From Desulfobacterales bacterium (GTDB lineage: Bacteria > Desulfobacterota > Desulfobacteria > Desulfobacterales > JAIPEE01), in the NCBI GenBank assembly GCA_021737275.1, contig JAIPEE010000020.1:1-64000 (forward strand): DNA of 64,000 bases, read 5' to 3'. A program made the translations under genes and the position numbers. Below are positions 1 through 64,000 of the stretch, piece by piece. The stretch's first letter is position 1. The number at the start of each line of letters is the position of its first letter. Under the pieces are notes generated by a model. It was not told where the DNA came from and made no database searches. It saw only the letters and a list, made by a program, of their open reading frames with translations.

Positions 1-161
1 AAAATTCAAACCGCCAAATGAGCCATTTTGTACCTGACTGTAGTAAAGGGTGCACCGTTAATTGTAAAAGAGCAAATTGTTAAAAATCATCCACCTATAA
101 AATGAGATGCCAGGTGGAGCTGTAACTCTAAACTTTAGACTAAATATAAACAGGTGTAATA

Positions 162-1316
162 ATGGGTAAAGAAAAAGGATTAACATCAATAGGCAATGGC
201 CGTAAAATGCTGATACGGCTGTGGGGAGCGTTACCTTATATTGTTCTTGGATTGCTTCTTTTAATAATCATTGTTCTCGCCGGCACATGCAGCGCCAAAA
301 AGGACCGGCTTGACGCTGAAAAAAATGGCGGAGAAGCCAATGAGCGCCCGCCGGTCAACATTGTTGCATTAAAATTATCGCCCTCAAGTATCCGCGACAG
401 TATCAATTTGCCCGGCATTGTTGAACCCTGGGTAAAACTGAATATCATGGCTGAGGTCAGCGGTAAAGTTATTCAAAAAGCAGTTGAAGAGGGTCAGCGT
501 GTTACAAAAGGAGATATTCTGGCTGTTATTGACAACCGGGATTATGTGAATGCCTATAACTCAGGCAAAGCAGTTTATGAAACAGCTCAGGCATCGTTTA
601 ACCGCTTCAGTAAACTTTACGATGAACAGCTTGCCACCAAATCACAACTGGATACAGCAAGAGCTTCAATGGAAAATGCCAGATCCGTCATGGATAATGC
701 CGCCCTTAATGTTGAGCGCTGCCAGATCCGTGCCCCTTTTACAGGCATCGTAAACAATATTTTTTTTGAGATGGGATTGTATATGAATGTTGCTGATCCT
801 GTTGCTGAAATGCTCCAGATAGATCGAGTGAAAGTCAATGTCGGAATCCCCGAATCAGATGTTGAAGCCGTCCGGAAAATAAAAAATTTTGATATTCGCA
901 TTGATGCGCTGTCGGGTAAAACATTCAGGGGCATCATGCATTTTCTCTCCAGCACAGCCGATTCATCAGCCCGACTTTACAGCCTGAAACTGGCTGTTGA
1001 AAATCCCGGCCGTGAAATTCTGCCGGATATGTTTGCCCGTATCGAAATCGTAAAGCGCGAGGTGTCTGATGGCATCGTCATTCCTCTTTACGCCGTCATA
1101 ACACGAAATGGGGGCCATTATGCCTATGTTGTGAATGATGGCCGTGCGCATATCAGGAAAGTTGAAATCGGACTTCAGGAAGATTGGCACGTGGAGATCA
1201 CTAAAGGACTCTCTCCGGATGAGCGTGTTATTGTTATCGGGCAACGGAGTGTCGAAGACGAGCAAAAGGTCAACGTGATTCGGGATATTGAATCTCTGGA
1301 GGAATTGACCAAATGA
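162..1316 (+). CDS. RND efflux periplasmic adaptor (HlyD/MFP family)
   Basis: Membrane fusion protein that would link an inner-membrane RND pump to an outer-membrane channel. The N-terminus is basic and followed by one hydrophobic segment (about residues 24-43), so it is anchored in the inner membrane facing the periplasm. The first beta-barrel/lipoyl part reads G-I-V-E-P-W ... A-E-V-S-G-K-V, followed by an alpha-helical hairpin (about 125-185) and the typical C-R-I-R-A-P-F-like stretch (here Q-I-R-A-P-F-T-G-I-V) closing the lipoyl half. Start ATG has an AGGTG Shine-Dalgarno. The stop codon overlaps the start of the pump gene (ATGA), so the two are translationally coupled. No TolC-type gene and no regulator are visible nearby. 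Substrate unknown. Confidence 0.9.
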   Translation: MGKEKGLTSIGNGRKMLIRLWGALPYIVLGLLLLIIIVLAGTCSAKKDRLDAEKNGGEANERPPVNIVALKLSPSSIRDSINLPGIVEPWVKLNIMAEVSGKVIQKAVEEGQRVTKGDILAVIDNRDYVNAYNSGKAVYETAQASFNRFSKLYDEQLATKSQLDTARASMENARSVMDNAALNVERCQIRAPFTGIVNNIFFEMGLYMNVADPVAEMLQIDRVKVNVGIPESDVEAVRKIKNFDIRIDALSGKTFRGIMHFLSSTADSSARLYSLKLAVENPGREILPDMFARIEIVKREVSDGIVIPLYAVITRNGGHYAYVVNDGRAHIRKVEIGLQEDWHVEITKGLSPDERVIVIGQRSVEDEQKVNVIRDIESLEELTK

Positions 1317-4300
1317 TAATTTCAGATACCGCCATAAAAAATAAAATCAGTGTCATTGTACTGGCAATGATTATCCTGGTCTTCGGCGTATATAGTTATA
1401 TTGTGCTGCCCAGGGAAAGTTCACCGGATATCCCGATTCCCTTTGTCTTTGTTTCAACCAGCTATAAAGGTGTCTCCTCTTCCGATATAGAAACGTCCAT
1501 TACCATTCCGATTGAGAAAAAGCTTAAGGGGCTTGACGGCGTTAAAAAAATCAAATCCGTCAGTTCAGAGGGACAATCTTTTATTAATATTGAATTTGTT
1601 ACGGATATTGATGTTGATGACGCCGTACAAAAAGTAAAGGACAAGGTTGACGAATCAATGGGAGAACTGCCGTCAGACCTTGAAGATGATCCGGCTGTAT
1701 TTGAAGTCAACTTTTCAGAAATGCCGATTGTTATCTACTCCCTTGCCGGTACTTGCGGTAATGCTTGCCTCAAAAATCTGGCTGACGACCTTAAAGATGA
1801 GATTGAATCCATACCCGGCATTCTTGAGGTTGAAGTTACCGGCGGCCTTGAGCGTGAAATTCAAATCATCGTGGATCCGGACAAACTTGCTTATTACCGG
1901 CTTCCCATCGGTATGCTGCAGAATGTCATCTACAGCGAGAACCAGAATACATCCGGTGGCTCCATTACACTTGGCGATGGCCGTTATCAGCTTCGGGTTC
2001 CCGGTGAATTTGAAAAACCCGATGAAATTTATAATCTGGTTGTAAGTACCTTTAACGGCATGCCGGTTTATTTAAAAGATGTGGCTGAAGTTAAAGATAC
2101 ATTCAAGGATGAAGCGAGCCGGTCAAGACTGGATGGAAATGAAGCGGTAAACATTTCCGTTAAAAAACGAATTGGTGAAAACATAATTTCAATTACAAAT
2201 CAGATTGATGAAATTGTTGCCGGACACCGGAATACATGGCCATCCGGCACATATATCACCAAACTGATGGATCAGGCAAAAGATATCCGTAATATGGTGG
2301 CCGACCTTGAAAACAACATTCTTTCAGGCCTGCTTCTTGTTATTGTTGTACTGTTTTTTGTTCTCGGCTTCAGGAATGCACTGCTGGTCAGCCTGGCAAT
2401 TCCCTTTTCCATGCTGCTATCCTTTATGATTCTTTACTTTCTCGATATTACCCTGAATATGGTTGTACTCTTCTCCCTTACCCTGGCACTGGGTATGCTG
2501 GTGGATAATGCCATTGTTATTATTGAAAATATTTATCGATATATGGAACAGGGCGTACCGCGTACACAGGCTGCCATGACAGCCACCGCCGAAGTGGCCT
2601 GGCCGGTCATCGGCTCAACGCTGACGACACTGGCCGCTTTTTCCCCCATGATTTTCTGGCCCGGTATTATGGGTGAATTTATGAAATTTTTACCGATCAC
2701 ACTGATTGTTACTCTTTCATCCAGCCTCTTTGTTGCACTGGTCATCAATCCAACACTGACGGCCATTTTTATGAAAGTTAAAAACGGTTTTCAGACAAAA
2801 ATAAAAAAAAGTGCCGAAGAAATTGTAAAAGCCGGAGAAAATCCTGTTAAAATAAAAGGCCGGCTGCTGACGTCATATTCCATTTTTTTAAAACATGCGC
2901 TCAGACACAGACTTGCAATGATCGGTGTTTCTTTTTTTCTGCTGATTATTTTTTTTCAGATATGGATGATAGCGATCGGCCTTGAAAGGCCGGTGGAATT
3001 TTTCCCAAGCATTGATCCTGTCATGGCTTATGTAAACATTGACCCGCCTGAAGGTGCGGATCTGGATTATAATGACCGTATTGCCAAAACACTCGAAATG
3101 GCTATTGCCGGTTCTGTCGATGAAAAATTCAGTATATTCGGTGTTTCCGACGAACAATATAAAGCGGCTTTTGCATCCAGGCAACATGAAAGTGCCACCG
3201 GCAAAATACTGTCAGGTCCCAGTGATCTGGCCAATATTGAACATATCTATTCAAAAACAGTAAAAACACCCGGCCCGGAAGATATCTTCAGCAGCAATAC
3301 ATCAAACCATATTGGTATTCAGTTTATTGAAATGGCAGATAAAAAACGCCCTGCTGCAGAAACACTTGAAGAGATAAGGCGAAGGATAAAGGATGTTCCC
3401 GGTGCCATTATTACCGTAGAGTTATCTGAAGAAGGTCCGCCGACAGGCGCTCCGATCAATATTGAAATATCCGGTGAAAACTTTATCGATCTCGGGGAAA
3501 TTGCACAAAACATCAAAAACATTATTGAAAAAATCCCCTATGTTGAGGATGTAAAAGATGATTTCCAGTCGGGGATCCCTGCTATTCGTGTCACTATTGA
3601 TCGCCAGAAAGCCGCATTGTTCGGACTTACAACGAATAGTGTCGGATTTGCGCTTAAAACAGCCTATAACGGCCTGGATGTATCCACCTACTATGAAGAA
3701 GATGAGGATTATGATATTACCGTAACACTTGCCCGGGAGGATCGTAAAAAAACAGATGTGCTTTATAAACTGATGATCCCGACACCATCAGGTCAACTGG
3801 TACCGCTTACAACGATAGCAAAAATAGACTACACCGGCATTATCGGAGATATTATCAGAATTAACCAGGAACGCGTAGTAACAGTTAAAGCCAATGTTGA
3901 TGAGACAAAAATACCCGGTGCAGTAGCACGTTTGCAGGCCGAAACGGCACTTAAAAAACTGCCAATACCGCCCGGTTACAGATTTCAGTTTACGGGTGAA
4001 TTTGAAGAACAGAAAGAATCCGAATCTTTCCTGATAGGTGCTTTCGTGATTGCCATATTCCTGATTTTTCTGGTTCTGGTGACATTGTTCAACTCAGTAT
4101 CGCAGCCTCTGATCATAATGACATCGGTCATATTATCACTTGGCGGCGCCTTTCTTGGCCTTACGGTCATTAATTCTCCATTTGGTATTATTATGACCGG
4201 CGTGGGCGTTATATCCCTGGCCGGCGTTGTGGTTAACAATGCCATTGTACTCATTGATTATATCAACAAAATGGTTAATAGAGGTATTAAGGTTAGTGAA

Positions 4301-4624
4301 GCGGTTATTGCTGCAGGTGCGACAAGACTTCGCCCGGTACTCCTGACGGCTGTCACTACCATACTGGGCCTTATCCCCATGGTGACCGGTGTTTCCTATG
4401 ATTTCAGAAATATGAAGATTTCATGGGTCAGTGAATCTACCCAGTGGTGGCAATCCATGGCAATCGTTGTTATTTTCGGCCTGCTGATTGCTACCTTTTT
4501 AACCCTTGTAGTCGTGCCTTGCTTATATTCTTTACTTTATACATCACGAAAAATGGCAAAGGATGCTATCGGATGGATGAAACGAATTTACTGGAAACCT
4601 TTTGAAACAGACACGCTACAATAA
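1313..4624 (+). CDS. RND superfamily efflux pump, inner-membrane permease
   Basis: Proton-driven resistance-nodulation-division transporter of 1103 residues, the usual size. Twelve membrane segments are arranged as 1+5, repeated, with two large periplasmic loops. TM4 carries G-M-L-V-D-N-A-I-V-I-I-E-N, with Asp398 as the expected proton-relay acid. The second half has the mirror segment G-V-V-V-N-N-A-I-V-L-I-D. The first half has the usual P-R-E-S-S-P-D-I porter entry motif. It overlaps the adaptor gene by four bases. AcrB-like pumps have two adjacent acids in TM4; here the second is Asn, as in many environmental RND pumps. It resembles hydrophobe/amphiphile exporters more than heavy-metal CusA, but the substrate cannot be read from sequence. 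Confidence 0.93.
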   Translation: MIISDTAIKNKISVIVLAMIILVFGVYSYIVLPRESSPDIPIPFVFVSTSYKGVSSSDIETSITIPIEKKLKGLDGVKKIKSVSSEGQSFINIEFVTDIDVDDAVQKVKDKVDESMGELPSDLEDDPAVFEVNFSEMPIVIYSLAGTCGNACLKNLADDLKDEIESIPGILEVEVTGGLEREIQIIVDPDKLAYYRLPIGMLQNVIYSENQNTSGGSITLGDGRYQLRVPGEFEKPDEIYNLVVSTFNGMPVYLKDVAEVKDTFKDEASRSRLDGNEAVNISVKKRIGENIISITNQIDEIVAGHRNTWPSGTYITKLMDQAKDIRNMVADLENNILSGLLLVIVVLFFVLGFRNALLVSLAIPFSMLLSFMILYFLDITLNMVVLFSLTLALGMLVDNAIVIIENIYRYMEQGVPRTQAAMTATAEVAWPVIGSTLTTLAAFSPMIFWPGIMGEFMKFLPITLIVTLSSSLFVALVINPTLTAIFMKVKNGFQTKIKKSAEEIVKAGENPVKIKGRLLTSYSIFLKHALRHRLAMIGVSFFLLIIFFQIWMIAIGLERPVEFFPSIDPVMAYVNIDPPEGADLDYNDRIAKTLEMAIAGSVDEKFSIFGVSDEQYKAAFASRQHESATGKILSGPSDLANIEHIYSKTVKTPGPEDIFSSNTSNHIGIQFIEMADKKRPAAETLEEIRRRIKDVPGAIITVELSEEGPPTGAPINIEISGENFIDLGEIAQNIKNIIEKIPYVEDVKDDFQSGIPAIRVTIDRQKAALFGLTTNSVGFALKTAYNGLDVSTYYEEDEDYDITVTLAREDRKKTDVLYKLMIPTPSGQLVPLTTIAKIDYTGIIGDIIRINQERVVTVKANVDETKIPGAVARLQAETALKKLPIPPGYRFQFTGEFEEQKESESFLIGAFVIAIFLIFLVLVTLFNSVSQPLIIMTSVILSLGGAFLGLTVINSPFGIIMTGVGVISLAGVVVNNAIVLIDYINKMVNRGIKVSEAVIAAGATRLRPVLLTAVTTILGLIPMVTGVSYDFRNMKISWVSESTQWWQSMAIVVIFGLLIATFLTLVVVPCLYSLLYTSRKMAKDAIGWMKRIYWKPFETDTLQ

Positions 4625-4804
4625 AAAAGCTGAAAGCTGAAAACATTAAAAAATCACCCGAAATGGGCGGCCTTTTTGATATCCTGACAAAAAACAGTTA
4701 GCCTTAACAAGCTTAAAATGTTATGAATAAAACATATTTATATCAGCTTTTGAAAAATAAACTTTATTTTTAAAAATAATTAAATCAGGATAAAATATAA
4801 AAAA

Positions 4805-5629
4805 ATGAATCACCGGAAATTTCACAATATTCTCCAGACAAAGCATAGTTACCGGACAGCAAAAAAGCTTCAGCTTCTTGTTAACAGGCTCCCGGGTTGG
4901 GAGACCCTTAAGTTTTATTTTCTTACATTTCGGATCGTATTAACAAGCTCTATCAGAGCCCGTTCAGGAAGGTTTAGCGATAGTGTATGGGCACAGGCTT
5001 CGGCCAATACAATAAATGCCGTAGAGTCATCTGGCGGAAAAGTCATCATTACCGGCCTGAAGCCGCTTTCCGAACATAAGGGCCCCGTTGTTTATATTTC
5101 CAACCATATGAGCATGCTGGACACCTTTCTGCTCCCCAGCATTGCACTGGCATTTAACAAGGTAACGTTTGTGGTCAAGGAAGAGCTACTGCATTATCCT
5201 GTTTTTGGCCCTGTTATGAGAGCGGTTAAACCGATAGCGGTTGCACGAAAAAACCCCCGGGAAGATTTTAAGGTTGTGATGCAAAAAGGCCAGGAACTCC
5301 TGAATCAGGGCATTTCGATTATCATTTTCCCCCAGTCTACAAGAAATCCTGTTTTTGATCCGGCACTTTTTAATACAATGGGTGTAAAACTTGCAAAAAA
5401 AGCATCTGTTCCTGTCGTGCCGATTGCCCTGAAAACGGATTTTCAGGGTACGGGAAAACTGATTAAGGATTTTGGTCCGATCAACCCGGATAAAAAAATA
5501 TTTGTTAATTTTGGTGCGCCAATAACTGTTGAGGGGAATGGACAGCAAACTCATAAACGGATCGTCTCCTTTATTATTGAGAACCTGACAAAATGGGGCG
5601 GGCAGATCGCCGCTTCTTCAAAATTGTAA
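4805..5629 (+). CDS. 1-acyl-glycerol-3-phosphate acyltransferase-like (PlsC/LPLAT family)
   Basis: Phospholipid acyltransferase, 274 residues. The catalytic H-x4-D motif is visible as N-H-M-S-M-L-D (about residues 99-105), and the substrate-binding block as F-P-Q-S-T-R (family consensus F-P-E-G-T-R, with Gln and Ser substitutions). P-V-V-P-I-A is the fourth block. The family transfers acyl chains to lysophosphatidate or related lysolipids at the inner membrane face. A purine-rich AGGA lies upstream of the ATG, with rather long spacing. It stands alone between the efflux pair and dodecin. The variant F-P-Q-S-T-R block leaves the exact acceptor open. Confidence 0.82.
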   Translation: MNHRKFHNILQTKHSYRTAKKLQLLVNRLPGWETLKFYFLTFRIVLTSSIRARSGRFSDSVWAQASANTINAVESSGGKVIITGLKPLSEHKGPVVYISNHMSMLDTFLLPSIALAFNKVTFVVKEELLHYPVFGPVMRAVKPIAVARKNPREDFKVVMQKGQELLNQGISIIIFPQSTRNPVFDPALFNTMGVKLAKKASVPVVPIALKTDFQGTGKLIKDFGPINPDKKIFVNFGAPITVEGNGQQTHKRIVSFIIENLTKWGGQIAASSKL

Positions 5630-5660
5630 TTTCTATCAAATTTCTATCAATTTCTATCAA
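5630..5660. repeat. Three tandem copies of TTTCTATCAA
   Basis: A 10-11 bp unit, TTTCTATCAA(A), is repeated three times head to tail directly after the acyltransferase stop codon. The last copy lies four bases upstream of a TTGACA hexamer (5665-5670), i.e. the position expected for an upstream operator or activator array of the promoter leading to dodecin. Confidence 0.75.
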
Positions 5661-5664
5661 AACC

Positions 5665-5693
5665 TTGACAATCTGTGGCTTTTTATCATAAAC
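5665..5693 (+). promoter_or_regulatory. Candidate sigma70 promoter for dodecin/CBS genes
   Basis: A perfect TTGACA at 5665-5670 is followed, with a 17-base spacer, by a weak -10-like ATAAAC (5688-5693). It sits about 160 bases upstream of the dodecin start. The -35 is good, the -10 poor, so an activator acting through the adjacent tandem repeats is possible. Confidence 0.4.
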
Positions 5694-5853
5694 TAAGCCT
5701 ATGTTATTCTTGTTTTATTTCCGACAATACTAATTTTTATCCTTTCTTTATAAGCTTTTAACTTTTCATTGTTGAATTCATTATTGCGTAATCGTTCGCA
5801 ATAATATTCTTAATTCAATATCGTTTTATCAACCTTAATGAAGGAGGTAAATC

Positions 5854-6066
5854 ATGAGTGAAAACAGTGTATATAAAGTTATTGAACTGATTGGAACCAG
5901 TCCTGATTCTTGGGAATCAGCTGCGCAGAACGCTATCCAGAGCGCTGATAAAAGTCTGAGAGGCCTGAGAATTGGTGAAGTCACAAAACTTGACATGAAA
6001 ATTGAAGATGGAAAAATTGTAGCTTATCGTGCTAAAGTTTCACTTTCATTCAAATATGAAATCTGA
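5854..6066 (+). CDS. Dodecin, flavin-binding protein
   Basis: A 70-residue dodecin. Dodecamers of this beta-alpha-beta-beta fold store flavins (FMN, riboflavin or lumichrome) in the cytoplasm. The sequence shows the family pattern Y-K-V-I-E-L-I-G-T-S near the start, S-W-E-x-A-A-x-x-A-I-x-x-A in the helix, L-R-G-L-R-I-G-E-V in strand 2 and Y-R-A-K-V-S-L-S-F-K-Y at the end. Length matches the family exactly. It has a strong AAGGAGG Shine-Dalgarno. It is followed 68 bases later by a twin-CBS protein in the same direction. Flavin storage suits a window rich in flavoproteins. Confidence 0.93.
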   Translation: MSENSVYKVIELIGTSPDSWESAAQNAIQSADKSLRGLRIGEVTKLDMKIEDGKIVAYRAKVSLSFKYEI

Positions 6067-6134
6067 TAAATCAGATAAGACTTATTCACGGGTGGTTAGA
6101 TCAACAGATTAACGTTATACAATGAGGTTCGACA

Positions 6135-6593
6135 ATGCTTAAAGCAAGAGATATAATGACGACGGAACCAATCACAGTTACTCCTGAAACCGATATACTG
6201 CAGGCAGCAAATCTTCTTCTTGGTAAACGTATTAACGGCGTACCTGTTGTTGATGAAAACAATAAGATTGTTGGCATTATCTGCCAGAGTGATCTTATTG
6301 CCCAGCAAAAAAAGCTCCCCATACCATCATTTTTTTCGTTGATGGAAGGTTACATAACAATGCCTTCCCTCAAACACATTGAGAAAGAAGCTCAGAAAAT
6401 CACAGCGGCAACTGTCTCCCAGGCCATGACGGCAGATCCTGAAACAATCAGTCCGGACACGAATATTGAAGAAATTGCCATTTTGATGGTTGATAAAAGC
6501 TTCCACACATTGCCGGTTGTAGAAAAAGGCAAACTTATCGGAATTGTCGGCAAGGAAGATTTACTGAGAACCCTTATGGCTCAACATCAATAG
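6135..6593 (+). CDS. Twin CBS-domain protein
   Basis: A 152-residue protein made only of a CBS pair. The first CBS is residues 1-60 (D-I-M-T-T-E-P-I-T-V ... G-V-P-V-V-D-E-N-N-K-I-V-G-I-I) and the second about 92-150 (M-T-A-D-P-E-T-I-S-P ... L-P-V-V-E-K-G-K-L-I-G-I-V-G). Such Bateman modules bind adenosine nucleotides and act as energy or redox sensors. With no attached effector domain, its partner must be another protein. A GAGG Shine-Dalgarno precedes the ATG. It is probably co-transcribed with dodecin, since the only strong terminator lies after this gene. Confidence 0.9.
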   Translation: MLKARDIMTTEPITVTPETDILQAANLLLGKRINGVPVVDENNKIVGIICQSDLIAQQKKLPIPSFFSLMEGYITMPSLKHIEKEAQKITAATVSQAMTADPETISPDTNIEEIAILMVDKSFHTLPVVEKGKLIGIVGKEDLLRTLMAQHQ

Positions 6594-6663
6594 TAAAACT
6601 ATCATACGCCTGTTTCCGGCCCTGATAAAGAATATTTTTTTTCTGCACATTCAATTTAAAATC

Positions 6664-6703
6664 GAAAATCCGAAAAACGCCAAATTGTGTTTTTCGGATT
6701 TTC
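6664..6703. terminator. Terminator hairpin after the CBS gene
   Basis: Perfect 15-bp inverted repeat GAAAATCCGAAAAAC / GTTTTTCGGATTTTC with a 10-base loop, 70 bases after the CBS stop. The outer stem is A/T-rich, so it could work in either direction. Confidence 0.75.
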
Positions 6704-6862
6704 ATTACCTGTAAAAAGAATTTCTTGCGGCATAATGAATAATTCTGCTACTGAATGGATCTGTCATGATGATATGAACAGACACCGGGATACAAGACAA
6801 AAGATAATTGATCATAACACCGGAATTTTCCTGAAACTTAATAAACAGGTAACATATTTTAT

Positions 6863-8197
6863 ATGAATTTCGATTCTGCCTTACTGACGGACCTTTATCA
6901 ACTGACGATGCTCCAGGGCTATTATGAACAGGAAATGAAAAACGAGGCTGTTTTTGAATTTTTTGTTCGAAAACTTCCTGAAAACCGTAATTTTCTGATT
7001 GCGTCGGGACTTCAACAGGTTCTGGAATTTCTTGAAAATCTCGAATTTACTTCTAAAGAAATCAACTGGCTCTCCGGGATCGACAAATTCAGCAATAGTT
7101 TTCTGGATTACCTTTCCGGTATTACATTTCAAGGTGATGTTCATGCTATGCCTGAGGGTACGGTTTTTTTCCCGGATGAACCGATACTTCGCATAACGGC
7201 TCCCCTTCCCCAGGCTCAGCTTGTGGAAACACGGGTAATCAATTTTCTCCAGTTTCAGACGATGATTGCATCTAAAGCCGTCAGAATCTCACTGGCTGCA
7301 GAAGATAAAGTATTGATGGATTTCGGACTACGCCGGGCGCATGGTGCGGAAGCCGGTGTACTTGCAGCAAGGGCAAGTTATATTGCAGGCCTTACCGGTA
7401 CGGCAACCGTACTGGCAAGCCGGAAGTTTGATATTCCTGTCTTTGGAACAATGGCTCACTCTTATATTCTGGCCCACCGTTCGGAGATAGAGGCCTTTGA
7501 AAATTTCTCCTATGCGCAGCCCAACAATGTAATTTATCTTGTTGATACTTATGATGTTGCTGATGCGGTCAATCAGATCATATCGCTTGAGCCGGCGCTT
7601 AAAAAAAGGGGTATTACAATTAAAGGTATCCGCCTTGATAGTGGTGATATTTCAGCGCTGTCCATTACTGTAAGAAAAATGTTTGACAATGCCGGTATGA
7701 AACATGTTCGTATTTATGCAAGCGGGGATCTTGATGAATACAGTATTGAACATCTTAATAAAATCAAAGCGCCTGTGGACGGATTTGGCGTAGGAACCAA
7801 GATGATAACCTCTTCTGATCAACCATATCTTAATTGTGCCTACAAACTTCAAGAGTATAACGGTATTCCGAAAATGAAACTTTCTGAGGGAAAATCAACC
7901 TGGCCCGGGAAAAAGCAGGTTTTCAGGCATTATGATAACCATAACTTTATAAAATATGATGTACTTAAAATGGATAATGAGACCGATAGTGGAAAGCCTC
8001 TGCTTCAACAGGTTATGAAATCAGGAAAACAAATTCAGCAACCTGTATCTGCGACCCAAATCAGAAGCTTCGTTAAATCAGAGCTCAAAACGCTGCCCGA
8101 AGAGATGAAATCATTAAATAAAAGCAAACCATATGAAATAAAAATATCGGATGCCCTGGAAAACTGCGTTAAACAGTTAAATATCCGTATCAAATAG
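6863..8197 (+). CDS. pncB: Nicotinate phosphoribosyltransferase
   Basis: Converts nicotinate and PRPP to nicotinate mononucleotide, the entry step of NAD salvage. Length 444. The N-terminus L-L-T-D-L-Y-Q-L-T-M-L-Q-G-Y-Y and the catalytic-loop block D-F-G-L-R-R-A-H-G (about residues 153-161) are diagnostic, as are G-T-M-A-H-S and the phosphate-binding R-L-D-S-G-D. ATG follows a spaced AGGTAA. It stands alone, converging on the minus-strand DUF2284 gene with only 15 bases between stops. The strain can therefore salvage nicotinate, which matters when considering pyridine compounds as substrates of the molybdenum hydroxylases further on. Confidence 0.93.
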   Translation: MNFDSALLTDLYQLTMLQGYYEQEMKNEAVFEFFVRKLPENRNFLIASGLQQVLEFLENLEFTSKEINWLSGIDKFSNSFLDYLSGITFQGDVHAMPEGTVFFPDEPILRITAPLPQAQLVETRVINFLQFQTMIASKAVRISLAAEDKVLMDFGLRRAHGAEAGVLAARASYIAGLTGTATVLASRKFDIPVFGTMAHSYILAHRSEIEAFENFSYAQPNNVIYLVDTYDVADAVNQIISLEPALKKRGITIKGIRLDSGDISALSITVRKMFDNAGMKHVRIYASGDLDEYSIEHLNKIKAPVDGFGVGTKMITSSDQPYLNCAYKLQEYNGIPKMKLSEGKSTWPGKKQVFRHYDNHNFIKYDVLKMDNETDSGKPLLQQVMKSGKQIQQPVSATQIRSFVKSELKTLPEEMKSLNKSKPYEIKISDALENCVKQLNIRIK

Positions 8198-8212
8198 AAT
8201 ATATCTCAGATT

Positions 8213-8806
8213 TCAGGCGAGCATAATTAGCCCCGCCATCCAGCTTGTAGCATCTTTATCAGATAAATTTGATTTTTCCGCTTTTGGTGCCGGCCATCCT
8301 GAAGATGTCATCAATTGAATGACATCAATACCAAAACCTGACATAGAAGGGCGTGCAATTTCTATGTGACGGCAGGGTTTATTCTCAGCCAAAGCGCAGC
8401 AGTTTTCCTGATCGTCACAAAACAATGATTTACATGACCCACCGGCAAAGCCTTTTGAGTTTTCAAAACCTGTTTCGAAGGCTTTTTGTTCTACTCCGGC
8501 TACGATATGATGAAGCAGCTGAGTCACGCCCTTTCGCTCATCGGAAAACATGACGGATGTAAGTAATTCGATTTTCACAACAATGGAATATTTGCTCTGA
8601 GACTGCCACTTTCTAAATTCAACCGGCCCTTCCACATAAGGTGGGCAGCTTGCTGCAAGGCCATAATATGGGCAAGTATATTCACCATTACATAGTGCGG
8701 CCAAATTATCTTTTACCTGAATTTCTTTGGACAATATAATGGCGGAAGACGTTGCGCCAAGTCTTTTCGCATCCTCGGTACACTCTTTAAAATGACCGTT
8801 AAACAT
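8213..8806 (-). CDS. DUF2284 cysteine-rich metal-binding protein
   Basis: Uncharacterised DUF2284 protein, common in anaerobes. Clusters of cysteines fit an iron-sulfur site: C-N-G-E-Y-T-C-P-Y-Y-G-L-A-A-S-C-P-P (about residues 38-55), then G-G-S-C ... F-C-D-D-Q-E-N-C-C-A-L and K-P-C-R-H. I chose the ATG at 8806 because GAGGAGAGGGG lies just upstream; an in-frame TTG at 8830 is also possible but would place the Shine-Dalgarno inside the gene. Length about 197. Function unknown; members are suspected corrinoid- or Fe-S-related proteins. No clear operon partner. Confidence 0.8.
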   Translation of the reverse strand: MFNGHFKECTEDAKRLGATSSAIILSKEIQVKDNLAALCNGEYTCPYYGLAASCPPYVEGPVEFRKWQSQSKYSIVVKIELLTSVMFSDERKGVTQLLHHIVAGVEQKAFETGFENSKGFAGGSCKSLFCDDQENCCALAENKPCRHIEIARPSMSGFGIDVIQLMTSSGWPAPKAEKSNLSDKDATSWMAGLIMLA

Positions 8807-8957
8807 TGCTCCCCTCTCCTCTTTTTGCAATCCGGACCCTATTATCTATAAGCTCTCAGCAAAACTAAAAAAAATATTTTATCATACATAACCTTATTAT
8901 ACAGCTTTTGCTTTTTACGGGATTAATTCAAATACTATATCTTAGAGGCTATGTCAT

Positions 8958-8983
8958 TCATAGTAGTCACTCATAGTAGTCAC
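8958..8983. repeat. 13-bp tandem duplication over a stop codon
   Basis: TCATAGTAGTCAC occurs twice head to tail. On the minus strand the first copy encodes the C-terminal S-D-Y-Y and the second lies just after the stop codon, so the protein end is unchanged. It is a recent-looking slippage duplication. Confidence 0.8.
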
Positions 8984-9635
8984 TTCTTTCTATTTTTTGA
9001 CCTGGACCTTTGACAATAATATCATCATCCCATTCCTTTTTTAACAGCTTTTCAATCAAGGCAAGGTTGCCGTTAATTGTTTTACATGGAATTTCAAGTG
9101 CATCCTGAATTTCAGTCACATCTTCATCTATCTCTTTGATGCAGTATGCACCGGTGTTTATTATGTCAATATTGCAGTACCCATTGCAAATTTGTTTATA
9201 GAGATCTTTAGCCAATTCGTCACCGTATTTTTTCTTTATGGATTTAATGTTGAGACCTTCCATTTGATTGAAGCTTCTAACCCATCCCTTTGTTATAAAA
9301 AGAGGCTTATCCCTGTCATTCACCTGACTTCTTTTATGGTCGCCACCTATCAGAATGGAAATACAGTCTTCGGCTTTTGGAATTATCAAAGAGGATGTTT
9401 GGGTTTCAAGATTTTCTAGTCCGCCGCCGCAGAAACCATAAGCGAGGATTATATCATCATAAAAACCGTCGTGTTTATTTATTTCTGCTTGAAGACTTTT
9501 CTGCAGATTTTCAGGTGAAGCATGAAGACCTCCATTCATCCAGACAATATCTGTTTTTAACCCTAAGCTCTGGATGAGTTTTTCAAGTTCTTCCCTTAAC
9601 GTTTCACATGCGATGAGTATTGATTTTAACGCCAT
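8967..9635 (-). CDS. DUF1638 domain protein
   Basis: A 222-residue DUF1638 protein. Hallmarks are I-L-I-A-C-E-T-L-R near the N-terminus, L-A-Y-G-F-C-G-G-G-L (about 65-74), a P-K-A-E-D-C-I-S-I-L-I-G-G block (about 86-98) and a later C-N-G-Y-C. Conserved Cys and acidic residues suggest a metal or cofactor site. The family is often found beside corrinoid methyltransferase genes of anaerobes, but none is visible here. Start ATG has an AGGG Shine-Dalgarno. Catalytic role unknown. Confidence 0.8.
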   Translation of the reverse strand: MALKSILIACETLREELEKLIQSLGLKTDIVWMNGGLHASPENLQKSLQAEINKHDGFYDDIILAYGFCGGGLENLETQTSSLIIPKAEDCISILIGGDHKRSQVNDRDKPLFITKGWVRSFNQMEGLNIKSIKKKYGDELAKDLYKQICNGYCNIDIINTGAYCIKEIDEDVTEIQDALEIPCKTINGNLALIEKLLKKEWDDDIIVKGPGQKIERSDYYE

Positions 9636-9762
9636 TGTAAACCCTTGAATATATTTATCTTTGTTAAATAAAAATTTATTGTGTTCTCAAGAATTCAAAC
9701 GCTTTCCAGTTATTCAAACCGTATACATTAGAGATTATGGTAATAACAGTTCTATCAAGAAG

Positions 9763-10122
9763 TTACCACAGGCAGATTATTTTCTTCCCCTCACGTAATC
9801 TTCCCTTTACTTTCTCCATATGTCGAAGAGTTGCAATCTCTCTTTCAATATCAGATAACTTTATGTGAAGCCTCTCTGATATGATCCCTGCCTCTGCCCC
9901 CCCGGTCTCTTTTAATATCTGCAATATTTTTGATTGAATCTCGGTAATCTCAAGATTAGATCCTTCTTTATTTAAAAAAGATTTAGCACTGTATACAGCC
10001 CAAGGATCACAAGCTTTTGCGGGTGAAAGGGCGTCCATGTAGCAATCCTCGCATAAAGTTTGTCCGTGTAATTCCCTTTCTTCTCCAACTTTGATATTCT
10101 CACTACATCTGTCACACTTCAC
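9763..10122 (-). CDS. Zinc-ribbon plus winged-helix protein
   Basis: A 119-residue protein I cannot assign to a named family. Residues 1-27 form a zinc-ribbon (C-D-R-C ... C-E-D-C). From about residue 58 a winged-helix-like segment follows (I-Q-S-K-I-L-Q-I-L-K-E-T-G-G ... I-S-E-R-L-H-I ... I-E-R-E-I-A-T-L). It starts with GTG, overlapping the Rieske-like gene's stop as GTGA and using GGAGG inside that gene, so the two are translationally coupled. The combination suggests a small DNA-binding or redox-sensing partner of the Rieske-like protein. Confidence 0.7.
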   Translation of the reverse strand: MKCDRCSENIKVGEERELHGQTLCEDCYMDALSPAKACDPWAVYSAKSFLNKEGSNLEITEIQSKILQILKETGGAEAGIISERLHIKLSDIEREIATLRHMEKVKGRLREGKKIICLW

Positions 10123-10553
10123 TTCAATTCCTCCCTTATGGATATGATCAGATTTTCCTGCTCCCTTTCCACCGGATAACGTACGATTGGATGCGGCATA
10201 GGGCCGAAGATTTTTTTCCCACCTGAGTCGTAAGTCGACTTGTTAATACTGCAGCACTGAACAGTATCGGTTCCGGGAACCGGATCCAATCGGCGATGGC
10301 CCAGATGGGTACACCGATTGTGGAACGCACGGTACTTCCCGTCCTCACCATATACAACAAGCACCCGCTTCGAAAGGTTATTTCCTTCGATCCGTATTGC
10401 ACCACCAGGGGTTTTTAGTTCGGAAGCCTTGCTCAAATCGATGATAAGTTTTCCGTTGGCATAACTCCAGCAATCATCTATTTCAGGTTTGGAAGTCGCC
10501 GATATGCCCAGTAATCGCTGGAAAAAACTTCTTTTTAAGAATTTGATGTCCAT
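10119..10553 (-). CDS. Rieske-like [2Fe-2S] domain protein with an altered second ligand pair
   Basis: A 144-residue soluble Rieske-fold protein with no membrane segment or signal. The first ligand box C-T-H-L-G-H is intact, as is the closing G-P-M-P-H-P-I-V-R-Y-P-V. The second box, normally C-x-C-H-G-S or C-x-x-H, reads C-C-S-I-N-K-S-T-Y-D, so the expected second His is replaced by Asn (or shifted Cys-Cys). Good Shine-Dalgarno AGGAG. It is followed by the coupled zinc-ribbon gene. Either the cluster has unusual ligation or the fold has lost it. An electron-transfer or ferredoxin-like role is inferred only. Confidence 0.78.
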   Translation of the reverse strand: MDIKFLKRSFFQRLLGISATSKPEIDDCWSYANGKLIIDLSKASELKTPGGAIRIEGNNLSKRVLVVYGEDGKYRAFHNRCTHLGHRRLDPVPGTDTVQCCSINKSTYDSGGKKIFGPMPHPIVRYPVEREQENLIISIREELK

Positions 10554-10616
10554 ATAATGTCTCCTGTCTTGTATTTCGTTTAGGATCCAAGAGCTTTGTA
10601 TATAGGAAATTTAAAA

Positions 10617-11132
10617 TCAGTCCAAAACTTCTTTTGCAAACACTTTGGCTTTGCCTTCATCTTCTTCATTGGGATATCCGGTCATCTGTTTAACCATTCC
10701 TGCCCACTGTTCATCCGTTAAATTCAGTTTCTTCCGTACCATTGAATGCATGGACTCAATTAAAAAGCCCTGACAATCAAAACAGCCTTTGTATTCAATC
10801 CCTTTTTCCTTGCAAGCGACTTTGATGGGTTCTGCAAATCCATCCATGTCCTGATTTGGATAAGCCGGGGCAAAATGAGTAATGAAACCAGCCATTTTTT
10901 GACCGGAACTTTCCTTAATAACACCCAAATACTCTTTAACCGGTGCTGCCAGACTGCCGGAGTGCAACGGCGAGCCAATGAAAATGACGTCATAGCCGGC
11001 CACTTCATCGGGTGTAATATCTTCAAGCTTTTTTAAATCGGCCTCATTCGCCCGGGCTGCTTCCTCGCAGATGGCTTTGGCTATTTTCTCTGTGTTTCCA
11101 CTCTGGCTAAAATAAGTAACTAATACTTTCAT
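10617..11132 (-). CDS. Flavodoxin-family protein (NAD(P)H dehydrogenase / flavodoxin fold)
   Basis: A 171-residue FMN-binding protein. The phosphate-binding loop is Y-F-S-Q-S-G-N-T-E-K-I-A (residues 6-17), and I-F-I-G-S-P-L-H-S-G-S matches the flavin-ring loop. I chose the ATG at 11132 because GGGAG precedes it; the upstream in-frame codons have no Shine-Dalgarno. Its promoter region holds a Crp/Fnr-type dyad at 11200-11215 spaced from a TATATT -10, shared with the iron-sulfur flavoprotein gene at 13274. It is longer than classic flavodoxins and may be a flavin-dependent reductase. Confidence 0.85.
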   Translation of the reverse strand: MKVLVTYFSQSGNTEKIAKAICEEAARANEADLKKLEDITPDEVAGYDVIFIGSPLHSGSLAAPVKEYLGVIKESSGQKMAGFITHFAPAYPNQDMDGFAEPIKVACKEKGIEYKGCFDCQGFLIESMHSMVRKKLNLTDEQWAGMVKQMTGYPNEEDEGKAKVFAKEVLD

Positions 11133-11172
11133 GATGTAATCTCCCTTTTTGATTATTTTTAAATTTAACGGC

Positions 11173-11215
11173 AATATACGTCTCTGTAAATAAATATTCT
11201 GTAGTAGCTGTTACA
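11173..11215 (-). promoter_or_regulatory. Class II Crp/Fnr-type promoter of the flavodoxin gene
   Basis: On the minus strand, TGTAACAGCTACTACA (11200-11215) is an imperfect 16-bp dyad. Exactly 21 bases downstream lies TATATT (11173-11178), giving a site centred near -41 to a start about 36 bases before the ATG. The promoter at 13314-13356 has the same motif at the same spacing. Confidence 0.6.
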
Positions 11216-11330
11216 ATATTAAAAATAATTTTCAGTAAAATTAAAATATAAAAAAATATGATATCAAATAGTTAAATAAATATCGGAGATCGAATAATTT
11301 GACAGATCCGGTACAAATTTGGAAAAAATA

Positions 11331-12035
11331 TTATGCGATTTTCAGGGTGGGCAGGATGAGCAGTTTATTTTCAAGAATAATTTTTCCCGCTTTTTTAAGA
11401 GCCTTCATGGCCCGGGTAATACTGACCCTATGGGCTCCCGTTAAGAAACCAAGGTCTTCATGCGTCAGAGGAAACTGGATCACTACACCTTGGGAACTTT
11501 GTGCCCCATGCTCTTTTGCAACATTGCTGAGTACCCTATAGAGACGTTCCTCAATATTTGCAACGGCAAGGCTTTCCACACGATTTGTGAGCTGGGAAAT
11601 TCTATCGCTAAGAGTTTTAATAATTTGGAGGCCAACCCTGGGATGCTTCATAACCAATTCTTCAAATTGACTTCGGCTGAAACCGCAGGTCATTGTAGCC
11701 TCAAGACAAACCGCACTGACCGGATATTGGCCTTCTTCAGAGAACATATTCTCCCCGACAAAGTCGCCGGCTTTTCGTATATCAAGGGTTAATTCCGTAC
11801 CATCTTCAAGAACTTTGGAAAGCTTAATGCGGCCGCCTTTGACCAGAAACATTTCATTTGCAGGATCTCCCTGTAAAAACAAGGATTGCCCTTTGACAAG
11901 TTTTTTTCTTAAAGCATCTTGACTCAGGGCTTTTATGTCAGCAGAATCAAGATCTTTAAATATCCAGAGGTTGCCAATGCAAGTTGGCGACAATTCAATG
12001 TCTTTTCCAGCAATTTGTTGGCACAGGCAAGTCAT
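11331..12035 (-). CDS. Crp/Fnr-family transcriptional regulator
   Basis: 234-residue regulator. An N-terminal cyclic-nucleotide-type beta barrel carries G-Q-S-L-F-L-Q-G-D-P-A-N-E-M-F-L-V-K-G-G, then a dimer helix, then a C-terminal helix-turn-helix with L-T-H-E-D-L-G-F-L-T-G-A-H-R-V-S-I-T-R. The start at 12035 is favoured by GAGGGG; an upstream ATG (12077) lacks one. The N-terminus has C-L-C and a third Cys near residue 19, plus two internal Cys in A-V-C-L-E-A-T-M-T-C, so an oxygen- or redox-sensitive Fe-S centre as in FNR is possible but not certain. It is flanked by two genes carrying matching dyads, the likely targets. Confidence 0.88.
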   Translation of the reverse strand: MTCLCQQIAGKDIELSPTCIGNLWIFKDLDSADIKALSQDALRKKLVKGQSLFLQGDPANEMFLVKGGRIKLSKVLEDGTELTLDIRKAGDFVGENMFSEEGQYPVSAVCLEATMTCGFSRSQFEELVMKHPRVGLQIIKTLSDRISQLTNRVESLAVANIEERLYRVLSNVAKEHGAQSSQGVVIQFPLTHEDLGFLTGAHRVSITRAMKALKKAGKIILENKLLILPTLKIA

Positions 12036-12110
12036 ATTCCCCTCTTTTATTTGAATTGTTTTATTAATACTTAACAATATGAGGTCATTCGGTATACAGG
12101 TTATATTTAA

Positions 12111-12130
12111 TCAGTTGCAATTTCAACTGA
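12111..12130. promoter_or_regulatory. Dyad upstream of the Crp/Fnr gene
   Basis: TCAGTTG-N6-CAACTGA, a perfect 7+7 bp inverted repeat 76 bases before the regulator start. Size and spacing suit a Crp/Fnr-family operator, perhaps for autoregulation, although its sequence differs from the two dyads at 11200 and 13341. Confidence 0.4.
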
Positions 12131-12204
12131 ATTTTAAAATACCTTTATTAAGATTTAACCAGCCGCTTCGAAACATAATATATGCGACCGGTTAAACCGG
12201 ATTA

Positions 12205-12549
12205 TTATATTGTTATCAGCTTTTCACCAATTTTTAGTATTTGTGTTAAAGGCTCTCCCCAACGAATGAGTTCAATATCAAGATTTTCCAATATCTTTGT
12301 TACCCCAAGCTGATCAGCGCAAGTTTTACAAGCACTTATATGCACGCCTTCAAGTTTGGCTTCTTTAATAAGCTCTTGTATTTTTATATTTTCACTTACC
12401 AATCTTACGGTAGCACCCCAGATTATAATTGTAACATCATCCCAATACCTTTTTCTTAATGATGTTATTCCATACATGAAGACCATTTTTTCAGATGTAA
12501 TGAAATTGTCATTTGTCCAAAGTATATGAAGTTTTGTTTTTTTTGGCAT
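12205..12549 (-). CDS. DsrE-family sulfur-relay-like protein
   Basis: A 114-residue DsrE/YchN-fold protein. The pattern L-H-I-L-W-T-N-D-N near the start, T-I-I-I-W-G-A-T-V-R-L-V and the cysteine block I-S-A-C-K-T-C-A-D-Q-L-G-V (about residues 72-84) match the family, in which that Cys accepts persulfide sulfur. GGAG precedes the ATG. It lies between the Crp/Fnr gene and the iron-sulfur flavoprotein gene on the same strand. A sulfur-transfer or redox-signalling role is inferred; it is not the DsrE of the dissimilatory sulfite reductase cluster. Confidence 0.8.
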   Translation of the reverse strand: MPKKTKLHILWTNDNFITSEKMVFMYGITSLRKRYWDDVTIIIWGATVRLVSENIKIQELIKEAKLEGVHISACKTCADQLGVTKILENLDIELIRWGEPLTQILKIGEKLITI

Positions 12550-12620
12550 GTTAACCGGCTCCTTTATTATTATAAAAATTTAACATTGGCACCCAAATCA
12601 CATGATTTGAATCTTAGTCA

Positions 12621-13274
12621 TTACATTAAAACCCGATTTTTGATTCTTTGGGCGATTTCCGGCCCTAATTGATTGGCCCTATCCCAAACGTCAGACTGAT
12701 CCTCAACTTTACAAAATTTATCCGGGGTAACGGTTGTGTCATTCCCAAAGACCCAGGGCAGAGAGCTCATCGGGCATGTTTGGCCATAGCCGCATACCAG
12801 ACATTCAGTATTACCGGTTACTTTCAGATTATCCAATATTTCCATTCCCTCTGTCATCAGCGCATGCTCAATCTGTTTGCTTGTCTCTTCAAGTCCGGGC
12901 GCCCCCCGGCCAATTCCGGTAGCTATAGTAACGGCAAACTTCCCCCGGTTTAATCCATTTTGGTGACGTAAAGAAAACAATCTTTCAAGAAATGCCTTTG
13001 TAAAACCATCAACAGAACCATAAGGCGAATATCCGCCAACTATAATTGCATCTGCTTTTCGAACCTTTTCTGACAACTCTGAAAAATCATCTTTGACCTT
13101 ACAAATGTTATCGTTTTTACAGCCGAGGCAGGCGATGCAAGGGCTTACATTTATTTTACTCAGTTTTACAAATTCTGATTTCAAACCGCTGCTATTAAGA
13201 ACCGCCTGAACCAAACGATCCGTATTACTATTTTTAATTGGACTGCCTGAAATCCCTAAAATCTGTGGTTGCAT
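12621..13274 (-). CDS. Iron-sulfur flavoprotein / NADPH-dependent FMN reductase family
   Basis: A 217-residue flavodoxin-like FMN protein. The loop I-S-G-S-P-I-K-N-S-N-T-D (9-20) binds FMN phosphate. The compact cluster motif C-I-A-C-L-G-C-K-N-D-N-I-C (about 46-58; spacing C-x2-C-x2-C-x5-C) is that of the methanogen Isf family, which carries a [4Fe-4S] cluster. Two more C-x2-C-like stretches (C-L-V-C and C-P-M) occur later. AAGGAG precedes the ATG. The promoter has the Crp/Fnr-type dyad. Isf proteins move electrons between ferredoxin and small oxidants, fitting oxidative-stress defence. Confidence 0.87.
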   Translation of the reverse strand: MQPQILGISGSPIKNSNTDRLVQAVLNSSGLKSEFVKLSKINVSPCIACLGCKNDNICKVKDDFSELSEKVRKADAIIVGGYSPYGSVDGFTKAFLERLFSLRHQNGLNRGKFAVTIATGIGRGAPGLEETSKQIEHALMTEGMEILDNLKVTGNTECLVCGYGQTCPMSSLPWVFGNDTTVTPDKFCKVEDQSDVWDRANQLGPEIAQRIKNRVLM

Positions 13275-13313
13275 TTAAAAATCTCCTTTTTTGTTATTAT
13301 TGAAATTATTTGT

Positions 13314-13356
13314 ACTATACGACTTTAAAGCCAAATATCCTGTAGCAACTGTTACA
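13314..13356 (-). promoter_or_regulatory. Class II Crp/Fnr-type promoter of the iron-sulfur flavoprotein gene
   Basis: TGTAACAGTTGCTACA on the minus strand (13341-13356) matches the flavodoxin-gene dyad at 14 of 16 bases. A TATAGT -10 lies 21 bases downstream (13314-13319), identical spacing to the first promoter. Start codons lie 67 and 68 bases from the two sites. Confidence 0.6.
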
Positions 13357-13524
13357 ATACTAAAATTATTTTCGGGACAGATAAATCTGTTAAAATAGAA
13401 AAGATAAAGTAATTATTATGCGATTGTTTAAGTTGGAATTATCCTTCCCTGACAAACTAAAATCCCGGGAAAGGTTTAGATGAATATCGATTTAATTTTG
13501 AAAATTCATAATGTTTTTTTTGTT

Positions 13525-15333
13525 TTAGACTTTCCGAACGTATGATTCCCAGCTTTCAAAAGGCTGTTTCTCAAACTTCATTGAGCCGTCATCGCCCTTG
13601 AATATGTTGATCCAGGCATTCCAATTTTTAGTATCCATTTCAGGATAATCCAGTCGATAGTGGCTGCAGCGGCTCTCTTTGCGCAAAAGTGATGCCTTGA
13701 GCTTCATTTCAGCACTAATAATCATGTTAGCGGTTTCAAAAACCAGGCGTAATTCATGCAAGTCCGCAGCTTTCAGCATTGGCATGTGATGATCTCTCAA
13801 CTCTTCAACATATGCCAGTGCCGCTTTTAGGAGTCTTTCTTTCTTTATGTATATAATAAAATTGGGAATCATGATGCCCTGCAAAGTCTGTGTCACCCAT
13901 GCCGGACTATAACCGGCCTCTCGCTTTAAAGGTGCAAGGATCTCTTCTTTTACCTTATTCATTTTAGCGTTTGAAATATTTGGCATTTCAAGGCCCTGGC
14001 AATATTCAGACGCCGCCTTCCCGGCAACAGCACCCTGTACCGCAGAACCGGCCAATGAGGATCCTATCTGGGTATAGATTGCACCCGCCATATACGAACC
14101 CAAGGCATCACCGGCGGCATACAAACCAGGAATCGTTGATTCACATTTATCGTTTATTGGAACCAAACCCTCTGATTTGTGGATGGACATTCCAGCTGAA
14201 GAACCACCCACAGGTGTTCTGCCCATTCCCGGGCCAGGCGCGCCGCCTTCTTTTAAAGGATCTCCTCCGCCCGGAGGGATTCCGGCACACGGCTTCTCTT
14301 CACTGTTCCGATAGTTATTTTCCGCAAATTCAGCCGGCCTATACGGTCCGCCTTGAACGGTATTTCCCGATCCCGGAGGTCCGCCTGCCACGGAATTTCC
14401 GGATCCCGGAGGTCCGCCTGCCACGGAATTTCCGGACATATAGGCTTTGTAATTCAGGTCTACACCCAAATCATGATGTACTTCAACACCCGTTACATTG
14501 GGTTTTTGTTCAAACATATTCCCCCATCCGTCAAAACAGGCCGCTGCGTTTTTAGCCCGGCCGGGATGCCCATCATTCCACTCCTTGCCGGTCACTTTGG
14601 CGCCGATATTATAGGCCATGACCGTGCCGTCATGGGTGAGATCACAAATCGGAAACCCATTGGGCTTGAAACCGCCGGCCCCGGTGCATAGAATCACACT
14701 TTTGGCCTTGAAAAAAAGGATCTTTTCTACATCCAGGTTGAAGCCGGCCGCACCAACAATCTGTCCCTTTTCTTTAATCAAATGAGTGATTACGATTCTC
14801 TCTTTAACAGGGATATTTCTCTCTTTGATGGGATTGTTAAAACTCTTGTTATAAAGTGGTGAATTAAAGAACCCCCATTCCTTGAGTTCATTGACACGGG
14901 CCAGGGAGTGCTCCGCCATTTGCCGAGTATAAACCGGATTATTGGTGCCCAGTGCAGATCGTGAGACTGTATCTACAAATTCATCAAGGCTCATTTTTGC
15001 AGAACTGGGATCGAATGAGAATATTCCTTTTGCAAAGGGCGTCTGACCTGAAGACCCCAGGCGCCCTTTGGAGACAAGAATCACTTTGGAACCTGCATCA
15101 TATGCCTTGACAGCAGCAAATAATCCTGCCATTCCCCCACCGATAACTAATACATCTGCTTCGTTTTCGGTATATGTCATTTTGTTAATATCAATTTCAG
15201 GGATATTAGGGCTGCAATCTCCATATTTTGGGGATAACCCCATGGCGGCCATTGCTGCGAGTCCTGCGGCACCGCCTGCAAGAGTCATGAACTTGCGGCG
15301 GGACATATCTTTTGTATTTTGGGACGTTGTCAT
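13525..15333 (-). CDS. Tat-exported FAD-dependent fumarate-reductase-like flavoprotein
   Basis: A 602-residue flavoprotein of the succinate dehydrogenase/fumarate reductase/APS reductase superfamily. The twin-arginine signal S-R-R-K-F-M (about residues 11-16) and hydrophobic A/G-rich stretch predict export. V-I-G-G-G-M-A-G-L binds FAD. S-S-G-Q-T-P-F-A-K-G-I, I-P-G-L-Y-A-A-G-D and the C-terminal H-Y-R-L-D-Y-P-E-M-D are family blocks. Start 15333 follows the cytochrome b stop by one base with GAGG; a codon at 15345 would overlap. Residues about 297-381 are an odd Gly/Pro-rich insert with an 11-residue tandem repeat. Substrate unknown; predicted last member of a ferredoxin-cytochrome b-flavoprotein chain. 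Confidence 0.88.
   Translation of the reverse strand: MTTSQNTKDMSRRKFMTLAGGAAGLAAMAAMGLSPKYGDCSPNIPEIDINKMTYTENEADVLVIGGGMAGLFAAVKAYDAGSKVILVSKGRLGSSGQTPFAKGIFSFDPSSAKMSLDEFVDTVSRSALGTNNPVYTRQMAEHSLARVNELKEWGFFNSPLYNKSFNNPIKERNIPVKERIVITHLIKEKGQIVGAAGFNLDVEKILFFKAKSVILCTGAGGFKPNGFPICDLTHDGTVMAYNIGAKVTGKEWNDGHPGRAKNAAACFDGWGNMFEQKPNVTGVEVHHDLGVDLNYKAYMSGNSVAGGPPGSGNSVAGGPPGSGNTVQGGPYRPAEFAENNYRNSEEKPCAGIPPGGGDPLKEGGAPGPGMGRTPVGGSSAGMSIHKSEGLVPINDKCESTIPGLYAAGDALGSYMAGAIYTQIGSSLAGSAVQGAVAGKAASEYCQGLEMPNISNAKMNKVKEEILAPLKREAGYSPAWVTQTLQGIMIPNFIIYIKKERLLKAALAYVEELRDHHMPMLKAADLHELRLVFETANMIISAEMKLKASLLRKESRCSHYRLDYPEMDTKNWNAWINIFKGDDGSMKFEKQPFESWESYVRKV
14369..14434. repeat. 33-bp in-frame tandem repeat inside the flavoprotein gene
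   Basis: Two identical 33-bp units (14369-14401 and 14402-14434), plus a degenerate third toward 14336, encode repeats of G-N-S-V-A-G-G-P-P-G-S. The repeat keeps the reading frame and lies in a Gly/Pro-rich insertion of the exported flavoprotein. Confidence 0.9.
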
Positions 15334-15334
15334 T

Positions 15335-15970
15335 TTATACCTCATTACTTTTTTGTTTTTTAAAAATGTAAGTTTTCAGAAGGAGCAGAATCCCTCCTGC
15401 TGCGAGCATGCTGATTAAAATTGACATGGCAAGATTTGAGTGACGGCCAAGATCAATGACGTGCCATGCGGCAATAGAAATAAACAATACTGCCAGAATG
15501 CCGTGAAAAACCCGCCAGGTTTTGTATTTTATGGGCAGTTTTTTCCGCACAAAAGACATGATTCCCAATACCAGCATCAAGCACCATGCAATAATTCCAA
15601 GCACAACTCCCTGATTAAAGGTAGTAATGATGGTGATAAACGCATCATTCGGATCAACACCTGCCTCAAAGAACCGTGGAACAACCAGATAAAATGGATG
15701 GAGGAATAGAATGGTGACTAATGTATACCCGATGATTTTATGATATTTTGTCACTTTGCTCATTTTTAGTTCTGCAACAGCGTATCTATACCCCCGTACC
15801 CAGAAAAACTGTCCAATCATTAGGCAAAAGGCCAGAATGGTCATGACGGAAAGTAATTCTTTCAATAACAAACGCTCTGGGAAATCACCCATTATTAAGA
15901 TAAGCAGAGGTATACCTGTAAAGGCCAGTATAATCTGTTTAAAAAAATTGCTTTTGATATACGTACCCAT
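15335..15970 (-). CDS. Ferric-reductase-like cytochrome b membrane protein
   Basis: A 211-residue integral membrane protein with about six hydrophobic helices, resembling the ferric-reductase-like transmembrane domain (MsrQ/FRE type). Paired histidines for heme are visible in Y-H-K-I-I-G-Y and F-L-H-P-F, and in F-H-G-I-L-A and A-A-W-H-V-I-D. ATG at 15970 sits two bases after the ferredoxin stop with a GGGG Shine-Dalgarno, so it is in the same operon. Inferred role: carry electrons across the membrane between the cytoplasmic ferredoxin and the Tat-exported flavoprotein. Confidence 0.82.
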   Translation of the reverse strand: MGTYIKSNFFKQIILAFTGIPLLILIMGDFPERLLLKELLSVMTILAFCLMIGQFFWVRGYRYAVAELKMSKVTKYHKIIGYTLVTILFLHPFYLVVPRFFEAGVDPNDAFITIITTFNQGVVLGIIAWCLMLVLGIMSFVRKKLPIKYKTWRVFHGILAVLFISIAAWHVIDLGRHSNLAMSILISMLAAGGILLLLKTYIFKKQKSNEV

Positions 15971-15972
15971 TT

Positions 15973-16188
15973 TTACCCCCATGAAACCACAACCGGAATA
16001 GATTTCTCCGGTGAAATGGTAATTGCATCAACAGGACAATACATCCTGCACAGATGACATATCTGGCAGTCAGCCGGATATGCGATGAATGCTTTTTTCG
16101 TCTTTGGATCTTTGCGGATGACGTCGGTGGGACAAGTTTCTATGCATGTTCCACAACCAATACACCCTTGAATTTTTTTTATAGTCAT
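15973..16188 (-). CDS. 2x[4Fe-4S] ferredoxin
   Basis: A 71-residue ferredoxin with two complete cluster motifs, C-I-G-C-G-T-C-I-E-T-C-P (9-20) and C-Q-I-C-H-L-C-R-M-Y-C-P (41-52). The spacing is the usual clostridial type with a longer linker. No signal peptide, so it is cytoplasmic. First gene of the ferredoxin-cytochrome b-flavoprotein operon. Its upstream region carries two MarR-type operator sequences (16208-16234). Confidence 0.92.
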   Translation of the reverse strand: MTIKKIQGCIGCGTCIETCPTDVIRKDPKTKKAFIAYPADCQICHLCRMYCPVDAITISPEKSIPVVVSWG

Positions 16189-16207
16189 GATTGCTTTCCA
16201 TCGTTGT

Positions 16208-16234
16208 TAGTATTCTAATTGTTTGATATCTAAC
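16208..16234. promoter_or_regulatory. Two MarR-type operators before the ferredoxin operon
   Basis: TTAGTATTCTAATTG (16208-16222) and TTTGATATCTAAC (16222-16234) both resemble the palindrome ATTAGATATCTAAT found upstream of marR at 16760. They lie about 20-46 bases ahead of the ferredoxin start, where a repressor would block RNA polymerase. Confidence 0.55.
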
Positions 16235-16284
16235 TTTAAATTTACATTAACGGAATATAAAGCCCCTTCGACAACCACTTCATC

Positions 16285-16731
16285 TTATATGCCCGGATCA
16301 AATCCTCCGAGCGTGTTGCGGATTCTTTCAAGAGGTTTGTGCAATTTATCAATTTCTTTTGGAGTAAATTCTGAGCAGATATCATTTTCGACCTGCACCA
16401 TCACGTTGACGGCAAAGTTTGCAGCATCTTTTCCTTTTGAGGTAAGCTTGACATTTATGAGCCTGTCATCGTTAACATCTCGTCTGCGGTCTATCAAACC
16501 TGATATTTCCATTTTTTTCACAAGGTTTGTAACCGTAGCGGGCCTTATGTTCAGCCCACGGCCAATTACCCCCTGGGTCAATTTACCTTTTTGCAGTAGT
16601 GCAATAAGGATTCTTGCCTGCCCAAAATGAATTCCTTCTTCACGAAGAGAGTTTCTTAATCTATCATTAAGCAGTTTTCCTATGTGCATAAAAAGATGCA
16701 TCAATGGCTTGTCCAGGTTATTATGTGTCAT
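16285..16731 (-). CDS. MarR-family transcriptional regulator
   Basis: A 148-residue winged-helix regulator. The core reads F-G-Q-A-R-I-L-I-A-L-L-Q-K-G-K-L-T-Q-G-V-I, G-R-G-L-N-I-R-P-A-T-V-T-N-L-V as recognition helix, and G-L-I-D-R-R-R-D-V-N-D-D-R for the wing with its D-x-R. I placed the start at 16731 where AAAGGAG precedes the ATG. It lies directly upstream of, and in line with, the ferredoxin operon. Shared operator motifs before both genes suggest it represses itself and the electron-transfer module, released by a small ligand or oxidant. Confidence 0.9.
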   Translation of the reverse strand: MTHNNLDKPLMHLFMHIGKLLNDRLRNSLREEGIHFGQARILIALLQKGKLTQGVIGRGLNIRPATVTNLVKKMEISGLIDRRRDVNDDRLINVKLTSKGKDAANFAVNVMVQVENDICSEFTPKEIDKLHKPLERIRNTLGGFDPGI

Positions 16732-16759
16732 AGTTTTCTCCTTTCTTAGCAAGCTAACT

Positions 16760-16773
16760 ATTAGATATCTAAT
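16760..16773. promoter_or_regulatory. MarR palindromic operator
   Basis: ATTAGATATCTAAT, a perfect 14-bp palindrome, 29 bases before the marR start codon. The same core recurs twice before the ferredoxin gene. Confidence 0.65.
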
Positions 16774-16808
16774 TGTCAAGCGTTTTTATAAAAATAAGTT
16801 TAAATAAT

Positions 16809-16840
16809 AAAGCCTCTCTGAATTTTTCAGAGAGGCTTTT
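16809..16840. terminator. Terminator of the oligopeptide-type binding protein gene
   Basis: Perfect 14-bp stem AAAGCCTCTCTGAA / TTCAGAGAGGCTTT with a 3-base loop, 26 bases after the minus-strand stop at 16866. T-rich flanks on both sides suggest it can act both ways and insulate marR. Confidence 0.85.
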
Positions 16841-16865
16841 AGACAGATTATGCTAATAAGTATCT

Positions 16866-18503
16866 TTATTTTGCATGTACAAAGAAGTAACTGAACGGGT
16901 TGATCCATGTAGAAATACCACCCATTTTCTGTACATAACCATCCAGCTTGTCAATTCTGACCGGATCATAAATATTCGCACGTAAAATCACATAGTGCGG
17001 AAGATCCCGCTGCATCATAAACTGCATTTCTCTCTGGTACTCAAAACGTTTTTCCATATCAAGCTCTTTTGCATACGCATTGAGCGCTTTATCAAATTCC
17101 GGATTGTCATAACCGGCAGAATTCCAGCCATATCCGCCGTCATCATAACTACGCATAAATTCCCATACCCAGTCAGCATACGGTCCGGGTTCTTCCATTC
17201 CAATTGCAATATCAAAACGTTTTTCATCCGGTACATAGTAAAGGTTGCCATAGGTATTATAATCAACCACATTGAGTTTGATATCAATACCAACAGGTTT
17301 AAGCTGTTCTCTTATAATAGCACCCATCTTGACATGTTCGGCATCATCAGAGGAAATAAGGAACCGATAGCTCATATTTTTTCCGGATGACGGAACATTT
17401 CTGATATCATCTCCGTCCGTATCAACATAGCCAGCCTCATCAAGCATTTTTCTTGATTTTGCCTGATCAAATTCATATTGTGGAAGGTTTTTGTTGTATT
17501 CCGGAAGTTCAGGATAGATAAAGCTGTCATGAACGACAGCCGCTTTATGATAAACGATTTCATTAATTCTGTTTTTGTCAATTGCATGGACGATGGCTCT
17601 TCTAACAGTGAGATCGCTCATACCATTATCTGTCATAAAATGGTTGAATGTAAGCCATGACAGACCAATACCATCACTGGTAATCATCTTGATGTTCTCA
17701 TCTTTTTCAAAATACTTAACAGTCAGAGGAGATACGCCACTATAACCGATCATGTCAATTTCATCACGGCGAAGTGCCATATTCTTGGCATCCGAGCTTC
17801 CATAAGTTTTAAAGGTGATTTTATCTACACGGGGTTCCTTGTTCCAGTGGCCGTCATGTCTTTCAAAAATCATATATTGAGCAGGTTTAAATTCAACCAG
17901 CTTAAATGGGCCTGAACCGATTGCCTTGGCATTGTCATATTCAAGCATCTTAAACTTCCAGCGACGCCAGATATGCTCGGGCAGAATCGGATACCAGTTG
18001 AAAGGCGGATATTTCCCACCGAAAGGATTTTTCATACTGAATTCAAAAGTCTTATCATCTATGATCACAAAACTGTCATTATCTGCATGTGTATCCGGAT
18101 AATCCCATACAGGATCTGAAGTATGAAGATATTTCATTGTGAACACCAGGTCTTTAGACGTAACCGGTTTGCCGTCATGGAAGGTGTAATTTTCGCGAAT
18201 CGTGTATTTGTATTTCTGCTGGTCTGCCGTTTCAAAACTCTCAACAGCCCAGGGAACAAACGGATAGTCAGGTGGTCCACCGATTACCCATGTTTGATCA
18301 TAAACAAGTTGCCACCACATACACCCCATTGTTTCGTACTGCCATGATTCGCCCACTCTCAATGATTCAAGCGCCTCGTCAGCCGTCCAGCCAACCCGAA
18401 GGTGGCCTGCAGCATTTGCAACCGGAGAAAACTGAACTGCAAAAACCATAATACCCAGCAGAACGACTGCCGTTTTCATTAAAATAAACCCTTTTTTACT
18501 CAT
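16866..18503 (-). CDS. ABC transporter substrate-binding protein, oligopeptide/nickel type (SBP_bac_5)
   Basis: A 545-residue periplasmic binding protein. A Sec signal peptide occupies residues 1-31, ending V-A-N-A-A. The family signature region Y-T-I-R-E-N-Y-T-F-H-D-G-K-P-V-T-S-K-D (about 100-118) is clear, with the usual two-lobe length. GGGG Shine-Dalgarno before ATG. Its ligand could be a peptide, a metal chelate or another small solute. No permease or ATPase gene is adjacent, so it is an orphan that must share a transporter encoded elsewhere. A 17-bp palindrome lies 46 bases upstream. Confidence 0.88.
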   Translation of the reverse strand: MSKKGFILMKTAVVLLGIMVFAVQFSPVANAAGHLRVGWTADEALESLRVGESWQYETMGCMWWQLVYDQTWVIGGPPDYPFVPWAVESFETADQQKYKYTIRENYTFHDGKPVTSKDLVFTMKYLHTSDPVWDYPDTHADNDSFVIIDDKTFEFSMKNPFGGKYPPFNWYPILPEHIWRRWKFKMLEYDNAKAIGSGPFKLVEFKPAQYMIFERHDGHWNKEPRVDKITFKTYGSSDAKNMALRRDEIDMIGYSGVSPLTVKYFEKDENIKMITSDGIGLSWLTFNHFMTDNGMSDLTVRRAIVHAIDKNRINEIVYHKAAVVHDSFIYPELPEYNKNLPQYEFDQAKSRKMLDEAGYVDTDGDDIRNVPSSGKNMSYRFLISSDDAEHVKMGAIIREQLKPVGIDIKLNVVDYNTYGNLYYVPDEKRFDIAIGMEEPGPYADWVWEFMRSYDDGGYGWNSAGYDNPEFDKALNAYAKELDMEKRFEYQREMQFMMQRDLPHYVILRANIYDPVRIDKLDGYVQKMGGISTWINPFSYFFVHAK

Positions 18504-18865
18504 ACGCTTCTTCCCCTTTCGTGTTAAAGTTAACCCTTCCCGTTAAAGCCATTATTATATAATGGAAAATTAAATTTCCCTTACATACACTAAAGATCTA
18601 TTAAAGCGCTGACAACTTAACGCCGGCTCTGTGTATTGTGGGAAAACCAACTGGCTGCCCTGAACTTTAATAGAGGAGAATTTCCGGTCATCTGCACTTA
18701 AGATTACTTTTTTTCTTCGTTATTTTTTACATATTTTTTTAATATTTGTCAAACCGTATCTAACGAAATAGATAAGTGTTACAATGCTTAAATTTCGATT
18801 ATCGCATATTGTTTTTTTTAAAAAATAACTGTATAGGAATATCTTTAAATTTTTGGAGATAATAT
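18504..18865. other. Intergenic region between divergent genes
   Basis: AT-rich spacer between the minus-strand binding protein and the plus-strand AsnC-type regulator; it should hold both promoters. It contains the palindrome CCATTAT-tat-ATAATGG at 18549-18565. I see no gene or RNA in it. Confidence 0.6.
18549..18565. promoter_or_regulatory. 17-bp palindrome, candidate operator
   Basis: CCATTAT-TAT-ATAATGG, perfect 7+7 bp arms, 46 bases upstream of the binding-protein start. A possible site for the divergently encoded AsnC/Lrp-type regulator. Confidence 0.45.
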
Positions 18866-19354
18866 ATGGCAGAATTCGCCTTAGACGATACAGATTCCCA
18901 AATAATTCGCCTCCTCGAAACAAATGGAAGGATGCCCAATACGGAAATCGCCAAGCAAACCGGTATTTCAGAAGCAACAGTCAGAAAACGCCTGCAAAGA
19001 CTTCTTGATAATGAATGTATTCGAATTTTACCGGTTGGTGATCCGAATAAATTAGGCTTTGGTATTATCGGAATTATCAGAGTAAAATCAGATATTAAAA
19101 AAAACGAATTTGTTCAAAGCGAAATGATAAAGCTCTATAACCTGAGTTTTATCGCCCGGCTTTCGGGGCAATGGGATTTCAATGTTGAATTTTACGTTAA
19201 ATCAATTGATGCTGCAAATGAACTGCTTAAAAGCATCAATATGATAGATGGGGTTATTGATACAGATTCCTGTTTTATACTGAAACATATCAGGTCGGAC
19301 CTTGAGTGGGGAAAAACACTTCTTGAAAGCGGTTTGTTGTCTAAACCTAAATGA
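18866..19354 (+). CDS. Lrp/AsnC-family transcriptional regulator
   Basis: A 162-residue feast/famine regulator. The N-terminal helix-turn-helix reads I-I-R-L-L-E-T-N-G-R-M, then T-E-I-A-K-Q-T-G-I-S-E-A-T-V-R-K-R-L-Q-R-L (about 22-45). The C-terminal RAM ligand domain has L-S-G-Q-W-D-F-N-V-E and D-G-V-I-D-T-D. GGAG precedes ATG. It lies between an orphan binding protein (divergent) and the polyamine importer (same direction), either of which it may control. The effector is probably an amino acid or amine, not readable here. Confidence 0.9.
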   Translation: MAEFALDDTDSQIIRLLETNGRMPNTEIAKQTGISEATVRKRLQRLLDNECIRILPVGDPNKLGFGIIGIIRVKSDIKKNEFVQSEMIKLYNLSFIARLSGQWDFNVEFYVKSIDAANELLKSINMIDGVIDTDSCFILKHIRSDLEWGKTLLESGLLSKPK

Positions 19355-19704
19355 CCCATCTATATAATTTAATATCTTTCTTGTATAACTTCATTCTATT
19401 TGATATGGTAATTCACAATTTTAACGGTATTTGTACTTCATTTTAATTGGTTCGATTTTTTTAAATATTTTTACAAACTCAAATACTGGCTTTATTTTAC
19501 AAATCACGTAATTTTAACTTGACATTTTTTTAACATTTCGCCTATCGTAAATTTTTCGAACCTTAACGACCGTTATACGCTATTTTTTTAGACCCTTTTT
19601 CGTATCTCGTATTTTTTTTTAAACAGTAAATTACTGATTATAATATATTTTCAATTTATCAGCACTATATATCCTTTTTTAATTTATACCTGCAGGAGTT
19701 GCTA
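19355..19704. other. AT-rich leader of the pot operon
   Basis: 350 bases without a gene, very AT-rich with several T-runs. It holds a likely sigma70 promoter at 19519-19548. No hairpin strong enough to call a riboswitch was seen. Confidence 0.55.
19519..19548 (+). promoter_or_regulatory. Candidate promoter of the potABCD operon
   Basis: Perfect TTGACA (19519-19524), an 18-base T-rich spacer and TATCGT as -10 (19543-19548), about 155 bases before potA. Confidence 0.45.
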
Positions 19705-20802
19705 ATGCCCGAAACAGCGATAGAAGTCAGAAATATTACAAAAAAATTTGGTGTACACACTGAACATGAAGTTACTGCCCTGGATGATGTTTCGATATCA
19801 ATCAAGGACAATGAGTTTTTCACACTTCTCGGCCCTTCAGGCTGCGGCAAAACTACCTTACTCAGACTTATCGCCGGTTTTGAATATTCGACCAGGGGTC
19901 AAATTCTTTTATACGGTGAAAATCTCATTGGGCTCCCTCCTCAGAAACGACCTATTAACACCGTTTTTCAACATTATGCACTTTTCCCTCATATGACAGT
20001 TGCCGAAAATGTCGCCTTTCCCATGAAAATGCTCGGCAAGGATGACGGTGAAACAAAAAAAGCCGTTAATGAAAAACTGGAACTCGTTAAAATGCAGGAC
20101 TTTGCTAATAGAAAACCCGGACAGCTTTCGGGTGGCCAGCAGCAGAGAATTGCACTGGCCCGGGCTCTGGCACCTCATCCGAAAGTGCTTCTGTTGGATG
20201 AACCGTTATCCGCACTAGACCTTAAACTCCGTCAGGAGATGCGTACTGAACTGAAAAATCTTCAGCGTGAAACCGGTATTACATTTATTTTTGTTACCCA
20301 TGATCAGGTTGAGGCATTGACCATGAGTGACCGCATTGCGGTCATGTCTGTTGGTAAAATCCAGCAAAGAGGCTGCCCCACTGAAATTTATGAAAAACCA
20401 AACAACCGGTTTGTTGCAGACTTTATCGGAGAAACTAATCTCCTGGAGGCAACCGTCTCCAAGGTAGAAGGAAATGATATTTTCTGCAAACTCAGCGATA
20501 ATATCATTTTAAAGGGCGAAGGTGAAACCGGAAAGAACGTTGGCGATCCTGTTACACTGGCCGTTCGACCTGAAAAAATTGCATTATCACCCATCAGTGA
20601 ACAGACTGAAGGCTCTTTTACCGGTAAAATCAACAATTCAATTTATCTCGGTACGGATACAACCTACATCATATCCGTAAACGGCAAAAGCGAGCTGGCA
20701 AGCGTGGAACAAAATTCCGCTGTCGGCAAGGTCCGTTTCAAAATCGGTGATGAGGTTTGTATAAATGTAGCAGATAATGCCATACGAATTCTGGAGGATT
20801 AA
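19705..20802 (+). CDS. potA: Spermidine/putrescine ABC transporter ATP-binding protein
   Basis: 365-residue ATPase that powers polyamine uptake. Walker A G-P-S-G-C-G-K-T-T (about 43-51), Q-loop V-F-Q-H-Y-A-L-F-P, signature L-S-G-G-Q-Q-Q-R, Walker B V-L-L-L-D-E-P and switch His V-T-H-D are all present. The C-terminal 130 residues are a TOBE domain with the motif R-P-E-K-I. I chose the ATG at 19705, preceded by GGAG; an in-frame TTG at 19699 is less likely. Stop and potB start overlap (TAATG). First gene of a standard potABCD set. Confidence 0.93.
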   Translation: MPETAIEVRNITKKFGVHTEHEVTALDDVSISIKDNEFFTLLGPSGCGKTTLLRLIAGFEYSTRGQILLYGENLIGLPPQKRPINTVFQHYALFPHMTVAENVAFPMKMLGKDDGETKKAVNEKLELVKMQDFANRKPGQLSGGQQQRIALARALAPHPKVLLLDEPLSALDLKLRQEMRTELKNLQRETGITFIFVTHDQVEALTMSDRIAVMSVGKIQQRGCPTEIYEKPNNRFVADFIGETNLLEATVSKVEGNDIFCKLSDNIILKGEGETGKNVGDPVTLAVRPEKIALSPISEQTEGSFTGKINNSIYLGTDTTYIISVNGKSELASVEQNSAVGKVRFKIGDEVCINVADNAIRILED

Positions 20803-21704
20803 TGGAACCGGCAAAACGTGAAGCAACAAAACGCTGGCTGGGTATTAGTCCAGCCGTACTGGTCATCTTTATATTTATGGTAATTCCGATTTGTATCATG
20901 GCGGTTTATGCTTTTCTGGAGGCCAATCCTTATGGCGGTGTCAGGCCTCACTTTACACTGGATGCCTTTATTCAGTTTTTTTTTGAATATGATTTTGATG
21001 ACAACCTGGTTTTTAACAGCGCCTATTTGAACATTTACTGGAGATCTTTTGTGCTGGCGTTTTTTACGACTGTTCTGTGTCTGCTCATTGGATTTCCAAC
21101 AGCATATTATATCGCCATGCAGCCAACGAACAAAAAAAATATGCTGATTTTCCTGGTTACCATTCCCTTCTGGACAAATTTACTTATCCGGACATTCAGC
21201 TGGATACTGATTTTAAGAGACTATGGTGTTATTAACAACATTCTGCTCGGGATGGGAGTGATCGACAAGCCATTAACCCTCCTCTATACAAATGGTGCGG
21301 TTCTGATTGGTCTGGTATACACTTACATTCCGTTCATTGTACTGCCAATATATGCAACCGTTGAAAAATTGGATCTTCGACTCCTTGAGGCGGCACATGA
21401 TCTGTATGCAAATCGTCGCCAACTTATGAGCAAAATCATTTTACCGTTAACAGCGCCCGGCATCATTGCAGGCGGTATCCTGGTATTTATTCCCAGCCTC
21501 GGCGCTTTTATCGCACCGAACCTGCTGGGCGGCGGTAAAAAACTGATGATCGGCAGTCTGATCCAGCTTCAGTTTGCTTCATCACGAAACTGGCCGTTCG
21601 GTTCGGCTGCAGCACTTTTCCTGATGGCGGCGGTTTTAATTGCCATGATGATTTATTTACTCGGGCCGGCCCGTAAAACAGACTTGGGAGAAAATGCAGG
21701 ATGA
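20802..21704 (+). CDS. potB: Spermidine/putrescine ABC transporter permease PotB
   Basis: 300-residue membrane permease, six helices. The EAA loop is visible as L-L-E-A-A-H-D-L-Y-A-N (about 195-205), where the ATPase docks, followed by the I-I-L-P-L-T-A-P-G-I-I motif. It starts within the potA stop (TAATG) and ends in ATGA overlap with potC, so all are translated in step. The PotB/PotC pair forms the channel for putrescine or spermidine. Confidence 0.92.
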   Translation: MEPAKREATKRWLGISPAVLVIFIFMVIPICIMAVYAFLEANPYGGVRPHFTLDAFIQFFFEYDFDDNLVFNSAYLNIYWRSFVLAFFTTVLCLLIGFPTAYYIAMQPTNKKNMLIFLVTIPFWTNLLIRTFSWILILRDYGVINNILLGMGVIDKPLTLLYTNGAVLIGLVYTYIPFIVLPIYATVEKLDLRLLEAAHDLYANRRQLMSKIILPLTAPGIIAGGILVFIPSLGAFIAPNLLGGGKKLMIGSLIQLQFASSRNWPFGSAAALFLMAAVLIAMMIYLLGPARKTDLGENAG

Positions 21705-22546
21705 CAAATCAGACAATCGCAGCACCTTCAAGCAAAAGCGTAAACAGCCGTTCGGCTTCCCGCAAGTTTTTTAAAATTGGTCGGTTTCCAGGATTTGGAT
21801 TAACCACATTACTGTTTTTTCTGTTTCTCTATATACCGATATTTATACTGGTAATCTTTTCATTCAACTCCGGCCGTTCGGCTACCATTTGGGACGGATT
21901 CGGCCTGAACTGGTATGCCAAGGCATTTAATAATGATGACATTCAGAGAGCGGCCATCAACAGTGCTATCATCGCTCTTATTGCAACCACAATAGCGACT
22001 ATTCTGGCAACCCTGGCATCTCTTGTTCTGGCACGGTCCAGAAAATTTAAAGGCCAGAACATCTCTTATTCGATTCTAATGATGCCACTCATTGTTCCTG
22101 AAATTGTTACGGCCGTTGCGACCCTGTCGTTTTTCAGTTTTGTGGGATTAAATTTGGGGATAGGTAATGTTATCATTGCCCATACGGTATTCTGTATCCC
22201 CTTTGCTTTTATGCCGATACGGGCAAGATTGCAGGGGATGGATTCCACGCTGGAACAGGCGGCAATGGACCTTTATGCCAATGAATGGAAAGCATTCCGA
22301 TATGTCACATTTCCACTTCTGATGCCGGGTATTATATCCGGTGCAATGCTGGCATTTATCATCTCCATTGACGATTTTATTATTACATTAATGGTGTCAC
22401 AGGCCGGCTCAACAACCCTGCCGCTATATATTTATGGCATGGTTCGTATGGGCATCACTCCTGAGATTAATGTGGTGTCAAGTGTCATGCTATTCATGTC
22501 TATAATATTTGTTTCGCTCTCATATTTGATCGGGCGAAAAAAATAG
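21701..22546 (+). CDS. potC: Spermidine/putrescine ABC transporter permease PotC
   Basis: 281-residue second permease, six helices after a short soluble N-terminus. The EAA loop reads L-E-Q-A-A-M-D-L-Y-A-N-E, followed by V-T-F-P-L-L-M-P-G-I-I-S-G; I-D-D-F-I-I-T-L-M-V is the conserved PotC/PotI block. Four-base overlap with potB. Followed after 59 bases by potD with its own strong Shine-Dalgarno. Confidence 0.92.
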   Translation: MTNQTIAAPSSKSVNSRSASRKFFKIGRFPGFGLTTLLFFLFLYIPIFILVIFSFNSGRSATIWDGFGLNWYAKAFNNDDIQRAAINSAIIALIATTIATILATLASLVLARSRKFKGQNISYSILMMPLIVPEIVTAVATLSFFSFVGLNLGIGNVIIAHTVFCIPFAFMPIRARLQGMDSTLEQAAMDLYANEWKAFRYVTFPLLMPGIISGAMLAFIISIDDFIITLMVSQAGSTTLPLYIYGMVRMGITPEINVVSSVMLFMSIIFVSLSYLIGRKK

Positions 22547-22605
22547 AGGGTGAGACAAAACTTGTTTTCATCAATATTATTAACTCAGGTAAAAAAGGAG
22601 GACGT

Positions 22606-23640
22606 ATGAAAAAAATTGCAATCTTGGCAGTATCTTTGTTTCTTGTAACAACTCTGTGTTTCGGTAACGCATTGGCTGAAGAGAATTTATTCATTTATAG
22701 CTGGACAGATTACACATCCCCGGAAATGCTCAAGAAATTTGAAAAAGAGACAGGCATCAAGGTTACACTGGACACATTTGACACAAATGAATCGCTGCTT
22801 GCCAAACTGAAAGCCGGTGGCGGAGGATACGATATTGTTGTTCCTTCACACAATTTTATACCGATATTTGTTGACGAGGGGCTTCTTATGGAGATCAATG
22901 CCCCTGAATTAAAAGGCTATGAAAATATCATGTCAAAATACAAAAGCCCGCCATGGGACCCGGGCAACAAATACAGTATTCCGTGGCAGACCGGCACAAC
23001 CAGTTTTTCCATAAATACGGATGTATATAAGGGTGATATCGATACATATAAAATTATGTTCGACCCGCCGCCTGAGCTCCAGGGGAAAATAGCAATGTTT
23101 GGTTCTGCTGATGAAGTTATCGGAATGGCCCTGATCTATCTTGGATTTGATCAGTGTAACCAGAGCTCTGACGAAATGAAAAAAGTCATGGATCTGCTGA
23201 TGGCACAAAAACCTTATGTAAAAGTCTACAACTCGGACGGAATACTTGAGAGACTGCTTTCCGGCGATGTAGCACTTCACATGAATTGGAACGGATATGC
23301 GCTACGCGTAAGAAATGAAAACCCGGCGATCAAGTATGCATACCCCAAAGAGGGTGTCATGAGCTGGATGGACAATCTGGCAGTACCCAAGGATGCACAG
23401 AATAAGGAAAATGCAATAAAGTTCCTCGAATTCATGATGCAGCCTGAAAATGCAGGCATTCAATCCAACTTTGCCCGCTATGCAAACGGTATTGAGGGAA
23501 GTGCGGAATTTATGGATGATGAGCTGAAAGCCGCTCCGGAAATCAATGTGCCTTCCAATGTAAACCTGATTTTCTCACTGGCCTGTCCTGAAAAAAGTAT
23601 AAAACTGTATGACAAGGTATGGACCAAACTGAAACAGTAA
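22606..23640 (+). CDS. potD: Spermidine/putrescine-binding periplasmic protein
   Basis: 344-residue binding protein. Signal peptide 1-24 (cleavage near A-L-A-E). The mature start N-L-F-I-Y-S-W-T-D-Y-T matches the PotD/PotF family, whose Trp and Asp residues line the polyamine pocket; Y-D-I-V-V-P-S-H is the next conserved block. AAAGGAGG precedes ATG. Putrescine versus spermidine preference cannot be decided from sequence. Two hairpins follow the stop. Confidence 0.92.
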   Translation: MKKIAILAVSLFLVTTLCFGNALAEENLFIYSWTDYTSPEMLKKFEKETGIKVTLDTFDTNESLLAKLKAGGGGYDIVVPSHNFIPIFVDEGLLMEINAPELKGYENIMSKYKSPPWDPGNKYSIPWQTGTTSFSINTDVYKGDIDTYKIMFDPPPELQGKIAMFGSADEVIGMALIYLGFDQCNQSSDEMKKVMDLLMAQKPYVKVYNSDGILERLLSGDVALHMNWNGYALRVRNENPAIKYAYPKEGVMSWMDNLAVPKDAQNKENAIKFLEFMMQPENAGIQSNFARYANGIEGSAEFMDDELKAAPEINVPSNVNLIFSLACPEKSIKLYDKVWTKLKQ

Positions 23641-23696
23641 TAAACTAAACATAAATGGCGGGGATAGCTCCCGCCGCTACTTTAAAACTATACAAA

Positions 23697-23729
23697 AATA
23701 GCCATCTGCTTTCAGGTGGCTATTCTTTT
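23697..23729 (+). terminator. Terminator of the pot operon
   Basis: A 12-bp stem AATAGCCATCTG / CAGGTGGCTATT (one G-T pair) with loop CTTT, followed by CTTTT. A smaller GGCGGG/CCCGCC hairpin lies just before it (about 23657-23675). Confidence 0.85.
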
Positions 23730-23775
23730 GTAGAGATGGAGACTTATCTCCTTTCGGCTTTTTAAATCTTAGTTC

Positions 23776-24648
23776 TCAATCACCATCACCATCAAGTGTC
23801 ATTAACGCCTGGTACATTTCAGGGCGCCTGTCTCTGAAAAACCCCCAATTTTGACGACTAAGCTCAATTTCATCTAAATCAAGTTCGGCAACAACTACCG
23901 TTGCTTCAGTTCTGCCCGCTTCAGCAACTTTTTTACCTCTGTGGTTTGATATAAAAGATGATCCGTAAAAAGTAAGGCTGTCACTTTCTATAATGTGCTC
24001 GGTACCTATCCGGTTTGATGCCACAACAGGCACCATATTGCTTGCAGCATGCCCCCGCATTGCAACCTGCCAGGGATCCCGGGAATCTTCCGAATGTCCG
24101 TGAGAAGAGCCGATGGCTGTCGGATAAAAAAGTATTTCAGCGCCCTGTAAAACCATACACCGGGCGGTTTCCGGAAACCATTGATCCCAACAAATACCGA
24201 TGCCTATTTTTGCATATTTGGTATCCCAAACTTTAAAACCGGTATTGCCCGGATTAAAATAGAATTTTTCGTCATATCCAAATCCGTCAGGGATATGAGT
24301 TTTACGGTATCTTCCCAGGATCGAGCCATCGGCATCGATGACAGCAACGGTATTATAATAAGCCCGATTCTTTTTTTCAAAAAAACTGACAGGCAGCACA
24401 ACATCAAGCTCTTTTGCCAATTTTGAAAAGTGATTAACGGCCGGATTATTTTCTAGTTCGGTTGCCAGTTTACAGTATGACCCGTCATCAACCTGGCAAA
24501 AATAAAGTGTCTCAAAAAGCTCTTGCAGAAGAATAATTTGAGCGCCCTTTCCTGAGGCCTCCCTGATCAATTTTTCAGCATTGGCTATATTTTCGTCTCT
24601 GTTATCTGAGCATGCCATTTGTGTGGCGGCCACGGTTATTTTAGACAT
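23776..24648 (-). CDS. aguB: N-carbamoylputrescine amidase (nitrilase superfamily)
   Basis: 290-residue carbon-nitrogen hydrolase that turns N-carbamoylputrescine into putrescine, CO2 and ammonia. The catalytic triad is visible: Glu43 in L-Q-E-L-F, Lys116 in Y-R-K-T-H-I-P-D and Cys153 in G-I-C-W-D-Q-W-F-P-E. The A-A-T-Q-M-A start and K-T-H-I-P-D-G block match AguB. Shine-Dalgarno GGAGAA. It converges on the polyamine importer. The partner agmatine deiminase (AguA) is not in the window, so the pathway is incomplete here. Confidence 0.88.
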   Translation of the reverse strand: MSKITVAATQMACSDNRDENIANAEKLIREASGKGAQIILLQELFETLYFCQVDDGSYCKLATELENNPAVNHFSKLAKELDVVLPVSFFEKKNRAYYNTVAVIDADGSILGRYRKTHIPDGFGYDEKFYFNPGNTGFKVWDTKYAKIGIGICWDQWFPETARCMVLQGAEILFYPTAIGSSHGHSEDSRDPWQVAMRGHAASNMVPVVASNRIGTEHIIESDSLTFYGSSFISNHRGKKVAEAGRTEATVVVAELDLDEIELSRQNWGFFRDRRPEMYQALMTLDGDGD

Positions 24649-24918
24649 GATTGTTCTCCTATATTTTAAAATTAAATTTTGTGAAATCTAACAGACATCA
24701 AATCTGTTGTCGAGCTTATTTTGTTGGCATCATAGGCTGTCCGATCATCAAATAATATTACTTATTATTTACATCTTTCAGTTACGCCAGGCTTGATGAA
24801 AGTCCTGAAAAAGCTTCTTGCCTGAAAAAATAATTTATGATTATAAAAGGTCTGTCTGAAACAGTAAATATCAGAACCGAACTATAAACTTTTTTTCAAT
24901 ACAATCAGGTATCGGATT

Positions 24919-26016
24919 ATGAAATTAAAAAAAAGAGCGCGTGATTTAGGTATACCATTTGAAGGCACTCCCGGTATCCTTAATGCCATTACAGATGTTG
25001 AAGGTGTTAGTGTCGGACATTCCACCATTATTTCAGGCAATGGTAAATTAAGACAAGGTGAAGGACCGATAAGAACAGGTGTTACAGCCATATTTCCCAA
25101 AGAAAAACTGGTACGGGATCGAATTTTTGCCGGATGTTTTTCATATAATGGAAATGGTGAAATGACCGGAACTGCATGGATAGAAGAATCAGGATTTCTT
25201 GAAAGCCCAATAATGCTGACCAATTCACACAGCGTTGGTATTGTCAGAGATACGGTTATCGAGTGGCAGGCTAAAAACGGTCTGCTCGTTCAAGACTGGT
25301 CTCTTCCGGTTGTGGGTGAAACATATGATGGCTATCTCAATGACATAAATGGATTTCATGTAAAAAAAGAACATGTATATGAAGCAATTGAAAATGCAGT
25401 TTCCGGACCTGTTAAAGAGGGGAATGTCGGCGGCGGTACAGGTATGGTTTGTCATGAGTTTAAAGGGGGTATTGGTACATCTTCCAGAAAAACAGATCCC
25501 AAAAAATGTGGAAAATATACAGTCGGCGTTCTTGTTCAGGCCAATCATGGAATGCGAAATGAATTGCGCGTTGCCGGTGTGCCGGTATGTAATGATATAA
25601 AAGAGCATCTTGTCTGGTCAAAGGAAGGGCTGCATGAATCCGGATCAATTATATTTGTTGTAGCAACTGATGCACCGTTACTTCCCCACCAGTTAAAACG
25701 CCTTGCACGTCGAGCCGCTTTCGGTATTGCAAGAAACGGCAGTATTGCCAGCAATTATTCCGGTGATCTCATGATCGCTTTTTCAACGGCCAACCGGATT
25801 CCACCAACTGAAAAAGGAACCGAACAGGTGAAAATGCTTCTTAACGATCATATGGACTATCTTTTTGAAGCAACCGTCCAGGCAAGTGAAGAAGCCATCA
25901 TCAATGCGCTGATTGCAGCTGAAACCATGACCGGTATTGATGATAAAAAAGTTATTGCGCTACCTCAGGACAAACTTATTAAAGATTTAAAAAGGTACAA
26001 CCGCCTTGGCATATAG
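24919..26016 (+). CDS. P1-family peptidase (DmpA-type aminopeptidase / D-esterase)
   Basis: 365-residue Ntn-type hydrolase of the DmpA/OAT superfamily. The family start G-I-L-N-A-I-T-D-V-E-G-V-S-V-G-H is clear. The self-processing segment G-G-I-G-T-S-S-R (about 183-190) should be cut before the nucleophilic Ser to give two chains. G-N-V-G-G-G-T-G-M precedes it. Members cleave small peptides, beta-amino-acid peptides or amide and lactam bonds. It is divergent from aguB and converges on the DMT gene, with eight bases between stops. It may act on an amide made by the neighbouring catabolic cluster, but that is a guess. Confidence 0.88.
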   Translation: MKLKKRARDLGIPFEGTPGILNAITDVEGVSVGHSTIISGNGKLRQGEGPIRTGVTAIFPKEKLVRDRIFAGCFSYNGNGEMTGTAWIEESGFLESPIMLTNSHSVGIVRDTVIEWQAKNGLLVQDWSLPVVGETYDGYLNDINGFHVKKEHVYEAIENAVSGPVKEGNVGGGTGMVCHEFKGGIGTSSRKTDPKKCGKYTVGVLVQANHGMRNELRVAGVPVCNDIKEHLVWSKEGLHESGSIIFVVATDAPLLPHQLKRLARRAAFGIARNGSIASNYSGDLMIAFSTANRIPPTEKGTEQVKMLLNDHMDYLFEATVQASEEAIINALIAAETMTGIDDKKVIALPQDKLIKDLKRYNRLGI

Positions 26017-26024
26017 TCATTTTA

Positions 26025-26462
26025 TTAGTTGCGGATAATAAGCCACACGCCGGATAACATCAGAGCCAAGCCCGCAGTCCGTGAAAAATCGATTTGACGG
26101 ATTTCAACACCAAAGATCCCGAAATGATCAATAAGTGCCGATATAAAAAATTGTGTGACCACCAAAATTGTAAAAGCAGTAACTAACCCAAGCCGGGGTG
26201 CCGTAAAACTGATCGCCCCAACAATAATCAACCCCATGAAACCTGCCGTAAATGCATACCAGGGAACCTGGTTGTACATCTGAAGGTTTCCACATCCTGT
26301 AAATAACATATAAAGACTTACAATGAGTCCGCCGCTTCCGTATGTGATAAAAACACTTTCCTTCGTACCCATAACCTGATCCATTATACCCATAAAAAGT
26401 CCCTGCATAGACATAGCAACACCACCGATAACTGCTATGATGATAAATATCATATAATTCAT
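26025..26462 (-). CDS. DMT-superfamily transporter (DUF606/YdcZ type)
   Basis: 145-residue membrane protein with five hydrophobic helices, matching the half-size DUF606 (YdcZ) transporters: G-G-V-A-M-S-M-Q-G in helix 1 and a final G-V-W-L-I-I-R-N. ATG at 26462 is best placed after AAGGAG; an ATG at 26468 is too close to it. Last gene of the long minus-strand run that starts at 53.2 kb. It could export a product or import a substrate; solute unknown. Confidence 0.82.
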   Translation of the reverse strand: MNYMIFIIIAVIGGVAMSMQGLFMGIMDQVMGTKESVFITYGSGGLIVSLYMLFTGCGNLQMYNQVPWYAFTAGFMGLIIVGAISFTAPRLGLVTAFTILVVTQFFISALIDHFGIFGVEIRQIDFSRTAGLALMLSGVWLIIRN

Positions 26463-26490
26463 GGGCATACTCCTTCATGGCATTAATTTT

Positions 26491-27108
26491 TTAAAATCTT
26501 CTGGATTGAGAGCGATTCAGCAGGTTTTCATAATCTTTTTGAGTATCAATATCAATAAATATACGGTCATCGGAAAATTCAACATATTCTATTCGGTCAG
26601 GATATTTTTCCAAAATTGACCTGGCCCCTTCGTCCTTTTCAGCAATTTGTTTCAGTTCAGAAAATAAAGATCCGTTAAAAAGAACAGGGTGTCCTCTTTT
26701 TTGATGGAATGATGCAACAATAATCTCTTTTTCGGAATGTTTATATGTTTCAATAAGATTATTAATGACCTTATCATCCACAAAAGGCATATCGCCTAGC
26801 AGGAACATCACACCATCATACAGTGATAAAACAGTGTCCATTCCGGCTTTAAGCGACGTACTTTGCCCTTTTTCATAATGATGGTTAATCACCACATTAA
26901 CATGATTAAGCTTGATCTTTTTTTTTACCGCCTCATATTGGTGGCCCAGAACAACGATAACCTCATCAAGATTAGATCTTAAAGCACTTTCTATAATATT
27001 TGCCAGCATAGGCCTTCCTTTATACAACAGGAGCTGCTTAGGTTTTCCCATGCGGGTTGATTTCCCGGCGGCAAGTATAATGCCGGCAATCCTGGCTTTA
27101 TCACGCAT
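26491..27108 (-). CDS. MocA-like molybdenum cofactor cytidylyltransferase / NTP transferase
   Basis: 205-residue nucleotidyltransferase. The signature L-A-A-G-K-S-T-R-M-G-K-P-K-Q-L-L (about 12-27) and L-L-G-D-M-P-F-V with the metal Asp are typical of MobA/MocA. MocA makes molybdopterin cytosine dinucleotide, the cofactor form of hydroxylases of the xanthine dehydrogenase family. Start ATG at 27108 overlaps the xdhC-like stop by eight bases. As part of the yqeB-yqeC-xdhC group it probably serves the two hydroxylases upstream. Confidence 0.85.
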   Translation of the reverse strand: MRDKARIAGIILAAGKSTRMGKPKQLLLYKGRPMLANIIESALRSNLDEVIVVLGHQYEAVKKKIKLNHVNVVINHHYEKGQSTSLKAGMDTVLSLYDGVMFLLGDMPFVDDKVINNLIETYKHSEKEIIVASFHQKRGHPVLFNGSLFSELKQIAEKDEGARSILEKYPDRIEYVEFSDDRIFIDIDTQKDYENLLNRSQSRRF

Positions 27109-28144
27109 TGGCAATATCGGCTTTTACTTTGATGAGTTCTGAAATAATACTGACAGAAATTTCTTCCGGTGTCTCGGCGCCTATGGCAAGGCCGATGGGA
27201 GAATAAACCCGGTCGAGTTGTTCCTCTGAAAAACCTTCTTTTAAAAGCGCCTTATAAATCGCTTTTCTTTTACTTGAGCTGCCGATCATACCAATATAAG
27301 CGGCATCTGTCGTCAGGGCCCAGGCCAGTACATCCTTATCTGAAAGATGGCCCCGCGTTACGATTGTTATGTATGATGATGAATTAATATTTACTTTTTC
27401 AAAAGCTTCTTCAAATTCCATAACCATAATTTCATCGGTATCAGGAAACCTTTCAGGATTTGCAAACTCGGAACGATCATCCACAACAACAACCCTGAAG
27501 CCAACCATTTTTGCCTGATGTGCCACACAGGCCGATACATGTCCGGCGCCAAAAAGATAGAGTTCCGGATCCCGCTTAACAGGCTCTGCAAAGGCAAAAT
27601 GGCCGGGTCCGATCTGGATATTTTTAAATGCTTTTATTTTAAGCCATGTTTCAGAATCATCTGAAGCACCGGTTACACTGCCGATTATTCTATCCGGCGT
27701 TACCAGCATTCGATGATTTTCATCCAAACAGCCGATATCATCTGAAAGAGATGTAATCAGCGTACCCTGCCCGCCCTTTTCGACGATCTCTTTGGACAAT
27801 CGAAAAATTTCAACCATATTTTTGCTGTCGTGACAAAGCATTTCAAGATAGATATCAACAATGCCGCCGCAAATCATATCCGATTCCGCTGCATCTTTTC
27901 CGGTTAAATCAAAATGACAGAAAGTCGATGTCTTTTTTTTAAACACTTCCCGGGCAGCTTCTATAACCTTATATTCGAGCAAGCCACCACCAACCGTGCC
28001 GATCAGCGTACCGTCTTCCAAGATCATGCAGCGTGTGCCGATTGATCGTGGTGTTGACCCTGAATGCTTTATAATTCTTGCCAGTACCAGATTCTTTCCC
28101 TGACTCAACAGCTCAGATATTTTTATAAAATCGTTTTCCATCAT
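27101..28144 (-). CDS. XdhC/CoxI-family molybdenum hydroxylase maturation protein
   Basis: 347-residue maturation factor. The N-terminal XdhC_CoxI part has G-S-T-P-R-S-I-G-T-R-C-M-I and G-T-V-G-G-G-L-L-E; the C-terminal Rossmann domain has L-F-G-A-G-H-V-S-A-C-V-A and V-D-D-R-S-E-F-A-N-P-E-R-F-P. XdhC proteins bind the molybdenum cofactor, promote its sulfuration (or selenation) and insert it in the hydroxylase. AGGAG before ATG. It overlaps the MocA-like gene and is close behind yqeC, typical of the selenium-dependent hydroxylase gene set. Confidence 0.92.
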   Translation of the reverse strand: MMENDFIKISELLSQGKNLVLARIIKHSGSTPRSIGTRCMILEDGTLIGTVGGGLLEYKVIEAAREVFKKKTSTFCHFDLTGKDAAESDMICGGIVDIYLEMLCHDSKNMVEIFRLSKEIVEKGGQGTLITSLSDDIGCLDENHRMLVTPDRIIGSVTGASDDSETWLKIKAFKNIQIGPGHFAFAEPVKRDPELYLFGAGHVSACVAHQAKMVGFRVVVVDDRSEFANPERFPDTDEIMVMEFEEAFEKVNINSSSYITIVTRGHLSDKDVLAWALTTDAAYIGMIGSSSKRKAIYKALLKEGFSEEQLDRVYSPIGLAIGAETPEEISVSIISELIKVKADIANA

Positions 28145-28168
28145 AGTACTCCTGCGTTTGCCGTATAT

Positions 28169-28957
28169 TTAAAATATTTCAATATTGCTCTTTTCGTTAC
28201 AGGCACATCCAATCAATATGTGCGATAGTTCTATGCCCTTCTGCGCTTTAAGAACAGTAACAACCTGCTTTCCTTTTTCAAGTCCATCCTGACAATCTGC
28301 CTTGTTTAACAAAACAATCTTTTTTGCCCGGCCGGGGCAACCTTTCATAACACCCTTTTCATGCAGCATCACCGTTGAAATGGATTCGGGTGTAACGGTC
28401 TCACCCTGCTGTAAACCCGTAAGTGCTGTAAACAGGTGTGGCCTGAACACCCACTTTTCTTCCAACGGCATCCCCACACCATCCAGCCCGGCTACGGCAA
28501 TCAGATGTGTTGTCGGGTCCGGTATAACCGGTTCGTGATCAGCCGGTGCCTTTAATGGTTTTTGTGCAGAACCGTCGGCTTCTACAATAATCCATTGGAA
28601 AAGCCCGGACTGCCAGAGTTTGTCAACCGTTCCCGAATCAAAACCGATCAGTTTATTTTTACCCGGGTCAAAATCATTTGCTGCAGTAATATGACTTGTT
28701 TTGTGAAGCATGATACGGGTCTGGCGAATAACATCATCCACGTCATAAGAGATAATAATATCCTGTGATTGTTCATGCGTCGGTAAAAATATTTTTGTAG
28801 TTGTAGTGGTTAAAACAGTATTACCGGCCTCACTCAATTCATGTGCAAGGCGATACATCAATGTTGTTTTACCGCCTGAACCGACAATACTGATCACACC
28901 GCTGCCGTTTAAATGAAGTACATCAATATATTTATTTTGAGTCCGCCTCATAACCAT
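28169..28957 (-). CDS. yqeC: Selenium-dependent molybdenum hydroxylase accessory protein YqeC
   Basis: 262-residue P-loop protein. I-S-I-V-G-S-G-G-K-T-T-L-M (about 22-34) is the Walker A; I-I-V-E-A-D-G-S-A-Q-K-P-L-K-A-P-A-D-H-E-P-V-I-P is the diagnostic YqeC block. Comparative genomics links yqeB and yqeC to selD as markers for a selenium-containing molybdenum hydroxylase. The exact chemistry is not established. It lies between xdhC and the modC-like ATPase. Selenophosphate synthase itself is not in the window. Confidence 0.9.
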   Translation of the reverse strand: MVMRRTQNKYIDVLHLNGSGVISIVGSGGKTTLMYRLAHELSEAGNTVLTTTTTKIFLPTHEQSQDIIISYDVDDVIRQTRIMLHKTSHITAANDFDPGKNKLIGFDSGTVDKLWQSGLFQWIIVEADGSAQKPLKAPADHEPVIPDPTTHLIAVAGLDGVGMPLEEKWVFRPHLFTALTGLQQGETVTPESISTVMLHEKGVMKGCPGRAKKIVLLNKADCQDGLEKGKQVVTVLKAQKGIELSHILIGCACNEKSNIEIF

Positions 28958-28981
28958 ACTGTTTTTATAACTACATTATGA

Positions 28982-29716
28982 TTATGAAAGCAACATCGAT
29001 GACATAATTCCATCAAGTAATACGCCTTTTCCCTGTTGCTGATAATAGGGGCACACCTGTTTCACCTCTCCGGATTCATAGACCACCAGTGTTTCTGCAA
29101 AGGTGTCAATATCTTCAGGATCATGAGTGATCATAATAACAGGAACTTCAAACCGATTTTGAACATCAATCAAACCGTTTCTGAGCCGGTCTTTCAACAG
29201 AGGATCCAATGCTGAAAAAGGCTCATCCAGGAGCAGCATATCCGGATTCAGGATGAGCGCCCTTGCCAGGGCAACCCGCTGCTTTTGTCCTCCTGATATT
29301 TCATGCGGCATTAAACGGGCCAGATCACTTATTTCAAACAGATCCAGAAAATCGTCAATACTTTTCCGATGCGATTCAGTTAACCGTTTATAACCATGAT
29401 TTAAACCGAAACCGACATTTTCAGCAACATTCATATGGGCGAACAATGCATAATCTTGAAAAACATATCCGATATTCCGGTGTCTGGCAGGAATATTAAT
29501 TTTTTTTTCTGAATCAAAAAGGATCCGGTCACCAAAGACAATCCGGCCGGCATCAGGTTTTTCAAGACCGGCAAGAATCTTAAACGTTAATGTTTTACCG
29601 GATCCGGAGGGGCCAAAGATCACAACAAATTGGTCCGAAGAGTGAAAGGAAGCGCTCAGGTTGAAATTACGGCTTTTTGAGCTATATTGCCTTTTTATGG
29701 ATACATCTATATTCAT
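28982..29716 (-). CDS. modC: Molybdate-type ABC transporter ATP-binding protein
   Basis: 244-residue ATPase with Walker A G-P-S-G-S-G-K-T (about 35-42), Q-loop V-F-Q-D-Y-A-L-F, signature I-S-G-G-Q-K-Q-R and Walker B M-L-L-L-D-E-P. It lacks the C-terminal molybdate-binding Mop domain of E. coli ModC, so it is the short form. Pairing with the following ModB-type permease supports molybdate or tungstate. No ModA binding protein is present, so it must come from elsewhere. Confidence 0.82.
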   Translation of the reverse strand: MNIDVSIKRQYSSKSRNFNLSASFHSSDQFVVIFGPSGSGKTLTFKILAGLEKPDAGRIVFGDRILFDSEKKINIPARHRNIGYVFQDYALFAHMNVAENVGFGLNHGYKRLTESHRKSIDDFLDLFEISDLARLMPHEISGGQKQRVALARALILNPDMLLLDEPFSALDPLLKDRLRNGLIDVQNRFEVPVIMITHDPEDIDTFAETLVVYESGEVKQVCPYYQQQGKGVLLDGIMSSMLLS

Positions 29717-29817
29717 ATCGTTACTCAGGAATTTTTAAAACCATTTCCGGAAAATATCTTCCGGCCCTGTTCAAGTGATTATTATAATATATAAAAAATT
29801 GTTTACAAAATAGCAAT

Positions 29818-30504
29818 TTAACTCTCGTTAAGATTCTGGCGCTTTAAGAGTTTAGCTGAAAGATACAAAACGCTCATGCCCACACATGAAGTAATCAGAA
29901 CAAGTGTTGAGGCAAGTCTGCTGTTCCCGGCCTGTACGGCATCATAAACTGCCATGGATAAAGTCTGGGTTTTTCCGGGAAGATTTCCGGCGATCATCAG
30001 TGTCGCACCGAATTCTCCAAGGGATCTGGCAAAAGCCAGCATTGAACCGGCCAGAATCCCTCTCCAGGCCAACGGAAAAGCAATTATTAAAAAAACGACA
30101 ACTTCATTTGAACCCAACGTCCTTGCTGCATTTTCAACATTTTTATCCACATTTTCAAATGTTGCCCTGGCTGATTTATAAACCAGCGGCAACGAAACAA
30201 CGGACGCTGCAATTACAGCGCCCTGCCATGTAAATATTAAGGAAATACCCAAAACATCTTTTAAAAATGATCCCAGTATTCCATTATGGCCCAATATGAC
30301 AATGAGATAATACCCCAGGACAGTCGGCGGCAGAACAAGTGGCAGCGTTAGAATAGCATCAATTAAATCTTTTCCATGAAATTTTGATTTTGAAATTAGG
30401 TAAGCCAGAAGAACCCCAAAACAAAATGCGATAAGGGTAGCACAACAGGCCACTTTTAAAGAGAGCCATAACGGAACAAGGTTTATTGAAAGGCTTTCAT
30501 ACAT
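29818..30504 (-). CDS. modB: Molybdate-type ABC transporter permease
   Basis: 228-residue permease with five or six helices. L-P-L-V-L-P-P-T-V-L-G-Y-Y-L and the EAA loop E-N-A-A-R-T-L-G-S-N (about 132-141), then F-P-L-A-W-R-G-I-L-A-G and F-A-R-S-L-G-E-F-G-A-T-L-M-I-A-G are classic ModB blocks. Located upstream of modC. Supplying molybdate to the adjacent hydroxylases is a reasonable inference. Confidence 0.9.
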   Translation of the reverse strand: MYESLSINLVPLWLSLKVACCATLIAFCFGVLLAYLISKSKFHGKDLIDAILTLPLVLPPTVLGYYLIVILGHNGILGSFLKDVLGISLIFTWQGAVIAASVVSLPLVYKSARATFENVDKNVENAARTLGSNEVVVFLIIAFPLAWRGILAGSMLAFARSLGEFGATLMIAGNLPGKTQTLSMAVYDAVQAGNSRLASTLVLITSCVGMSVLYLSAKLLKRQNLNES

Positions 30505-30607
30505 TTTAGTAAATTAATTCATCTGGAGCAAAGTAATCCGAAGCGGCATGGTGCCGTCAATAAAGATCTTTTTAAATTCCCGGTATCGTAAAATCAGATA
30601 ACCGCCA

Positions 30608-31426
30608 TCAATTAAATTTTCTTAATATTGCCTCAAGAACAGACCCTCCAATGGCCCTTGCCTTTTCTGAAATTGTATCACAATAGCTGATCTCACCCCT
30701 GGGATCGATATCTCCGATCTTGAGTCCTTTACTGACGATGATACCCGACTTGATCATACCTCTTATCACACCGTCAATCCGGGCCATAACGGGTGTATCA
30801 TTAACGACACCGATGACATCGCCCGTTGCAACGCGATGGCCAATCATTTTATAAGAGACAAACACCCCTTCTGCAGGTGCTCTCAAAACCCGCTCAACAG
30901 TATATCCGCCAATACTTCCGGGAATGCCGGTATTGGGTTCTGCACTGCCTTCAAGTAAAATCCTTCCCAGGTTATGCCCCCGGTTTGTCTCAACAATCAT
31001 GTGAACTTCATCCGGAGCGATAAAGGCCGGGCCTAGCCCAATGACCAGGGCAGCTTCATTTACCGAAGTACCAAGATTCTGCTTGGCGATGATCGCATCA
31101 ACAACAACATCCGGCATGATCCGGCCAATACTTTCCCATTTGGGATCAGCCAGAACCGGAATGTTTTTGCCGGTCCATACCTTTTTGAATTCATCTGCGC
31201 TATTAACGTTAACCGCCGTAACATTTTCAACCGTTTTACTTCCTTCATGAATGGCTTCACAAAAAGACACCTGACGCCTTACGGCAAGCGGCTGGTCAAC
31301 ATCCATCATAAATAGTTTACATAAATTAGCCTGAAAAAGCCGCCAGGCAACGCCGGTTGCTATTTCACCGGCGCCTTTAATGGCTATGGTTAAATCACGA
31401 AGAGGTCTTTGAACGTTGTTATCCAC
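30608..31426 (-). CDS. yqeB: Selenium-dependent molybdenum hydroxylase protein YqeB
   Basis: 272-residue YqeB/EF2563-type protein. The N-terminal Rossmann-like I-A-I-K-G-A-G-E-I-A-T-G-V-A-W-R-L (about 13-29), the V-D-A-I-I-A-K block and I-G-L-G-P-A-F-I-A mark the family. It is a genomic marker of selenium-containing molybdenum hydroxylases; the biochemical role is not settled. It starts with GTG behind AAGGAAAG. Finding both yqeB and yqeC here is the main evidence that at least one hydroxylase in the cluster uses labile selenium. Confidence 0.9.
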   Translation of the reverse strand: MDNNVQRPLRDLTIAIKGAGEIATGVAWRLFQANLCKLFMMDVDQPLAVRRQVSFCEAIHEGSKTVENVTAVNVNSADEFKKVWTGKNIPVLADPKWESIGRIMPDVVVDAIIAKQNLGTSVNEAALVIGLGPAFIAPDEVHMIVETNRGHNLGRILLEGSAEPNTGIPGSIGGYTVERVLRAPAEGVFVSYKMIGHRVATGDVIGVVNDTPVMARIDGVIRGMIKSGIIVSKGLKIGDIDPRGEISYCDTISEKARAIGGSVLEAILRKFN

Positions 31427-31545
31427 AGAACTTTCCTTAGTTTGAGAATTATAGTATCAGCTCTTTTAATCCTAATCTTAATTCCATAAAACATAAATTT
31501 TGATTACGAGTAAAAGTACGATTCCGATTAAGAATTATAAAAAGC

Positions 31546-32580
31546 TTACTTTCCGAACGGGCAGTCAGGAAAAACACATCTCTTGCAGTTCATGCACAAT
31601 CCGCCATGGCCCATATCCGCTATCTTGTTTTTTGTTATCTTTTCACCGGCAAGAACCCTGGTCAGCATCAGGTCAAACATCGTCGCCTTATGAAAAAAGA
31701 CACATGCCGGCAGTCCCATGATCGTTATATTTCCAAGGTTTGCATAAAGGAACATGGCCCCGGGCAAAACAGGTGTCCCGTAAAACAAAATCTTTGCACC
31801 GGACTTTCTGATCCCCTGACGGGTAACATCATCCGGATCAACAGACATGCCCCCGGTTGTTAATATCAATTCGCATCCGAGATCTTTGAGTTCTTTAACA
31901 GCGTTTGAAATTTTATCCGGTTCGTCCGGCACAACAATCTTCTTTACAAAATCACACCCGTAGTCAATAACCTTTTGTCCGACATATTTATCAAACTCAT
32001 CTTTAATAAGACCGTTGTAAATCTCATAACCGGTAACAATTCCACCGACACGCATTTTCTTGAATGGTTTAACTTCAAGTATCGGTTGATATTTTGAAGC
32101 GATCTCTTCAAGTTTTTTTATTCTTTTATCAGGTATGATCAGTGGAATAATACGTGTTGCCGCAACATTTTTACCGGTTTGACAGATTGATTCCGTTTTA
32201 ATGGTAGCAATTATAATATCGCTTATCCGGTTAATTTTTTTAAGACCGGTTGTATTGATTTTGAGCAGGCCGTTACATGTAACGGATATAGCGGATTTTC
32301 CTTCCCGCGGTTCACTCCATTCAAGGTGTTCACCGCATATTGCTTTTGCGATGCGAAGGGCGGCATCATCTTCATGGAGTTGATTGTCCGGCAAGTCAAG
32401 TGCATAGACATGCTGTTTTCCGATTTTCAATAATTCAGGAAGATCTTCCTTACATACAATATGCCCCTTTTTAAAGCCGACACCTTTTGATTTTCCCGGA
32501 ATAATCCTTGTCATGTCATGAACAAGAACGGTTCCGACGGCATCTTCAATTTTGATTTTTCTGTAATATTTATCGCTCAA
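31546..32580 (-). CDS. MoeA/MogA-like molybdopterin-binding protein with C-terminal Cys motif
   Basis: 344-residue protein. The C-terminal half is a MoaB/Mog-type molybdopterin-binding fold: G-G-I-V-T-G-Y-E-I-Y-N-G, L-I-L-T-T-G-G-M-S-V-D-P-D-D-V and G-L-P-A-C-V-F-F. The tail ends in C-M-N-C-K-R-C-V-F-P-D-C-P-F-G-K, a likely metal site. The start is TTG behind GAGG. It probably handles molybdopterin or inserts molybdenum for the neighbouring hydroxylases. Not a full MoeA (about 400 residues). Confidence 0.82.
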   Translation of the reverse strand: MSDKYYRKIKIEDAVGTVLVHDMTRIIPGKSKGVGFKKGHIVCKEDLPELLKIGKQHVYALDLPDNQLHEDDAALRIAKAICGEHLEWSEPREGKSAISVTCNGLLKINTTGLKKINRISDIIIATIKTESICQTGKNVAATRIIPLIIPDKRIKKLEEIASKYQPILEVKPFKKMRVGGIVTGYEIYNGLIKDEFDKYVGQKVIDYGCDFVKKIVVPDEPDKISNAVKELKDLGCELILTTGGMSVDPDDVTRQGIRKSGAKILFYGTPVLPGAMFLYANLGNITIMGLPACVFFHKATMFDLMLTRVLAGEKITKNKIADMGHGGLCMNCKRCVFPDCPFGK

Positions 32581-32702
32581 TTTTTTGGCCTCACTATTAT
32601 TTCCTTATCTTTTTAAAGATACAACAAAGCGAGATATAATTGCCATAGTTTACCGCTTTCGCGGGAATGATGCTTTTTGTATTCTTTCAGCCCTGATGTC
32701 TA

Positions 32703-34124
32703 TTAATTAAAGCTGCCTCTCCGGTAGAACGGTGTTTTTTCAGGGTCAACAACACTTACCTCAAGGCCGTTTTCCCTTACGTTCTTTTCTCCGGCAGGTG
32801 TTGTAAGAAAGCGGGTACTTTTCCCGAAGACCTGCCCCTTCCACATAATCACATCACCATTGGCCATTGTCATAACCGGTTTTTGTTTTTTAAGATCCAG
32901 TACGGTAATATCAGCATCCATACCCTCTGCCAGATGACCCTTATTTTCAAGCCCAAGAATCCCGGCCGGGTTTCTGCTTGTTTTCAGAACAAAACCTTCC
33001 ATGCTCAGCGCCTGGAGTTTTACCAGTGCCAGCCCCATCTCAACCGTAACATTTCTTGGAATGCCGCCACCATCCGTACTGATACAATCCACTACAAAAT
33101 CACCGGATTCTCTTTTGGCTGTTGCCAGACGAAGGCGGGGGATCTCCGGATTAACTGCAAAACTGACTGTCGTATCCATATTTTTCTTACGCCACCATGC
33201 TACAGCATTTTCTCCGGTAGCCAGCATCATTTTACCACCGGATTCCATATTCAACTGTCCCCATCCGGACATAATGGCATCCTCAAGGCCCTTTTCCGTT
33301 ACCGGGAATCCGCCCTTTTCAAGACACATGGCGGTCACCTGGCTTCCAGGCACACCATCAACGCACATTCCGCTTGTGCCGTTGATTGCTGCGAGATATG
33401 ATTCGGAGCAGATCTGCTCGTTATCACACAAAGCCCTGATGGCCTCTTCCGTTTCAACCAGGCAATCCTTTACCCGGCCCCGGCAATAACTGTTGATATG
33501 CGCCAAATGAACAGGATGGTCGCCAATCAGATCTATGGCCTCATGATAACCTTCAATATTGGAGCGGGTTTCTATCGTTCCGGCATGAAAAGCAAGATAA
33601 GCATTATTTTCGTGAGCAATCTCTATGGCAAGGGCCGTTGCTTCAGGCGTAAGGGGATAGTGGCCGCCGAGAATTTTAAAACCGTAGCCGCCCTCCTCAA
33701 GCGTTTTTTGAAGCAGTTCTTCAAGCTCCTGTTTCCCGGGATTGGAATCTTTTACAGTTGCTCCGGCCCTGACATACTGAAGTGCAGCCAGGTTTAGCCC
33801 TGTTCCATAGTCCCTGGCATTGGCGATAACACTGTCAACCGGCCCTGACATGTCCAGGGCAGTCGTCACACCGGCAAGAGCCATCATTTTATGACCATAT
33901 CCACCGCCCAGCCATGAAGAGACATGGACATGAAGATCTATAATACCCGGCACAACATATTTTCCGGAAACATCGATGCTCTCTTCTGCAAGGGAGGTGT
34001 CAATTTCCGGTGCAACCTCCGAAACCTTGTTATTACTGATTCCGATGTCCATAACACCATTTCGCTTATTTACCGGATCTACCACTGTACCGTTTTTAAT
34101 GATTAAATCATATTTGTATGACAT
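32703..34124 (-). CDS. Amidohydrolase-superfamily cyclic-amide hydrolase (first copy)
   Basis: 473-residue amidohydrolase in the dihydroorotase/hydantoinase group. Metal ligands seen: H-V-H in G-I-I-D-L-H-V-H-V, a possible bridging Lys in Y-G-F-K-I-L-G-G-H, His in A-F-H-A-G-T, His in L-A-H-I-N-S-Y and Asp in S-T-D-G-G-G. A barrel-flanking sandwich starts D-L-I-I-K-N-G-T-V-V-D. GGAG before ATG. Only distantly similar to the next amidohydrolase, so the two probably act on successive or different intermediates. Likely opens a cyclic amide or removes an N-acyl group; exact substrate unknown. Confidence 0.85.
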   Translation of the reverse strand: MSYKYDLIIKNGTVVDPVNKRNGVMDIGISNNKVSEVAPEIDTSLAEESIDVSGKYVVPGIIDLHVHVSSWLGGGYGHKMMALAGVTTALDMSGPVDSVIANARDYGTGLNLAALQYVRAGATVKDSNPGKQELEELLQKTLEEGGYGFKILGGHYPLTPEATALAIEIAHENNAYLAFHAGTIETRSNIEGYHEAIDLIGDHPVHLAHINSYCRGRVKDCLVETEEAIRALCDNEQICSESYLAAINGTSGMCVDGVPGSQVTAMCLEKGGFPVTEKGLEDAIMSGWGQLNMESGGKMMLATGENAVAWWRKKNMDTTVSFAVNPEIPRLRLATAKRESGDFVVDCISTDGGGIPRNVTVEMGLALVKLQALSMEGFVLKTSRNPAGILGLENKGHLAEGMDADITVLDLKKQKPVMTMANGDVIMWKGQVFGKSTRFLTTPAGEKNVRENGLEVSVVDPEKTPFYRRGSFN

Positions 34125-34221
34125 GCTCCGCTCCTGTTTTTTTCGTAATCGTACGCTTATTCTTAATCCAACGAATAAAAAAAGATTGCGAGTAAGAATA
34201 CAAAAAACTTCTGTTCAGTAT

Positions 34222-35601
34222 TTATCTGTTTCCCGGCAAAAATTCACCCTGCCCGGCTTCGCCTTTCAATACACCATTTTCCATCAATATGTTGCCCCGC
34301 TGCATAACAAGTACCGGCGCCCCTTTACATTCACGTCCCTCATACATACTGTAATCTACATTCAGATATTCATTTTTTTCAGGAATGGTGCGTATAATTT
34401 CAGGATCAAATACAACCATATCCGCATCTGCGCCCGGCATAACGGCACCCTTTTTCGGAAAAAGACCGAATATTCCGGCCGGGTTTTCACAAACCTGTGC
34501 CACCAGCTGCGGCAGTTTAATAATATTCTTATTTACGCCTTCTTCATAAGTAATTTGAAACAAGGTGTCCAGACCGGGAATTCCATTGGGTGCATTAAAG
34601 ATATTATCCCAAAGGGGGCCATTTTTCTCAATGGTATGGCCGGCTGCATCTGAACCGATAACATCAATAAGTCCTTCATTAACGGCCTCCCAGAGCGCAT
34701 CAATGTCTGCCCGCTTTCTGAGCGGTGGTGACATTTTGGCAATGGCACCCCGTTTTGTCATTTCATCATCCGTCAGTGTAAGGTAGTGCGGGCAGGTTTC
34801 CACATAAATCTCAGGTTCGCCGCCCCTCTCTTTAAACTGTCTGATAACGGCAAGTGATTCTTTTGCACTTACATGAGGAATATAGATGGGGCAACCGGTA
34901 ACCTTGCCCAGTGTCAGAAATCTGTATATGGCTTCCGATTCAGACAGATTGGGATGAGACGGCGGATAGTATTCCGGTGTTTCATGGCCTTCAGCAATAA
35001 ATTTCTGCTCAAAGTAATCGATAATATCACCGTTTTCACAATGGGCCGCCATAATCGCACCCTCATGCGCTGCAATAATTTTCATAATATCCAGCAGCTC
35101 ATGATCTTCAAGTTTCATTCCGCGTTTTTTATAGGCGGTAAAACCCTTGAAAGAGATAATCCCTTTTTCAATGAGTTTGGGAATAGATGCAGCCGCATCC
35201 TTCACATCATTCTGAAGCAATGTGCAGTGTATGCTGAAATCTACAAGTGATGTTTTTTCACCTTCAGCAATAAAATCATCAATGGCATCAATAAGGCCCT
35301 TTGTCTCTCCCCATGCTTTTACAGCGCCAATATAAGGAATCAGGGTTGTAATACCCGCCATAGCGGCCGCTTTTGAAATTGTATCGATTCTGTCTGCATA
35401 AACCGGATGAAGGTGTGCATCAATGATACCCGGCAATATATATTTTCCGGCTGCATCTATTGTCCGGGTTGCATGACGGTCACAGGAATCAGCGGTAACT
35501 TCCTCAATTACGCCGTTTTTTATATAAACATCACCTTTTGTCATACCGGTACCGCTGACAATTGTACCGTTTATAATTGCAATATCTGTAACTTCACTCA
35601 T
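34222..35601 (-). CDS. Dihydropyrimidinase/hydantoinase/dihydroorotase-family hydrolase (second copy)
   Basis: 459-residue zinc-type cyclic-amide hydrolase. D-A-H-L-H-P gives the first two His, G-I-I-S-F-K-G-F-T the carboxylated Lys, A-A-H-C-E-N-G-D and I-P-H-V-S-A-K the next two His, and I-G-S-D-A-A-G-H-T the catalytic Asp. I set the start at 35601 (AAGGAAA ahead of ATG), not the upstream codon. It sits between an Asp/Glu racemase-like gene and another amidohydrolase. The pairing recalls hydantoinase plus racemase systems and the E. coli yge/ygf purine locus. Substrate unknown. Confidence 0.88.
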   Translation of the reverse strand: MSEVTDIAIINGTIVSGTGMTKGDVYIKNGVIEEVTADSCDRHATRTIDAAGKYILPGIIDAHLHPVYADRIDTISKAAAMAGITTLIPYIGAVKAWGETKGLIDAIDDFIAEGEKTSLVDFSIHCTLLQNDVKDAAASIPKLIEKGIISFKGFTAYKKRGMKLEDHELLDIMKIIAAHEGAIMAAHCENGDIIDYFEQKFIAEGHETPEYYPPSHPNLSESEAIYRFLTLGKVTGCPIYIPHVSAKESLAVIRQFKERGGEPEIYVETCPHYLTLTDDEMTKRGAIAKMSPPLRKRADIDALWEAVNEGLIDVIGSDAAGHTIEKNGPLWDNIFNAPNGIPGLDTLFQITYEEGVNKNIIKLPQLVAQVCENPAGIFGLFPKKGAVMPGADADMVVFDPEIIRTIPEKNEYLNVDYSMYEGRECKGAPVLVMQRGNILMENGVLKGEAGQGEFLPGNR

Positions 35602-35614
35602 GATATATATTTCC

Positions 35615-36319
35615 TTAGTTTGAGGCTTCTCTGATAGCTGCTTCAGCGAGCACAATCATGGGATTAAATAGAGGTAAGGTAATATCTTCCGGATCAAGTG
35701 CCAGGGGAATCTCTGTACAACCTGCTATAATTCCCTGGGCACCTTTTTCGATAAGAGCTTCAGATATTGCGATAAGTTTTGCCTTATTTTCGGCTCTTAG
35801 CTTATATCCCGGATCACCTTTTATTGAATATATGGCAGACATAACAGCTTCCTGATTCCGGACTTCAGGTGTGATGGTGTTGATATTATTTTCCAGCAGT
35901 TTCTCCTGAAACAAACCGGCCTTAATAGATCCGGATGTAGCCAGCATTCCCACTGTTTTCACATCCGGGTGATTAATACGGATGAATTTTGAAAGTTCTT
36001 CCAAAGCTGAAATAACGGGAAGTGATATCTCCTTTTTGAGGCCTTCAAGAAAGCAGTGTGCCGACATACAGGGCATAATAATAAAATCTGCCCCTGCCCG
36101 CTCCAGCATTTTTCCGCTTTTGACCATTTCAGGAACCGGATCTTCCCCGTTTCCGATAATCGCTGCCGTACGGTCAGGAACTTTTGGATTATTTGCAATA
36201 ACGATTTGCAGGTGATCCTGATCTTTTTCAGCAGGGGTTCGTTTCACGATTTCATTGAACAGGAAAATGGTTGCTTCGGGTCCCATTCCGCCGAGAATAC
36301 CGATTATTTTTTCTGCCAT
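35615..36319 (-). CDS. Aspartate/glutamate racemase-family protein
   Basis: 234-residue cofactor-independent racemase fold. Start I-G-I-L-G-G-M-G-P-E-A-T is diagnostic. The two catalytic Cys lie in M-P-C-M-S-A-H (about 83-89) and A-G-C-T-E-I-P (about 198-204). The first motif is usually P-C-N-T-A-H; here Asn-Thr are Met-Ser, so substrate handling at the carboxylate may differ from true aspartate racemase. It ends 13 bases before the hydantoinase-type start, so they are likely co-translated. A hydantoin- or carbamoyl-amino-acid racemase is possible. Confidence 0.85.
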   Translation of the reverse strand: MAEKIIGILGGMGPEATIFLFNEIVKRTPAEKDQDHLQIVIANNPKVPDRTAAIIGNGEDPVPEMVKSGKMLERAGADFIIMPCMSAHCFLEGLKKEISLPVISALEELSKFIRINHPDVKTVGMLATSGSIKAGLFQEKLLENNINTITPEVRNQEAVMSAIYSIKGDPGYKLRAENKAKLIAISEALIEKGAQGIIAGCTEIPLALDPEDITLPLFNPMIVLAEAAIREASN

Positions 36320-36336
36320 AGTAATACTTTCTAATC

Positions 36337-36373
36337 CCTCTCCCCATTTAATCCCCTCCAGCCTGGGGAGAGG
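36337..36373. repeat. Hairpin CCTCTCCCCA / TGGGGAGAGG
   Basis: Perfect 10-bp stem with a 17-base loop, in the 183-base gap between the AroM-like and racemase genes. A second small stem, TGGGCT-a-AGCCCA, follows near 36407. The C/T-rich style differs from the AT-rich gaps around it and looks like a dispersed repeat or an mRNA-stabilising structure; there is no T-tract. Confidence 0.55.
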
Positions 36374-36502
36374 AAGTAAATATCCTGACCCAAAGGACCA
36401 GGCTTTGGGCTAAGCCCACAGGGCATAATTTTTAACAATCGATATTTATTTCAGAAGTTTTTGACCAAGCCTCATATTTATAATACAGCTAAATAAACCG
36501 GG

Positions 36503-37174
36503 TCATTCCATTATTTCCGCCATAACTCTTGCCAGCATTGAACTTGACACCATCACCGGGATATCCATTTGATCTCTGAACACTTTTGCCAGTGTTTTGT
36601 TAAATCCCATACAAAACATGACCATTAAATCACATCCGGCATTCTTAAACGTATCTGCTGCCATTTTTAACTTTTCAGGATTACTATATGGAGATGCTTC
36701 CGTAATCGTAATGTTCTTTGTAATCGGTCCAAATGTTTTTCTTGCCCATGCTTCCTGTTCAGGGACAGGAAGCAGAATACCAAGATGGTGATGTTCATCA
36801 ATCAGGCCGGCAACGCTCTGCACAACAACACGTTTGGGCTCTACAATCAGACAATCCGATTTAAATTTGGGAAAATCACCTACACATAAAAGCATAATGG
36901 CTGAAACCTGTTTTTGATTCAGCTCATCTACGGCATCCTGAATTCCGGGAATCAGTTTTTCCTTGGCAACCATAACTTCCGTACCGTCTTTCATTCGGGT
37001 ACAAAGCGGCATCATCTCTTTTTCCGGGGCATATGCTTTTGCCTGTTCAAGGGACAGACCATCCAGCGCACCTCTTTCTATGATATCAATATGGCCGCCG
37101 ATCATCTGCCCCATTTCATTCACAACGTCAACCCTGGGGGACTGTCCAATAGTAATTATGCCTATTTTTTTCAT
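36503..37174 (-). CDS. AroM-family protein
   Basis: 223-residue AroM-like protein. Start I-G-I-I-T-I-G-Q-S-P-R-V-D-V and the central G-A-L-D-G-L-S match the family; M-L-L-C-V-G-D-F-P and M-V-M-F-C-M-G-F hold the two Cys at racemase-like positions. The biochemical role of AroM is unknown; the fold is related to Asp/Glu racemases. It starts inside the stop of the hydroxylase large subunit (TAATG), so it is coupled to that enzyme. Here it is more likely a catabolic isomerase or racemase than a shikimate protein. Confidence 0.85.
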   Translation of the reverse strand: MKKIGIITIGQSPRVDVVNEMGQMIGGHIDIIERGALDGLSLEQAKAYAPEKEMMPLCTRMKDGTEVMVAKEKLIPGIQDAVDELNQKQVSAIMLLCVGDFPKFKSDCLIVEPKRVVVQSVAGLIDEHHHLGILLPVPEQEAWARKTFGPITKNITITEASPYSNPEKLKMAADTFKNAGCDLMVMFCMGFNKTLAKVFRDQMDIPVMVSSSMLARVMAEIME

Positions 37175-39558
37175 TATATTTTTCCTAATGCCCTCATAAT
37201 CTTTTCAGCTGTCACCGGAAGATCATAAAAACGGACACCAATAGCGTTGGAAACGGCATTGGTAAAGGCCGGAGAAGACGGCACACAGGAGGGCTCACCA
37301 ATACCTTTTGCGCCAAACGGACCGACACCGCCGCCGGACTCAACCAGAATAGAAGTTATATCCGGTGCATCCATTGACGTCGGTATAAGATATTCGGCAA
37401 AAGTGGGCGTCTTTGTAATTCCTTTTTCCAGAATAACATCTTCGCACATACCCTGCCCCAGACCATATATGGCACCGCCTTCCATCTGGCCCTCGGCACT
37501 TAAGGGATTAATCGCCTGCCCAACATCGTAACAGGAAATATATTTCAGTATTTCAACATCGCCGGTTTCCGTATCAACACTAACCTCCAGGGCATGTGTT
37601 CCGTATGTAAAATCTGTAAACACCTGGCCCTGGCCGGTTGTAAAATCTACCAACTCCCTGGCCGGTGCATTAAATTGTGCAAGATTTGACAAAGACAAGC
37701 CATCCGCTGCACAGGCCTTAACGACGGCAACCAGATCAAGATAACGGTCCTGGTTTATATCAACACAAATTTCAGATGAAATAATATCACCACGACTTCC
37801 GCCATAACTGGTTGTACATTGTGGTCCTTTTTTAATATAAATCCGCTTATCCCTTAGTTCGAGACGTTCAGGTGTAATGCCCAGAATTTCGCCGGATTTT
37901 TTCAAAATTGTATCACGTATTGCCCTTGCTGCCTTCAGGGTTGCATTACCGGACATATATAACTGACGGGTTGCAGTGGTGGTACCAGCCAGGGGTGTTA
38001 AGGCGGTATCTCCAAAATAGACGGTAATTTCTTCCATGGGCACACCCAGTACCTCTGCCGCAATCTGGGCAAGGGATGAGCACTGACCACAACCGATATC
38101 CTGCACGCCACAACGTACAATAACACTGCCGTCAAGTTCAATACTGACATATGACCTGGACGTATCATGCAGAAAACACATTCGGCCGTAACTCAGCATA
38201 CCCGAAGCAAAGCCCTGCCCTACCTTGTGTGACGATGATTTTGGTTTTGAAGGTTCTCCCAAAGCAGCCAGTGCTTTCTCTGCTGTCTGTTCCGTTTCAA
38301 CAGCATGTTCAAGAACTCTTCCGGTTACGAGCGCATCTCCTGTGTGCAGATAATTTTTCTTTCTGAGTTCAAGGGGAGACATACCCAGGCGTTCTGCAAC
38401 TTCGTCCAACATGCTTTCATAAGCAAAACAGGGCTGTACACCGCCAAATCCGCGATTTGCACTGGCAAAGGTGTTGTTGGTCAATACGGAATGCGTATCA
38501 ACTTTTACATGGGTATAATCATAAGGACCGGCAGCCGTTACAGTGGAATACATCAAAATCCATGGGCTCAGATAAATATATCCGCCGGCGTCTGAAATAA
38601 GTTTGGCTTCGAGTGCTACCAACTTTCCATCATTTTTTACACCAACCTTGTATTGCATGACATAGGGATGTCGCTTGCCATGAGCAAGAATTGATTCTTC
38701 ACGTGTAAAAGTTAAAGAAACCGGTCGCTCCGTTTTCATGGCCAGTAAGGCAATAAAGGTTTCAACCGTAATATCTTCCTTACCGCCAAAGCCGCCGCCT
38801 ACCATGGGTGCAATTACCCTGACTTTGTTACTGGGAATATTAAGCACGTCTGCTATACCCCTGAAATGCTCAATAACCTGGGTAGAAGCACGAATAACAA
38901 TAATGCCGCTTTCATCAATCCAGGCCACACCGCTTTCAGGTTCGAGGTATGCATGGTCAACCATCTGGGTTTTATACGTATTTTCTACAATCAAATCGGA
39001 TTCTTCAAAACCCTTTTCGATATCGCCCTTAATAACTTTATAGCTGCATATTAAATTGGTCTCTTTTTCACCAACCAAATAAGCATCCGGCTTTAATGCC
39101 TCAATGGGGTCATAAACGCCCTCGGTCGGTTCGTATTCTACCTTGATCAGCTTTAAAGCTTGTTCTGCAATCGCCGGCGTTTCTGCGGCCACCAGTGCAA
39201 CCGCTTCACCCTTGAAACGAATCTTTTTATCAGCCAGAACCCTATAAAACCCTTCAAAGCCACCAACTTCATGAGTTTGACCGAACTTTGTTACCGTTTC
39301 ATTTTTGGGGACATCTTTAGCCGTCAATACCGCTTCTACACCGGGAAGTTTTTCTGCCTCACCGGTATCAATGGAAATCAGATTTGCTGCTGCATATTCA
39401 CTGCGCAGAACTTTGGCATAAAGCATGCCCGGTTGTGTAAAATCATCCGCATACCTTGTTTTACCAAGTGCTTTTTCCCATGCATCATGACGCGGCTTTG
39501 GCTTTCCTATTACATTATATTTTGGTTTATCCTGATTTTCGATTATTTTTTCAAACAT
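37174..39558 (-). CDS. Molybdenum hydroxylase large subunit, set 1 (xanthine dehydrogenase family)
   Basis: 794-residue molybdopterin subunit that hydroxylates an aromatic heterocycle or aldehyde using water. Blocks seen: A-L-G-K-T-R-Y-A-D-D at the start, G-G-G-F-G-G-K-E-D (about 257-265), F-A-S-A-N-R-G-F-G-G, G-Q-G-M and the active-site glutamate in G-A-K-G-I-G-E-P-S-C-V. GGAG before ATG. It is the third gene of a FAD-FeS-Mo order and is coupled to the AroM-like gene. Whether it binds selenium cannot be seen in the protein sequence, since the selenium is a labile ligand. Confidence 0.92.
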   Translation of the reverse strand: MFEKIIENQDKPKYNVIGKPKPRHDAWEKALGKTRYADDFTQPGMLYAKVLRSEYAAANLISIDTGEAEKLPGVEAVLTAKDVPKNETVTKFGQTHEVGGFEGFYRVLADKKIRFKGEAVALVAAETPAIAEQALKLIKVEYEPTEGVYDPIEALKPDAYLVGEKETNLICSYKVIKGDIEKGFEESDLIVENTYKTQMVDHAYLEPESGVAWIDESGIIVIRASTQVIEHFRGIADVLNIPSNKVRVIAPMVGGGFGGKEDITVETFIALLAMKTERPVSLTFTREESILAHGKRHPYVMQYKVGVKNDGKLVALEAKLISDAGGYIYLSPWILMYSTVTAAGPYDYTHVKVDTHSVLTNNTFASANRGFGGVQPCFAYESMLDEVAERLGMSPLELRKKNYLHTGDALVTGRVLEHAVETEQTAEKALAALGEPSKPKSSSHKVGQGFASGMLSYGRMCFLHDTSRSYVSIELDGSVIVRCGVQDIGCGQCSSLAQIAAEVLGVPMEEITVYFGDTALTPLAGTTTATRQLYMSGNATLKAARAIRDTILKKSGEILGITPERLELRDKRIYIKKGPQCTTSYGGSRGDIISSEICVDINQDRYLDLVAVVKACAADGLSLSNLAQFNAPARELVDFTTGQGQVFTDFTYGTHALEVSVDTETGDVEILKYISCYDVGQAINPLSAEGQMEGGAIYGLGQGMCEDVILEKGITKTPTFAEYLIPTSMDAPDITSILVESGGGVGPFGAKGIGEPSCVPSSPAFTNAVSNAIGVRFYDLPVTAEKIMRALGKI

Positions 39559-39575
39559 TGCTCAAATCTCCAATT

Positions 39576-40049
39576 TTATGACTGGTTGTTTTTAGCAACA
39601 TGTTCAACCGCATCAACTATTTTATGATATCCTGTACAGCGGCAAAGATTTCCGGACAGTCCTTCCCTGATCTCGGATCGGCTTGCAACAGGGTTTTTGT
39701 CTAATAACGCCTTTGACGACATAATCATGCCAGGCGAACAAAATCCGCACTGGATACCGCCCTTTTCAACAAAAGCCTTCTGAATGGGATGAGGGTTTTG
39801 TTCTGTCCCGATTCCTTTAAGCGTAGTAACTTCCTTACCGTTTGCCTGAAGTGCAAGCACAAGGCAGGCATTAACCGTCTTACCGTTGAGATTTACCGTA
39901 CATGCACCGCAATCCCCTTCACTGCAGCCGTTTTTGACTTCATAGGCTAACCATTTTTTTCGAAGTACATCCAGAAGTGTATCTCTTGCCGTTACCGCTG
40001 CTTCTTTCCATTTACCGTTTACTTTTATTTTTACCGGATAGGTTTTCAT
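39576..40049 (-). CDS. Molybdenum hydroxylase 2Fe-2S subunit, set 1
   Basis: 157-residue subunit with all eight cluster cysteines: plant-type C-S-E-G-D-C-G-A-C-T plus a later Cys, then the helical domain C-G-F-C-S-P-G-M and C-R-C-T-G-Y. It passes electrons from the molybdenum site to FAD. AGGAG precedes ATG. Located between the FAD subunit and the large subunit genes with short gaps (11 and 17 bases). Confidence 0.93.
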   Translation of the reverse strand: MKTYPVKIKVNGKWKEAAVTARDTLLDVLRKKWLAYEVKNGCSEGDCGACTVNLNGKTVNACLVLALQANGKEVTTLKGIGTEQNPHPIQKAFVEKGGIQCGFCSPGMIMSSKALLDKNPVASRSEIREGLSGNLCRCTGYHKIVDAVEHVAKNNQS

Positions 40050-40060
40050 TTTGTCGTCTC

Positions 40061-40915
40061 CTATAATATCGCCTTTTTGATATTTCTTTTCAAAAGTGTC
40101 GCAGCAACAGCAGTACGGTATTCTGCAGATCCCCGGATATCAGTGATGGGCGATATTTCCGTTTTGACCAGTTCGCCGCACTCTTCTATGAGCGCATCAT
40201 TAATTTTTTTACCTTCAAGCAGTTCTTCAACTTTATAAATGCGAATCGGTGTCGCGGCAATAGAACCCATGGCAATTCTCGCCTGTTTACAGGTATCATG
40301 ATCAAAATCAAGCAATATGGCCATATTAATAACCGAAATTGCCGAACCTTTTCTCAAACCTATTTTTGAAAAATTTCCCTTTTGAGATTTACCCTGTTTT
40401 TGAAATGAAATTTTTGTTATCACATCACCTCTGCCTAATGCGGTGAACCGGTAATCCAGATAAAATTTGCTTATGGGAACATCCTTGATATTACCGTCAA
40501 CATCAGCAATATGAACAGTTGCCTCAAGTGTCATTAAAGGAGGCGCTGTATCCGCACAGGGGGAAGCATCTGCCAGATTTCCGCCAATGGTGGCACGATT
40601 ACGAGTCAAGGGGTTGCCTAACTGAAGCGCAGCATCAGCCAGTACAGGCGCACATGTCTTGATGATGCTGTCAGCTGCAATATCAGCAATGGTTACCGAA
40701 CCACCAATTGAAATAATGTTACCATTTTCCGTAATAGTGGACATCTCCTGCAAATCGCTTACATCAATTATCAACGATGGCGATTCTACGCCTCTTTCCA
40801 TTTGCGGAATAAGGTTTGTCCCACCTGCGATAAATGTGACTTCATCCTTATGCGCCTTTGTCATCTGAAACAAATCTTCAAGGCTTGCCGGTTTTAAAAA
40901 TTCCATGTTATTCAT
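40061..40915 (-). CDS. Molybdenum hydroxylase FAD-binding subunit, set 1
   Basis: 284-residue FAD subunit (CoxM/XdhB type). A-G-G-T-N-L-I-P-Q (about 31-39) and I-G-G-N-L-A-D-A-S-P-C-A-D-T-A-P-P bind FAD. A C-terminal CO_deh_flav_C-like domain has I-A-M-G-S-I-A-A-T-P. GAGG before ATG. First structural gene behind the XRE-cupin regulator. Confidence 0.92.
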   Translation of the reverse strand: MNNMEFLKPASLEDLFQMTKAHKDEVTFIAGGTNLIPQMERGVESPSLIIDVSDLQEMSTITENGNIISIGGSVTIADIAADSIIKTCAPVLADAALQLGNPLTRNRATIGGNLADASPCADTAPPLMTLEATVHIADVDGNIKDVPISKFYLDYRFTALGRGDVITKISFQKQGKSQKGNFSKIGLRKGSAISVINMAILLDFDHDTCKQARIAMGSIAATPIRIYKVEELLEGKKINDALIEECGELVKTEISPITDIRGSAEYRTAVAATLLKRNIKKAIL

Positions 40916-40987
40916 ATTTTACCTCATTACTAAAATATAATGTAAAAAGCCTGTCGTGCTTAAAGCTAAGTATTCTACCAATAGGCA

Positions 40988-41596
40988 TTAAAAAGACGGT
41001 GGTGTTACAGCCCATATTGCAACCACTTCTGAATCTCCATCATTATACCATTGATGCGGGATTGTACTGGCGTAATAGACACTGTCTCCTGCTTCCAGAG
41101 TAATATCCTCATCGCCAATCCGTCCCTTCAGACATCCCTTGATAATATGCCCGCACTCTTCCCCCTGATGTGCGTAAGTGTTTTCCGCTTTTGATCCAAC
41201 CGGGTAGTGAAGGTAGATCAATTCAAGCTTATGCTGAAGATCAGGGCATAACATTTCCATCGTTGCACCCCATGGCGTAATCAGCTTTTTTCTCTGATTT
41301 TTGCGAACAATAATTGGTTTTACCTCTTCCCGAAAAACTGCAGCTGGAAGATCTGTATTTCTTTTTCCGCTTCCGTTATCACCATTAGCCTTTGCCTCCA
41401 CCTCAGCAAAAAAAGCAGACATAGACAAACCAAAAGCCTCTGCAATTTTTTGTAGTCTGGATACGGTTGGAACGGATGCACCCCTTTCAATCTGACTTAA
41501 CAGACTTTTGGATACGCCGGAAGTTTCTGATAATTCCTGAAGGGTTATATCGTTTAAAAGCCTGAGTGATTTGAGTTTTTCGCCGACTTCGTTCAT
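40988..41596 (-). CDS. XRE-cupin transcriptional regulator (set 1)
   Basis: 202-residue regulator: N-terminal helix-turn-helix with L-Q-E-L-S-E-T-S-G-V-S-K-S-L-L-S-Q-I-E-R-G (about 19-39), C-terminal cupin with H-Q-G-E-E-C-G-H-I-I-K-G and the second motif A-G-D-S-V-Y-Y-A-S-T-I-P-H. Start set at 41596 where AAGGAG precedes ATG. The family senses small ligands or metals in the cupin. It stands 73 bases ahead of hydroxylase set 1 and probably controls it. A dyad TTGGA-N6-TCCAA lies about 45 bases upstream. Confidence 0.9.
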   Translation of the reverse strand: MNEVGEKLKSLRLLNDITLQELSETSGVSKSLLSQIERGASVPTVSRLQKIAEAFGLSMSAFFAEVEAKANGDNGSGKRNTDLPAAVFREEVKPIIVRKNQRKKLITPWGATMEMLCPDLQHKLELIYLHYPVGSKAENTYAHQGEECGHIIKGCLKGRIGDEDITLEAGDSVYYASTIPHQWYNDGDSEVVAIWAVTPPSF

Positions 41597-41640
41597 TGAC
41601 AGAATTCTCCTTAAAAAAAACAGGTGATCAATCCTGTTTA

Positions 41641-41656
41641 TTGGATTTATGTCCAA
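41641..41656. promoter_or_regulatory. Candidate operator of the set 1 XRE-cupin regulator
   Basis: TTGGATTTATGTCCAA, 5-bp arms with a 6-base spacer, 45 bases before the regulator start. Nearby ATCC and GGAT words (41630-41665) repeat the half-site. AutoRegulation is inferred. Confidence 0.4.
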
Positions 41657-41873
41657 CATATAGGATATTTAAATAATGTCAATCTTTTTTATTATATTTT
41701 TTTATTAGTTCAAATTTTTTATATATCTGTATTCATTTATTTTTTTGAATTTAAAGAAAATAAATTTTTCTCGTTTCAGTTTTCCAATATATAGTATTAT
41801 CCAAAATGATAAACTATGTTCAGTCCAAACCCTTTTAAAGTTGTATTGCCCTGCCGCATCACATATCAGACTA

Positions 41874-43403
41874 TCATTTTGCCAACTCTGCAAACTTAAG
41901 AATTTCTCCATCTGTAGAAGTCAGTGGTAACGGTGCATGGCTCTTCTCAGTAGCCAGAGAAACAATCACCATAACTATGCCGCCAACCGTTCCAGGACCA
42001 AGAGCCCATAACCATTCAGGCTCAGTAAACATGCTTCCTTCGATAAACATCCAGCCCACGGAAAGAACAAACCCCGTAATCATGGCTGAAACAGCACCCG
42101 GTGCATTTGCTTTTTTCCAATAGACACCAAGAACAAGAGGAAAAAACAGAACATGGAAAAGCATCTGAAATGCTACAATAAGCAGATCATACATATTGTC
42201 ATAGAAAAACCCGATTAACAGAGCAGTAGATGCAACTATCACAACTGTTATTCTGGTTGCATTTGTAAGTCCCTTATCACTAAGCGCTTCACCCTTAATG
42301 TTTTTATGTAAGGGTTTATACAAATCATTGGACAATATCGCTGCAGGTGCAAAAATTGCAGAATCCGCAGATGACATAACGGCTGCAAGCAGCGATGCAA
42401 TAAAAATGCCCGCCAGTGCCGGATGAAGTACCAGACGAATCAGAACCAGAATCAGTTTTTCACTGTCTTCGGTAACTAACTCAGACAATTCCGGAGAAAG
42501 GGTACCGTTGGCAATTAACGTAATTGCTACAAATGCGAGATAAACCGGAATGGCGCCTAAAATCCAATACCCTGCACCACTAACCAGAGAAGCTGTTGCA
42601 GCTGTTTTTCCGGTTTTTGCAATAATGGCTCTCTGATATAAATCCGGTGCAGCAAGTGTTCCCAGTCCAACACCTAAAAGTGCACCCAGCCACCATAACC
42701 ACCCACCCAAATCAGGTGTTGCCATTGCGGATCCTTCTGCCGGAAAAATTTTGAAAAAATGTGCCGGAGTTGCTGCTACAACAGCATCCCAGCCACCGGC
42801 GAACTTAACGGATAAAGGAAATATAACAATTAAACCAACGAGAAGGATGATTACCTGGAAGAAATCGGTCCATGCAACAGCCAGCATACCGCCTAATACA
42901 GTATAAAAGATAACAATAGCCGCACCTATTAAAATAGCTACCGCATATGGCCATCCCAGAACAAACTCAAAAATCTTGCCTATTGCGACCAGTTGGACAG
43001 CGGCCCACAGGCAATAGGTAGGAACCATCATAATACCGGCCCATTTGGCAGCCCATGTTCCATAACGACAGCTGAAAAACTGTGCGGCTGTGTTTACTTT
43101 TGCATCATGGACGATCTTCATGAAAAACAGACCGGCTAAAAGCAAGGTAAGACCGGCTCCATACGGATCATAGATCACACCATGAAAACCATCATGAAAA
43201 GCGGCACCGGAACCACCTAAAACTGTTCCACCACCCCACCATGTTGCAAAAAGTGTGGCCGTAACCAACCATCCAGGCAAGTTCCTGCCCGCCGCCAGAT
43301 AGTCCTCACTACCTTTTACCCGCTTAGTAATTACAACACCGACGACAATCATACCGATAAAATATAGTATGACAAAAAACAGTTCGCTAAAATTCGTCTC
43401 CAT
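41874..43403 (-). CDS. Sodium:solute symporter family transporter
   Basis: 509-residue SSF carrier with about 13 membrane helices. The start G-S-E-D-Y-L-A-A-G-R-N-L-P-G-W and later S-S-A-D-S-A-I-F-A-P-A match the sodium-site blocks of the family (PutP/PanF/SGLT-like). GGGGAGG before ATG. It begins a new unit after the terminator at 43525, between the two hydroxylase sets, so it probably imports a related heterocycle or an amino acid. Solute unknown. Confidence 0.9.
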   Translation of the reverse strand: METNFSELFFVILYFIGMIVVGVVITKRVKGSEDYLAAGRNLPGWLVTATLFATWWGGGTVLGGSGAAFHDGFHGVIYDPYGAGLTLLLAGLFFMKIVHDAKVNTAAQFFSCRYGTWAAKWAGIMMVPTYCLWAAVQLVAIGKIFEFVLGWPYAVAILIGAAIVIFYTVLGGMLAVAWTDFFQVIILLVGLIVIFPLSVKFAGGWDAVVAATPAHFFKIFPAEGSAMATPDLGGWLWWLGALLGVGLGTLAAPDLYQRAIIAKTGKTAATASLVSGAGYWILGAIPVYLAFVAITLIANGTLSPELSELVTEDSEKLILVLIRLVLHPALAGIFIASLLAAVMSSADSAIFAPAAILSNDLYKPLHKNIKGEALSDKGLTNATRITVVIVASTALLIGFFYDNMYDLLIVAFQMLFHVLFFPLVLGVYWKKANAPGAVSAMITGFVLSVGWMFIEGSMFTEPEWLWALGPGTVGGIVMVIVSLATEKSHAPLPLTSTDGEILKFAELAK

Positions 43404-43524
43404 TAATGCTTCCTCCCCAATAAATTTCCGGACGTATTATACAGTTCCCATATATAACAAGCCAACTTACTTCAATAATGGTAAAAGTTCTTGGAAAAAG
43501 CCACATTTACTAACATTTAAAAAA

Positions 43525-43556
43525 AAAGCCTCCTGCATTTAATTGCAGGAGACTTT
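43525..43556 (-). terminator. Rho-independent terminator of the set 2 operon
   Basis: On the minus strand AAAGTCTCCTGCA / TGCAGGAGGCTTT (one mismatch) with a 6-base loop, followed directly by a run of T residues. Lies 17 bases after the binding-protein stop. Confidence 0.9.
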
Positions 43557-43572
43557 AACCAATAACAACTTA

Positions 43573-44655
43573 TTATTTCGCTTTCAGAACCATAGATGAC
43601 GGTGGTTTCCAACCTTCAGGTGCCCACACATGACTTTTCGGGAATGTATCAACATTATCTTGAAGTATTTCAAGACCGGGTGTCCATACATACTTAGGTA
43701 CTGCATTTTCCTTATTATGATTTCTGACAACCATATTGATGAGTATTCTCGCATTTGTCAGAGAGTGGCCCGTAACACCATAATCGATGGAACCATCTTG
43801 AATATATGGCAGGGTTTCCTGGAAAGGATATGCAATAGCCAGATGAACTTTTTCAGTCAGCTTTGCCTCTTTAAGTGCATTGGCGACACCATGTGCCTGG
43901 GCTTCAACGACAAAGAAACCATCCAGATCAGGATGAGCGTTAAGGATATTTTCTGCAACGGACTGACCAACTGCAGGATCTTCGGCATCCCCCCATTTTT
44001 CTGCAACGAGTTTAATGTCAGGATAGTTTTTCAATGCGTAGTGTGCACCTTTATTAATCGCCTCTGTATAGGTGCTACCAGCCGGACCAGGCAGGATAGC
44101 TATTTTACCTTTTCCATCAAGCTTCTTACAGAGCCAGTCAGTTGCCTTATAGCCGAAATCAAAGTCGTTTTCACATACATAGCCGGCAAGTTTATCTGTA
44201 ATGGCAGCTTCACCAATAAAGTAAACCGGCGTACCGTTATCTACAACTTCTTCTGTTATTGCAGCAAGCCCTTCTGCGCTGATTGGCGCAACAATAAGCG
44301 CATCAACACCTTTTTGAACGAGATTTTCAATCTGGCTTATTTGTCCCTGAAGGTCCTCATAACCATTTGCAGCCAATACCGTTACGCCAACACCTGCCGC
44401 TTCTGCTTCAGTAAGATATCCATATACCTGATTAACAAAATAGGGGCTTGAAAGAGATGGGACACTAATACCAATAGTGAGTTTCTTTTTCGGTGTTACC
44501 CTTTCCCATGGTTCCCACAAACGTGACCCCCAGGGATAGATGTTCTCAGCAATAATCCCCTGCCAGTCGTCATTGTAACTATCCGCCTGCACAAAAAACG
44601 GGCAAAATAATGTGATAAAAATTAACACGCATAAAATATTTTTAATCTTCCTCAT
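43573..44655 (-). CDS. Periplasmic sugar-type binding protein (Peripla_BP_4 / TorT-like)
   Basis: 360-residue binding protein, signal peptide 1-24 (F-V-Q-A-D). The family body starts T-I-G-I-S-V-P-S-L-S-S-P-Y-F (about 60-73), then A-L-I-V-A-P-I-S-A-E-G-L. The N-terminal extension W-G-S-R-L-W-E-P-W-E-R is unusual for ribose-type proteins and recalls TorT-like members. Last gene of the set 2 operon, ahead of a strong terminator. Ligand unknown; presumed to be the cluster substrate. Confidence 0.87.
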   Translation of the reverse strand: MRKIKNILCVLIFITLFCPFFVQADSYNDDWQGIIAENIYPWGSRLWEPWERVTPKKKLTIGISVPSLSSPYFVNQVYGYLTEAEAAGVGVTVLAANGYEDLQGQISQIENLVQKGVDALIVAPISAEGLAAITEEVVDNGTPVYFIGEAAITDKLAGYVCENDFDFGYKATDWLCKKLDGKGKIAILPGPAGSTYTEAINKGAHYALKNYPDIKLVAEKWGDAEDPAVGQSVAENILNAHPDLDGFFVVEAQAHGVANALKEAKLTEKVHLAIAYPFQETLPYIQDGSIDYGVTGHSLTNARILINMVVRNHNKENAVPKYVWTPGLEILQDNVDTFPKSHVWAPEGWKPPSSMVLKAK

Positions 44656-44686
44656 TTTTTAGTCTCCTATCCTTGTTTAGTATAAA

Positions 44687-44785
44687 TTAATTAGTATTTC
44701 CGAGTTCCGGGTTATCACCTCCTTTTAAGAAATCGGCCTTTTCAGTAACATCTCCATTACTTATAATTACGGATAAACTCTTCAT
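44687..44785 (-). CDS. Possible 32-residue small protein
   Basis: A short ORF in the 149-base gap between permease and binding protein, starting M-K-S-L-S-V-I-I-S-N-G and ending P-E-L-G-N-T-N. A weak GGA lies just ahead of the ATG. It fills most of the gap and begins 19 bases after the permease stop. No family recognised; could be chance. Confidence 0.25.
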   Translation of the reverse strand: MKSLSVIISNGDVTEKADFLKGGDNPELGNTN

Positions 44786-44804
44786 ATCCAATATAACTCT
44801 GTTG

Positions 44805-45785
44805 TTATTTTTTTAATTTATCAACGATGACGGCAAGAATGATAATTGAACCGACAACAACCTGTTTTACAAAAGCAGAGACGCCAATCAGGTCAAAACC
44901 GTTTGACAGACATGCCAGAAAAAGTACGCCGATAACCACACCGCCAAGATTGCCGACACCACCCTTGAATGTTACCCCCCCCACGACACAGGCGGCAATT
45001 GATTCCATCATTAAAGCGCCGCCAAGATGAGGCTGCCCTGAATTAATTCTGGAAGATAGCATAGCGGCACATATTCCGGTCAGGACACCTGCTACGCCGA
45101 ATATCCACATCATCACACGATTGACATTAACGCCTGTAAGTCTTAATGCTTCAATATTTCCGCCGCATGCATATATATATCTGCCAAACTGTGTTCGATA
45201 AACGACTATATACATCCCCAAAAGTACCACCATTGTAATGATAACCGGAAGAGGTATAGTCAGCACATTTGTATATGCCAATGTTTTATAGGTTGGCGGG
45301 AGATTATATACAGTGAGTCCTCTGGATATAATCAATGCCAAACCATTACAGATGGACAGTGTACCCAAGGTAACGGCAAAAGAGTCAATGCGAAAATAGG
45401 CAACAACCGCACCATTAAGCAAACCAACAGCTCCGCCAACAAATATGGGTGTAATCCAGCCTGCAGTTGCACCAAACTGTTTGGACACAATAGCAGCAGT
45501 TACACTGCATAACCCGATAATAGCGCCCAGGGAAACATCTACGCCGCTGGTTAATATAACCAGCATTTGCCCACATGCGATAAGCGCCAGAAAACTCGCC
45601 TGTCTGGCTACAATAATACCATTGTTTATAGTAAGAAATCTCGGATTAATCACGCCCATAACAATGATGAGCGCTATCAGTATGAAAAACATCATTCCCA
45701 TGTTGGAATGTACTTTTGTTAATATTTCCTTTGGCGATTTAAACTTTGCCATATCTTCGAAATTGCTATCAACTTTTTTTTCCAT
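44805..45785 (-). CDS. Ribose-type ABC transporter permease (BPD_transp_2)
   Basis: 326-residue permease with eight or more helices. G-V-D-V-S-L-G-A-I-I-G-L and the L-R-L-T-G-V-N-V-N motif before helix 7 are typical of RbsC/XylH. ATG at 45785 follows GAGGGG; a GTG at 45809 is possible. Works with the double ATPase (45817) and the binding protein (43573). These systems import pentoses, autoinducer-2 and, in some lineages, nucleosides or bases. Confidence 0.9.
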   Translation of the reverse strand: MEKKVDSNFEDMAKFKSPKEILTKVHSNMGMMFFILIALIIVMGVINPRFLTINNGIIVARQASFLALIACGQMLVILTSGVDVSLGAIIGLCSVTAAIVSKQFGATAGWITPIFVGGAVGLLNGAVVAYFRIDSFAVTLGTLSICNGLALIISRGLTVYNLPPTYKTLAYTNVLTIPLPVIITMVVLLGMYIVVYRTQFGRYIYACGGNIEALRLTGVNVNRVMMWIFGVAGVLTGICAAMLSSRINSGQPHLGGALMMESIAACVVGGVTFKGGVGNLGGVVIGVLFLACLSNGFDLIGVSAFVKQVVVGSIIILAVIVDKLKK

Positions 45786-45816
45786 ATTAACCGGTTCCCC
45801 TCGATCCACGAGATAA

Positions 45817-47373
45817 TTAAGCCGCTATATTTTCATCATTCCCATGCCCAAATGCATATTTCAGTATTTCATCTTCGGAAGCGTCTTCAATGTTAAATTC
45901 TTTAACTATCTGTCCGTTGTACATAATTATAATTCGATCGCTCATACCCATAATCTCCGGCAATTCATATGAAACCATGACGACTCCGGAACCTTCAGCC
46001 GTCAATTGATTCATGGCCTGGTAAATCTCAACTTTTGATCCGACATCAATGCCTGCGGTTGGCTCATTAAAAAGAAATATCTTTCCTCCGTGACAAAGAG
46101 ACCTGGCAAGAATGACTTTTTGCTGATTACCGCCACTAAGATTTTCAACTTTTGTTGACATATTCGGTGCTTTAATTCGCATTATATCCCGATACTGATT
46201 AGCAATTTCGCGAACAGCTTTACGCCTGATCAAACCAATAGCTGTAACAAATCGGTGGTAACAGGACATGACAATATTTTCTTTAATAGAAAGGTTCATA
46301 ATCAACCCCTCATGTTTTCGATCACGAGGAATATAAGAAATTTTTTTATCTAATGCTGACTTAGGGCTCTGTTTTTTAACGGTTTTGAAACTTAACCCGC
46401 TGTTGACCTCGACAGTACCGGTTTCATAATCCTCTGCACCAAATACCGATCGGGGTACATCCTCAAACCCGCATCCGACCAAACCAAAAATTCCCAACAC
46501 CTCTCCTGCATGGCATTCCAGGCTCACATTCTTAAAAAACCCTTTCCGTGTGAGCCCTTTGACACGCAGTAATGGTTCACCGATTTGTGCTTTAATTTTT
46601 GGAAATTTATCTTTTACTTCATGCCCTATCATTAGAGGCACCAAATCATCTATGCCTTTAACATTCTCCAGTTCCAGCGTGTCTATATATTGGCCGTTTC
46701 GAAAAACCGTGGTACGATCTCCAATTTCCTTTAGCTCTTCAAGACGATGAGAAATATAGATAATCCCGGTACCTTTTTCTTTTAAAAGGCGAATATTTTT
46801 AAACAGAAGATCTTTTTCACGATCTGTAAGTGATGCAGTAGGTTCGTCCAGAATGAGAACTTTGACGTCGTTATTCAGTGCTTTGATAATACTGATCATT
46901 CTTAATTCAGCAACATTAAGATCCTTTGCCATCTTTTCCGGGTCAATTGAATAGCCGAATTTTTCGAACAATTTACGGGTCTCTTTTATCTGATTTCGAT
47001 GGCTTATCAGGCCATTTTTCAATATCTCGCTGCCCAGAAACATGTTTTCAGCTATTGAAAGATCAGGTATGTACATGACTTCCTGATATATAGTGTAAAT
47101 ACCCAGTCGCTTTGCATGGTGAGGATCCTTGATCAGTATCTTTTCATTATCAAATATAATTTCACCACTTGTTGCCTGATGAGCACCTGAAATAATTTTG
47201 ATCAGAGTTGATTTGCCTGCACCGTTTTCACCTATTAAAGTGTGTACTTCACCTTTTCTAAGTTCAAACTGAACATCATCAAGGGCAACAACACCTGGAA
47301 ATGTTTTTGTAATATTATTCAATGAGAGAATCATGTTATTCTCAGATGTTTGAGGCATGGCTACAGATTCCAT
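45817..47373 (-). CDS. Ribose-type ABC transporter double ATPase
   Basis: 518-residue protein with two ABC domains, like RbsA. The first has Walker A G-E-N-G-A-G-K-S-T-L, Walker B V-L-I-L-D-E-P-T-A-S-L; the second has the degenerate P-loop G-L-V-G-C-G and signature L-S-G-G-N-Q-Q-K. Start is ambiguous among three ATGs (47373, 47358, 47334); none has a perfect Shine-Dalgarno. Preceded by a 173-base gap rich in hairpins. Confidence 0.9.
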   Translation of the reverse strand: MESVAMPQTSENNMILSLNNITKTFPGVVALDDVQFELRKGEVHTLIGENGAGKSTLIKIISGAHQATSGEIIFDNEKILIKDPHHAKRLGIYTIYQEVMYIPDLSIAENMFLGSEILKNGLISHRNQIKETRKLFEKFGYSIDPEKMAKDLNVAELRMISIIKALNNDVKVLILDEPTASLTDREKDLLFKNIRLLKEKGTGIIYISHRLEELKEIGDRTTVFRNGQYIDTLELENVKGIDDLVPLMIGHEVKDKFPKIKAQIGEPLLRVKGLTRKGFFKNVSLECHAGEVLGIFGLVGCGFEDVPRSVFGAEDYETGTVEVNSGLSFKTVKKQSPKSALDKKISYIPRDRKHEGLIMNLSIKENIVMSCYHRFVTAIGLIRRKAVREIANQYRDIMRIKAPNMSTKVENLSGGNQQKVILARSLCHGGKIFLFNEPTAGIDVGSKVEIYQAMNQLTAEGSGVVMVSYELPEIMGMSDRIIIMYNGQIVKEFNIEDASEDEILKYAFGHGNDENIAA

Positions 47374-47407
47374 TTCTATATCAGAAAGTTATTTCTTCTG
47401 GCTGCGC

Positions 47408-47539
47408 ATCTCGTGCGCAGCCTGTTTTTTAACTATTTCCGATTAACTCTTTTAAAAGGTGCCCGGCTGAGGCAGGTTTGCATGAATATCGCTTAACAGG
47501 TCAGGGTCTTTAAAGCCGGGCGATCAGTCCTTTAAAAAC
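47408..47539. other. Structured intergenic segment in the set 2 operon
   Basis: Three inverted repeats: GGCTGCGCA/TGCGCAGCC (about 47409-47431), a long-range GCCCGGCT/AGCCGGGC pair enclosing about 45 bases (about 47461-47521), and ATCAGT/ACTGAT (about 47524-47543). In the operon direction none has a clear T-tract. Could be an RNA switch, processing site or attenuator. Confidence 0.5.
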
Positions 47540-47546
47540 TGATTTT

Positions 47547-48890
47547 TTACATCAGGTTTTTCTTTACAGTAGCAAGCACATCTTCAGTAATATTAAGGGT
47601 TTCATTAATATCTTCTTCAGTATGCGCCACAGATATTGAATACTCTTCAAACCAGCCGCTGCCCATCGGAATAACACCCTTGCTGAGCATGCCGTACCAG
47701 TATTCCGTCCACATGGCCTTATTACCCTGGTTGGCCTGACGATAGGTATGCGGTTTTTCCGGTACAAACTGGATACCGCCCAATGGACCTTCATGGGTCA
47801 CACAGGCCGGAAGACCCAGTTTATTGATAATCGCTTCCAAACCGGCTGCATATTTCTTACCCAGTTCATTGATTCGTTTGGTGGCCTCTTCGGTCATTAC
47901 TTCTTTCAGGCAGGCCAGACCGGCTGCAGTTGTCAGCGGATTGGCATTATAGGTACCAAAATGAATGGATGGGCCAAGCGGTGAAATAAGGCTCATGAGG
48001 TCTCGGCGACCACCGAATGCCCCCAAAGGAGTTCCGCCGCCGATTGCTTTTGCCAAAGTAACAATATCCGGCTTGATATTATACAGTTCTGCCGCTCCAC
48101 CCATGGCAAGACGGCAACCCACTTTTACTTCATCAAATATCAGCAGAACATTATGTTTGATGGTCAGTTCACGAACAGCATCAAGATATCCCGGATCAGG
48201 CGGAATAACACCGCCATTGGTCATGCATGGCTCGATGATAAAACAGGCGATTTCGCCCGCATGCTTATTAAGGCAATATTCCAGACTCTCAATATGGTTA
48301 AACTGAACCACATAGGTATGATCTGTAGATCCGGCAGGAATACCCGCACTTTCAACATGCGGAGACGGCATCCAGCCCGGACCTGCCGGGGTATTACTTG
48401 GAACGCCACAGCTTACCAGCAGTGTATCACTGGCACCATGATACATGCCTTCACATTTGATAACGCCCATTTTTTCTGTGGCTGCCCTGGCAAGACGGAC
48501 AGCATTCATGGTAGCTTCGACACCGGATTGGGTAAAACGCATCATCTCCATAGAGGGATAACGCCTTTGAATCTCTTCTGCCAGATCAGTGGCAACGGTT
48601 CCGGAAAGGCCAAACAAAACACCTTTTTCGGCCTGCTCCTGAATCGCCTTTGTAACGATCGGATTGGCATGTCCGGAGATCATGGCGGCATAACACATGG
48701 AATAATCAATATACTTGTTGCCATCCAGATCCCACACGTAAGCGCCTTCACTGTTATCAACAAAAAGCGGATATGGCGGCCAGAATTGAATGGCACTTCC
48801 TACCCCGCCCGGAATAATAGCCTGGGCACGTGCTGCTTCTTTACCTGATGTTGGTGTCCTTTTTGTGTATTCTTCTAAAAATTTTGACAT
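47547..48890 (-). CDS. Class III aminotransferase, glutamate-1-semialdehyde aminomutase-like
   Basis: 447-residue PLP enzyme. F-D-E-V-K-V-G-C-R (about 236-244; the usual Glu-Val is present) and V-T-L-A-K-A-I-G-G-G with the PLP lysine are diagnostic of class III. I-P-G-G-V-G-S-A matches the glutamate-1-semialdehyde aminomutase branch. The normal heme-pathway partners are not nearby; it lies between hydroxylase set 2 and a transporter. A catabolic transaminase acting on an opened ring (for example an omega-amino acid or semialdehyde) is more likely than a true HemL. GGGAGG before ATG. Confidence 0.87.
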   Translation of the reverse strand: MSKFLEEYTKRTPTSGKEAARAQAIIPGGVGSAIQFWPPYPLFVDNSEGAYVWDLDGNKYIDYSMCYAAMISGHANPIVTKAIQEQAEKGVLFGLSGTVATDLAEEIQRRYPSMEMMRFTQSGVEATMNAVRLARAATEKMGVIKCEGMYHGASDTLLVSCGVPSNTPAGPGWMPSPHVESAGIPAGSTDHTYVVQFNHIESLEYCLNKHAGEIACFIIEPCMTNGGVIPPDPGYLDAVRELTIKHNVLLIFDEVKVGCRLAMGGAAELYNIKPDIVTLAKAIGGGTPLGAFGGRRDLMSLISPLGPSIHFGTYNANPLTTAAGLACLKEVMTEEATKRINELGKKYAAGLEAIINKLGLPACVTHEGPLGGIQFVPEKPHTYRQANQGNKAMWTEYWYGMLSKGVIPMGSGWFEEYSISVAHTEEDINETLNITEDVLATVKKNLM

Positions 48891-48928
48891 GATGCCCTCC
48901 CTTTAAATATTAGGTTATGTTTGTTTAA

Positions 48929-49414
48929 TCATAAATTCCGTTCTGCCATATCATCCCGGCATTTTTTGATTGCCCTGACAATGCCGTTATACCCGGTGCA
49001 TCTGCAAAGATTTCCTTTAATGTGGTGACGGATCTCATTTTCTGTTGGATTGGTATTTTTTTTCAAAAGATCTTTACCGACAAGAATCATACCCGGTGTA
49101 CAAAATCCGCACTGTATGGCGTTTGTTTTAAGAAATGCATCCTGAAGCGGATCAAGTTTCCCGTCCGGTTCTGCAATGCCTTCTATGGTTGTAATTTTTG
49201 AACCGGCTGCTGAAACAGCCAGCGTCATACAACCCAGAACCGGTTCATCATCTACTAACACCGTACATGCGCCGCACTGTCCGGTACCGCAGGCATATTT
49301 TGTGCCTGTCAGTCCGACTGTTTCGCGAACAACATTAACGAGCAGTTCATTGGGAAAAATCCTCAACTCAAAATCTTCGCCGTTGATATTTAAATTTAAA
49401 GTCTGTTTTTTCAT
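48929..49414 (-). CDS. Molybdenum hydroxylase 2Fe-2S subunit, set 2
   Basis: 161-residue subunit with C-G-T-G-Q-C-G-A-C-T, a later Cys, C-G-F-C-T-P-G-M and C-R-C-T-G-Y, so both clusters are complete. ATG overlaps the FAD-subunit stop (TAATG) and is preceded by GGAGGAG inside that gene. Last subunit gene in the Mo-FAD-FeS order, unlike set 1. Confidence 0.93.
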   Translation of the reverse strand: MKKQTLNLNINGEDFELRIFPNELLVNVVRETVGLTGTKYACGTGQCGACTVLVDDEPVLGCMTLAVSAAGSKITTIEGIAEPDGKLDPLQDAFLKTNAIQCGFCTPGMILVGKDLLKKNTNPTENEIRHHIKGNLCRCTGYNGIVRAIKKCRDDMAERNL

Positions 49415-50301
49415 TATTTATCTCCTCCGGCCTGTTCCCATGCACGTTTAAAACCATCCTTGAACATGACGGCAACCATTTCACGTCTGTACTCAACACT
49501 TGTTCGCCCGTATGCGGGTGGGTTAATTTCCCGGCCTACCTGCAAGGCTGTATCTTCCAACAGCTGGTCGGAAAACGGCCGGCCTTTCATTATGGATTCA
49601 GCAACAGGCGCACGCATTGGCACCGGTGCAGCCGCACCAAGGGCAATATTGCAGTTACGGCAAACATCGTTATCCCTGGTTACGGTTACCGCACAGGTTA
49701 TTTTCGAGATATCGGAACCAACACGGGCCTTTTTCTCAAATGCGCCGGCGGTATTTTTCGGCAATGCATCAAATTGAATTTCAGTCATTATCTCATTTTC
49801 TTCCATAACGGTTTTATTGTAACCGACATGAAGATCCTTGAGATCGATCAACCGCTCACTTTTAAGGCTGAGCAGTTTTACGCGGGCATTGTAGGTCAGC
49901 AAAGGTGGCGCCGTATCAGCCTTGGGAGAACCATTGCTGAGGTTTCCGCCAATGGTTCCCATATTCAGCACCTGGGTTTTACCAATTGAGTAAATGGCTT
50001 CATAAAGACCCCGGCACGGAACATTATTTGCAAAGTGTTCCATGACACTTCGAAAGTTGTTGCCCGCACCAATTTTTATAACAGCACCCTCAACATAATA
50101 ACGAAGATCCTTAAGTTTTCTTATATCGACAACATGTGATGGTGTACGTTTTCCCATTTTCATCTGGGTAATCAAATCCGTACCACCGGCAATAATTTTT
50201 GCATCGGAACCATGTTGATCCAGCATCTCAAGTACTTCCCGGATGGTATCCGGTGCATGATAATCAAATTCATGTGAAATTATTCTGGTATTCATTTTCA
50301 T
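49414..50301 (-). CDS. Molybdenum hydroxylase FAD-binding subunit, set 2
   Basis: 295-residue FAD subunit. A-G-G-T-D-L-I-T-Q and I-G-G-N-L-S-N-G-S-P-K-A-D-T-A-P-P bind FAD. The start at 50301, one base after the large subunit stop with GGAG in front, is preferred to an upstream codon inside the large subunit gene. C-terminal domain has I-A-L-G-A-A-A-P-V-P. Confidence 0.92.
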   Translation of the reverse strand: MKMNTRIISHEFDYHAPDTIREVLEMLDQHGSDAKIIAGGTDLITQMKMGKRTPSHVVDIRKLKDLRYYVEGAVIKIGAGNNFRSVMEHFANNVPCRGLYEAIYSIGKTQVLNMGTIGGNLSNGSPKADTAPPLLTYNARVKLLSLKSERLIDLKDLHVGYNKTVMEENEIMTEIQFDALPKNTAGAFEKKARVGSDISKITCAVTVTRDNDVCRNCNIALGAAAPVPMRAPVAESIMKGRPFSDQLLEDTALQVGREINPPAYGRTSVEYRREMVAVMFKDGFKRAWEQAGGDK

Positions 50302-50302
50302 T

Positions 50303-52660
50303 TTATTTCTCCACACCTGCCTGTTTTTGTAATGCTGCAAGGACAACCTCAGGTGTCATCGGGGCCTCGGCAAACCGTATGCCAACGGCATTATAAATGG
50401 CATTGGCAACAGCTGCGGCTGTTGCATTATTGGCAGCCTCTCCTACACCTTTCGCACCAAAAGGTCCTGTAGGCTCATATGTCGTGGCAAAGAATGTCCG
50501 GACATGTTCAACCGGCGGCATATCCACCGGCGTATAGAACTTATAGTCAACAAAAGTGCCGCCGCATGTGAGTTCACCGGATTCCGTGTCATATTCCGTA
50601 TCTTCAAGAAGCGCCAGTCCAATACCGCGGCAAAGCCCGCCTTCAAGCTGACCTGCAGCAAGATCCGGATTAACGGGTGTACCGCAATCTACTGCTGCGA
50701 CGGCGCGGGTAGTTTTAATCTCTCCCGTCCATGTATCCACTTCAACTTCAATAAAGTTGGTTACGAAACATGGCGGACAATTTACCTGCCTGTGGCTGAT
50801 GACACCGATTGCAGTTCCCCAGCCCTTGAGCTGAGCCATTTTTGCCACTTCACCTACTGAAATGTTCTTTTGCAGTGTTCCGGGAAGGTAAATAATACCC
50901 TGGCCGGTTCCCTCTTCGGGATATATTTTTAACGCCTCAGGATTGACATCTATAAGGCGGGAAGCAAACTCAAGCAGTCTTTCTTTTGCTTTTTTGGCAG
51001 CCCGCTGAACACTGGCGCCACCGCAGTAAATACCTCTTGTTGCATGTGTACACACATCATAACCCGTATTACGGGTATCGGACGGTGATATGCCTACCTT
51101 ATCAATGGGCACACCCAGTTCTTCAGCTGCAATTTTCGCAATAGCTTCAAGTGTTCCGCCGCCATGACACATCAGGGCGGTGGAAACATCCACAGAACCA
51201 TCTTCATTCACCTTTACCATCGCAGTGGAGTAATCAATTACTTCACCCGGTGTCGGAGCGCCCGTACCGGACGTATGAAAGCCCCTGGCCACGCCAACAC
51301 CACGGCGATAACGGCCGGTCTTCATTTCAGGCTTGATACGTTCATCCCACTCGATCATATCCTTACCTTTAAGTAGCATCTCTTCAACACCGCAGCTACG
51401 AATAATGGATCGAACTGTCGGCCCCTGGCCCCAGAATGTTTCACCAAGGCCGACATAATTTTTCAGTCTCAATTGAATAGCGTCCATACCCATCTTTTCG
51501 GCAATCATATCGATCATTGATTCAACTGCAAAAGAAACCTGGGGATTTCCATATCCCTGCATGGCACATCCCGGTGCCTTGTTGGTATAAACGGCCGTAC
51601 CTTCGAAATTCAGATGCGGCATCCGGTATAAAGAGACAAACCAGCCGGACATACAACCAAGCAACGGATAGGCCTGAATATTATGGCCGCCGATATCAAC
51701 AACCGTTTTCATTTCTCCGGCTGTAATTGTTCCGTCTTTTTTAAGACCATATTTCAGATGAATAATGGATGGATATTTACAGTGATCATACATATCCTCT
51801 TCACGCGTGAGAGAAAGTTTGACCGGTTTTTGTGCTTTCAGTGCAAGTGCAACGGATATGGGGATACAGGTGTTCATCTGAATGCTGGAACCAAAAGCAC
51901 CGCCAATAGCAACACGATGAACATTCACTTTATTTAGCGGGATATCAAATATTGCGCCTAAAAGTTGACGGGTGTTATGGATGGACTGTGTTGTCGGCCA
52001 GACAGTGATACCGCCATCAGGTTCAGGTCTGCAGACAACCGACTTGGTTTCCATTTGAGCATGATAAACCCGACCGGTTTTAAATTCGTGTTCAAAAATA
52101 AAATCGGCTTCTGCAAATCCCTTTTCAACATCGCCTTCACTAACCTGTCTTTTACAGGCAATGTTATTTTCGATGGGCAATACATTTTCACCCAGGAGAA
52201 TCTCATCATATACTTTTGGCGCACCGGGTTTCATAGCTTCATAAGGATCAAATACGCCGGGCAATACTTCATAGTCAACTTTAATAGAACGTACCGCCTT
52301 TTCAGCTAAAGCCTCAGTTTTAGCTGCTACAGCAGCAAAGCCTTCTCCGACATGGTGTGCCTTTTCTGACAAAACGTTCCGGTCTCTGTAAGTCTTTTCA
52401 GGAATACTCACCTGTCGTTCATTATACTTGAAATCAGGTGTGTCCTTATAAGTAATGCAGACAACGCCCATTTTTTCCGCTTCGCTTGTATCAATGGATT
52501 TTATTCTTGCATGGGGATAAGGGCTTCTGAGGACCCGGGCGTAGAGCATGTGGGGTAGTCTTACGTCAGACGAGTAGGTTTCCTTACCCGTCACTTTGGC
52601 CATGCCGTCCTTGCGCCGTGTAATCTTACTCACCGCATTAAATTTGTTTTTTTCCATCAT
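50303..52660 (-). CDS. Molybdenum hydroxylase large subunit, set 2 (xanthine dehydrogenase family)
   Basis: 785-residue molybdopterin subunit. Blocks seen: V-T-G-K-E-T-Y-S-S-D near the start, I-G-G-A-F-G-S-S-I-Q (cofactor loop, variant with Ser), G-C-A-M-Q-G-Y-G-N-P and the active-site glutamate in G-A-K-G-V-G-E-A-A. Start 52660 follows GGAG. Compared with set 1 the second glycine loop differs (A-F-G-S-S versus G-F-G-G-K), so the two enzymes likely act on different substrates. Regulator gene lies 16 bases upstream. Confidence 0.92.
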   Translation of the reverse strand: MMEKNKFNAVSKITRRKDGMAKVTGKETYSSDVRLPHMLYARVLRSPYPHARIKSIDTSEAEKMGVVCITYKDTPDFKYNERQVSIPEKTYRDRNVLSEKAHHVGEGFAAVAAKTEALAEKAVRSIKVDYEVLPGVFDPYEAMKPGAPKVYDEILLGENVLPIENNIACKRQVSEGDVEKGFAEADFIFEHEFKTGRVYHAQMETKSVVCRPEPDGGITVWPTTQSIHNTRQLLGAIFDIPLNKVNVHRVAIGGAFGSSIQMNTCIPISVALALKAQKPVKLSLTREEDMYDHCKYPSIIHLKYGLKKDGTITAGEMKTVVDIGGHNIQAYPLLGCMSGWFVSLYRMPHLNFEGTAVYTNKAPGCAMQGYGNPQVSFAVESMIDMIAEKMGMDAIQLRLKNYVGLGETFWGQGPTVRSIIRSCGVEEMLLKGKDMIEWDERIKPEMKTGRYRRGVGVARGFHTSGTGAPTPGEVIDYSTAMVKVNEDGSVDVSTALMCHGGGTLEAIAKIAAEELGVPIDKVGISPSDTRNTGYDVCTHATRGIYCGGASVQRAAKKAKERLLEFASRLIDVNPEALKIYPEEGTGQGIIYLPGTLQKNISVGEVAKMAQLKGWGTAIGVISHRQVNCPPCFVTNFIEVEVDTWTGEIKTTRAVAAVDCGTPVNPDLAAGQLEGGLCRGIGLALLEDTEYDTESGELTCGGTFVDYKFYTPVDMPPVEHVRTFFATTYEPTGPFGAKGVGEAANNATAAAVANAIYNAVGIRFAEAPMTPEVVLAALQKQAGVEK

Positions 52661-52676
52661 ATTTTCTCCATTTTTC

Positions 52677-53243
52677 TTACCATATCGGCGGTGTAAAAAC
52701 GAAAAGCACCTTCGCAATTTTATTGCTGCTATTCACCCAATGATGCGGGATATCGCCGTTAAAATAAAGGGTATCGCCCTCTCTGAGTTTAATCTGGTGG
52801 GCATTTATTTCAAATTCAACCTCGCCTTTCAATACAAATACAAACTCTTCACTACCGGGTATATGTGTAATCTTTTCTGAAAGGTCTGAGGCGCCGCCCG
52901 GTTTAATTGTACTGATAAGCGGCTGCATTTTTTTTAAAAATATTTCAGAGGTTAAAAGTTGTGATGTGGTTTTACCATCAGGGTATTCTATCTTTCTGCG
53001 ATCCGCTTTTCTCAAACAGCACTCTTTTCCGTCTGAGACGTCTTTTCCACGAAACAGATCAGCAACCTGAACATCAAGCCCCTTTGCCAATTTACCCAGC
53101 ATTGAAACCGATGGCGCAGTTACACCTTTTTCAACCTGGGATATATACGCTTTGGAACAACCTGCTTTTTGTGCTAATTTTTCAAGGGTGAGTTTCTTTT
53201 TAGTTCTGAATTTTTTTATATTCTTTTGAAGTTCAGCAGGCAT
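52677..53243 (-). CDS. XRE-cupin transcriptional regulator (set 2)
   Basis: 188-residue regulator: helix-turn-helix L-E-K-L-A-Q-K-A-G-C-S-K-A-Y-I-S-Q-V-E-K-G and C-terminal cupin with F-V-L-K-G-E-V-E-F and E-G-D-T-L-Y-F-N-G-D-I-P-H-H-W. GGAGGAA before ATG at 53243. First gene of the set 2 operon, 16 bases before the large subunit, so it almost certainly controls it. Similar in plan to the set 1 regulator but clearly diverged. Confidence 0.9.
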   Translation of the reverse strand: MPAELQKNIKKFRTKKKLTLEKLAQKAGCSKAYISQVEKGVTAPSVSMLGKLAKGLDVQVADLFRGKDVSDGKECCLRKADRRKIEYPDGKTTSQLLTSEIFLKKMQPLISTIKPGGASDLSEKITHIPGSEEFVFVLKGEVEFEINAHQIKLREGDTLYFNGDIPHHWVNSSNKIAKVLFVFTPPIW

Positions 53244-53610
53244 ATAACGCTTCCTCCGTTGAATCAGTATATTTGAAAAACGCATCAGCTGGAAATTTGT
53301 TTTGTAGGATTAAAATATTTACTTGCGCTTTACAAAGTTAAGTTGTAGTTTACCTAATAACATTTAATTTCCATTGTCAAGAATATTATTTATATTAAAT
53401 CATATAATATTTATTTACTTGATTTAATACGGTATTTTCTTTTTTAAACTCTATTTGTCTAAAATTATTGCATAAATTTTGATTTAAATTTGATTATTGC
53501 AAAAACAGGCAAAAACAGGTTATGGTTTTGAAATCAACTCAAAACCATGACACACCCAAAAGGCTTATATTAACCGATCAAACTATCTTTTTTTTAAAAG
53601 GAGGCACATT
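53244..53610. other. Promoter region of the set 2 operon and the small CxxC gene
   Basis: AT-rich divergent spacer. Three TTTAC words (53318, 53329, 53349) with TACAA/TTGTA inverted arms (53331-53347) lie 75-110 bases ahead of the set 2 regulator and could be its operator. CAAAAACAGG is tandemly repeated at 53500-53519. Stem ATGGTTTTGA/TCAAAACCAT with a 7-base loop lies at 53522-53548. Confidence 0.5.
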
Positions 53611-53817
53611 ATGAGTAACTGGTTTCCGCTTGATTTGGAAATAACAAAACCCCACCCCGGCCATGAGGCACATCTTTGCATGGCACACAACACCGGTTTT
53701 ATTGAAAAGAATCTTGAAGCATATAAAAAGTTTGTCAAAGACGGAAAATTCGTCTGCAAAAGCTGTGGTCGTGTAGCAGCTAAAGCTGAGAATTTGTGTG
53801 ACCCGGAAGCTTTATAA
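53611..53817 (+). CDS. Small CxxC protein, unknown function
   Basis: 68-residue protein with H-P-G-H-E-A-H-L-C-M-A-H-N near the start and F-V-C-K-S-C-G-R-V-A at about 48-57. The His/Cys spacing suggests a zinc or Fe-S ribbon. Strong AAAGGAGG Shine-Dalgarno and its own perfect terminator show that it is expressed as a single-gene unit. No family name recognised. Confidence 0.78.
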   Translation: MSNWFPLDLEITKPHPGHEAHLCMAHNTGFIEKNLEAYKKFVKDGKFVCKSCGRVAAKAENLCDPEAL

Positions 53818-53822
53818 AAATC

Positions 53823-53863
53823 AAAGCCGGTAAGGATGATTGTAATCCTTACCGGCTTTATTC
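53823..53863 (+). terminator. Terminator of the small CxxC gene
   Basis: Perfect 14-bp stem AAAGCCGGTAAGGA / TCCTTACCGGCTTT with a 9-base loop, six bases after the stop; T-rich tail. Confidence 0.9.
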
Positions 53864-53947
53864 CGCTTACCATCCCAAAGGTAAAATCTCGGTTTACAGC
53901 GATTATTTGTTCTATTCAAAAAATTTGTTCCTTTGGACCAGGATTCT

Positions 53948-54574
53948 TTATTGTAAAATAATCGTCAACTGATTATCCGCGAGCAGTAATACAGCCATAA
54001 ACCACATTGTAACACACACCAGACCATCAAGAATTCGCCAGGATATTTGTTTTTTGAACAGAGGCGCGAGCATCTGCCCTCCAATGCTCAGGCTTATAAA
54101 CCACAAGGTGGAAGCTGAAATAGCCCCTGCCAGAAAAAATAACCGGCTTTCTTCCTGATACCGGCTGCTTATGCTACCCAAAAGAAGAACGGTATCCAAG
54201 TAGAAATGCGGATTCAAAAGGGTAACTGCCAGCGTTGTAAAAACTGCTGCACTCAGTGACCGTGCAACACGATCACTCCCTTCAAGTCTTCCCCCCCTAA
54301 TCGCGGACCGAAGAGATGAGCCTCCGTAAAATAATAGAAAAGCGGCACCGCCCCATGTCACCCATTGTGAAAAGGCAGGATTGGCACAAATGACAGCTCC
54401 GACACCTGCCACTCCGACAGTTATAAAAACAGAATCGCAAATAATACAAACCAACGCAATAATCTTGTGATGGTTTTTACGGATCCCCTGGGACAAGACA
54501 AAGGCATTTTGTGCGCCGATAGCAACAATTAAACCTCCTCCTGTTACAAACCCTTGAATATATGGTGCAATCAT
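53948..54574 (-). CDS. LysE/ArgO-type amino-acid exporter
   Basis: 208-residue exporter with six helices. G-A-Q-N-A-F-V-L-S-Q-G-I-R (about 21-33) is the LysE/ArgO signature, and T-L-L-N-P-H-F-Y-L-D-T-V-L the conserved Asn-Pro block. It would export lysine, arginine or a toxic analogue. Divergent from an ArgP-like LysR gene, the classic arrangement, so control by that regulator is expected. Confidence 0.9.
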   Translation of the reverse strand: MIAPYIQGFVTGGGLIVAIGAQNAFVLSQGIRKNHHKIIALVCIICDSVFITVGVAGVGAVICANPAFSQWVTWGGAAFLLFYGGSSLRSAIRGGRLEGSDRVARSLSAAVFTTLAVTLLNPHFYLDTVLLLGSISSRYQEESRLFFLAGAISASTLWFISLSIGGQMLAPLFKKQISWRILDGLVCVTMWFMAVLLLADNQLTIILQ

Positions 54575-54680
54575 TTTTCACCTTTCCACTACAAATTATT
54601 TTCAAAGTAATCTATGACAAAGATAAACTAAAGTAAAATTAATTATTTTTATAATATATTAATTATGCTAATGAATCACT

Positions 54681-55571
54681 ATGTTTGATTATAAACTCAT
54701 TGAAGCGCTGGCAGCTGTTACGAGGGAAAAAGGTTTTGAAAAAGCCGCCAGAGCTCTCCATATTACACAGTCTGCTGTTTCCCAACGAATCAAGTTACTG
54801 GAGGATCAAACCGGCCAGGTTTTGCTGGCACGAACAACGCCGCCGAAAACGACATCAGCCGGAAAAAAACTGCTAAAACATTATCTCAAGGTTAAACAGC
54901 TTGAGGATGACCTGGCAGATGAAATGCATAAACCGGCCATCAAAAGCTTTTCAAGTATTTCGATAGGTATAAATACCGATAGTCTCGAAACATGGTTTCC
55001 GGATGCCGTTCGCCCCTTTTTACTTGAGGAAAAAGTACTGCTGGATATCCGGGTTGACGACCAGGAGCAAACACACCGGATGCTAAAAGACGGCGTTGTT
55101 TCGGGATGCATCAGCACCATGGAAAAGCCCATACAAGGATGCTGCATCTCCTATCTCGGATGTATGAATTACCGTATGATGGCCACGCCGGAATTTGCGG
55201 AAAGATGGTTTTCTAAAGGTCTGACAATAGAGGATATTAGCCGTGCCCCGGCTATTATGTTTAACCGGAAGGATGAACTTCATTATAAACTGCTACGCCA
55301 GTCCCTGGGGAAAGTCCCTACCCTCATCCCGACCCATTATGTACCATCTGTAGAGAAGTTTCTCGATTTCATAACTGCAGGGATATCTTACGGTATGCTG
55401 CCGGACAAGCAGAGCGCACCTTTAATTCTCTCCGGCTGCCTGATCAATCTGGCACCTGAGAACCATGTTCCGGTAAAACTCTATTGGCATTGCTGGAATT
55501 TAAAATCGAATTTATTAAAATCAATATCACAGCATCTGGTTCGCGGAACAAAAAATCTGCTGAAAAAATAA
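54681..55571 (+). CDS. ArgP-like LysR-family regulator
   Basis: 296-residue LysR regulator. Helix-turn-helix region L-A-A-V-T-R-E-K-G-F-E-K-A-A-R-A-L-H-I-T-Q-S-A-V-S is ArgP-like (A-L-x-I-T-Q-S-A-V-S-Q-R-I). The 107-base gap to the divergent exporter gene should hold the shared operator. Senses basic amino acids in relatives. A strong terminator follows the stop. Confidence 0.9.
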   Translation: MFDYKLIEALAAVTREKGFEKAARALHITQSAVSQRIKLLEDQTGQVLLARTTPPKTTSAGKKLLKHYLKVKQLEDDLADEMHKPAIKSFSSISIGINTDSLETWFPDAVRPFLLEEKVLLDIRVDDQEQTHRMLKDGVVSGCISTMEKPIQGCCISYLGCMNYRMMATPEFAERWFSKGLTIEDISRAPAIMFNRKDELHYKLLRQSLGKVPTLIPTHYVPSVEKFLDFITAGISYGMLPDKQSAPLILSGCLINLAPENHVPVKLYWHCWNLKSNLLKSISQHLVRGTKNLLKK

Positions 55572-55573
55572 AT

Positions 55574-55616
55574 TTCGGGCGCATTTATATTCAATTAAAT
55601 GCACCCGAATTTTCTT
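55574..55616 (+). terminator. Terminator of the ArgP-like gene
   Basis: TTCGGG-c-GCATTTA / TAAATGC-a-CCCGAA, 13 of 14 paired, then TTTTCTT. Confidence 0.88.
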
Positions 55617-55632
55617 AGCACCTCTTAACCGG

Positions 55633-56502
55633 TCAGATAATCTCTTTAACTCTTTTTATATATTTCGGTGTTGTTCCACAGCATCCACCCACAATTTCTA
55701 CACCAAGTGCTTTAATTTCTTTTATGCTGTTTGAAAAGAAATCTTCATTTTCAGGATAGGAGACGATATCCCCCTCACCCGTTTCCGGCATACCGGCATT
55801 GGGCTGGGTTATAACCGGGATATCGATACAGGCTTTCAATTCCCTGGCAAGATCAATCATTGTATTACTGGCAATGGAACAGTTCGCGCCAACGGCAGAT
55901 GCACCGGCATCGGCAAGCTGTTTCATGCTGTCGGCCGGGTTGTTACCCATAATGGTAAAAAAACCGTTTTCCATCTGCTGAAAAGTTAATGTGCAAAATA
56001 TGGGTTTTTGAGAAACGGATTGAATTCCCTTAATTGCAGCCAGTGCCTCATTGATGTCAAAAATTGTTTCAACGATAAACAGATCAACGCCGGTTTCTTC
56101 AAGATAACCGGCCTGTTCGGTAAAACTGTCAATTGCCTGCTCAACGGATATCGTCCCTGAAGGCTGTAACATCTCACCAAGCGGGCCAATGTCACCGGCC
56201 ACATATTTACCTTCACCTGCTGCTTTTCTCGCGATTTTGACAGCGGCCCTGTTCAACGCTCCGATATCTTCGGTAACACCCATTCTTTCCAGCTTTACAG
56301 ATGAAGCACCAAAGGTGTTTGTAGTGGCTACATCAGCTCCGGCATCATAGTATGCTTGATGAATATCTTTTATAACATCAGGTTTTTCAAGATTCCATAT
56401 TTCAGAAGCCTTTCCCCCTGTTAGCCCGGCCTTAATGAGCATTGATCCCATTCCGCCATCAAAAAGCAGCCCGTCTTTTTTTACTTTTTCCAGAATGTCC
56501 AT
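55633..56502 (-). CDS. Homocysteine S-methyltransferase-family protein
   Basis: 289-residue barrel enzyme, like the N-terminal domain of MetH or betaine-homocysteine methyltransferases. F-D-G-G-M-G-S-M-L at the start, G-A-N-C-S and the zinc motif G-G-C-C-G-T-T-P (about 273-280) are present, giving the three Cys ligands. It lacks the corrinoid and folate domains, so a separate methyl donor protein, or S-methylmethionine or betaine, is needed. AAGGAAA before ATG. Lies near a cystathionine gamma-synthase-family gene. Confidence 0.88.
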   Translation of the reverse strand: MDILEKVKKDGLLFDGGMGSMLIKAGLTGGKASEIWNLEKPDVIKDIHQAYYDAGADVATTNTFGASSVKLERMGVTEDIGALNRAAVKIARKAAGEGKYVAGDIGPLGEMLQPSGTISVEQAIDSFTEQAGYLEETGVDLFIVETIFDINEALAAIKGIQSVSQKPIFCTLTFQQMENGFFTIMGNNPADSMKQLADAGASAVGANCSIASNTMIDLARELKACIDIPVITQPNAGMPETGEGDIVSYPENEDFFSNSIKEIKALGVEIVGGCCGTTPKYIKRVKEII

Positions 56503-56810
56503 GTGAAGTTTCCTTGATTCTTTTTACAGTTATAATGATTTAATTGGGATTATATAACATCTGACATAAGTTTTTTCCACCTTCGCGTCAATATTAAACG
56601 CCACATGTATCTTCTAAAATCCCAATTAATTTATCTTGAATGCTTTTATACGGATAAATGGCACAAGGTTGGCCGGAGCAGCAAATAAGCTTGAGAATGT
56701 ATGCGATGACGCCTGTATTAAACAGGCGGAACATGCTCTCACGAAGCCAAAAGAAAACCCTCAACACATTGATGGTGAAGAGGGTTGCTTCAATAGTTAA
56801 GGGTACATCT
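56503..56810. other. Gap between methyltransferase and PEP-CTERM genes
   Basis: 308 bases with two hairpins: CGCCTGT/ACAGGCG (about 56710-56728) and the PEP-CTERM terminator (56756-56786). An 85-codon minus-strand frame here looks unreal. Confidence 0.5.
56756..56786 (-). terminator. Terminator of the PEP-CTERM gene
   Basis: AACCCTC / GAGGGTT with a 17-base loop; on the minus strand it is followed by TTTTCTTTT, 25 bases past the stop. Confidence 0.75.
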
Positions 56811-57539
56811 TTATTTCTTGTTAAACATCTTCCTTTTCTTAAGACCTGCAAGGCCTATGAGGCCTATACCAAAGAGGAGCATGGTGGTTGGTTCCGGTAC
56901 CGGTGCCGGCGCAGTCACAAACTCACCGATTGCATTCATGGATATATTAAATGCCTCAGAAGCCGGTTGCAGAGAAAGCCAGGTCGACCATGGGCCTGAG
57001 TTATTATGCAAAACAAAAGATAGCTTATATGGGGTGCCTGTTGTCATTGCAAGCTCTGTTAAGGCAGTGTAAGAATACCCTGCTCCACTTTGAAATGCGT
57101 CATCAACAAATATTGAATGACCATCATCTCCACCCATCTTTAATGTAACGACTTGATCTATGTCTGACATGATATACGTATCGAAAACATGGGTGGTTCT
57201 ATAATCATTTGAAGAAATACTAAAGCTGTCCAGGTTAGGAGACCATGGGCCATAGTCTCCGGTTACGTACCCTTGGTGTATCGCCGCAGTAGGTAGTGTC
57301 TGGGTGTAATAAGTGTGGCTGTAAATCGCCTGATCATAGGCAAGGTAGGAATATGCCCATAAATCATCTGTGGATGCGGGATTCATTACAATGGCTTCAT
57401 TTTCTAATACCGTTGCCTCTGAAATAGATGCTATCCCTAACATTAACATACATGTTAACAATACAGTTAATAAGAACTTGCTTTTTGAAAGCAGGTTAAG
57501 CTGAATTTTAGTTTTGTGTGTTTTAATCGGATTAATCAC
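56811..57539 (-). CDS. PEP-CTERM-sorted exported protein
   Basis: 242-residue exported protein. A basic start, hydrophobic segment (about 23-40) and S-E-A cleavage site form the signal. The C-terminus has the sorting signal V-P-E-P-T-T-M-L-L-F-G-I-G-L-I-G-L-A-G-L then K-K-R-K, recognised by an exosortase. The body has D-D-G-H-S-I-F-V-D, like a lectin-type or PA14-like domain. Starts with GTG overlapping an upstream ORF's stop (GTGA), with AGGAG ahead. No exosortase in the window. Role unknown; surface or matrix protein. Confidence 0.85.
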   Translation of the reverse strand: MINPIKTHKTKIQLNLLSKSKFLLTVLLTCMLMLGIASISEATVLENEAIVMNPASTDDLWAYSYLAYDQAIYSHTYYTQTLPTAAIHQGYVTGDYGPWSPNLDSFSISSNDYRTTHVFDTYIMSDIDQVVTLKMGGDDGHSIFVDDAFQSGAGYSYTALTELAMTTGTPYKLSFVLHNNSGPWSTWLSLQPASEAFNISMNAIGEFVTAPAPVPEPTTMLLFGIGLIGLAGLKKRKMFNKK

Positions 57540-57774
57540 AATATATAGCTCTCCTTTCTTTTAGCATTTTCTTCAATCATTTGTGTTTTAAATACCCTAT
57601 ACCTCCCATGAGATATTATTGTTCGATTATGATATTCGTAGCCCATTGAATTTAAACCGTCAATCAGTCTCAGGTATGGTTTAAGTATGAATTTGCAGGA
57701 TAAGGGCCTGATGCTAAAGTATGACAATGCATTACCAGTCATCTAATAATAGCTCTCTCAGAATTTGTGAGAAA

Positions 57775-57856
57775 AGTCCGTGCTTATCACACCTATATAG
57801 GTGTCTGGAAAGAGCCGGTTCACTGGCACCTTCCCCTAAGGAGGGACCCGTACCTT
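57775..57856 (+). ncRNA. Possible structured leader RNA of the PLP-enzyme gene
   Basis: About 80 bases with a 16-bp palindrome ACACCTATATAGGTGT (57789-57804), a GCCGG-TTCA-CTGGC tetraloop stem, a CCTT-CCCCT-AAGG stem and closing AGTCC/GGGAC pairing. It lies about 120 bases ahead of the cystathionine gamma-synthase-family start. I could not match a known riboswitch consensus, including SAM-I. Confidence 0.35.
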
Positions 57857-57879
57857 GTCTTTTTGCCCATTTCTTTATT

Positions 57880-57901
57880 TTATCCTTGTCTTATCCTTGT
57901 C
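57880..57901. repeat. Tandem TTATCCTTGTC
   Basis: Two identical 11-bp units head to tail between the structured leader and the PLP-enzyme gene. Confidence 0.8.
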
Positions 57902-57976
57902 TTGACTGAATCTTAAAAGCATGAGATTTTTACATTTTTTTGAAACTTAAAGCTTTTAATCTCAGGAGAATTAAAT

Positions 57977-59161
57977 ATGGATAAAAATTCGAATTATAAA
58001 ACAGGCACAATCGCCGTTTGGGGTGGTGAAAATGCACCGTTCTGGGAACAATCTACCCAGGTTCCAGTCGTCCACAGCGTCTCTTTTGGCTATAAGGATA
58101 TGGACAAATGGCTAAAAGTCGGTCAGGGCAGCGATGAAGGCTACATTTACAGCCGAAATACAAACCCTACCGTAAAGGCTTTTGAAGATAAAATCTGCCG
58201 CCTTGAGGGCACTGAGGCCGCTACAAGCTTTGCCAGCGGTATGGCCGCCATCAGCAACACCCTTTTCACATTACTCTCACCAGGAGATCGGATTGTATCC
58301 ATTAAGGATAGTTATGGCGGGACCAACAAGCTTTTTGTTGAATTCTTTCCCCGTTTTCAAATAAACGTTACCCTTTGCGATACAACGGATCACGAGGCAA
58401 TAGAAAAAGAAGTTGCTGCCGGCTGCAAGGTACTTTACCTTGAAACCCCGACGAACCCGACAATGAAGGTGCCGGATATTGAACGACTCACAAAAGCAGG
58501 CCATGCTGCCGGTGCCATTGTTATTGTGGACAATACTTTTGCGACGCCGATAAACCAGAAGCCGGTTGAAATGGGCGTAGATCTTATTATCCACAGTGCC
58601 ACCAAATTTCTGGGCGGACATGCAGATGCGCTGGGTGGTGTGGTTTGCGGAACAAAAAAACTTGTTAAAGAAATTTACCACTACCGTGAAATCACCGGTG
58701 CAGCCCTTGATCCCATGGCTGCTTATCTTCTGCTCCGCGGCATGAAAACATTGCATCTGAGAGTAAGACAGCAAAATGAAAGTGCCATGAAGGTTGCGCA
58801 GCACCTTGAAAACCATCCGGCTGTTACACAGGTTTTATATCCGGGACTTAAGTCTCATCCCCAGCATGAAATTGCAAAAAAACAGATGTCTGACTTTGGC
58901 GGCATGCTGAGCTTTATGATTAAAGGTGATCTTGAAACCGTCAATGATTTTCTGCCCCGTTTAAAACTTGCCCACCGTGCAGCTAATTTAGGCGCAGTTG
59001 AAACCATTGCCGGACCGCCGGCTATGACCAGCCATGTGGAATGCACGCCGGAAGAGAGGGCGGCAATGGGTATTCCTGAAAGTCTGGTAAGATATTCTGT
59101 CGGTATTGAAGATGTTGATGATCTGATTGCAGACCTTGACCAGGCGCTGGCAGGGATTTAA
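57977..59161 (+). CDS. Cystathionine gamma-synthase/lyase-family PLP enzyme
   Basis: 394-residue PLP enzyme of the Cys/Met metabolism family. S-R-N-T-N-P-T, T-S-F-A-S-G-M-A-A-I and the PLP lysine block H-S-A-T-K-F-L-G-G-H-A-D (about 207-218) are clear. Could be cystathionine gamma-synthase, O-acetylhomoserine sulfhydrylase or methionine gamma-lyase; sequence alone does not decide. AGGAG before ATG. Next to the homocysteine methyltransferase, so methionine synthesis or recycling is the probable theme. Confidence 0.9.
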   Translation: MDKNSNYKTGTIAVWGGENAPFWEQSTQVPVVHSVSFGYKDMDKWLKVGQGSDEGYIYSRNTNPTVKAFEDKICRLEGTEAATSFASGMAAISNTLFTLLSPGDRIVSIKDSYGGTNKLFVEFFPRFQINVTLCDTTDHEAIEKEVAAGCKVLYLETPTNPTMKVPDIERLTKAGHAAGAIVIVDNTFATPINQKPVEMGVDLIIHSATKFLGGHADALGGVVCGTKKLVKEIYHYREITGAALDPMAAYLLLRGMKTLHLRVRQQNESAMKVAQHLENHPAVTQVLYPGLKSHPQHEIAKKQMSDFGGMLSFMIKGDLETVNDFLPRLKLAHRAANLGAVETIAGPPAMTSHVECTPEERAAMGIPESLVRYSVGIEDVDDLIADLDQALAGI

Positions 59162-59410
59162 GTGAGGCGTCAGGGCATTTCATACCGCGTTAGGTCTGAG
59201 GATCGCTCCCCTGGAGGTTTGAGGCAAAACCGTTCATACAGTTTGAGGTTTTTCATAACCTTTAACCTCCAACTTAACTTCCTCCAACGGCGCGCCGGCG
59301 CCCTGTCTAATGTTTAACGGCTTTCTCCTCACCCCTGGTCCCTGACGCCTAACCGTTTTTCACTCAGTACTCATTGCTCAGCACTCGCTTTCCCTTCCTC
59401 CTGAACGCCC
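59162..59410. repeat. Low-complexity convergent spacer
   Basis: C/T-rich on the plus strand. AGGCGTCAGGG (59166-59176) and its inverse CCCTGACGCCT (about 59340-59350) bracket it. Words such as CTCAGTACTCATTGCTCAGCA repeat CTCA/ACTC motifs. Composition is unlike the rest of the window. Confidence 0.55.
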
Positions 59411-60232
59411 TCACTTCTTTAATCCCAAAATTTTCCTCGCCTCTCCAGGCGTTGCAATCTCACGACTAAATTCCCCGGCCAATCGCACAACCTTCTCCAC
59501 CAGCTCACCATTTGATTTGGCAAGTATGCCTTTTGAGATCATGATATTATCTTCAAACCCGACTCTGACATGACCACCGTCTATAATGGCTGCTGCTGCA
59601 AGCTCAAATTCAAAACGCCCTACGCCGGCAACCGTGTATGTCGCATCAGCCGGTATGCTGTTTCGCAAAAAAATAAAATCACGCAGTGTCCCGGAAATAC
59701 CGCCATTAACACCCATTACCAGTTCAAAGTGCATCGGCGATTGGATATATCCCTGTTTATGAAGGCGTAACGCCATATCAATCATGCTTTTATCAAAAAC
59801 TTCCAGTTCGGGCTTGATTCCTTTTTCATTCATACGTTCGGCAAAATACTTGATTGTGTTTTCGGTATTTTCAAATATTTCGTCACCGCCAAAATTTAAA
59901 GTACCGCAATCAAGCGTTGCCATTTCAGGATTCAATTCCAAAGGCTGAAGACGTTCATCATTTGACATACCCACTGCACCGCCGGTTGAAGGCTGGATGA
60001 TAACATCAGGACACCTGATTTTTATAGCATCAATCGCCGCTTTGAAACGACCCTTATCCTGTGTTGGCATACCGTCATCTTCACGCACATGAAGATGAAT
60101 AATGCCGGCGCCGGCATCATACGCCAGGCCTGCTTCGTTTACACACTCTTCTATTGTATATGGAACAGCCGGGTTATGTTCTTTGGTAACTTCTGCGCCT
60201 GATATTGCTGCGGTGATTATCAGTTTTTCCAT
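59411..60232 (-). CDS. BKACE-family beta-keto acid cleavage enzyme (DUF849)
   Basis: 273-residue zinc barrel enzyme of the 3-keto-5-aminohexanoate cleavage (Kce) type. I-T-A-A-I-S-G-A start, H-L-H-V-R-E (zinc His pair, about 46-51), Q-P-S-T-G-G and a late G-F-E-D-N-I (zinc Glu) are present. BKACEs cleave a beta-keto acid with acetyl-CoA to acetoacetate plus a new CoA ester. The true start is 60232 with a length matching Kce (about 272). Kce itself serves lysine fermentation, but no other lysine-fermentation gene is seen, so the keto acid is unknown. Confidence 0.9.
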   Translation of the reverse strand: MEKLIITAAISGAEVTKEHNPAVPYTIEECVNEAGLAYDAGAGIIHLHVREDDGMPTQDKGRFKAAIDAIKIRCPDVIIQPSTGGAVGMSNDERLQPLELNPEMATLDCGTLNFGGDEIFENTENTIKYFAERMNEKGIKPELEVFDKSMIDMALRLHKQGYIQSPMHFELVMGVNGGISGTLRDFIFLRNSIPADATYTVAGVGRFEFELAAAAIIDGGHVRVGFEDNIMISKGILAKSNGELVEKVVRLAGEFSREIATPGEARKILGLKK

Positions 60233-60258
60233 AATTTTTTCCAAAAGTTTGATACTCC

Positions 60259-61143
60259 TTATCTGATAAATGAAAAGCCTATTCTGAATGCTTCCGTTCT
60301 GTCCTGATAGTTCAGAAGATTTTCCGCCAGGCTGTTCGTATACTGAATATGTAAATAAACGTTCAGGTTTTCCAAAAGGCTTTTGCTTATCGGATAAGTT
60401 AAATCCAGCTGCATAGAGCCACCTTCCCTGGCCCATCGAAAATGTGACCCCAGTAAAAAGTTGTCCATTTTTCCAAATTTCATTTCAAGATCAAAATATC
60501 CCCTGTAATCTTCAATATCTTTATCTTCACTTTCATTTGAAAGGTATAATATCAGTTTTGGTGCAATTTCAAATCCAAACAATGAATTATCATTAAATGA
60601 AATAAAAATAGGCTTCAGATAAAACATATTTATTCCACGGGAGTCGTCTTCTGCTTTTCCGTTGGACTCATGCTGAAAACCTGTCTGAATAAAAAATCGG
60701 CTGATATTATAATCCAGTATGTCGATATTGGATGATAGAAAATGCAATTCAGGTTTATAGCTTGTATCTTTAAATGGCTGTGAATCCGACTTCAAATCCC
60801 AGAAAGATGTCTGGGTATAGGCAAAATGGAAACCTTTTAACCACGGATGTGACTGGTTCCATGAACCTTCGGGGTTAAAGAAACGATATTTAAAACTGAA
60901 CTGGAGCTTGCTTTTGGAAAGGTCTGTTCCCGCAAGAAAATAAATAGGCTCATAAGCTGCAATATTTCCAAGATAGGATTGATATAATACAGACAGCTCG
61001 TTCAGTTCCTGATAGCGTTCATCTCCGTTACCATCCGTATTTGCAGTTGTTTCCTGTTCAGCAAAAACCGGAGATGACAATAATACGCAAAAAACAACTG
61101 AGAATATAAAAAACCTTACACCCCTAAGCCACAAAATTGTCAT
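60259..61143 (-). CDS. pldA: Outer-membrane phospholipase A (PldA family)
   Basis: 294-residue beta-barrel lipase. Signal peptide to about residue 29 (V-F-A-E). The catalytic box G-F-Q-H-E-S-N-G-K and S-R-G-I-N-M-F-Y give the His-Ser-Asn triad of OMPLA. Ends in an aromatic F-S-F-I-R strand. ATG at 61143 has GAGAGG six bases ahead. Outer-membrane enzyme that hydrolyses phospholipids after envelope stress; dimerisation activates it. Beside a lipoprotein and lipid-kinase-like gene. Confidence 0.9.
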   Translation of the reverse strand: MTILWLRGVRFFIFSVVFCVLLSSPVFAEQETTANTDGNGDERYQELNELSVLYQSYLGNIAAYEPIYFLAGTDLSKSKLQFSFKYRFFNPEGSWNQSHPWLKGFHFAYTQTSFWDLKSDSQPFKDTSYKPELHFLSSNIDILDYNISRFFIQTGFQHESNGKAEDDSRGINMFYLKPIFISFNDNSLFGFEIAPKLILYLSNESEDKDIEDYRGYFDLEMKFGKMDNFLLGSHFRWAREGGSMQLDLTYPISKSLLENLNVYLHIQYTNSLAENLLNYQDRTEAFRIGFSFIR

Positions 61144-61192
61144 ATATAACCTCTCATTCATTTGGGAATATTTTATAGAAATAGTAAAATTA

Positions 61193-61693
61193 TCAATTTA
61201 CAACCGGAATAACTTTGTCAGCACTTATTATCCCCTTAATACTATCACGATTTACCAAAACCATGGACATGGCTACATTATCTTCTATAGGCATAGCTGA
61301 CATGGTTTCCATGGCCAATACTTCGGCAATACCTTTTGTTACGGCAACTTTTCCAATAGAGATGCGATTATAGAACCGTGTATTGCGTACAAAAATAACA
61401 ATACCGGTTTTAAAATCTATTTCAGGAACTTCCGTACCGGGCATAAAGGCTTTCCAGACAGATTTAAACGTTTCAGCACGGCCAATATATCCAACCGCAT
61501 TTTCACGCTGCGTTTCAGGAAGCAGAACAATTTGTGATACCGGGTAGTCGCCCTGCCAGCTTTGTAAAATTGCAGTCTCCTTCAATATCGTCTGAATATC
61601 TTCTTCAGACTTTTCCGTACTGAAATTTGAGTGACTGCAGCTAACAAGTAAAAGAGCTGCCATCAACATCATGAAGATTTTTATCTTTTTCAT
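61193..61693 (-). CDS. Predicted lipoprotein, unknown function
   Basis: 166-residue protein with a lipobox L-L-V-S-C (about 15-19), so a lipid-anchored envelope protein. The body has G-T-E-V-P-E-I-D-F-K-T-G-I-V-I-F-V-R-N-T-R and resembles protease-complex- or chaperone-type beta folds only vaguely. Start 61693 is preferred over 61702 because GGAG lies right before the latter. It ends ahead of pldA in the same direction. Confidence 0.72.
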   Translation of the reverse strand: MKKIKIFMMLMAALLLVSCSHSNFSTEKSEEDIQTILKETAILQSWQGDYPVSQIVLLPETQRENAVGYIGRAETFKSVWKAFMPGTEVPEIDFKTGIVIFVRNTRFYNRISIGKVAVTKGIAEVLAMETMSAMPIEDNVAMSMVLVNRDSIKGIISADKVIPVVN

Positions 61694-61705
61694 TTTATTC
61701 ATCTC

Positions 61706-62362
61706 CTAAATCCCGGCAAATAAAAAATATATTATTATCCCGGCAATTACCGGTACAACAATGTTATCGTCAATCTCAAGTTTTTTAGTTATTTTTACCG
61801 GAAAAAGTTCAAGAATTGTTATTGAAAATGAGATTATAACTGCATAAAGAAAAGAAATTTTTCCACACCATGCATCAAGCAACATGGGAAGAAATGGAAA
61901 CACAAGTAACATTAAAAACATACAAACCAAAAAACAGGCTGCAGAACCTTCAAGAGATTTTCCAAGAAGCTTGATTCTGCCAATGCTCAAACCGACAATT
62001 GCAGCCACTGCATCGCCCAGAATGAACATACTCAAAGAGATAAATGCGATATGCGGTTCCTTGTAAAACAAAAGTGAGCAGATAAAAGCACTGCCGATAA
62101 TGTATGTGGCACCGGTAAATTTTTTATGTTCCCTGGCTCGCATCATCCTTCCAAAAAGTAAAATAAAAATGCTGTTATATTTCAAACTGTTACGTCTGAT
62201 TATGTCAATAATAATTATAACAGTAAAAATCAAACCGCAAATAACTACCGGTAGCATTTGTGACGTATTAAGATAAATTGGTATGTAGAAAATGCCTGCA
62301 GGCAACAACAGTGCAATCAGGTGTAGCAATTTTCTGTTTATCTCATGTGCAGTCAGCGACAT
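61706..62362 (-). CDS. Polyprenol/diacylglycerol kinase-like membrane protein
   Basis: 218-residue protein with six or seven helices. R-K-L-L-H-L at the start and G-D-A-V-A-A-I-V-G, G-K-S-L-E-G-S-A (about 117-140) fit the SEC59/DGK1/VTE5 CTP-dependent lipid kinase family and related cytidylyltransferases. Substrate not known: dolichol-like polyprenol, diacylglycerol or phytol. Overlaps the DMT stop (TAATG). Confidence 0.82.
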   Translation of the reverse strand: MSLTAHEINRKLLHLIALLLPAGIFYIPIYLNTSQMLPVVICGLIFTVIIIIDIIRRNSLKYNSIFILLFGRMMRAREHKKFTGATYIIGSAFICSLLFYKEPHIAFISLSMFILGDAVAAIVGLSIGRIKLLGKSLEGSAACFLVCMFLMLLVFPFLPMLLDAWCGKISFLYAVIISFSITILELFPVKITKKLEIDDNIVVPVIAGIIIYFLFAGI

Positions 62363-63231
62363 TATTTTCCTTTCAACATGATAATTACGGCGCCGGAGAC
62401 CATAATCATGGCGCCGATAAAACGGACAAAAAGTTTTTTCTCCCCGAATAATAATCCGCCATACATGATACCAATTAAAACACTGAGCCGTTTAATGGAA
62501 ATCATGTAAGCTGCCTTGACCAATGATATGGCAAACGAATGAAATATAGCATGGGAAAAATACAAAATACCGAGAGCAGCCCCCTTTAACGGCATTTCCG
62601 TTAATATTTTAAAACGTATTTTCCCCATAAACCTGAACAATATCAGAATAAAAATACCTACCACACTAAAAAGCATCATGGCAAAAAACATTGGAGAAGA
62701 GTGAAGTATGCCGACTTTACCAATTGCAGCCGTAAAACTGAAGATAAACGCAACAACCAGCATCATCAAAGAGCCCTTTTCTTTAAAAACGGCTTTTAAT
62801 GGATCAAAAACTGATTTGTTGTTTGTATCCAGATTTAGAATATAGTTACCCATACATGTAATCAAAACACCTGTAAGGCCCCACCTGTTAGGCATTTCAC
62901 CTAAAAACACCTGGCCGGTAAAAATCATAAAGGTCGGCGTAAAAGCCAGATAAGGTAATGTCAGAGAAAGCGGTGAAATCTTTATGGCTGTCATATATAA
63001 AAGAAATGCCAGAGCGGTTGATGGAATGCTCAACCAGAAAGCCCACCAGAAATCAAAATCAAGGGGCGGAATGGGTGTAAAATATAAGGTTACGAGATAC
63101 AGCGGCAGGCTGTAAAGCATCTGGTAAGCCAGCATCTCGTATGAACTGAGATGAGAAAAAAATTTCTTGGCACAGGCATCCTGTGAAGCAACCGAAAGCG
63201 CTGTAAGAAGTGAGAGTAATATCCAGAGCAT
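62362..63231 (-). CDS. EamA-type DMT transporter
   Basis: 289-residue carrier with ten helices as two EamA repeats; first repeat starts L-L-T-A-L-S-V-A-S-Q-D-A, second has V-A-F-I-F-S-F-T-A-A-I-G-K. Stop overlaps the next start (TAATG), so it is the first gene of a unit DMT-kinase-lipoprotein-pldA. Solute unknown. Confidence 0.9.
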   Translation of the reverse strand: MLWILLSLLTALSVASQDACAKKFFSHLSSYEMLAYQMLYSLPLYLVTLYFTPIPPLDFDFWWAFWLSIPSTALAFLLYMTAIKISPLSLTLPYLAFTPTFMIFTGQVFLGEMPNRWGLTGVLITCMGNYILNLDTNNKSVFDPLKAVFKEKGSLMMLVVAFIFSFTAAIGKVGILHSSPMFFAMMLFSVVGIFILILFRFMGKIRFKILTEMPLKGAALGILYFSHAIFHSFAISLVKAAYMISIKRLSVLIGIMYGGLLFGEKKLFVRFIGAMIMVSGAVIIMLKGK

Positions 63232-63352
63232 TATTATTTAAACCCTTAAAAAAAATACTAACCACGAAACACCTGAAAACATGACGAATCTATAACTGAT
63301 AAACAGGCTTCACGCAAGATTTGTCATTGTTTGAAAAGCGCTGAGTGATGAA

Positions 63353-64000
63353 TTGAGTTTTTCGGCATTGGAGATCGCCAAAGAATATAATAAATCAATA
63401 TATCTGAATTATGATAGCATTGAAGATCGAAAAATCATAAAAAGCCAGGAATGGCTGACTGATACCGAGCTTCTTGTGCTTGATGAGTTGCATAAAATGC
63501 CCGGCTGGAAAAACTATCTGAAAGGGCTTTATGATACAAAACCGGATTTTCTGAAAATTCTCGTTACCGGAAGTGCATGTCTGGAATTTTTTAGAAGCAG
63601 CGGCGATTCTCTGGCCGATCGTTTTTTTTTGCCACAGTTTGATGCCCTTTTCCGTGGTTGAAATTCCCCGTTCCACTGTGGGTAAAATTGATCGTCTGAT
63701 GCAAAGAGGAGGATTCCCGGAACCCTGGCCGGCTCCGACCGACAAAGATGCAGACAGATGGCGTTTACAGTATATTGACGGACTCGTTCGTACGGATATT
63801 CTAGATTTTGAAAAAGTATATGATTTGAGGGCAATCCAGTTAACACTTGATCTGCTCCGATCTCGTGTCGGCTCACCATTATCATATACATCCATCGCAC
63901 GTGATGTAAACTGTGCACCTAATACCATTCGCCGGTATTTAGAAATTCTTGAAGCATTATTCATTATTTTCAGGATAACGCCTTATCATAAAAATATCGG
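63353..64000 (+). pseudogene. Decayed DUF4143-type AAA ATPase
   Basis: N-terminal part (Walker A) is missing: the frame begins at the D-E-L-H-K-M Walker B section (V-L-D-E-L-H-K-M-P) and T-G-S-A. A run of nine T (63622-63630) shifts the frame; removing one T joins D-R-F-F to C-H-S-L-M-P-F-S and continues in a DUF4143-like region to the window end. So a truncated and frameshifted copy, though assembly error in the T-run is possible. Confidence 0.7.

Follow-up and report, generated by a model that had tools for sequence, protein, structure and literature searches.

Dissimilatory APS reductase (AprAB) and the PAPS reductase of Methanothermococcus (8a8o) are cytoplasmic enzymes that act on APS or PAPS and combine an FAD subunit of the FrdA superfamily, which includes a C-terminal helical domain, with a separate ferredoxin subunit carrying two [4Fe-4S] clusters. 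In the 8-methylmenaquinol:fumarate reductase (MFR, SdhABE) of Wolinella and Campylobacter, the flavoprotein bears a Tat signal and has a working fumarate site, the Fe-S subunit is of the larger SdhB type, and the membrane subunit is the Cys-rich SdhE. In Wolinella MFR, the Tat signal on the flavoprotein directs the export of the hydrophilic subunits, and FAD is bound non-covalently (PMC2680327). The MsrPQ (YedYZ) system consists of a Tat-exported molybdoenzyme, MsrP, and a six-TM, two-heme protein of the PF01794 family encoded next to it. A survey has covered NapH-like FMN-binding electron conduits as well as MsrQ-like membrane proteins, the latter in systems defined by flavinylation genes (PMC8238504). 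Flavinylated extracytosolic reductases of the UrdA/ArdA type have an FMN_bind domain in the enzyme or encoded next to it.

We analyzed a window of 64,000 nucleotides from the genome of a Desulfobacterales bacterium, in which a three-gene operon resembles each of these systems in part. Like AprAB and 8a8o, it encodes an FrdA-superfamily FAD subunit with a C-terminal helical domain and a separate dicluster ferredoxin, but it differs from both in having a Tat signal, a membrane cytochrome and a Gly/Pro-rich segment. The Tat signal is shared with MFR; in contrast to MFR, the membrane subunit has the ferric-reductase fold (PF01794), the Fe-S protein is a 71-aa ferredoxin, and the fumarate site has not been kept. 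As in MsrPQ, a six-TM diheme protein is encoded next to a predicted Tat-exported redox enzyme, which is, however, a flavoprotein without a molybdopterin subunit, and the flavinylation genes of MsrQ-like systems are absent at the operon. The FMN_bind domain (PF04205) was absent from the window proteins tested and was present only in Ilyobacter, whose operon contains a counterpart of the NapH-like conduits that the window locus lacks. The initial annotation had called the combination of genes unusual; no characterised complex matched it, and our literature search found no paper describing the operon.

A conserved three-gene operon

All three open reading frames are located at the positions given by the initial annotation and are on the minus strand. 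The first gene (15973..16188) codes for the 71-aa ferredoxin and overlaps by 10 nt the gene of a 215-aa cytochrome b (15335..15982), whose stop codon is separated by 1 nt from the ATG of the flavoprotein gene (13525..15333). The flavoprotein open reading frame opens at 15345 (606 aa), but relatives begin at an ATG that in the window lies at 15333 and is preceded, 7 nt upstream, by GAGG. The 606-aa start is thus probably four codons too early, and the product from the likely start is 602 aa long.

The survey of gene order proposed at the outset revealed a conserved unit that reaches beyond Desulfobacterota. Since the order of the three genes is identical in 17/17 relatives from the named genome collection, the operon is not a chance arrangement. 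Relatives are found in Desulfobacterota, Bacteroidota, Chlorobiota and Pseudomonadota, with divergent ones in Fusobacteriota, so that the electron-transfer module recurs, patchily, across five bacterial phyla. Among the intact loci examined, the ferredoxin is present in 37/37 and the cytochrome b in 34/37. Of the three proteins, the ferredoxin evolves most slowly (median pairwise identity over 18 loci of 79%, compared to 72% for the flavoprotein and 44% for the cytochrome b). No diverse relatives were found when viral contigs were scanned for them.

The flavoprotein and its substrate site

The flavoprotein contains FAD_binding_2 (PF00890, 2.8e-21) and Succ_DH_flav_C (PF02910, 5.7e-12) domains and is matched to FrdA by hhalign at 99.7%. 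Its signal region (15217..15333, minus strand) carries the motif MSRRKFMT, with RRxF present in 36/37 main-clade relatives; the protein is thus predicted to be Tat-exported, as the initial annotation had proposed. Membership in a known-enzyme family, named there as evidence against the proposed chain, was not found: all NCBIfam matches fell far under cut-off, the best of them scoring 170.7 against 587 bits, and, judged by these models, the flavoprotein falls in no characterised family. The aprA model TIGR02061 gave 84.8 of 641.75 bits and the MFR model NF042982 gave 49.4 of 1100 bits.

Two active-site histidines of E. coli FrdA are retained. His232 and His355 correspond to His260 (codon 14566..14568, minus strand; motif KEWNDGH) and His389 (codon 14179..14181, minus strand; motif HKSEG), which align in the same columns by two methods and are invariant in 41 sequences. 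The genome's own AprA has Thr at the position of the FrdA-type His260, and this difference, together with the family score, led us to reject the identity of an APS reductase.

The remaining FrdA residues are not retained. By both alignment methods, equivalents of the catalytic Arg287 of the capping domain, the substrate-binding Arg390 and Thr244-Glu245 are absent from the flavoprotein, and their places are taken by the Gly/Pro-rich segment, by Thr/Gln in GAIYTQIGSS and by VEVHHD. His44 of FrdA, to which FAD is bound covalently, is replaced by Gly in the window protein and in nine aligned relatives; the FAD-binding His is absent from MFR too, and its loss is therefore not decisive on its own. 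The Gly/Pro-rich segment (14209..14433, minus strand) contains a short internal repeat, GNSVAGGPPGSG, and in the relatives scored it is 60-93 aa long with 32-53% Gly+Pro. Alignment to FrdA and AprA indicates that it stands in for the FrdA capping domain. The absence of that domain is read from sequence alignment alone, since the structure predicted with 16 close relatives as input had a pLDDT of 43.6.

These comparisons bear on whether the enzyme could be a periplasmic reductase of fumarate, another dicarboxylate or an enoate, i.e., a variant of the MFR or UrdA/ArdA type. Superfamily membership, Tat export and the two retained histidines agree with such an enzyme, but the loss of the arginines and of Thr244-Glu245, the replaced capping domain, the scores of MFR and fumarate reductase models far under cut-off and the lack of FMN_bind make it highly improbable. 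Flavoprotein relatives also occur in strains of Maribacter and Thiothrix, which are aerobic-type genera, and this too speaks against it. On active-site residues and family scores, we rejected the identity of a fumarate reductase or MFR. The description "fumarate-reductase-like" thus holds at the level of the superfamily and fails below it. Fumarate analogues and acrylate-type acids, which had been suggested as test acceptors, are a poor first choice on the same residue comparison, because the flavoprotein lacks the Arg residues with which FrdA binds the carboxylate and supplies the proton. The substrate would be neither fumarate nor another dicarboxylate held in the FrdA fashion; the flavin site would contain the two invariant His residues plus Lys/Glu/Asp, with a probably flexible Gly/Pro-rich flap instead of a closing capping domain.

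Ferredoxin, cytochrome b and the path of electrons

The ferredoxin has two [4Fe-4S] motifs with eight Cys (Fer4, 2.3e-10; Fer4_7, 4.9e-10; Pfam) and the layout of an APS/PAPS-reductase beta subunit. It matches AprB and 8a8o_C, aligning with the latter start to start, and it has no export signal of its own. Ferredoxin and flavoprotein match the same solved complexes, AprAB and the alpha/beta PAPS reductase 8a8o.

The membrane protein matches Ferric_reduct (PF01794, 1.1e-11) and has four invariant candidate heme histidines arranged as two H-x13-H pairs, H81/H95 and H160/H174, so that the ferric-reductase-like cytochrome b of the initial annotation is borne out and the heme histidines, whose lack was to count against it, are present. 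This MsrQ/NOX-like protein has the PF01794 fold, and two of its TM helices carry the four heme His. Its structure was predicted by AF2 with a pLDDT of 77.3, and the top Foldseek matches were SpNOX and STEAP4, with high probability but E above 0.1. The heme histidines lie near both membrane faces, and the inner loops are positively charged.

The initial annotation had electrons start from a cytoplasmic ferredoxin, pass to the inner face of the cytochrome b and through its two hemes, and reach the flavoprotein, which alone would be outside and reduce an acceptor. The missing export signal of the ferredoxin, the position of the histidines, the charge of the loops and the presence of cytochrome b in 34/37 loci, which such a chain predicts, agree with this path. 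However, intact ferredoxin-flavoprotein pairs without an adjacent cytochrome b were found at L037, L103, in Ilyobacter and in the second unit of L097. At L037, no cytochrome b of this kind was found elsewhere in the genome either, although the assembly is in 1240 contigs, and the ferredoxin keeps its SWG C-terminus in the absence of the overlapping cytochrome b gene; at L103, the gene was lost cleanly and in frame. L103 and L097 could draw on a cytochrome b encoded elsewhere. One more candidate for a unit without cytochrome b, L036 (G441), was dropped because its flavoprotein carries an in-frame TAG.

The Ilyobacter operon encodes, in order, a NapH-like FMN_bind protein, a small secreted protein, the ferredoxin, three flavoproteins and tatA-tatC-tatA. 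The NapH-like protein (Fer4_5 + FMN_bind) occupies the place of cytochrome b, and the ferredoxin is kept even though this replacement has Fe-S domains of its own. Only the last of the three flavoproteins has the RR motif; those without a signal could simply be cytoplasmic. Given the persistence of the pair without cytochrome b, the beta-subunit layout of the ferredoxin and the precedent in the superfamily for Tat export of a complex on one signal peptide, we consider a cytoplasmic start of the chain unlikely.

We instead favor, with a probability of roughly 0.6, an extracytoplasmic, APS-reductase-like flavoprotein-ferredoxin pair that is co-exported by Tat, is served by an exchangeable membrane wire and has a substrate site not of the FrdA type. 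This co-export reading is preferred because the pair persists without cytochrome b and because Ilyobacter has its own tatA-tatC-tatA and the NapH-like protein. Such an extracytoplasmic oxidoreductase would have the architecture of APS/PAPS reductase or of complex II without its membrane half. While still in the cytoplasm, the FAD subunit would bind the dicluster ferredoxin, and both would then leave, already folded, via Tat on the signal peptide of the flavoprotein; the ferredoxin thus probably leaves the cytoplasm together with its partner. Outside, its Fe-S clusters would relay electrons between FAD and the membrane. The transmembrane wire would be the six-TM diheme cytochrome b, whose fold class and histidines are evident and whose partner we infer; it would connect the pair either with the quinone pool or with a donor in the cytoplasm. 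Other organisms may use a different wire, such as the NapH-like FMN protein. The enzyme is somewhat more likely to reduce its substrate than to oxidize it.

Neighboring genes and substrate leads

Upstream of the operon, a MarR-family regulator (16285..16779, minus strand; PF01047, 1.8e-11; likely start ATG at 16731) is separated by a terminator-like hairpin with a 14-bp stem (16809..16839, minus strand) from the gene further upstream (16866-18503); the hairpin comes from a pattern scan in which the number of sites was not above that in shuffles. A MarR orthologue (57-69% identity) precedes the operon at six loci (L094-L098 and L100), and a Bcr/CflA-like MFS gene, the subfamily being assigned by eye, lies downstream at L001, L094, L095, L097, L100 and L103. 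Redox conversion of a small molecule (xenobiotic, antibiotic or metabolite) that MarR senses and an MFS protein exports would fit these neighbors. MarR and MFS genes are common anyway, however, their link to the operon is confined to Desulfobacterota, and an MFS gene is missing from the corresponding place in the window, which leaves this substrate unlikely. It would be compatible with a co-exported pair.

Different neighbors are seen in other relatives. CotH, the VTC polyphosphate polymerase and DUF4956 form an accessory module known from the vicinity of Pel polysaccharide loci in Gram-positive bacteria (PMC7112168). Many relatives in Bacteroidota, and one in Desulfobacterota, have the same three families next to the operon. 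The papers searched contained no link from this module to the window flavoprotein, and no paper was found on CotH with VTC and DUF4956 in Bacteroidota. The CotH gene cluster adjoins the operon in 11/17 named relatives and at L036, and CotH is encoded somewhere in the genome of 13/17; Lcl_C and Cthe_2159 are further neighbors. A small two-Cys GPP protein adjoins the operon at nine loci (L004, L012, L034, L036, L092, L102, L103, L105 and L107), and its domain also occurs inside CotH kinases and as a fusion to Lcl_C. The protein is present in 4/5 operon-bearing versus 1/91 other genomes of the same order (E<=1e-10), a test that is partly circular because some of the sequences behind the profile came from operon-bearing genomes. 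The GPP/PPG motif is found in 17% of open reading frames within 3 kb versus 6% farther off (p=7e-4).

Taken as a lead, this neighborhood points to modification of the secreted proteins or matrix polymers of CotH/VTC/Lcl_C/two-Cys loci, e.g., an MsrPQ-like redox maturation or repair, which would likewise be compatible with co-export. Against it, the loci are not independent, and such secreted proteins commonly have Gly/Pro-rich tails. Moreover, the window's own genome contains neither CotH (0 matches, the same search being positive in three control genomes) nor the small two-Cys protein. YHYH gave no match there either, a weak result since the control genomes gave none. We regard these substrates, too, as unlikely. 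It is quite unlikely, though conceivable, that the operon represents a new class of extracytoplasmic flavoenzymes acting on macromolecules, in which the Gly/Pro flap of a Tat-exported pair, in place of the closing domain, opens the flavin to GPP-motif and two-Cys (CotH) proteins and the wires are interchangeable.

Each domain of the operon is of a known kind, and their combination is new among the characterised complexes found; the flavoprotein family recurs in five phyla without an assigned substrate. If the ferredoxin is co-exported, APS reductase would have in this pair a counterpart outside the cytoplasm, and no complex-II-like enzyme located there would be smaller in domain content. With its NapH-like FMN protein in place of cytochrome b, Ilyobacter would clearly illustrate how one enzyme pair is served by different wires, and the recurrent neighbors (the two-Cys GPP protein, the CotH loci and MarR/MFS) offer a direct handle on the substrate.

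Operon layout and the membrane component

The ferredoxin (window positions 15973-16188), cytochrome b (15335-15982) and flavoprotein (ORF 13525-15345) genes lie on the minus strand, and Pfam finds two Fer4 motifs in the first product, Ferric_reduct (1.1e-11) in the second, and both FAD_binding_2 (2.8e-21) and Succ_DH_flav_C (5.7e-12) in the third. The ferredoxin and cytochrome b genes share 10 nt, and the flavoprotein gene begins 1 nt past cytochrome b, its start being most likely the ATG at 15333, where relatives start, for a predicted product of 602 amino acids.

Cytochrome b is predicted to have six hydrophobic segments that obey the positive-inside rule, with both termini cytoplasmic. Two H-x13-H pairs, H81/H95 and H160/H174, lie close to opposite membrane faces, and all four histidines are invariant in 18 sequences. 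The best Foldseek matches of its AF2 model (pLDDT 77.3), Streptococcus NOX and STEAP4, had high probability with E-values above 0.1. The protein is of the MsrQ-like type of transmembrane electron wire, which has six TM helices and two heme sites (PMC8238504). The tight three-gene unit of the initial annotation is confirmed by ORF positions and Pfam domains, and the cytochrome b that it proposed stands, as a diheme protein.

A redox-flavoured cluster lies downstream on the same strand, with genes for a Rieske protein (10119-10553), a flavodoxin-like protein (judged by eye; 10617-11174), a CRP/FNR regulator (11331-12077), a DsrE-like protein (12205-12549) and an FMN-reductase family protein (12621-13274); the latter had no counterpart among the related loci examined. 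Positions 8967-9635 encode a DUF1638 protein (1.1e-41).

Active site of the flavoprotein

All NCBIfam matches of the flavoprotein were far under cut-off (best, 170.7 vs. 587 bits), including the models of APS reductase AprA (84.8 vs. 641.75 bits) and of 8-methylmenaquinol:fumarate reductase, MFR (49.4 vs. 1100 bits). The protein was compared with E. coli FrdA, SdhA and NadB and the AprA of its own genome using MAFFT, and with an FrdA/SdhA/NadB profile using hhalign. Both methods placed FrdA active-site residues His232 and His355 at His260 and His389, and neither found counterparts of FrdA Arg287, Arg390 or Thr244-Glu245. The FAD-linking His is replaced by Gly, and FAD is therefore probably bound non-covalently, as it is in MFR. 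In place of the FrdA capping-domain region, which houses Arg287, stand a short conserved HHDLGV..NY.AY segment and 60-93 residues with 32-53% Gly+Pro. His260, His389, Lys390, Glu392, Lys254, Glu255 and Asp258 do not vary across 41 sequences, relatives of 41-46% identity included. The active-site floor is therefore retained, and the dicarboxylate grip and lid are lost. The AF2 model (pLDDT 43.6) was unusable, so the statement about the lid rests on alignment. The exported flavoprotein of the initial annotation stands; fumarate-type acceptors do not follow.

Sensor kinases (judged by eye) adjoining the operon in related loci (L034:2104-3681, L035:14811-16334, L006:9855-10997 and L039:6511-7581) contain Pro/Gly-rich stretches resembling that of the flavoprotein; one such kinase, in L007, is LytS-type by Pfam.

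Ferredoxin partner and membrane side

Ferredoxin was present in all 37 intact loci (those not cut by a contig end) and cytochrome b in 34. The genome of locus L037 has no cytochrome b anywhere, and in L103 a clean in-frame deletion removed it, leaving its MGVKM start fused to the flavoprotein. A second, divergent unit in L097 (9752-12897), adjacent to a normal three-gene operon, encodes a Tat flavoprotein (41% identity), ferredoxin and a Tat metallo-beta-lactamase-fold protein (fold assigned by eye) with a GPP-rich loop, and lacks cytochrome b. The operon of Ilyobacter polytropus pILYOP01 (L093:8437-16732) consists of genes for a membrane protein (NapH-like, with FMN_bind), a small secreted protein, ferredoxin and three related flavoproteins, followed by tatA-tatC-tatA; only the last flavoprotein carries an RR signal, the other two having no signal peptides. 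NapH-like FMN proteins are exchangeable wires to extracytosolic oxidoreductases (PMC8238504).

Ferredoxin is the slowest-evolving part of the module and aligns with the PAPS reductase beta chain from residue 1. The Tat system exports heterodimers carrying one signal peptide. Such export is also described in PMC10924467, and in Wolinella the FrdA-type MFR flavoprotein, which has a Tat signal, is exported together with its Fe-S subunit (PMC2680327). We therefore prefer co-export of the ferredoxin-flavoprotein pair (probability roughly 60%): ferredoxin is the more constant partner and is kept where cytochrome b is missing, its slow evolution and beta-chain match agree with such pairing, and MFR and one-signal heterodimers provide precedent. 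The alternative of the initial annotation, a cytoplasmic ferredoxin feeding cytochrome b, does not follow and is less likely. Its electron chain was half right, in the exported flavoprotein and the cytochrome b.

Distribution and genomic neighbours

Searching GTDB r220 (one genome per species) with the flavoprotein retrieved 17 relatives (64-78% identity), every one in a ferredoxin-cytochrome b-flavoprotein gene order. Hosts were Desulforhopalus, one Desulfobacteraceae MAG, several Bacteroidales and Flavobacteriaceae, Candidatus Chlorobium antarcticum, Thiothrix lacustris and a gammaproteobacterial MAG. Additional copies are found on a Paracoccus seriniphilus plasmid (62% identity) and, more divergent, on I. 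polytropus pILYOP01 (41-46%). The module was present in 1/395 Desulfobacterota genomes, 16/389 genomes of the window's taxonomic order and 3/397 genomes of the family of Lutibacter oricola, with three copies in some genomes (G1148 and G1132). This patchy spread and the nesting of gammaproteobacterial copies within Bacteroidales copies in trees point to horizontal transfer. In two genomes of one family, a single in-frame TAG replaces Q in a flavoprotein gene (L036:9032-10867) or W in a cytochrome b gene (L100:5614-6264), both otherwise intact; copy decay or pyrrolysine use are possible.

A CotH gene cluster adjoins the operon in 11 of the 17 relatives; CotH, VTC, DUF4956, Cthe_2159, Lcl_C and YHYH were confirmed by Pfam on chosen members, and CotH, DUF4956, VTC and Lcl_C also occur in L036, from a Desulfobacterota relative. 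CotH, polyphosphate polymerase and DUF4956 are known to accompany Gram-positive Pel loci as an accessory module (PMC7112168). Nine loci (L004, L012, L034, L036, L092, L102, L103, L105 and L107) encode, near the operon, a small secreted protein that carries a GPPPEA motif and two invariant cysteines (consensus QGPPPEAxxACEGKxAGDTAEF....GETVTGTC) and whose seed matched no Pfam family. At E<=1e-10, it was found in 4/5 operon-bearing vs. 1/91 operon-less genomes (96 genomes of the same taxonomic order), a partly circular test, since some of these genomes contributed to the profile. Its domain (AC.GK.EGD.C....G..v.G.C) is also inserted in CotH kinases, as tandem repeats in L071, L072 and L073, and fused to Lcl_C, N-terminally in L070:3207-4694. 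GPP/PPG motifs are enriched in neighbours within 3 kb (25/146 vs. 12/212, p=7e-4, an optimistic value since the loci are related). In the nearest relatives of the window, a MarR gene on the upstream side and, in many cases, an MFS gene on the downstream side take the place of these neighbours; the window itself has the MarR gene and no MFS gene, CotH or two-cysteine protein. Neither neighbour link fixes the substrate.

The module is real, conserved and uncharacterised, and is one of extracytoplasmic electron transfer, in which a pair resembling those of APS reductase and complex II has an MsrQ-like or NapH-like wire as its membrane partner.
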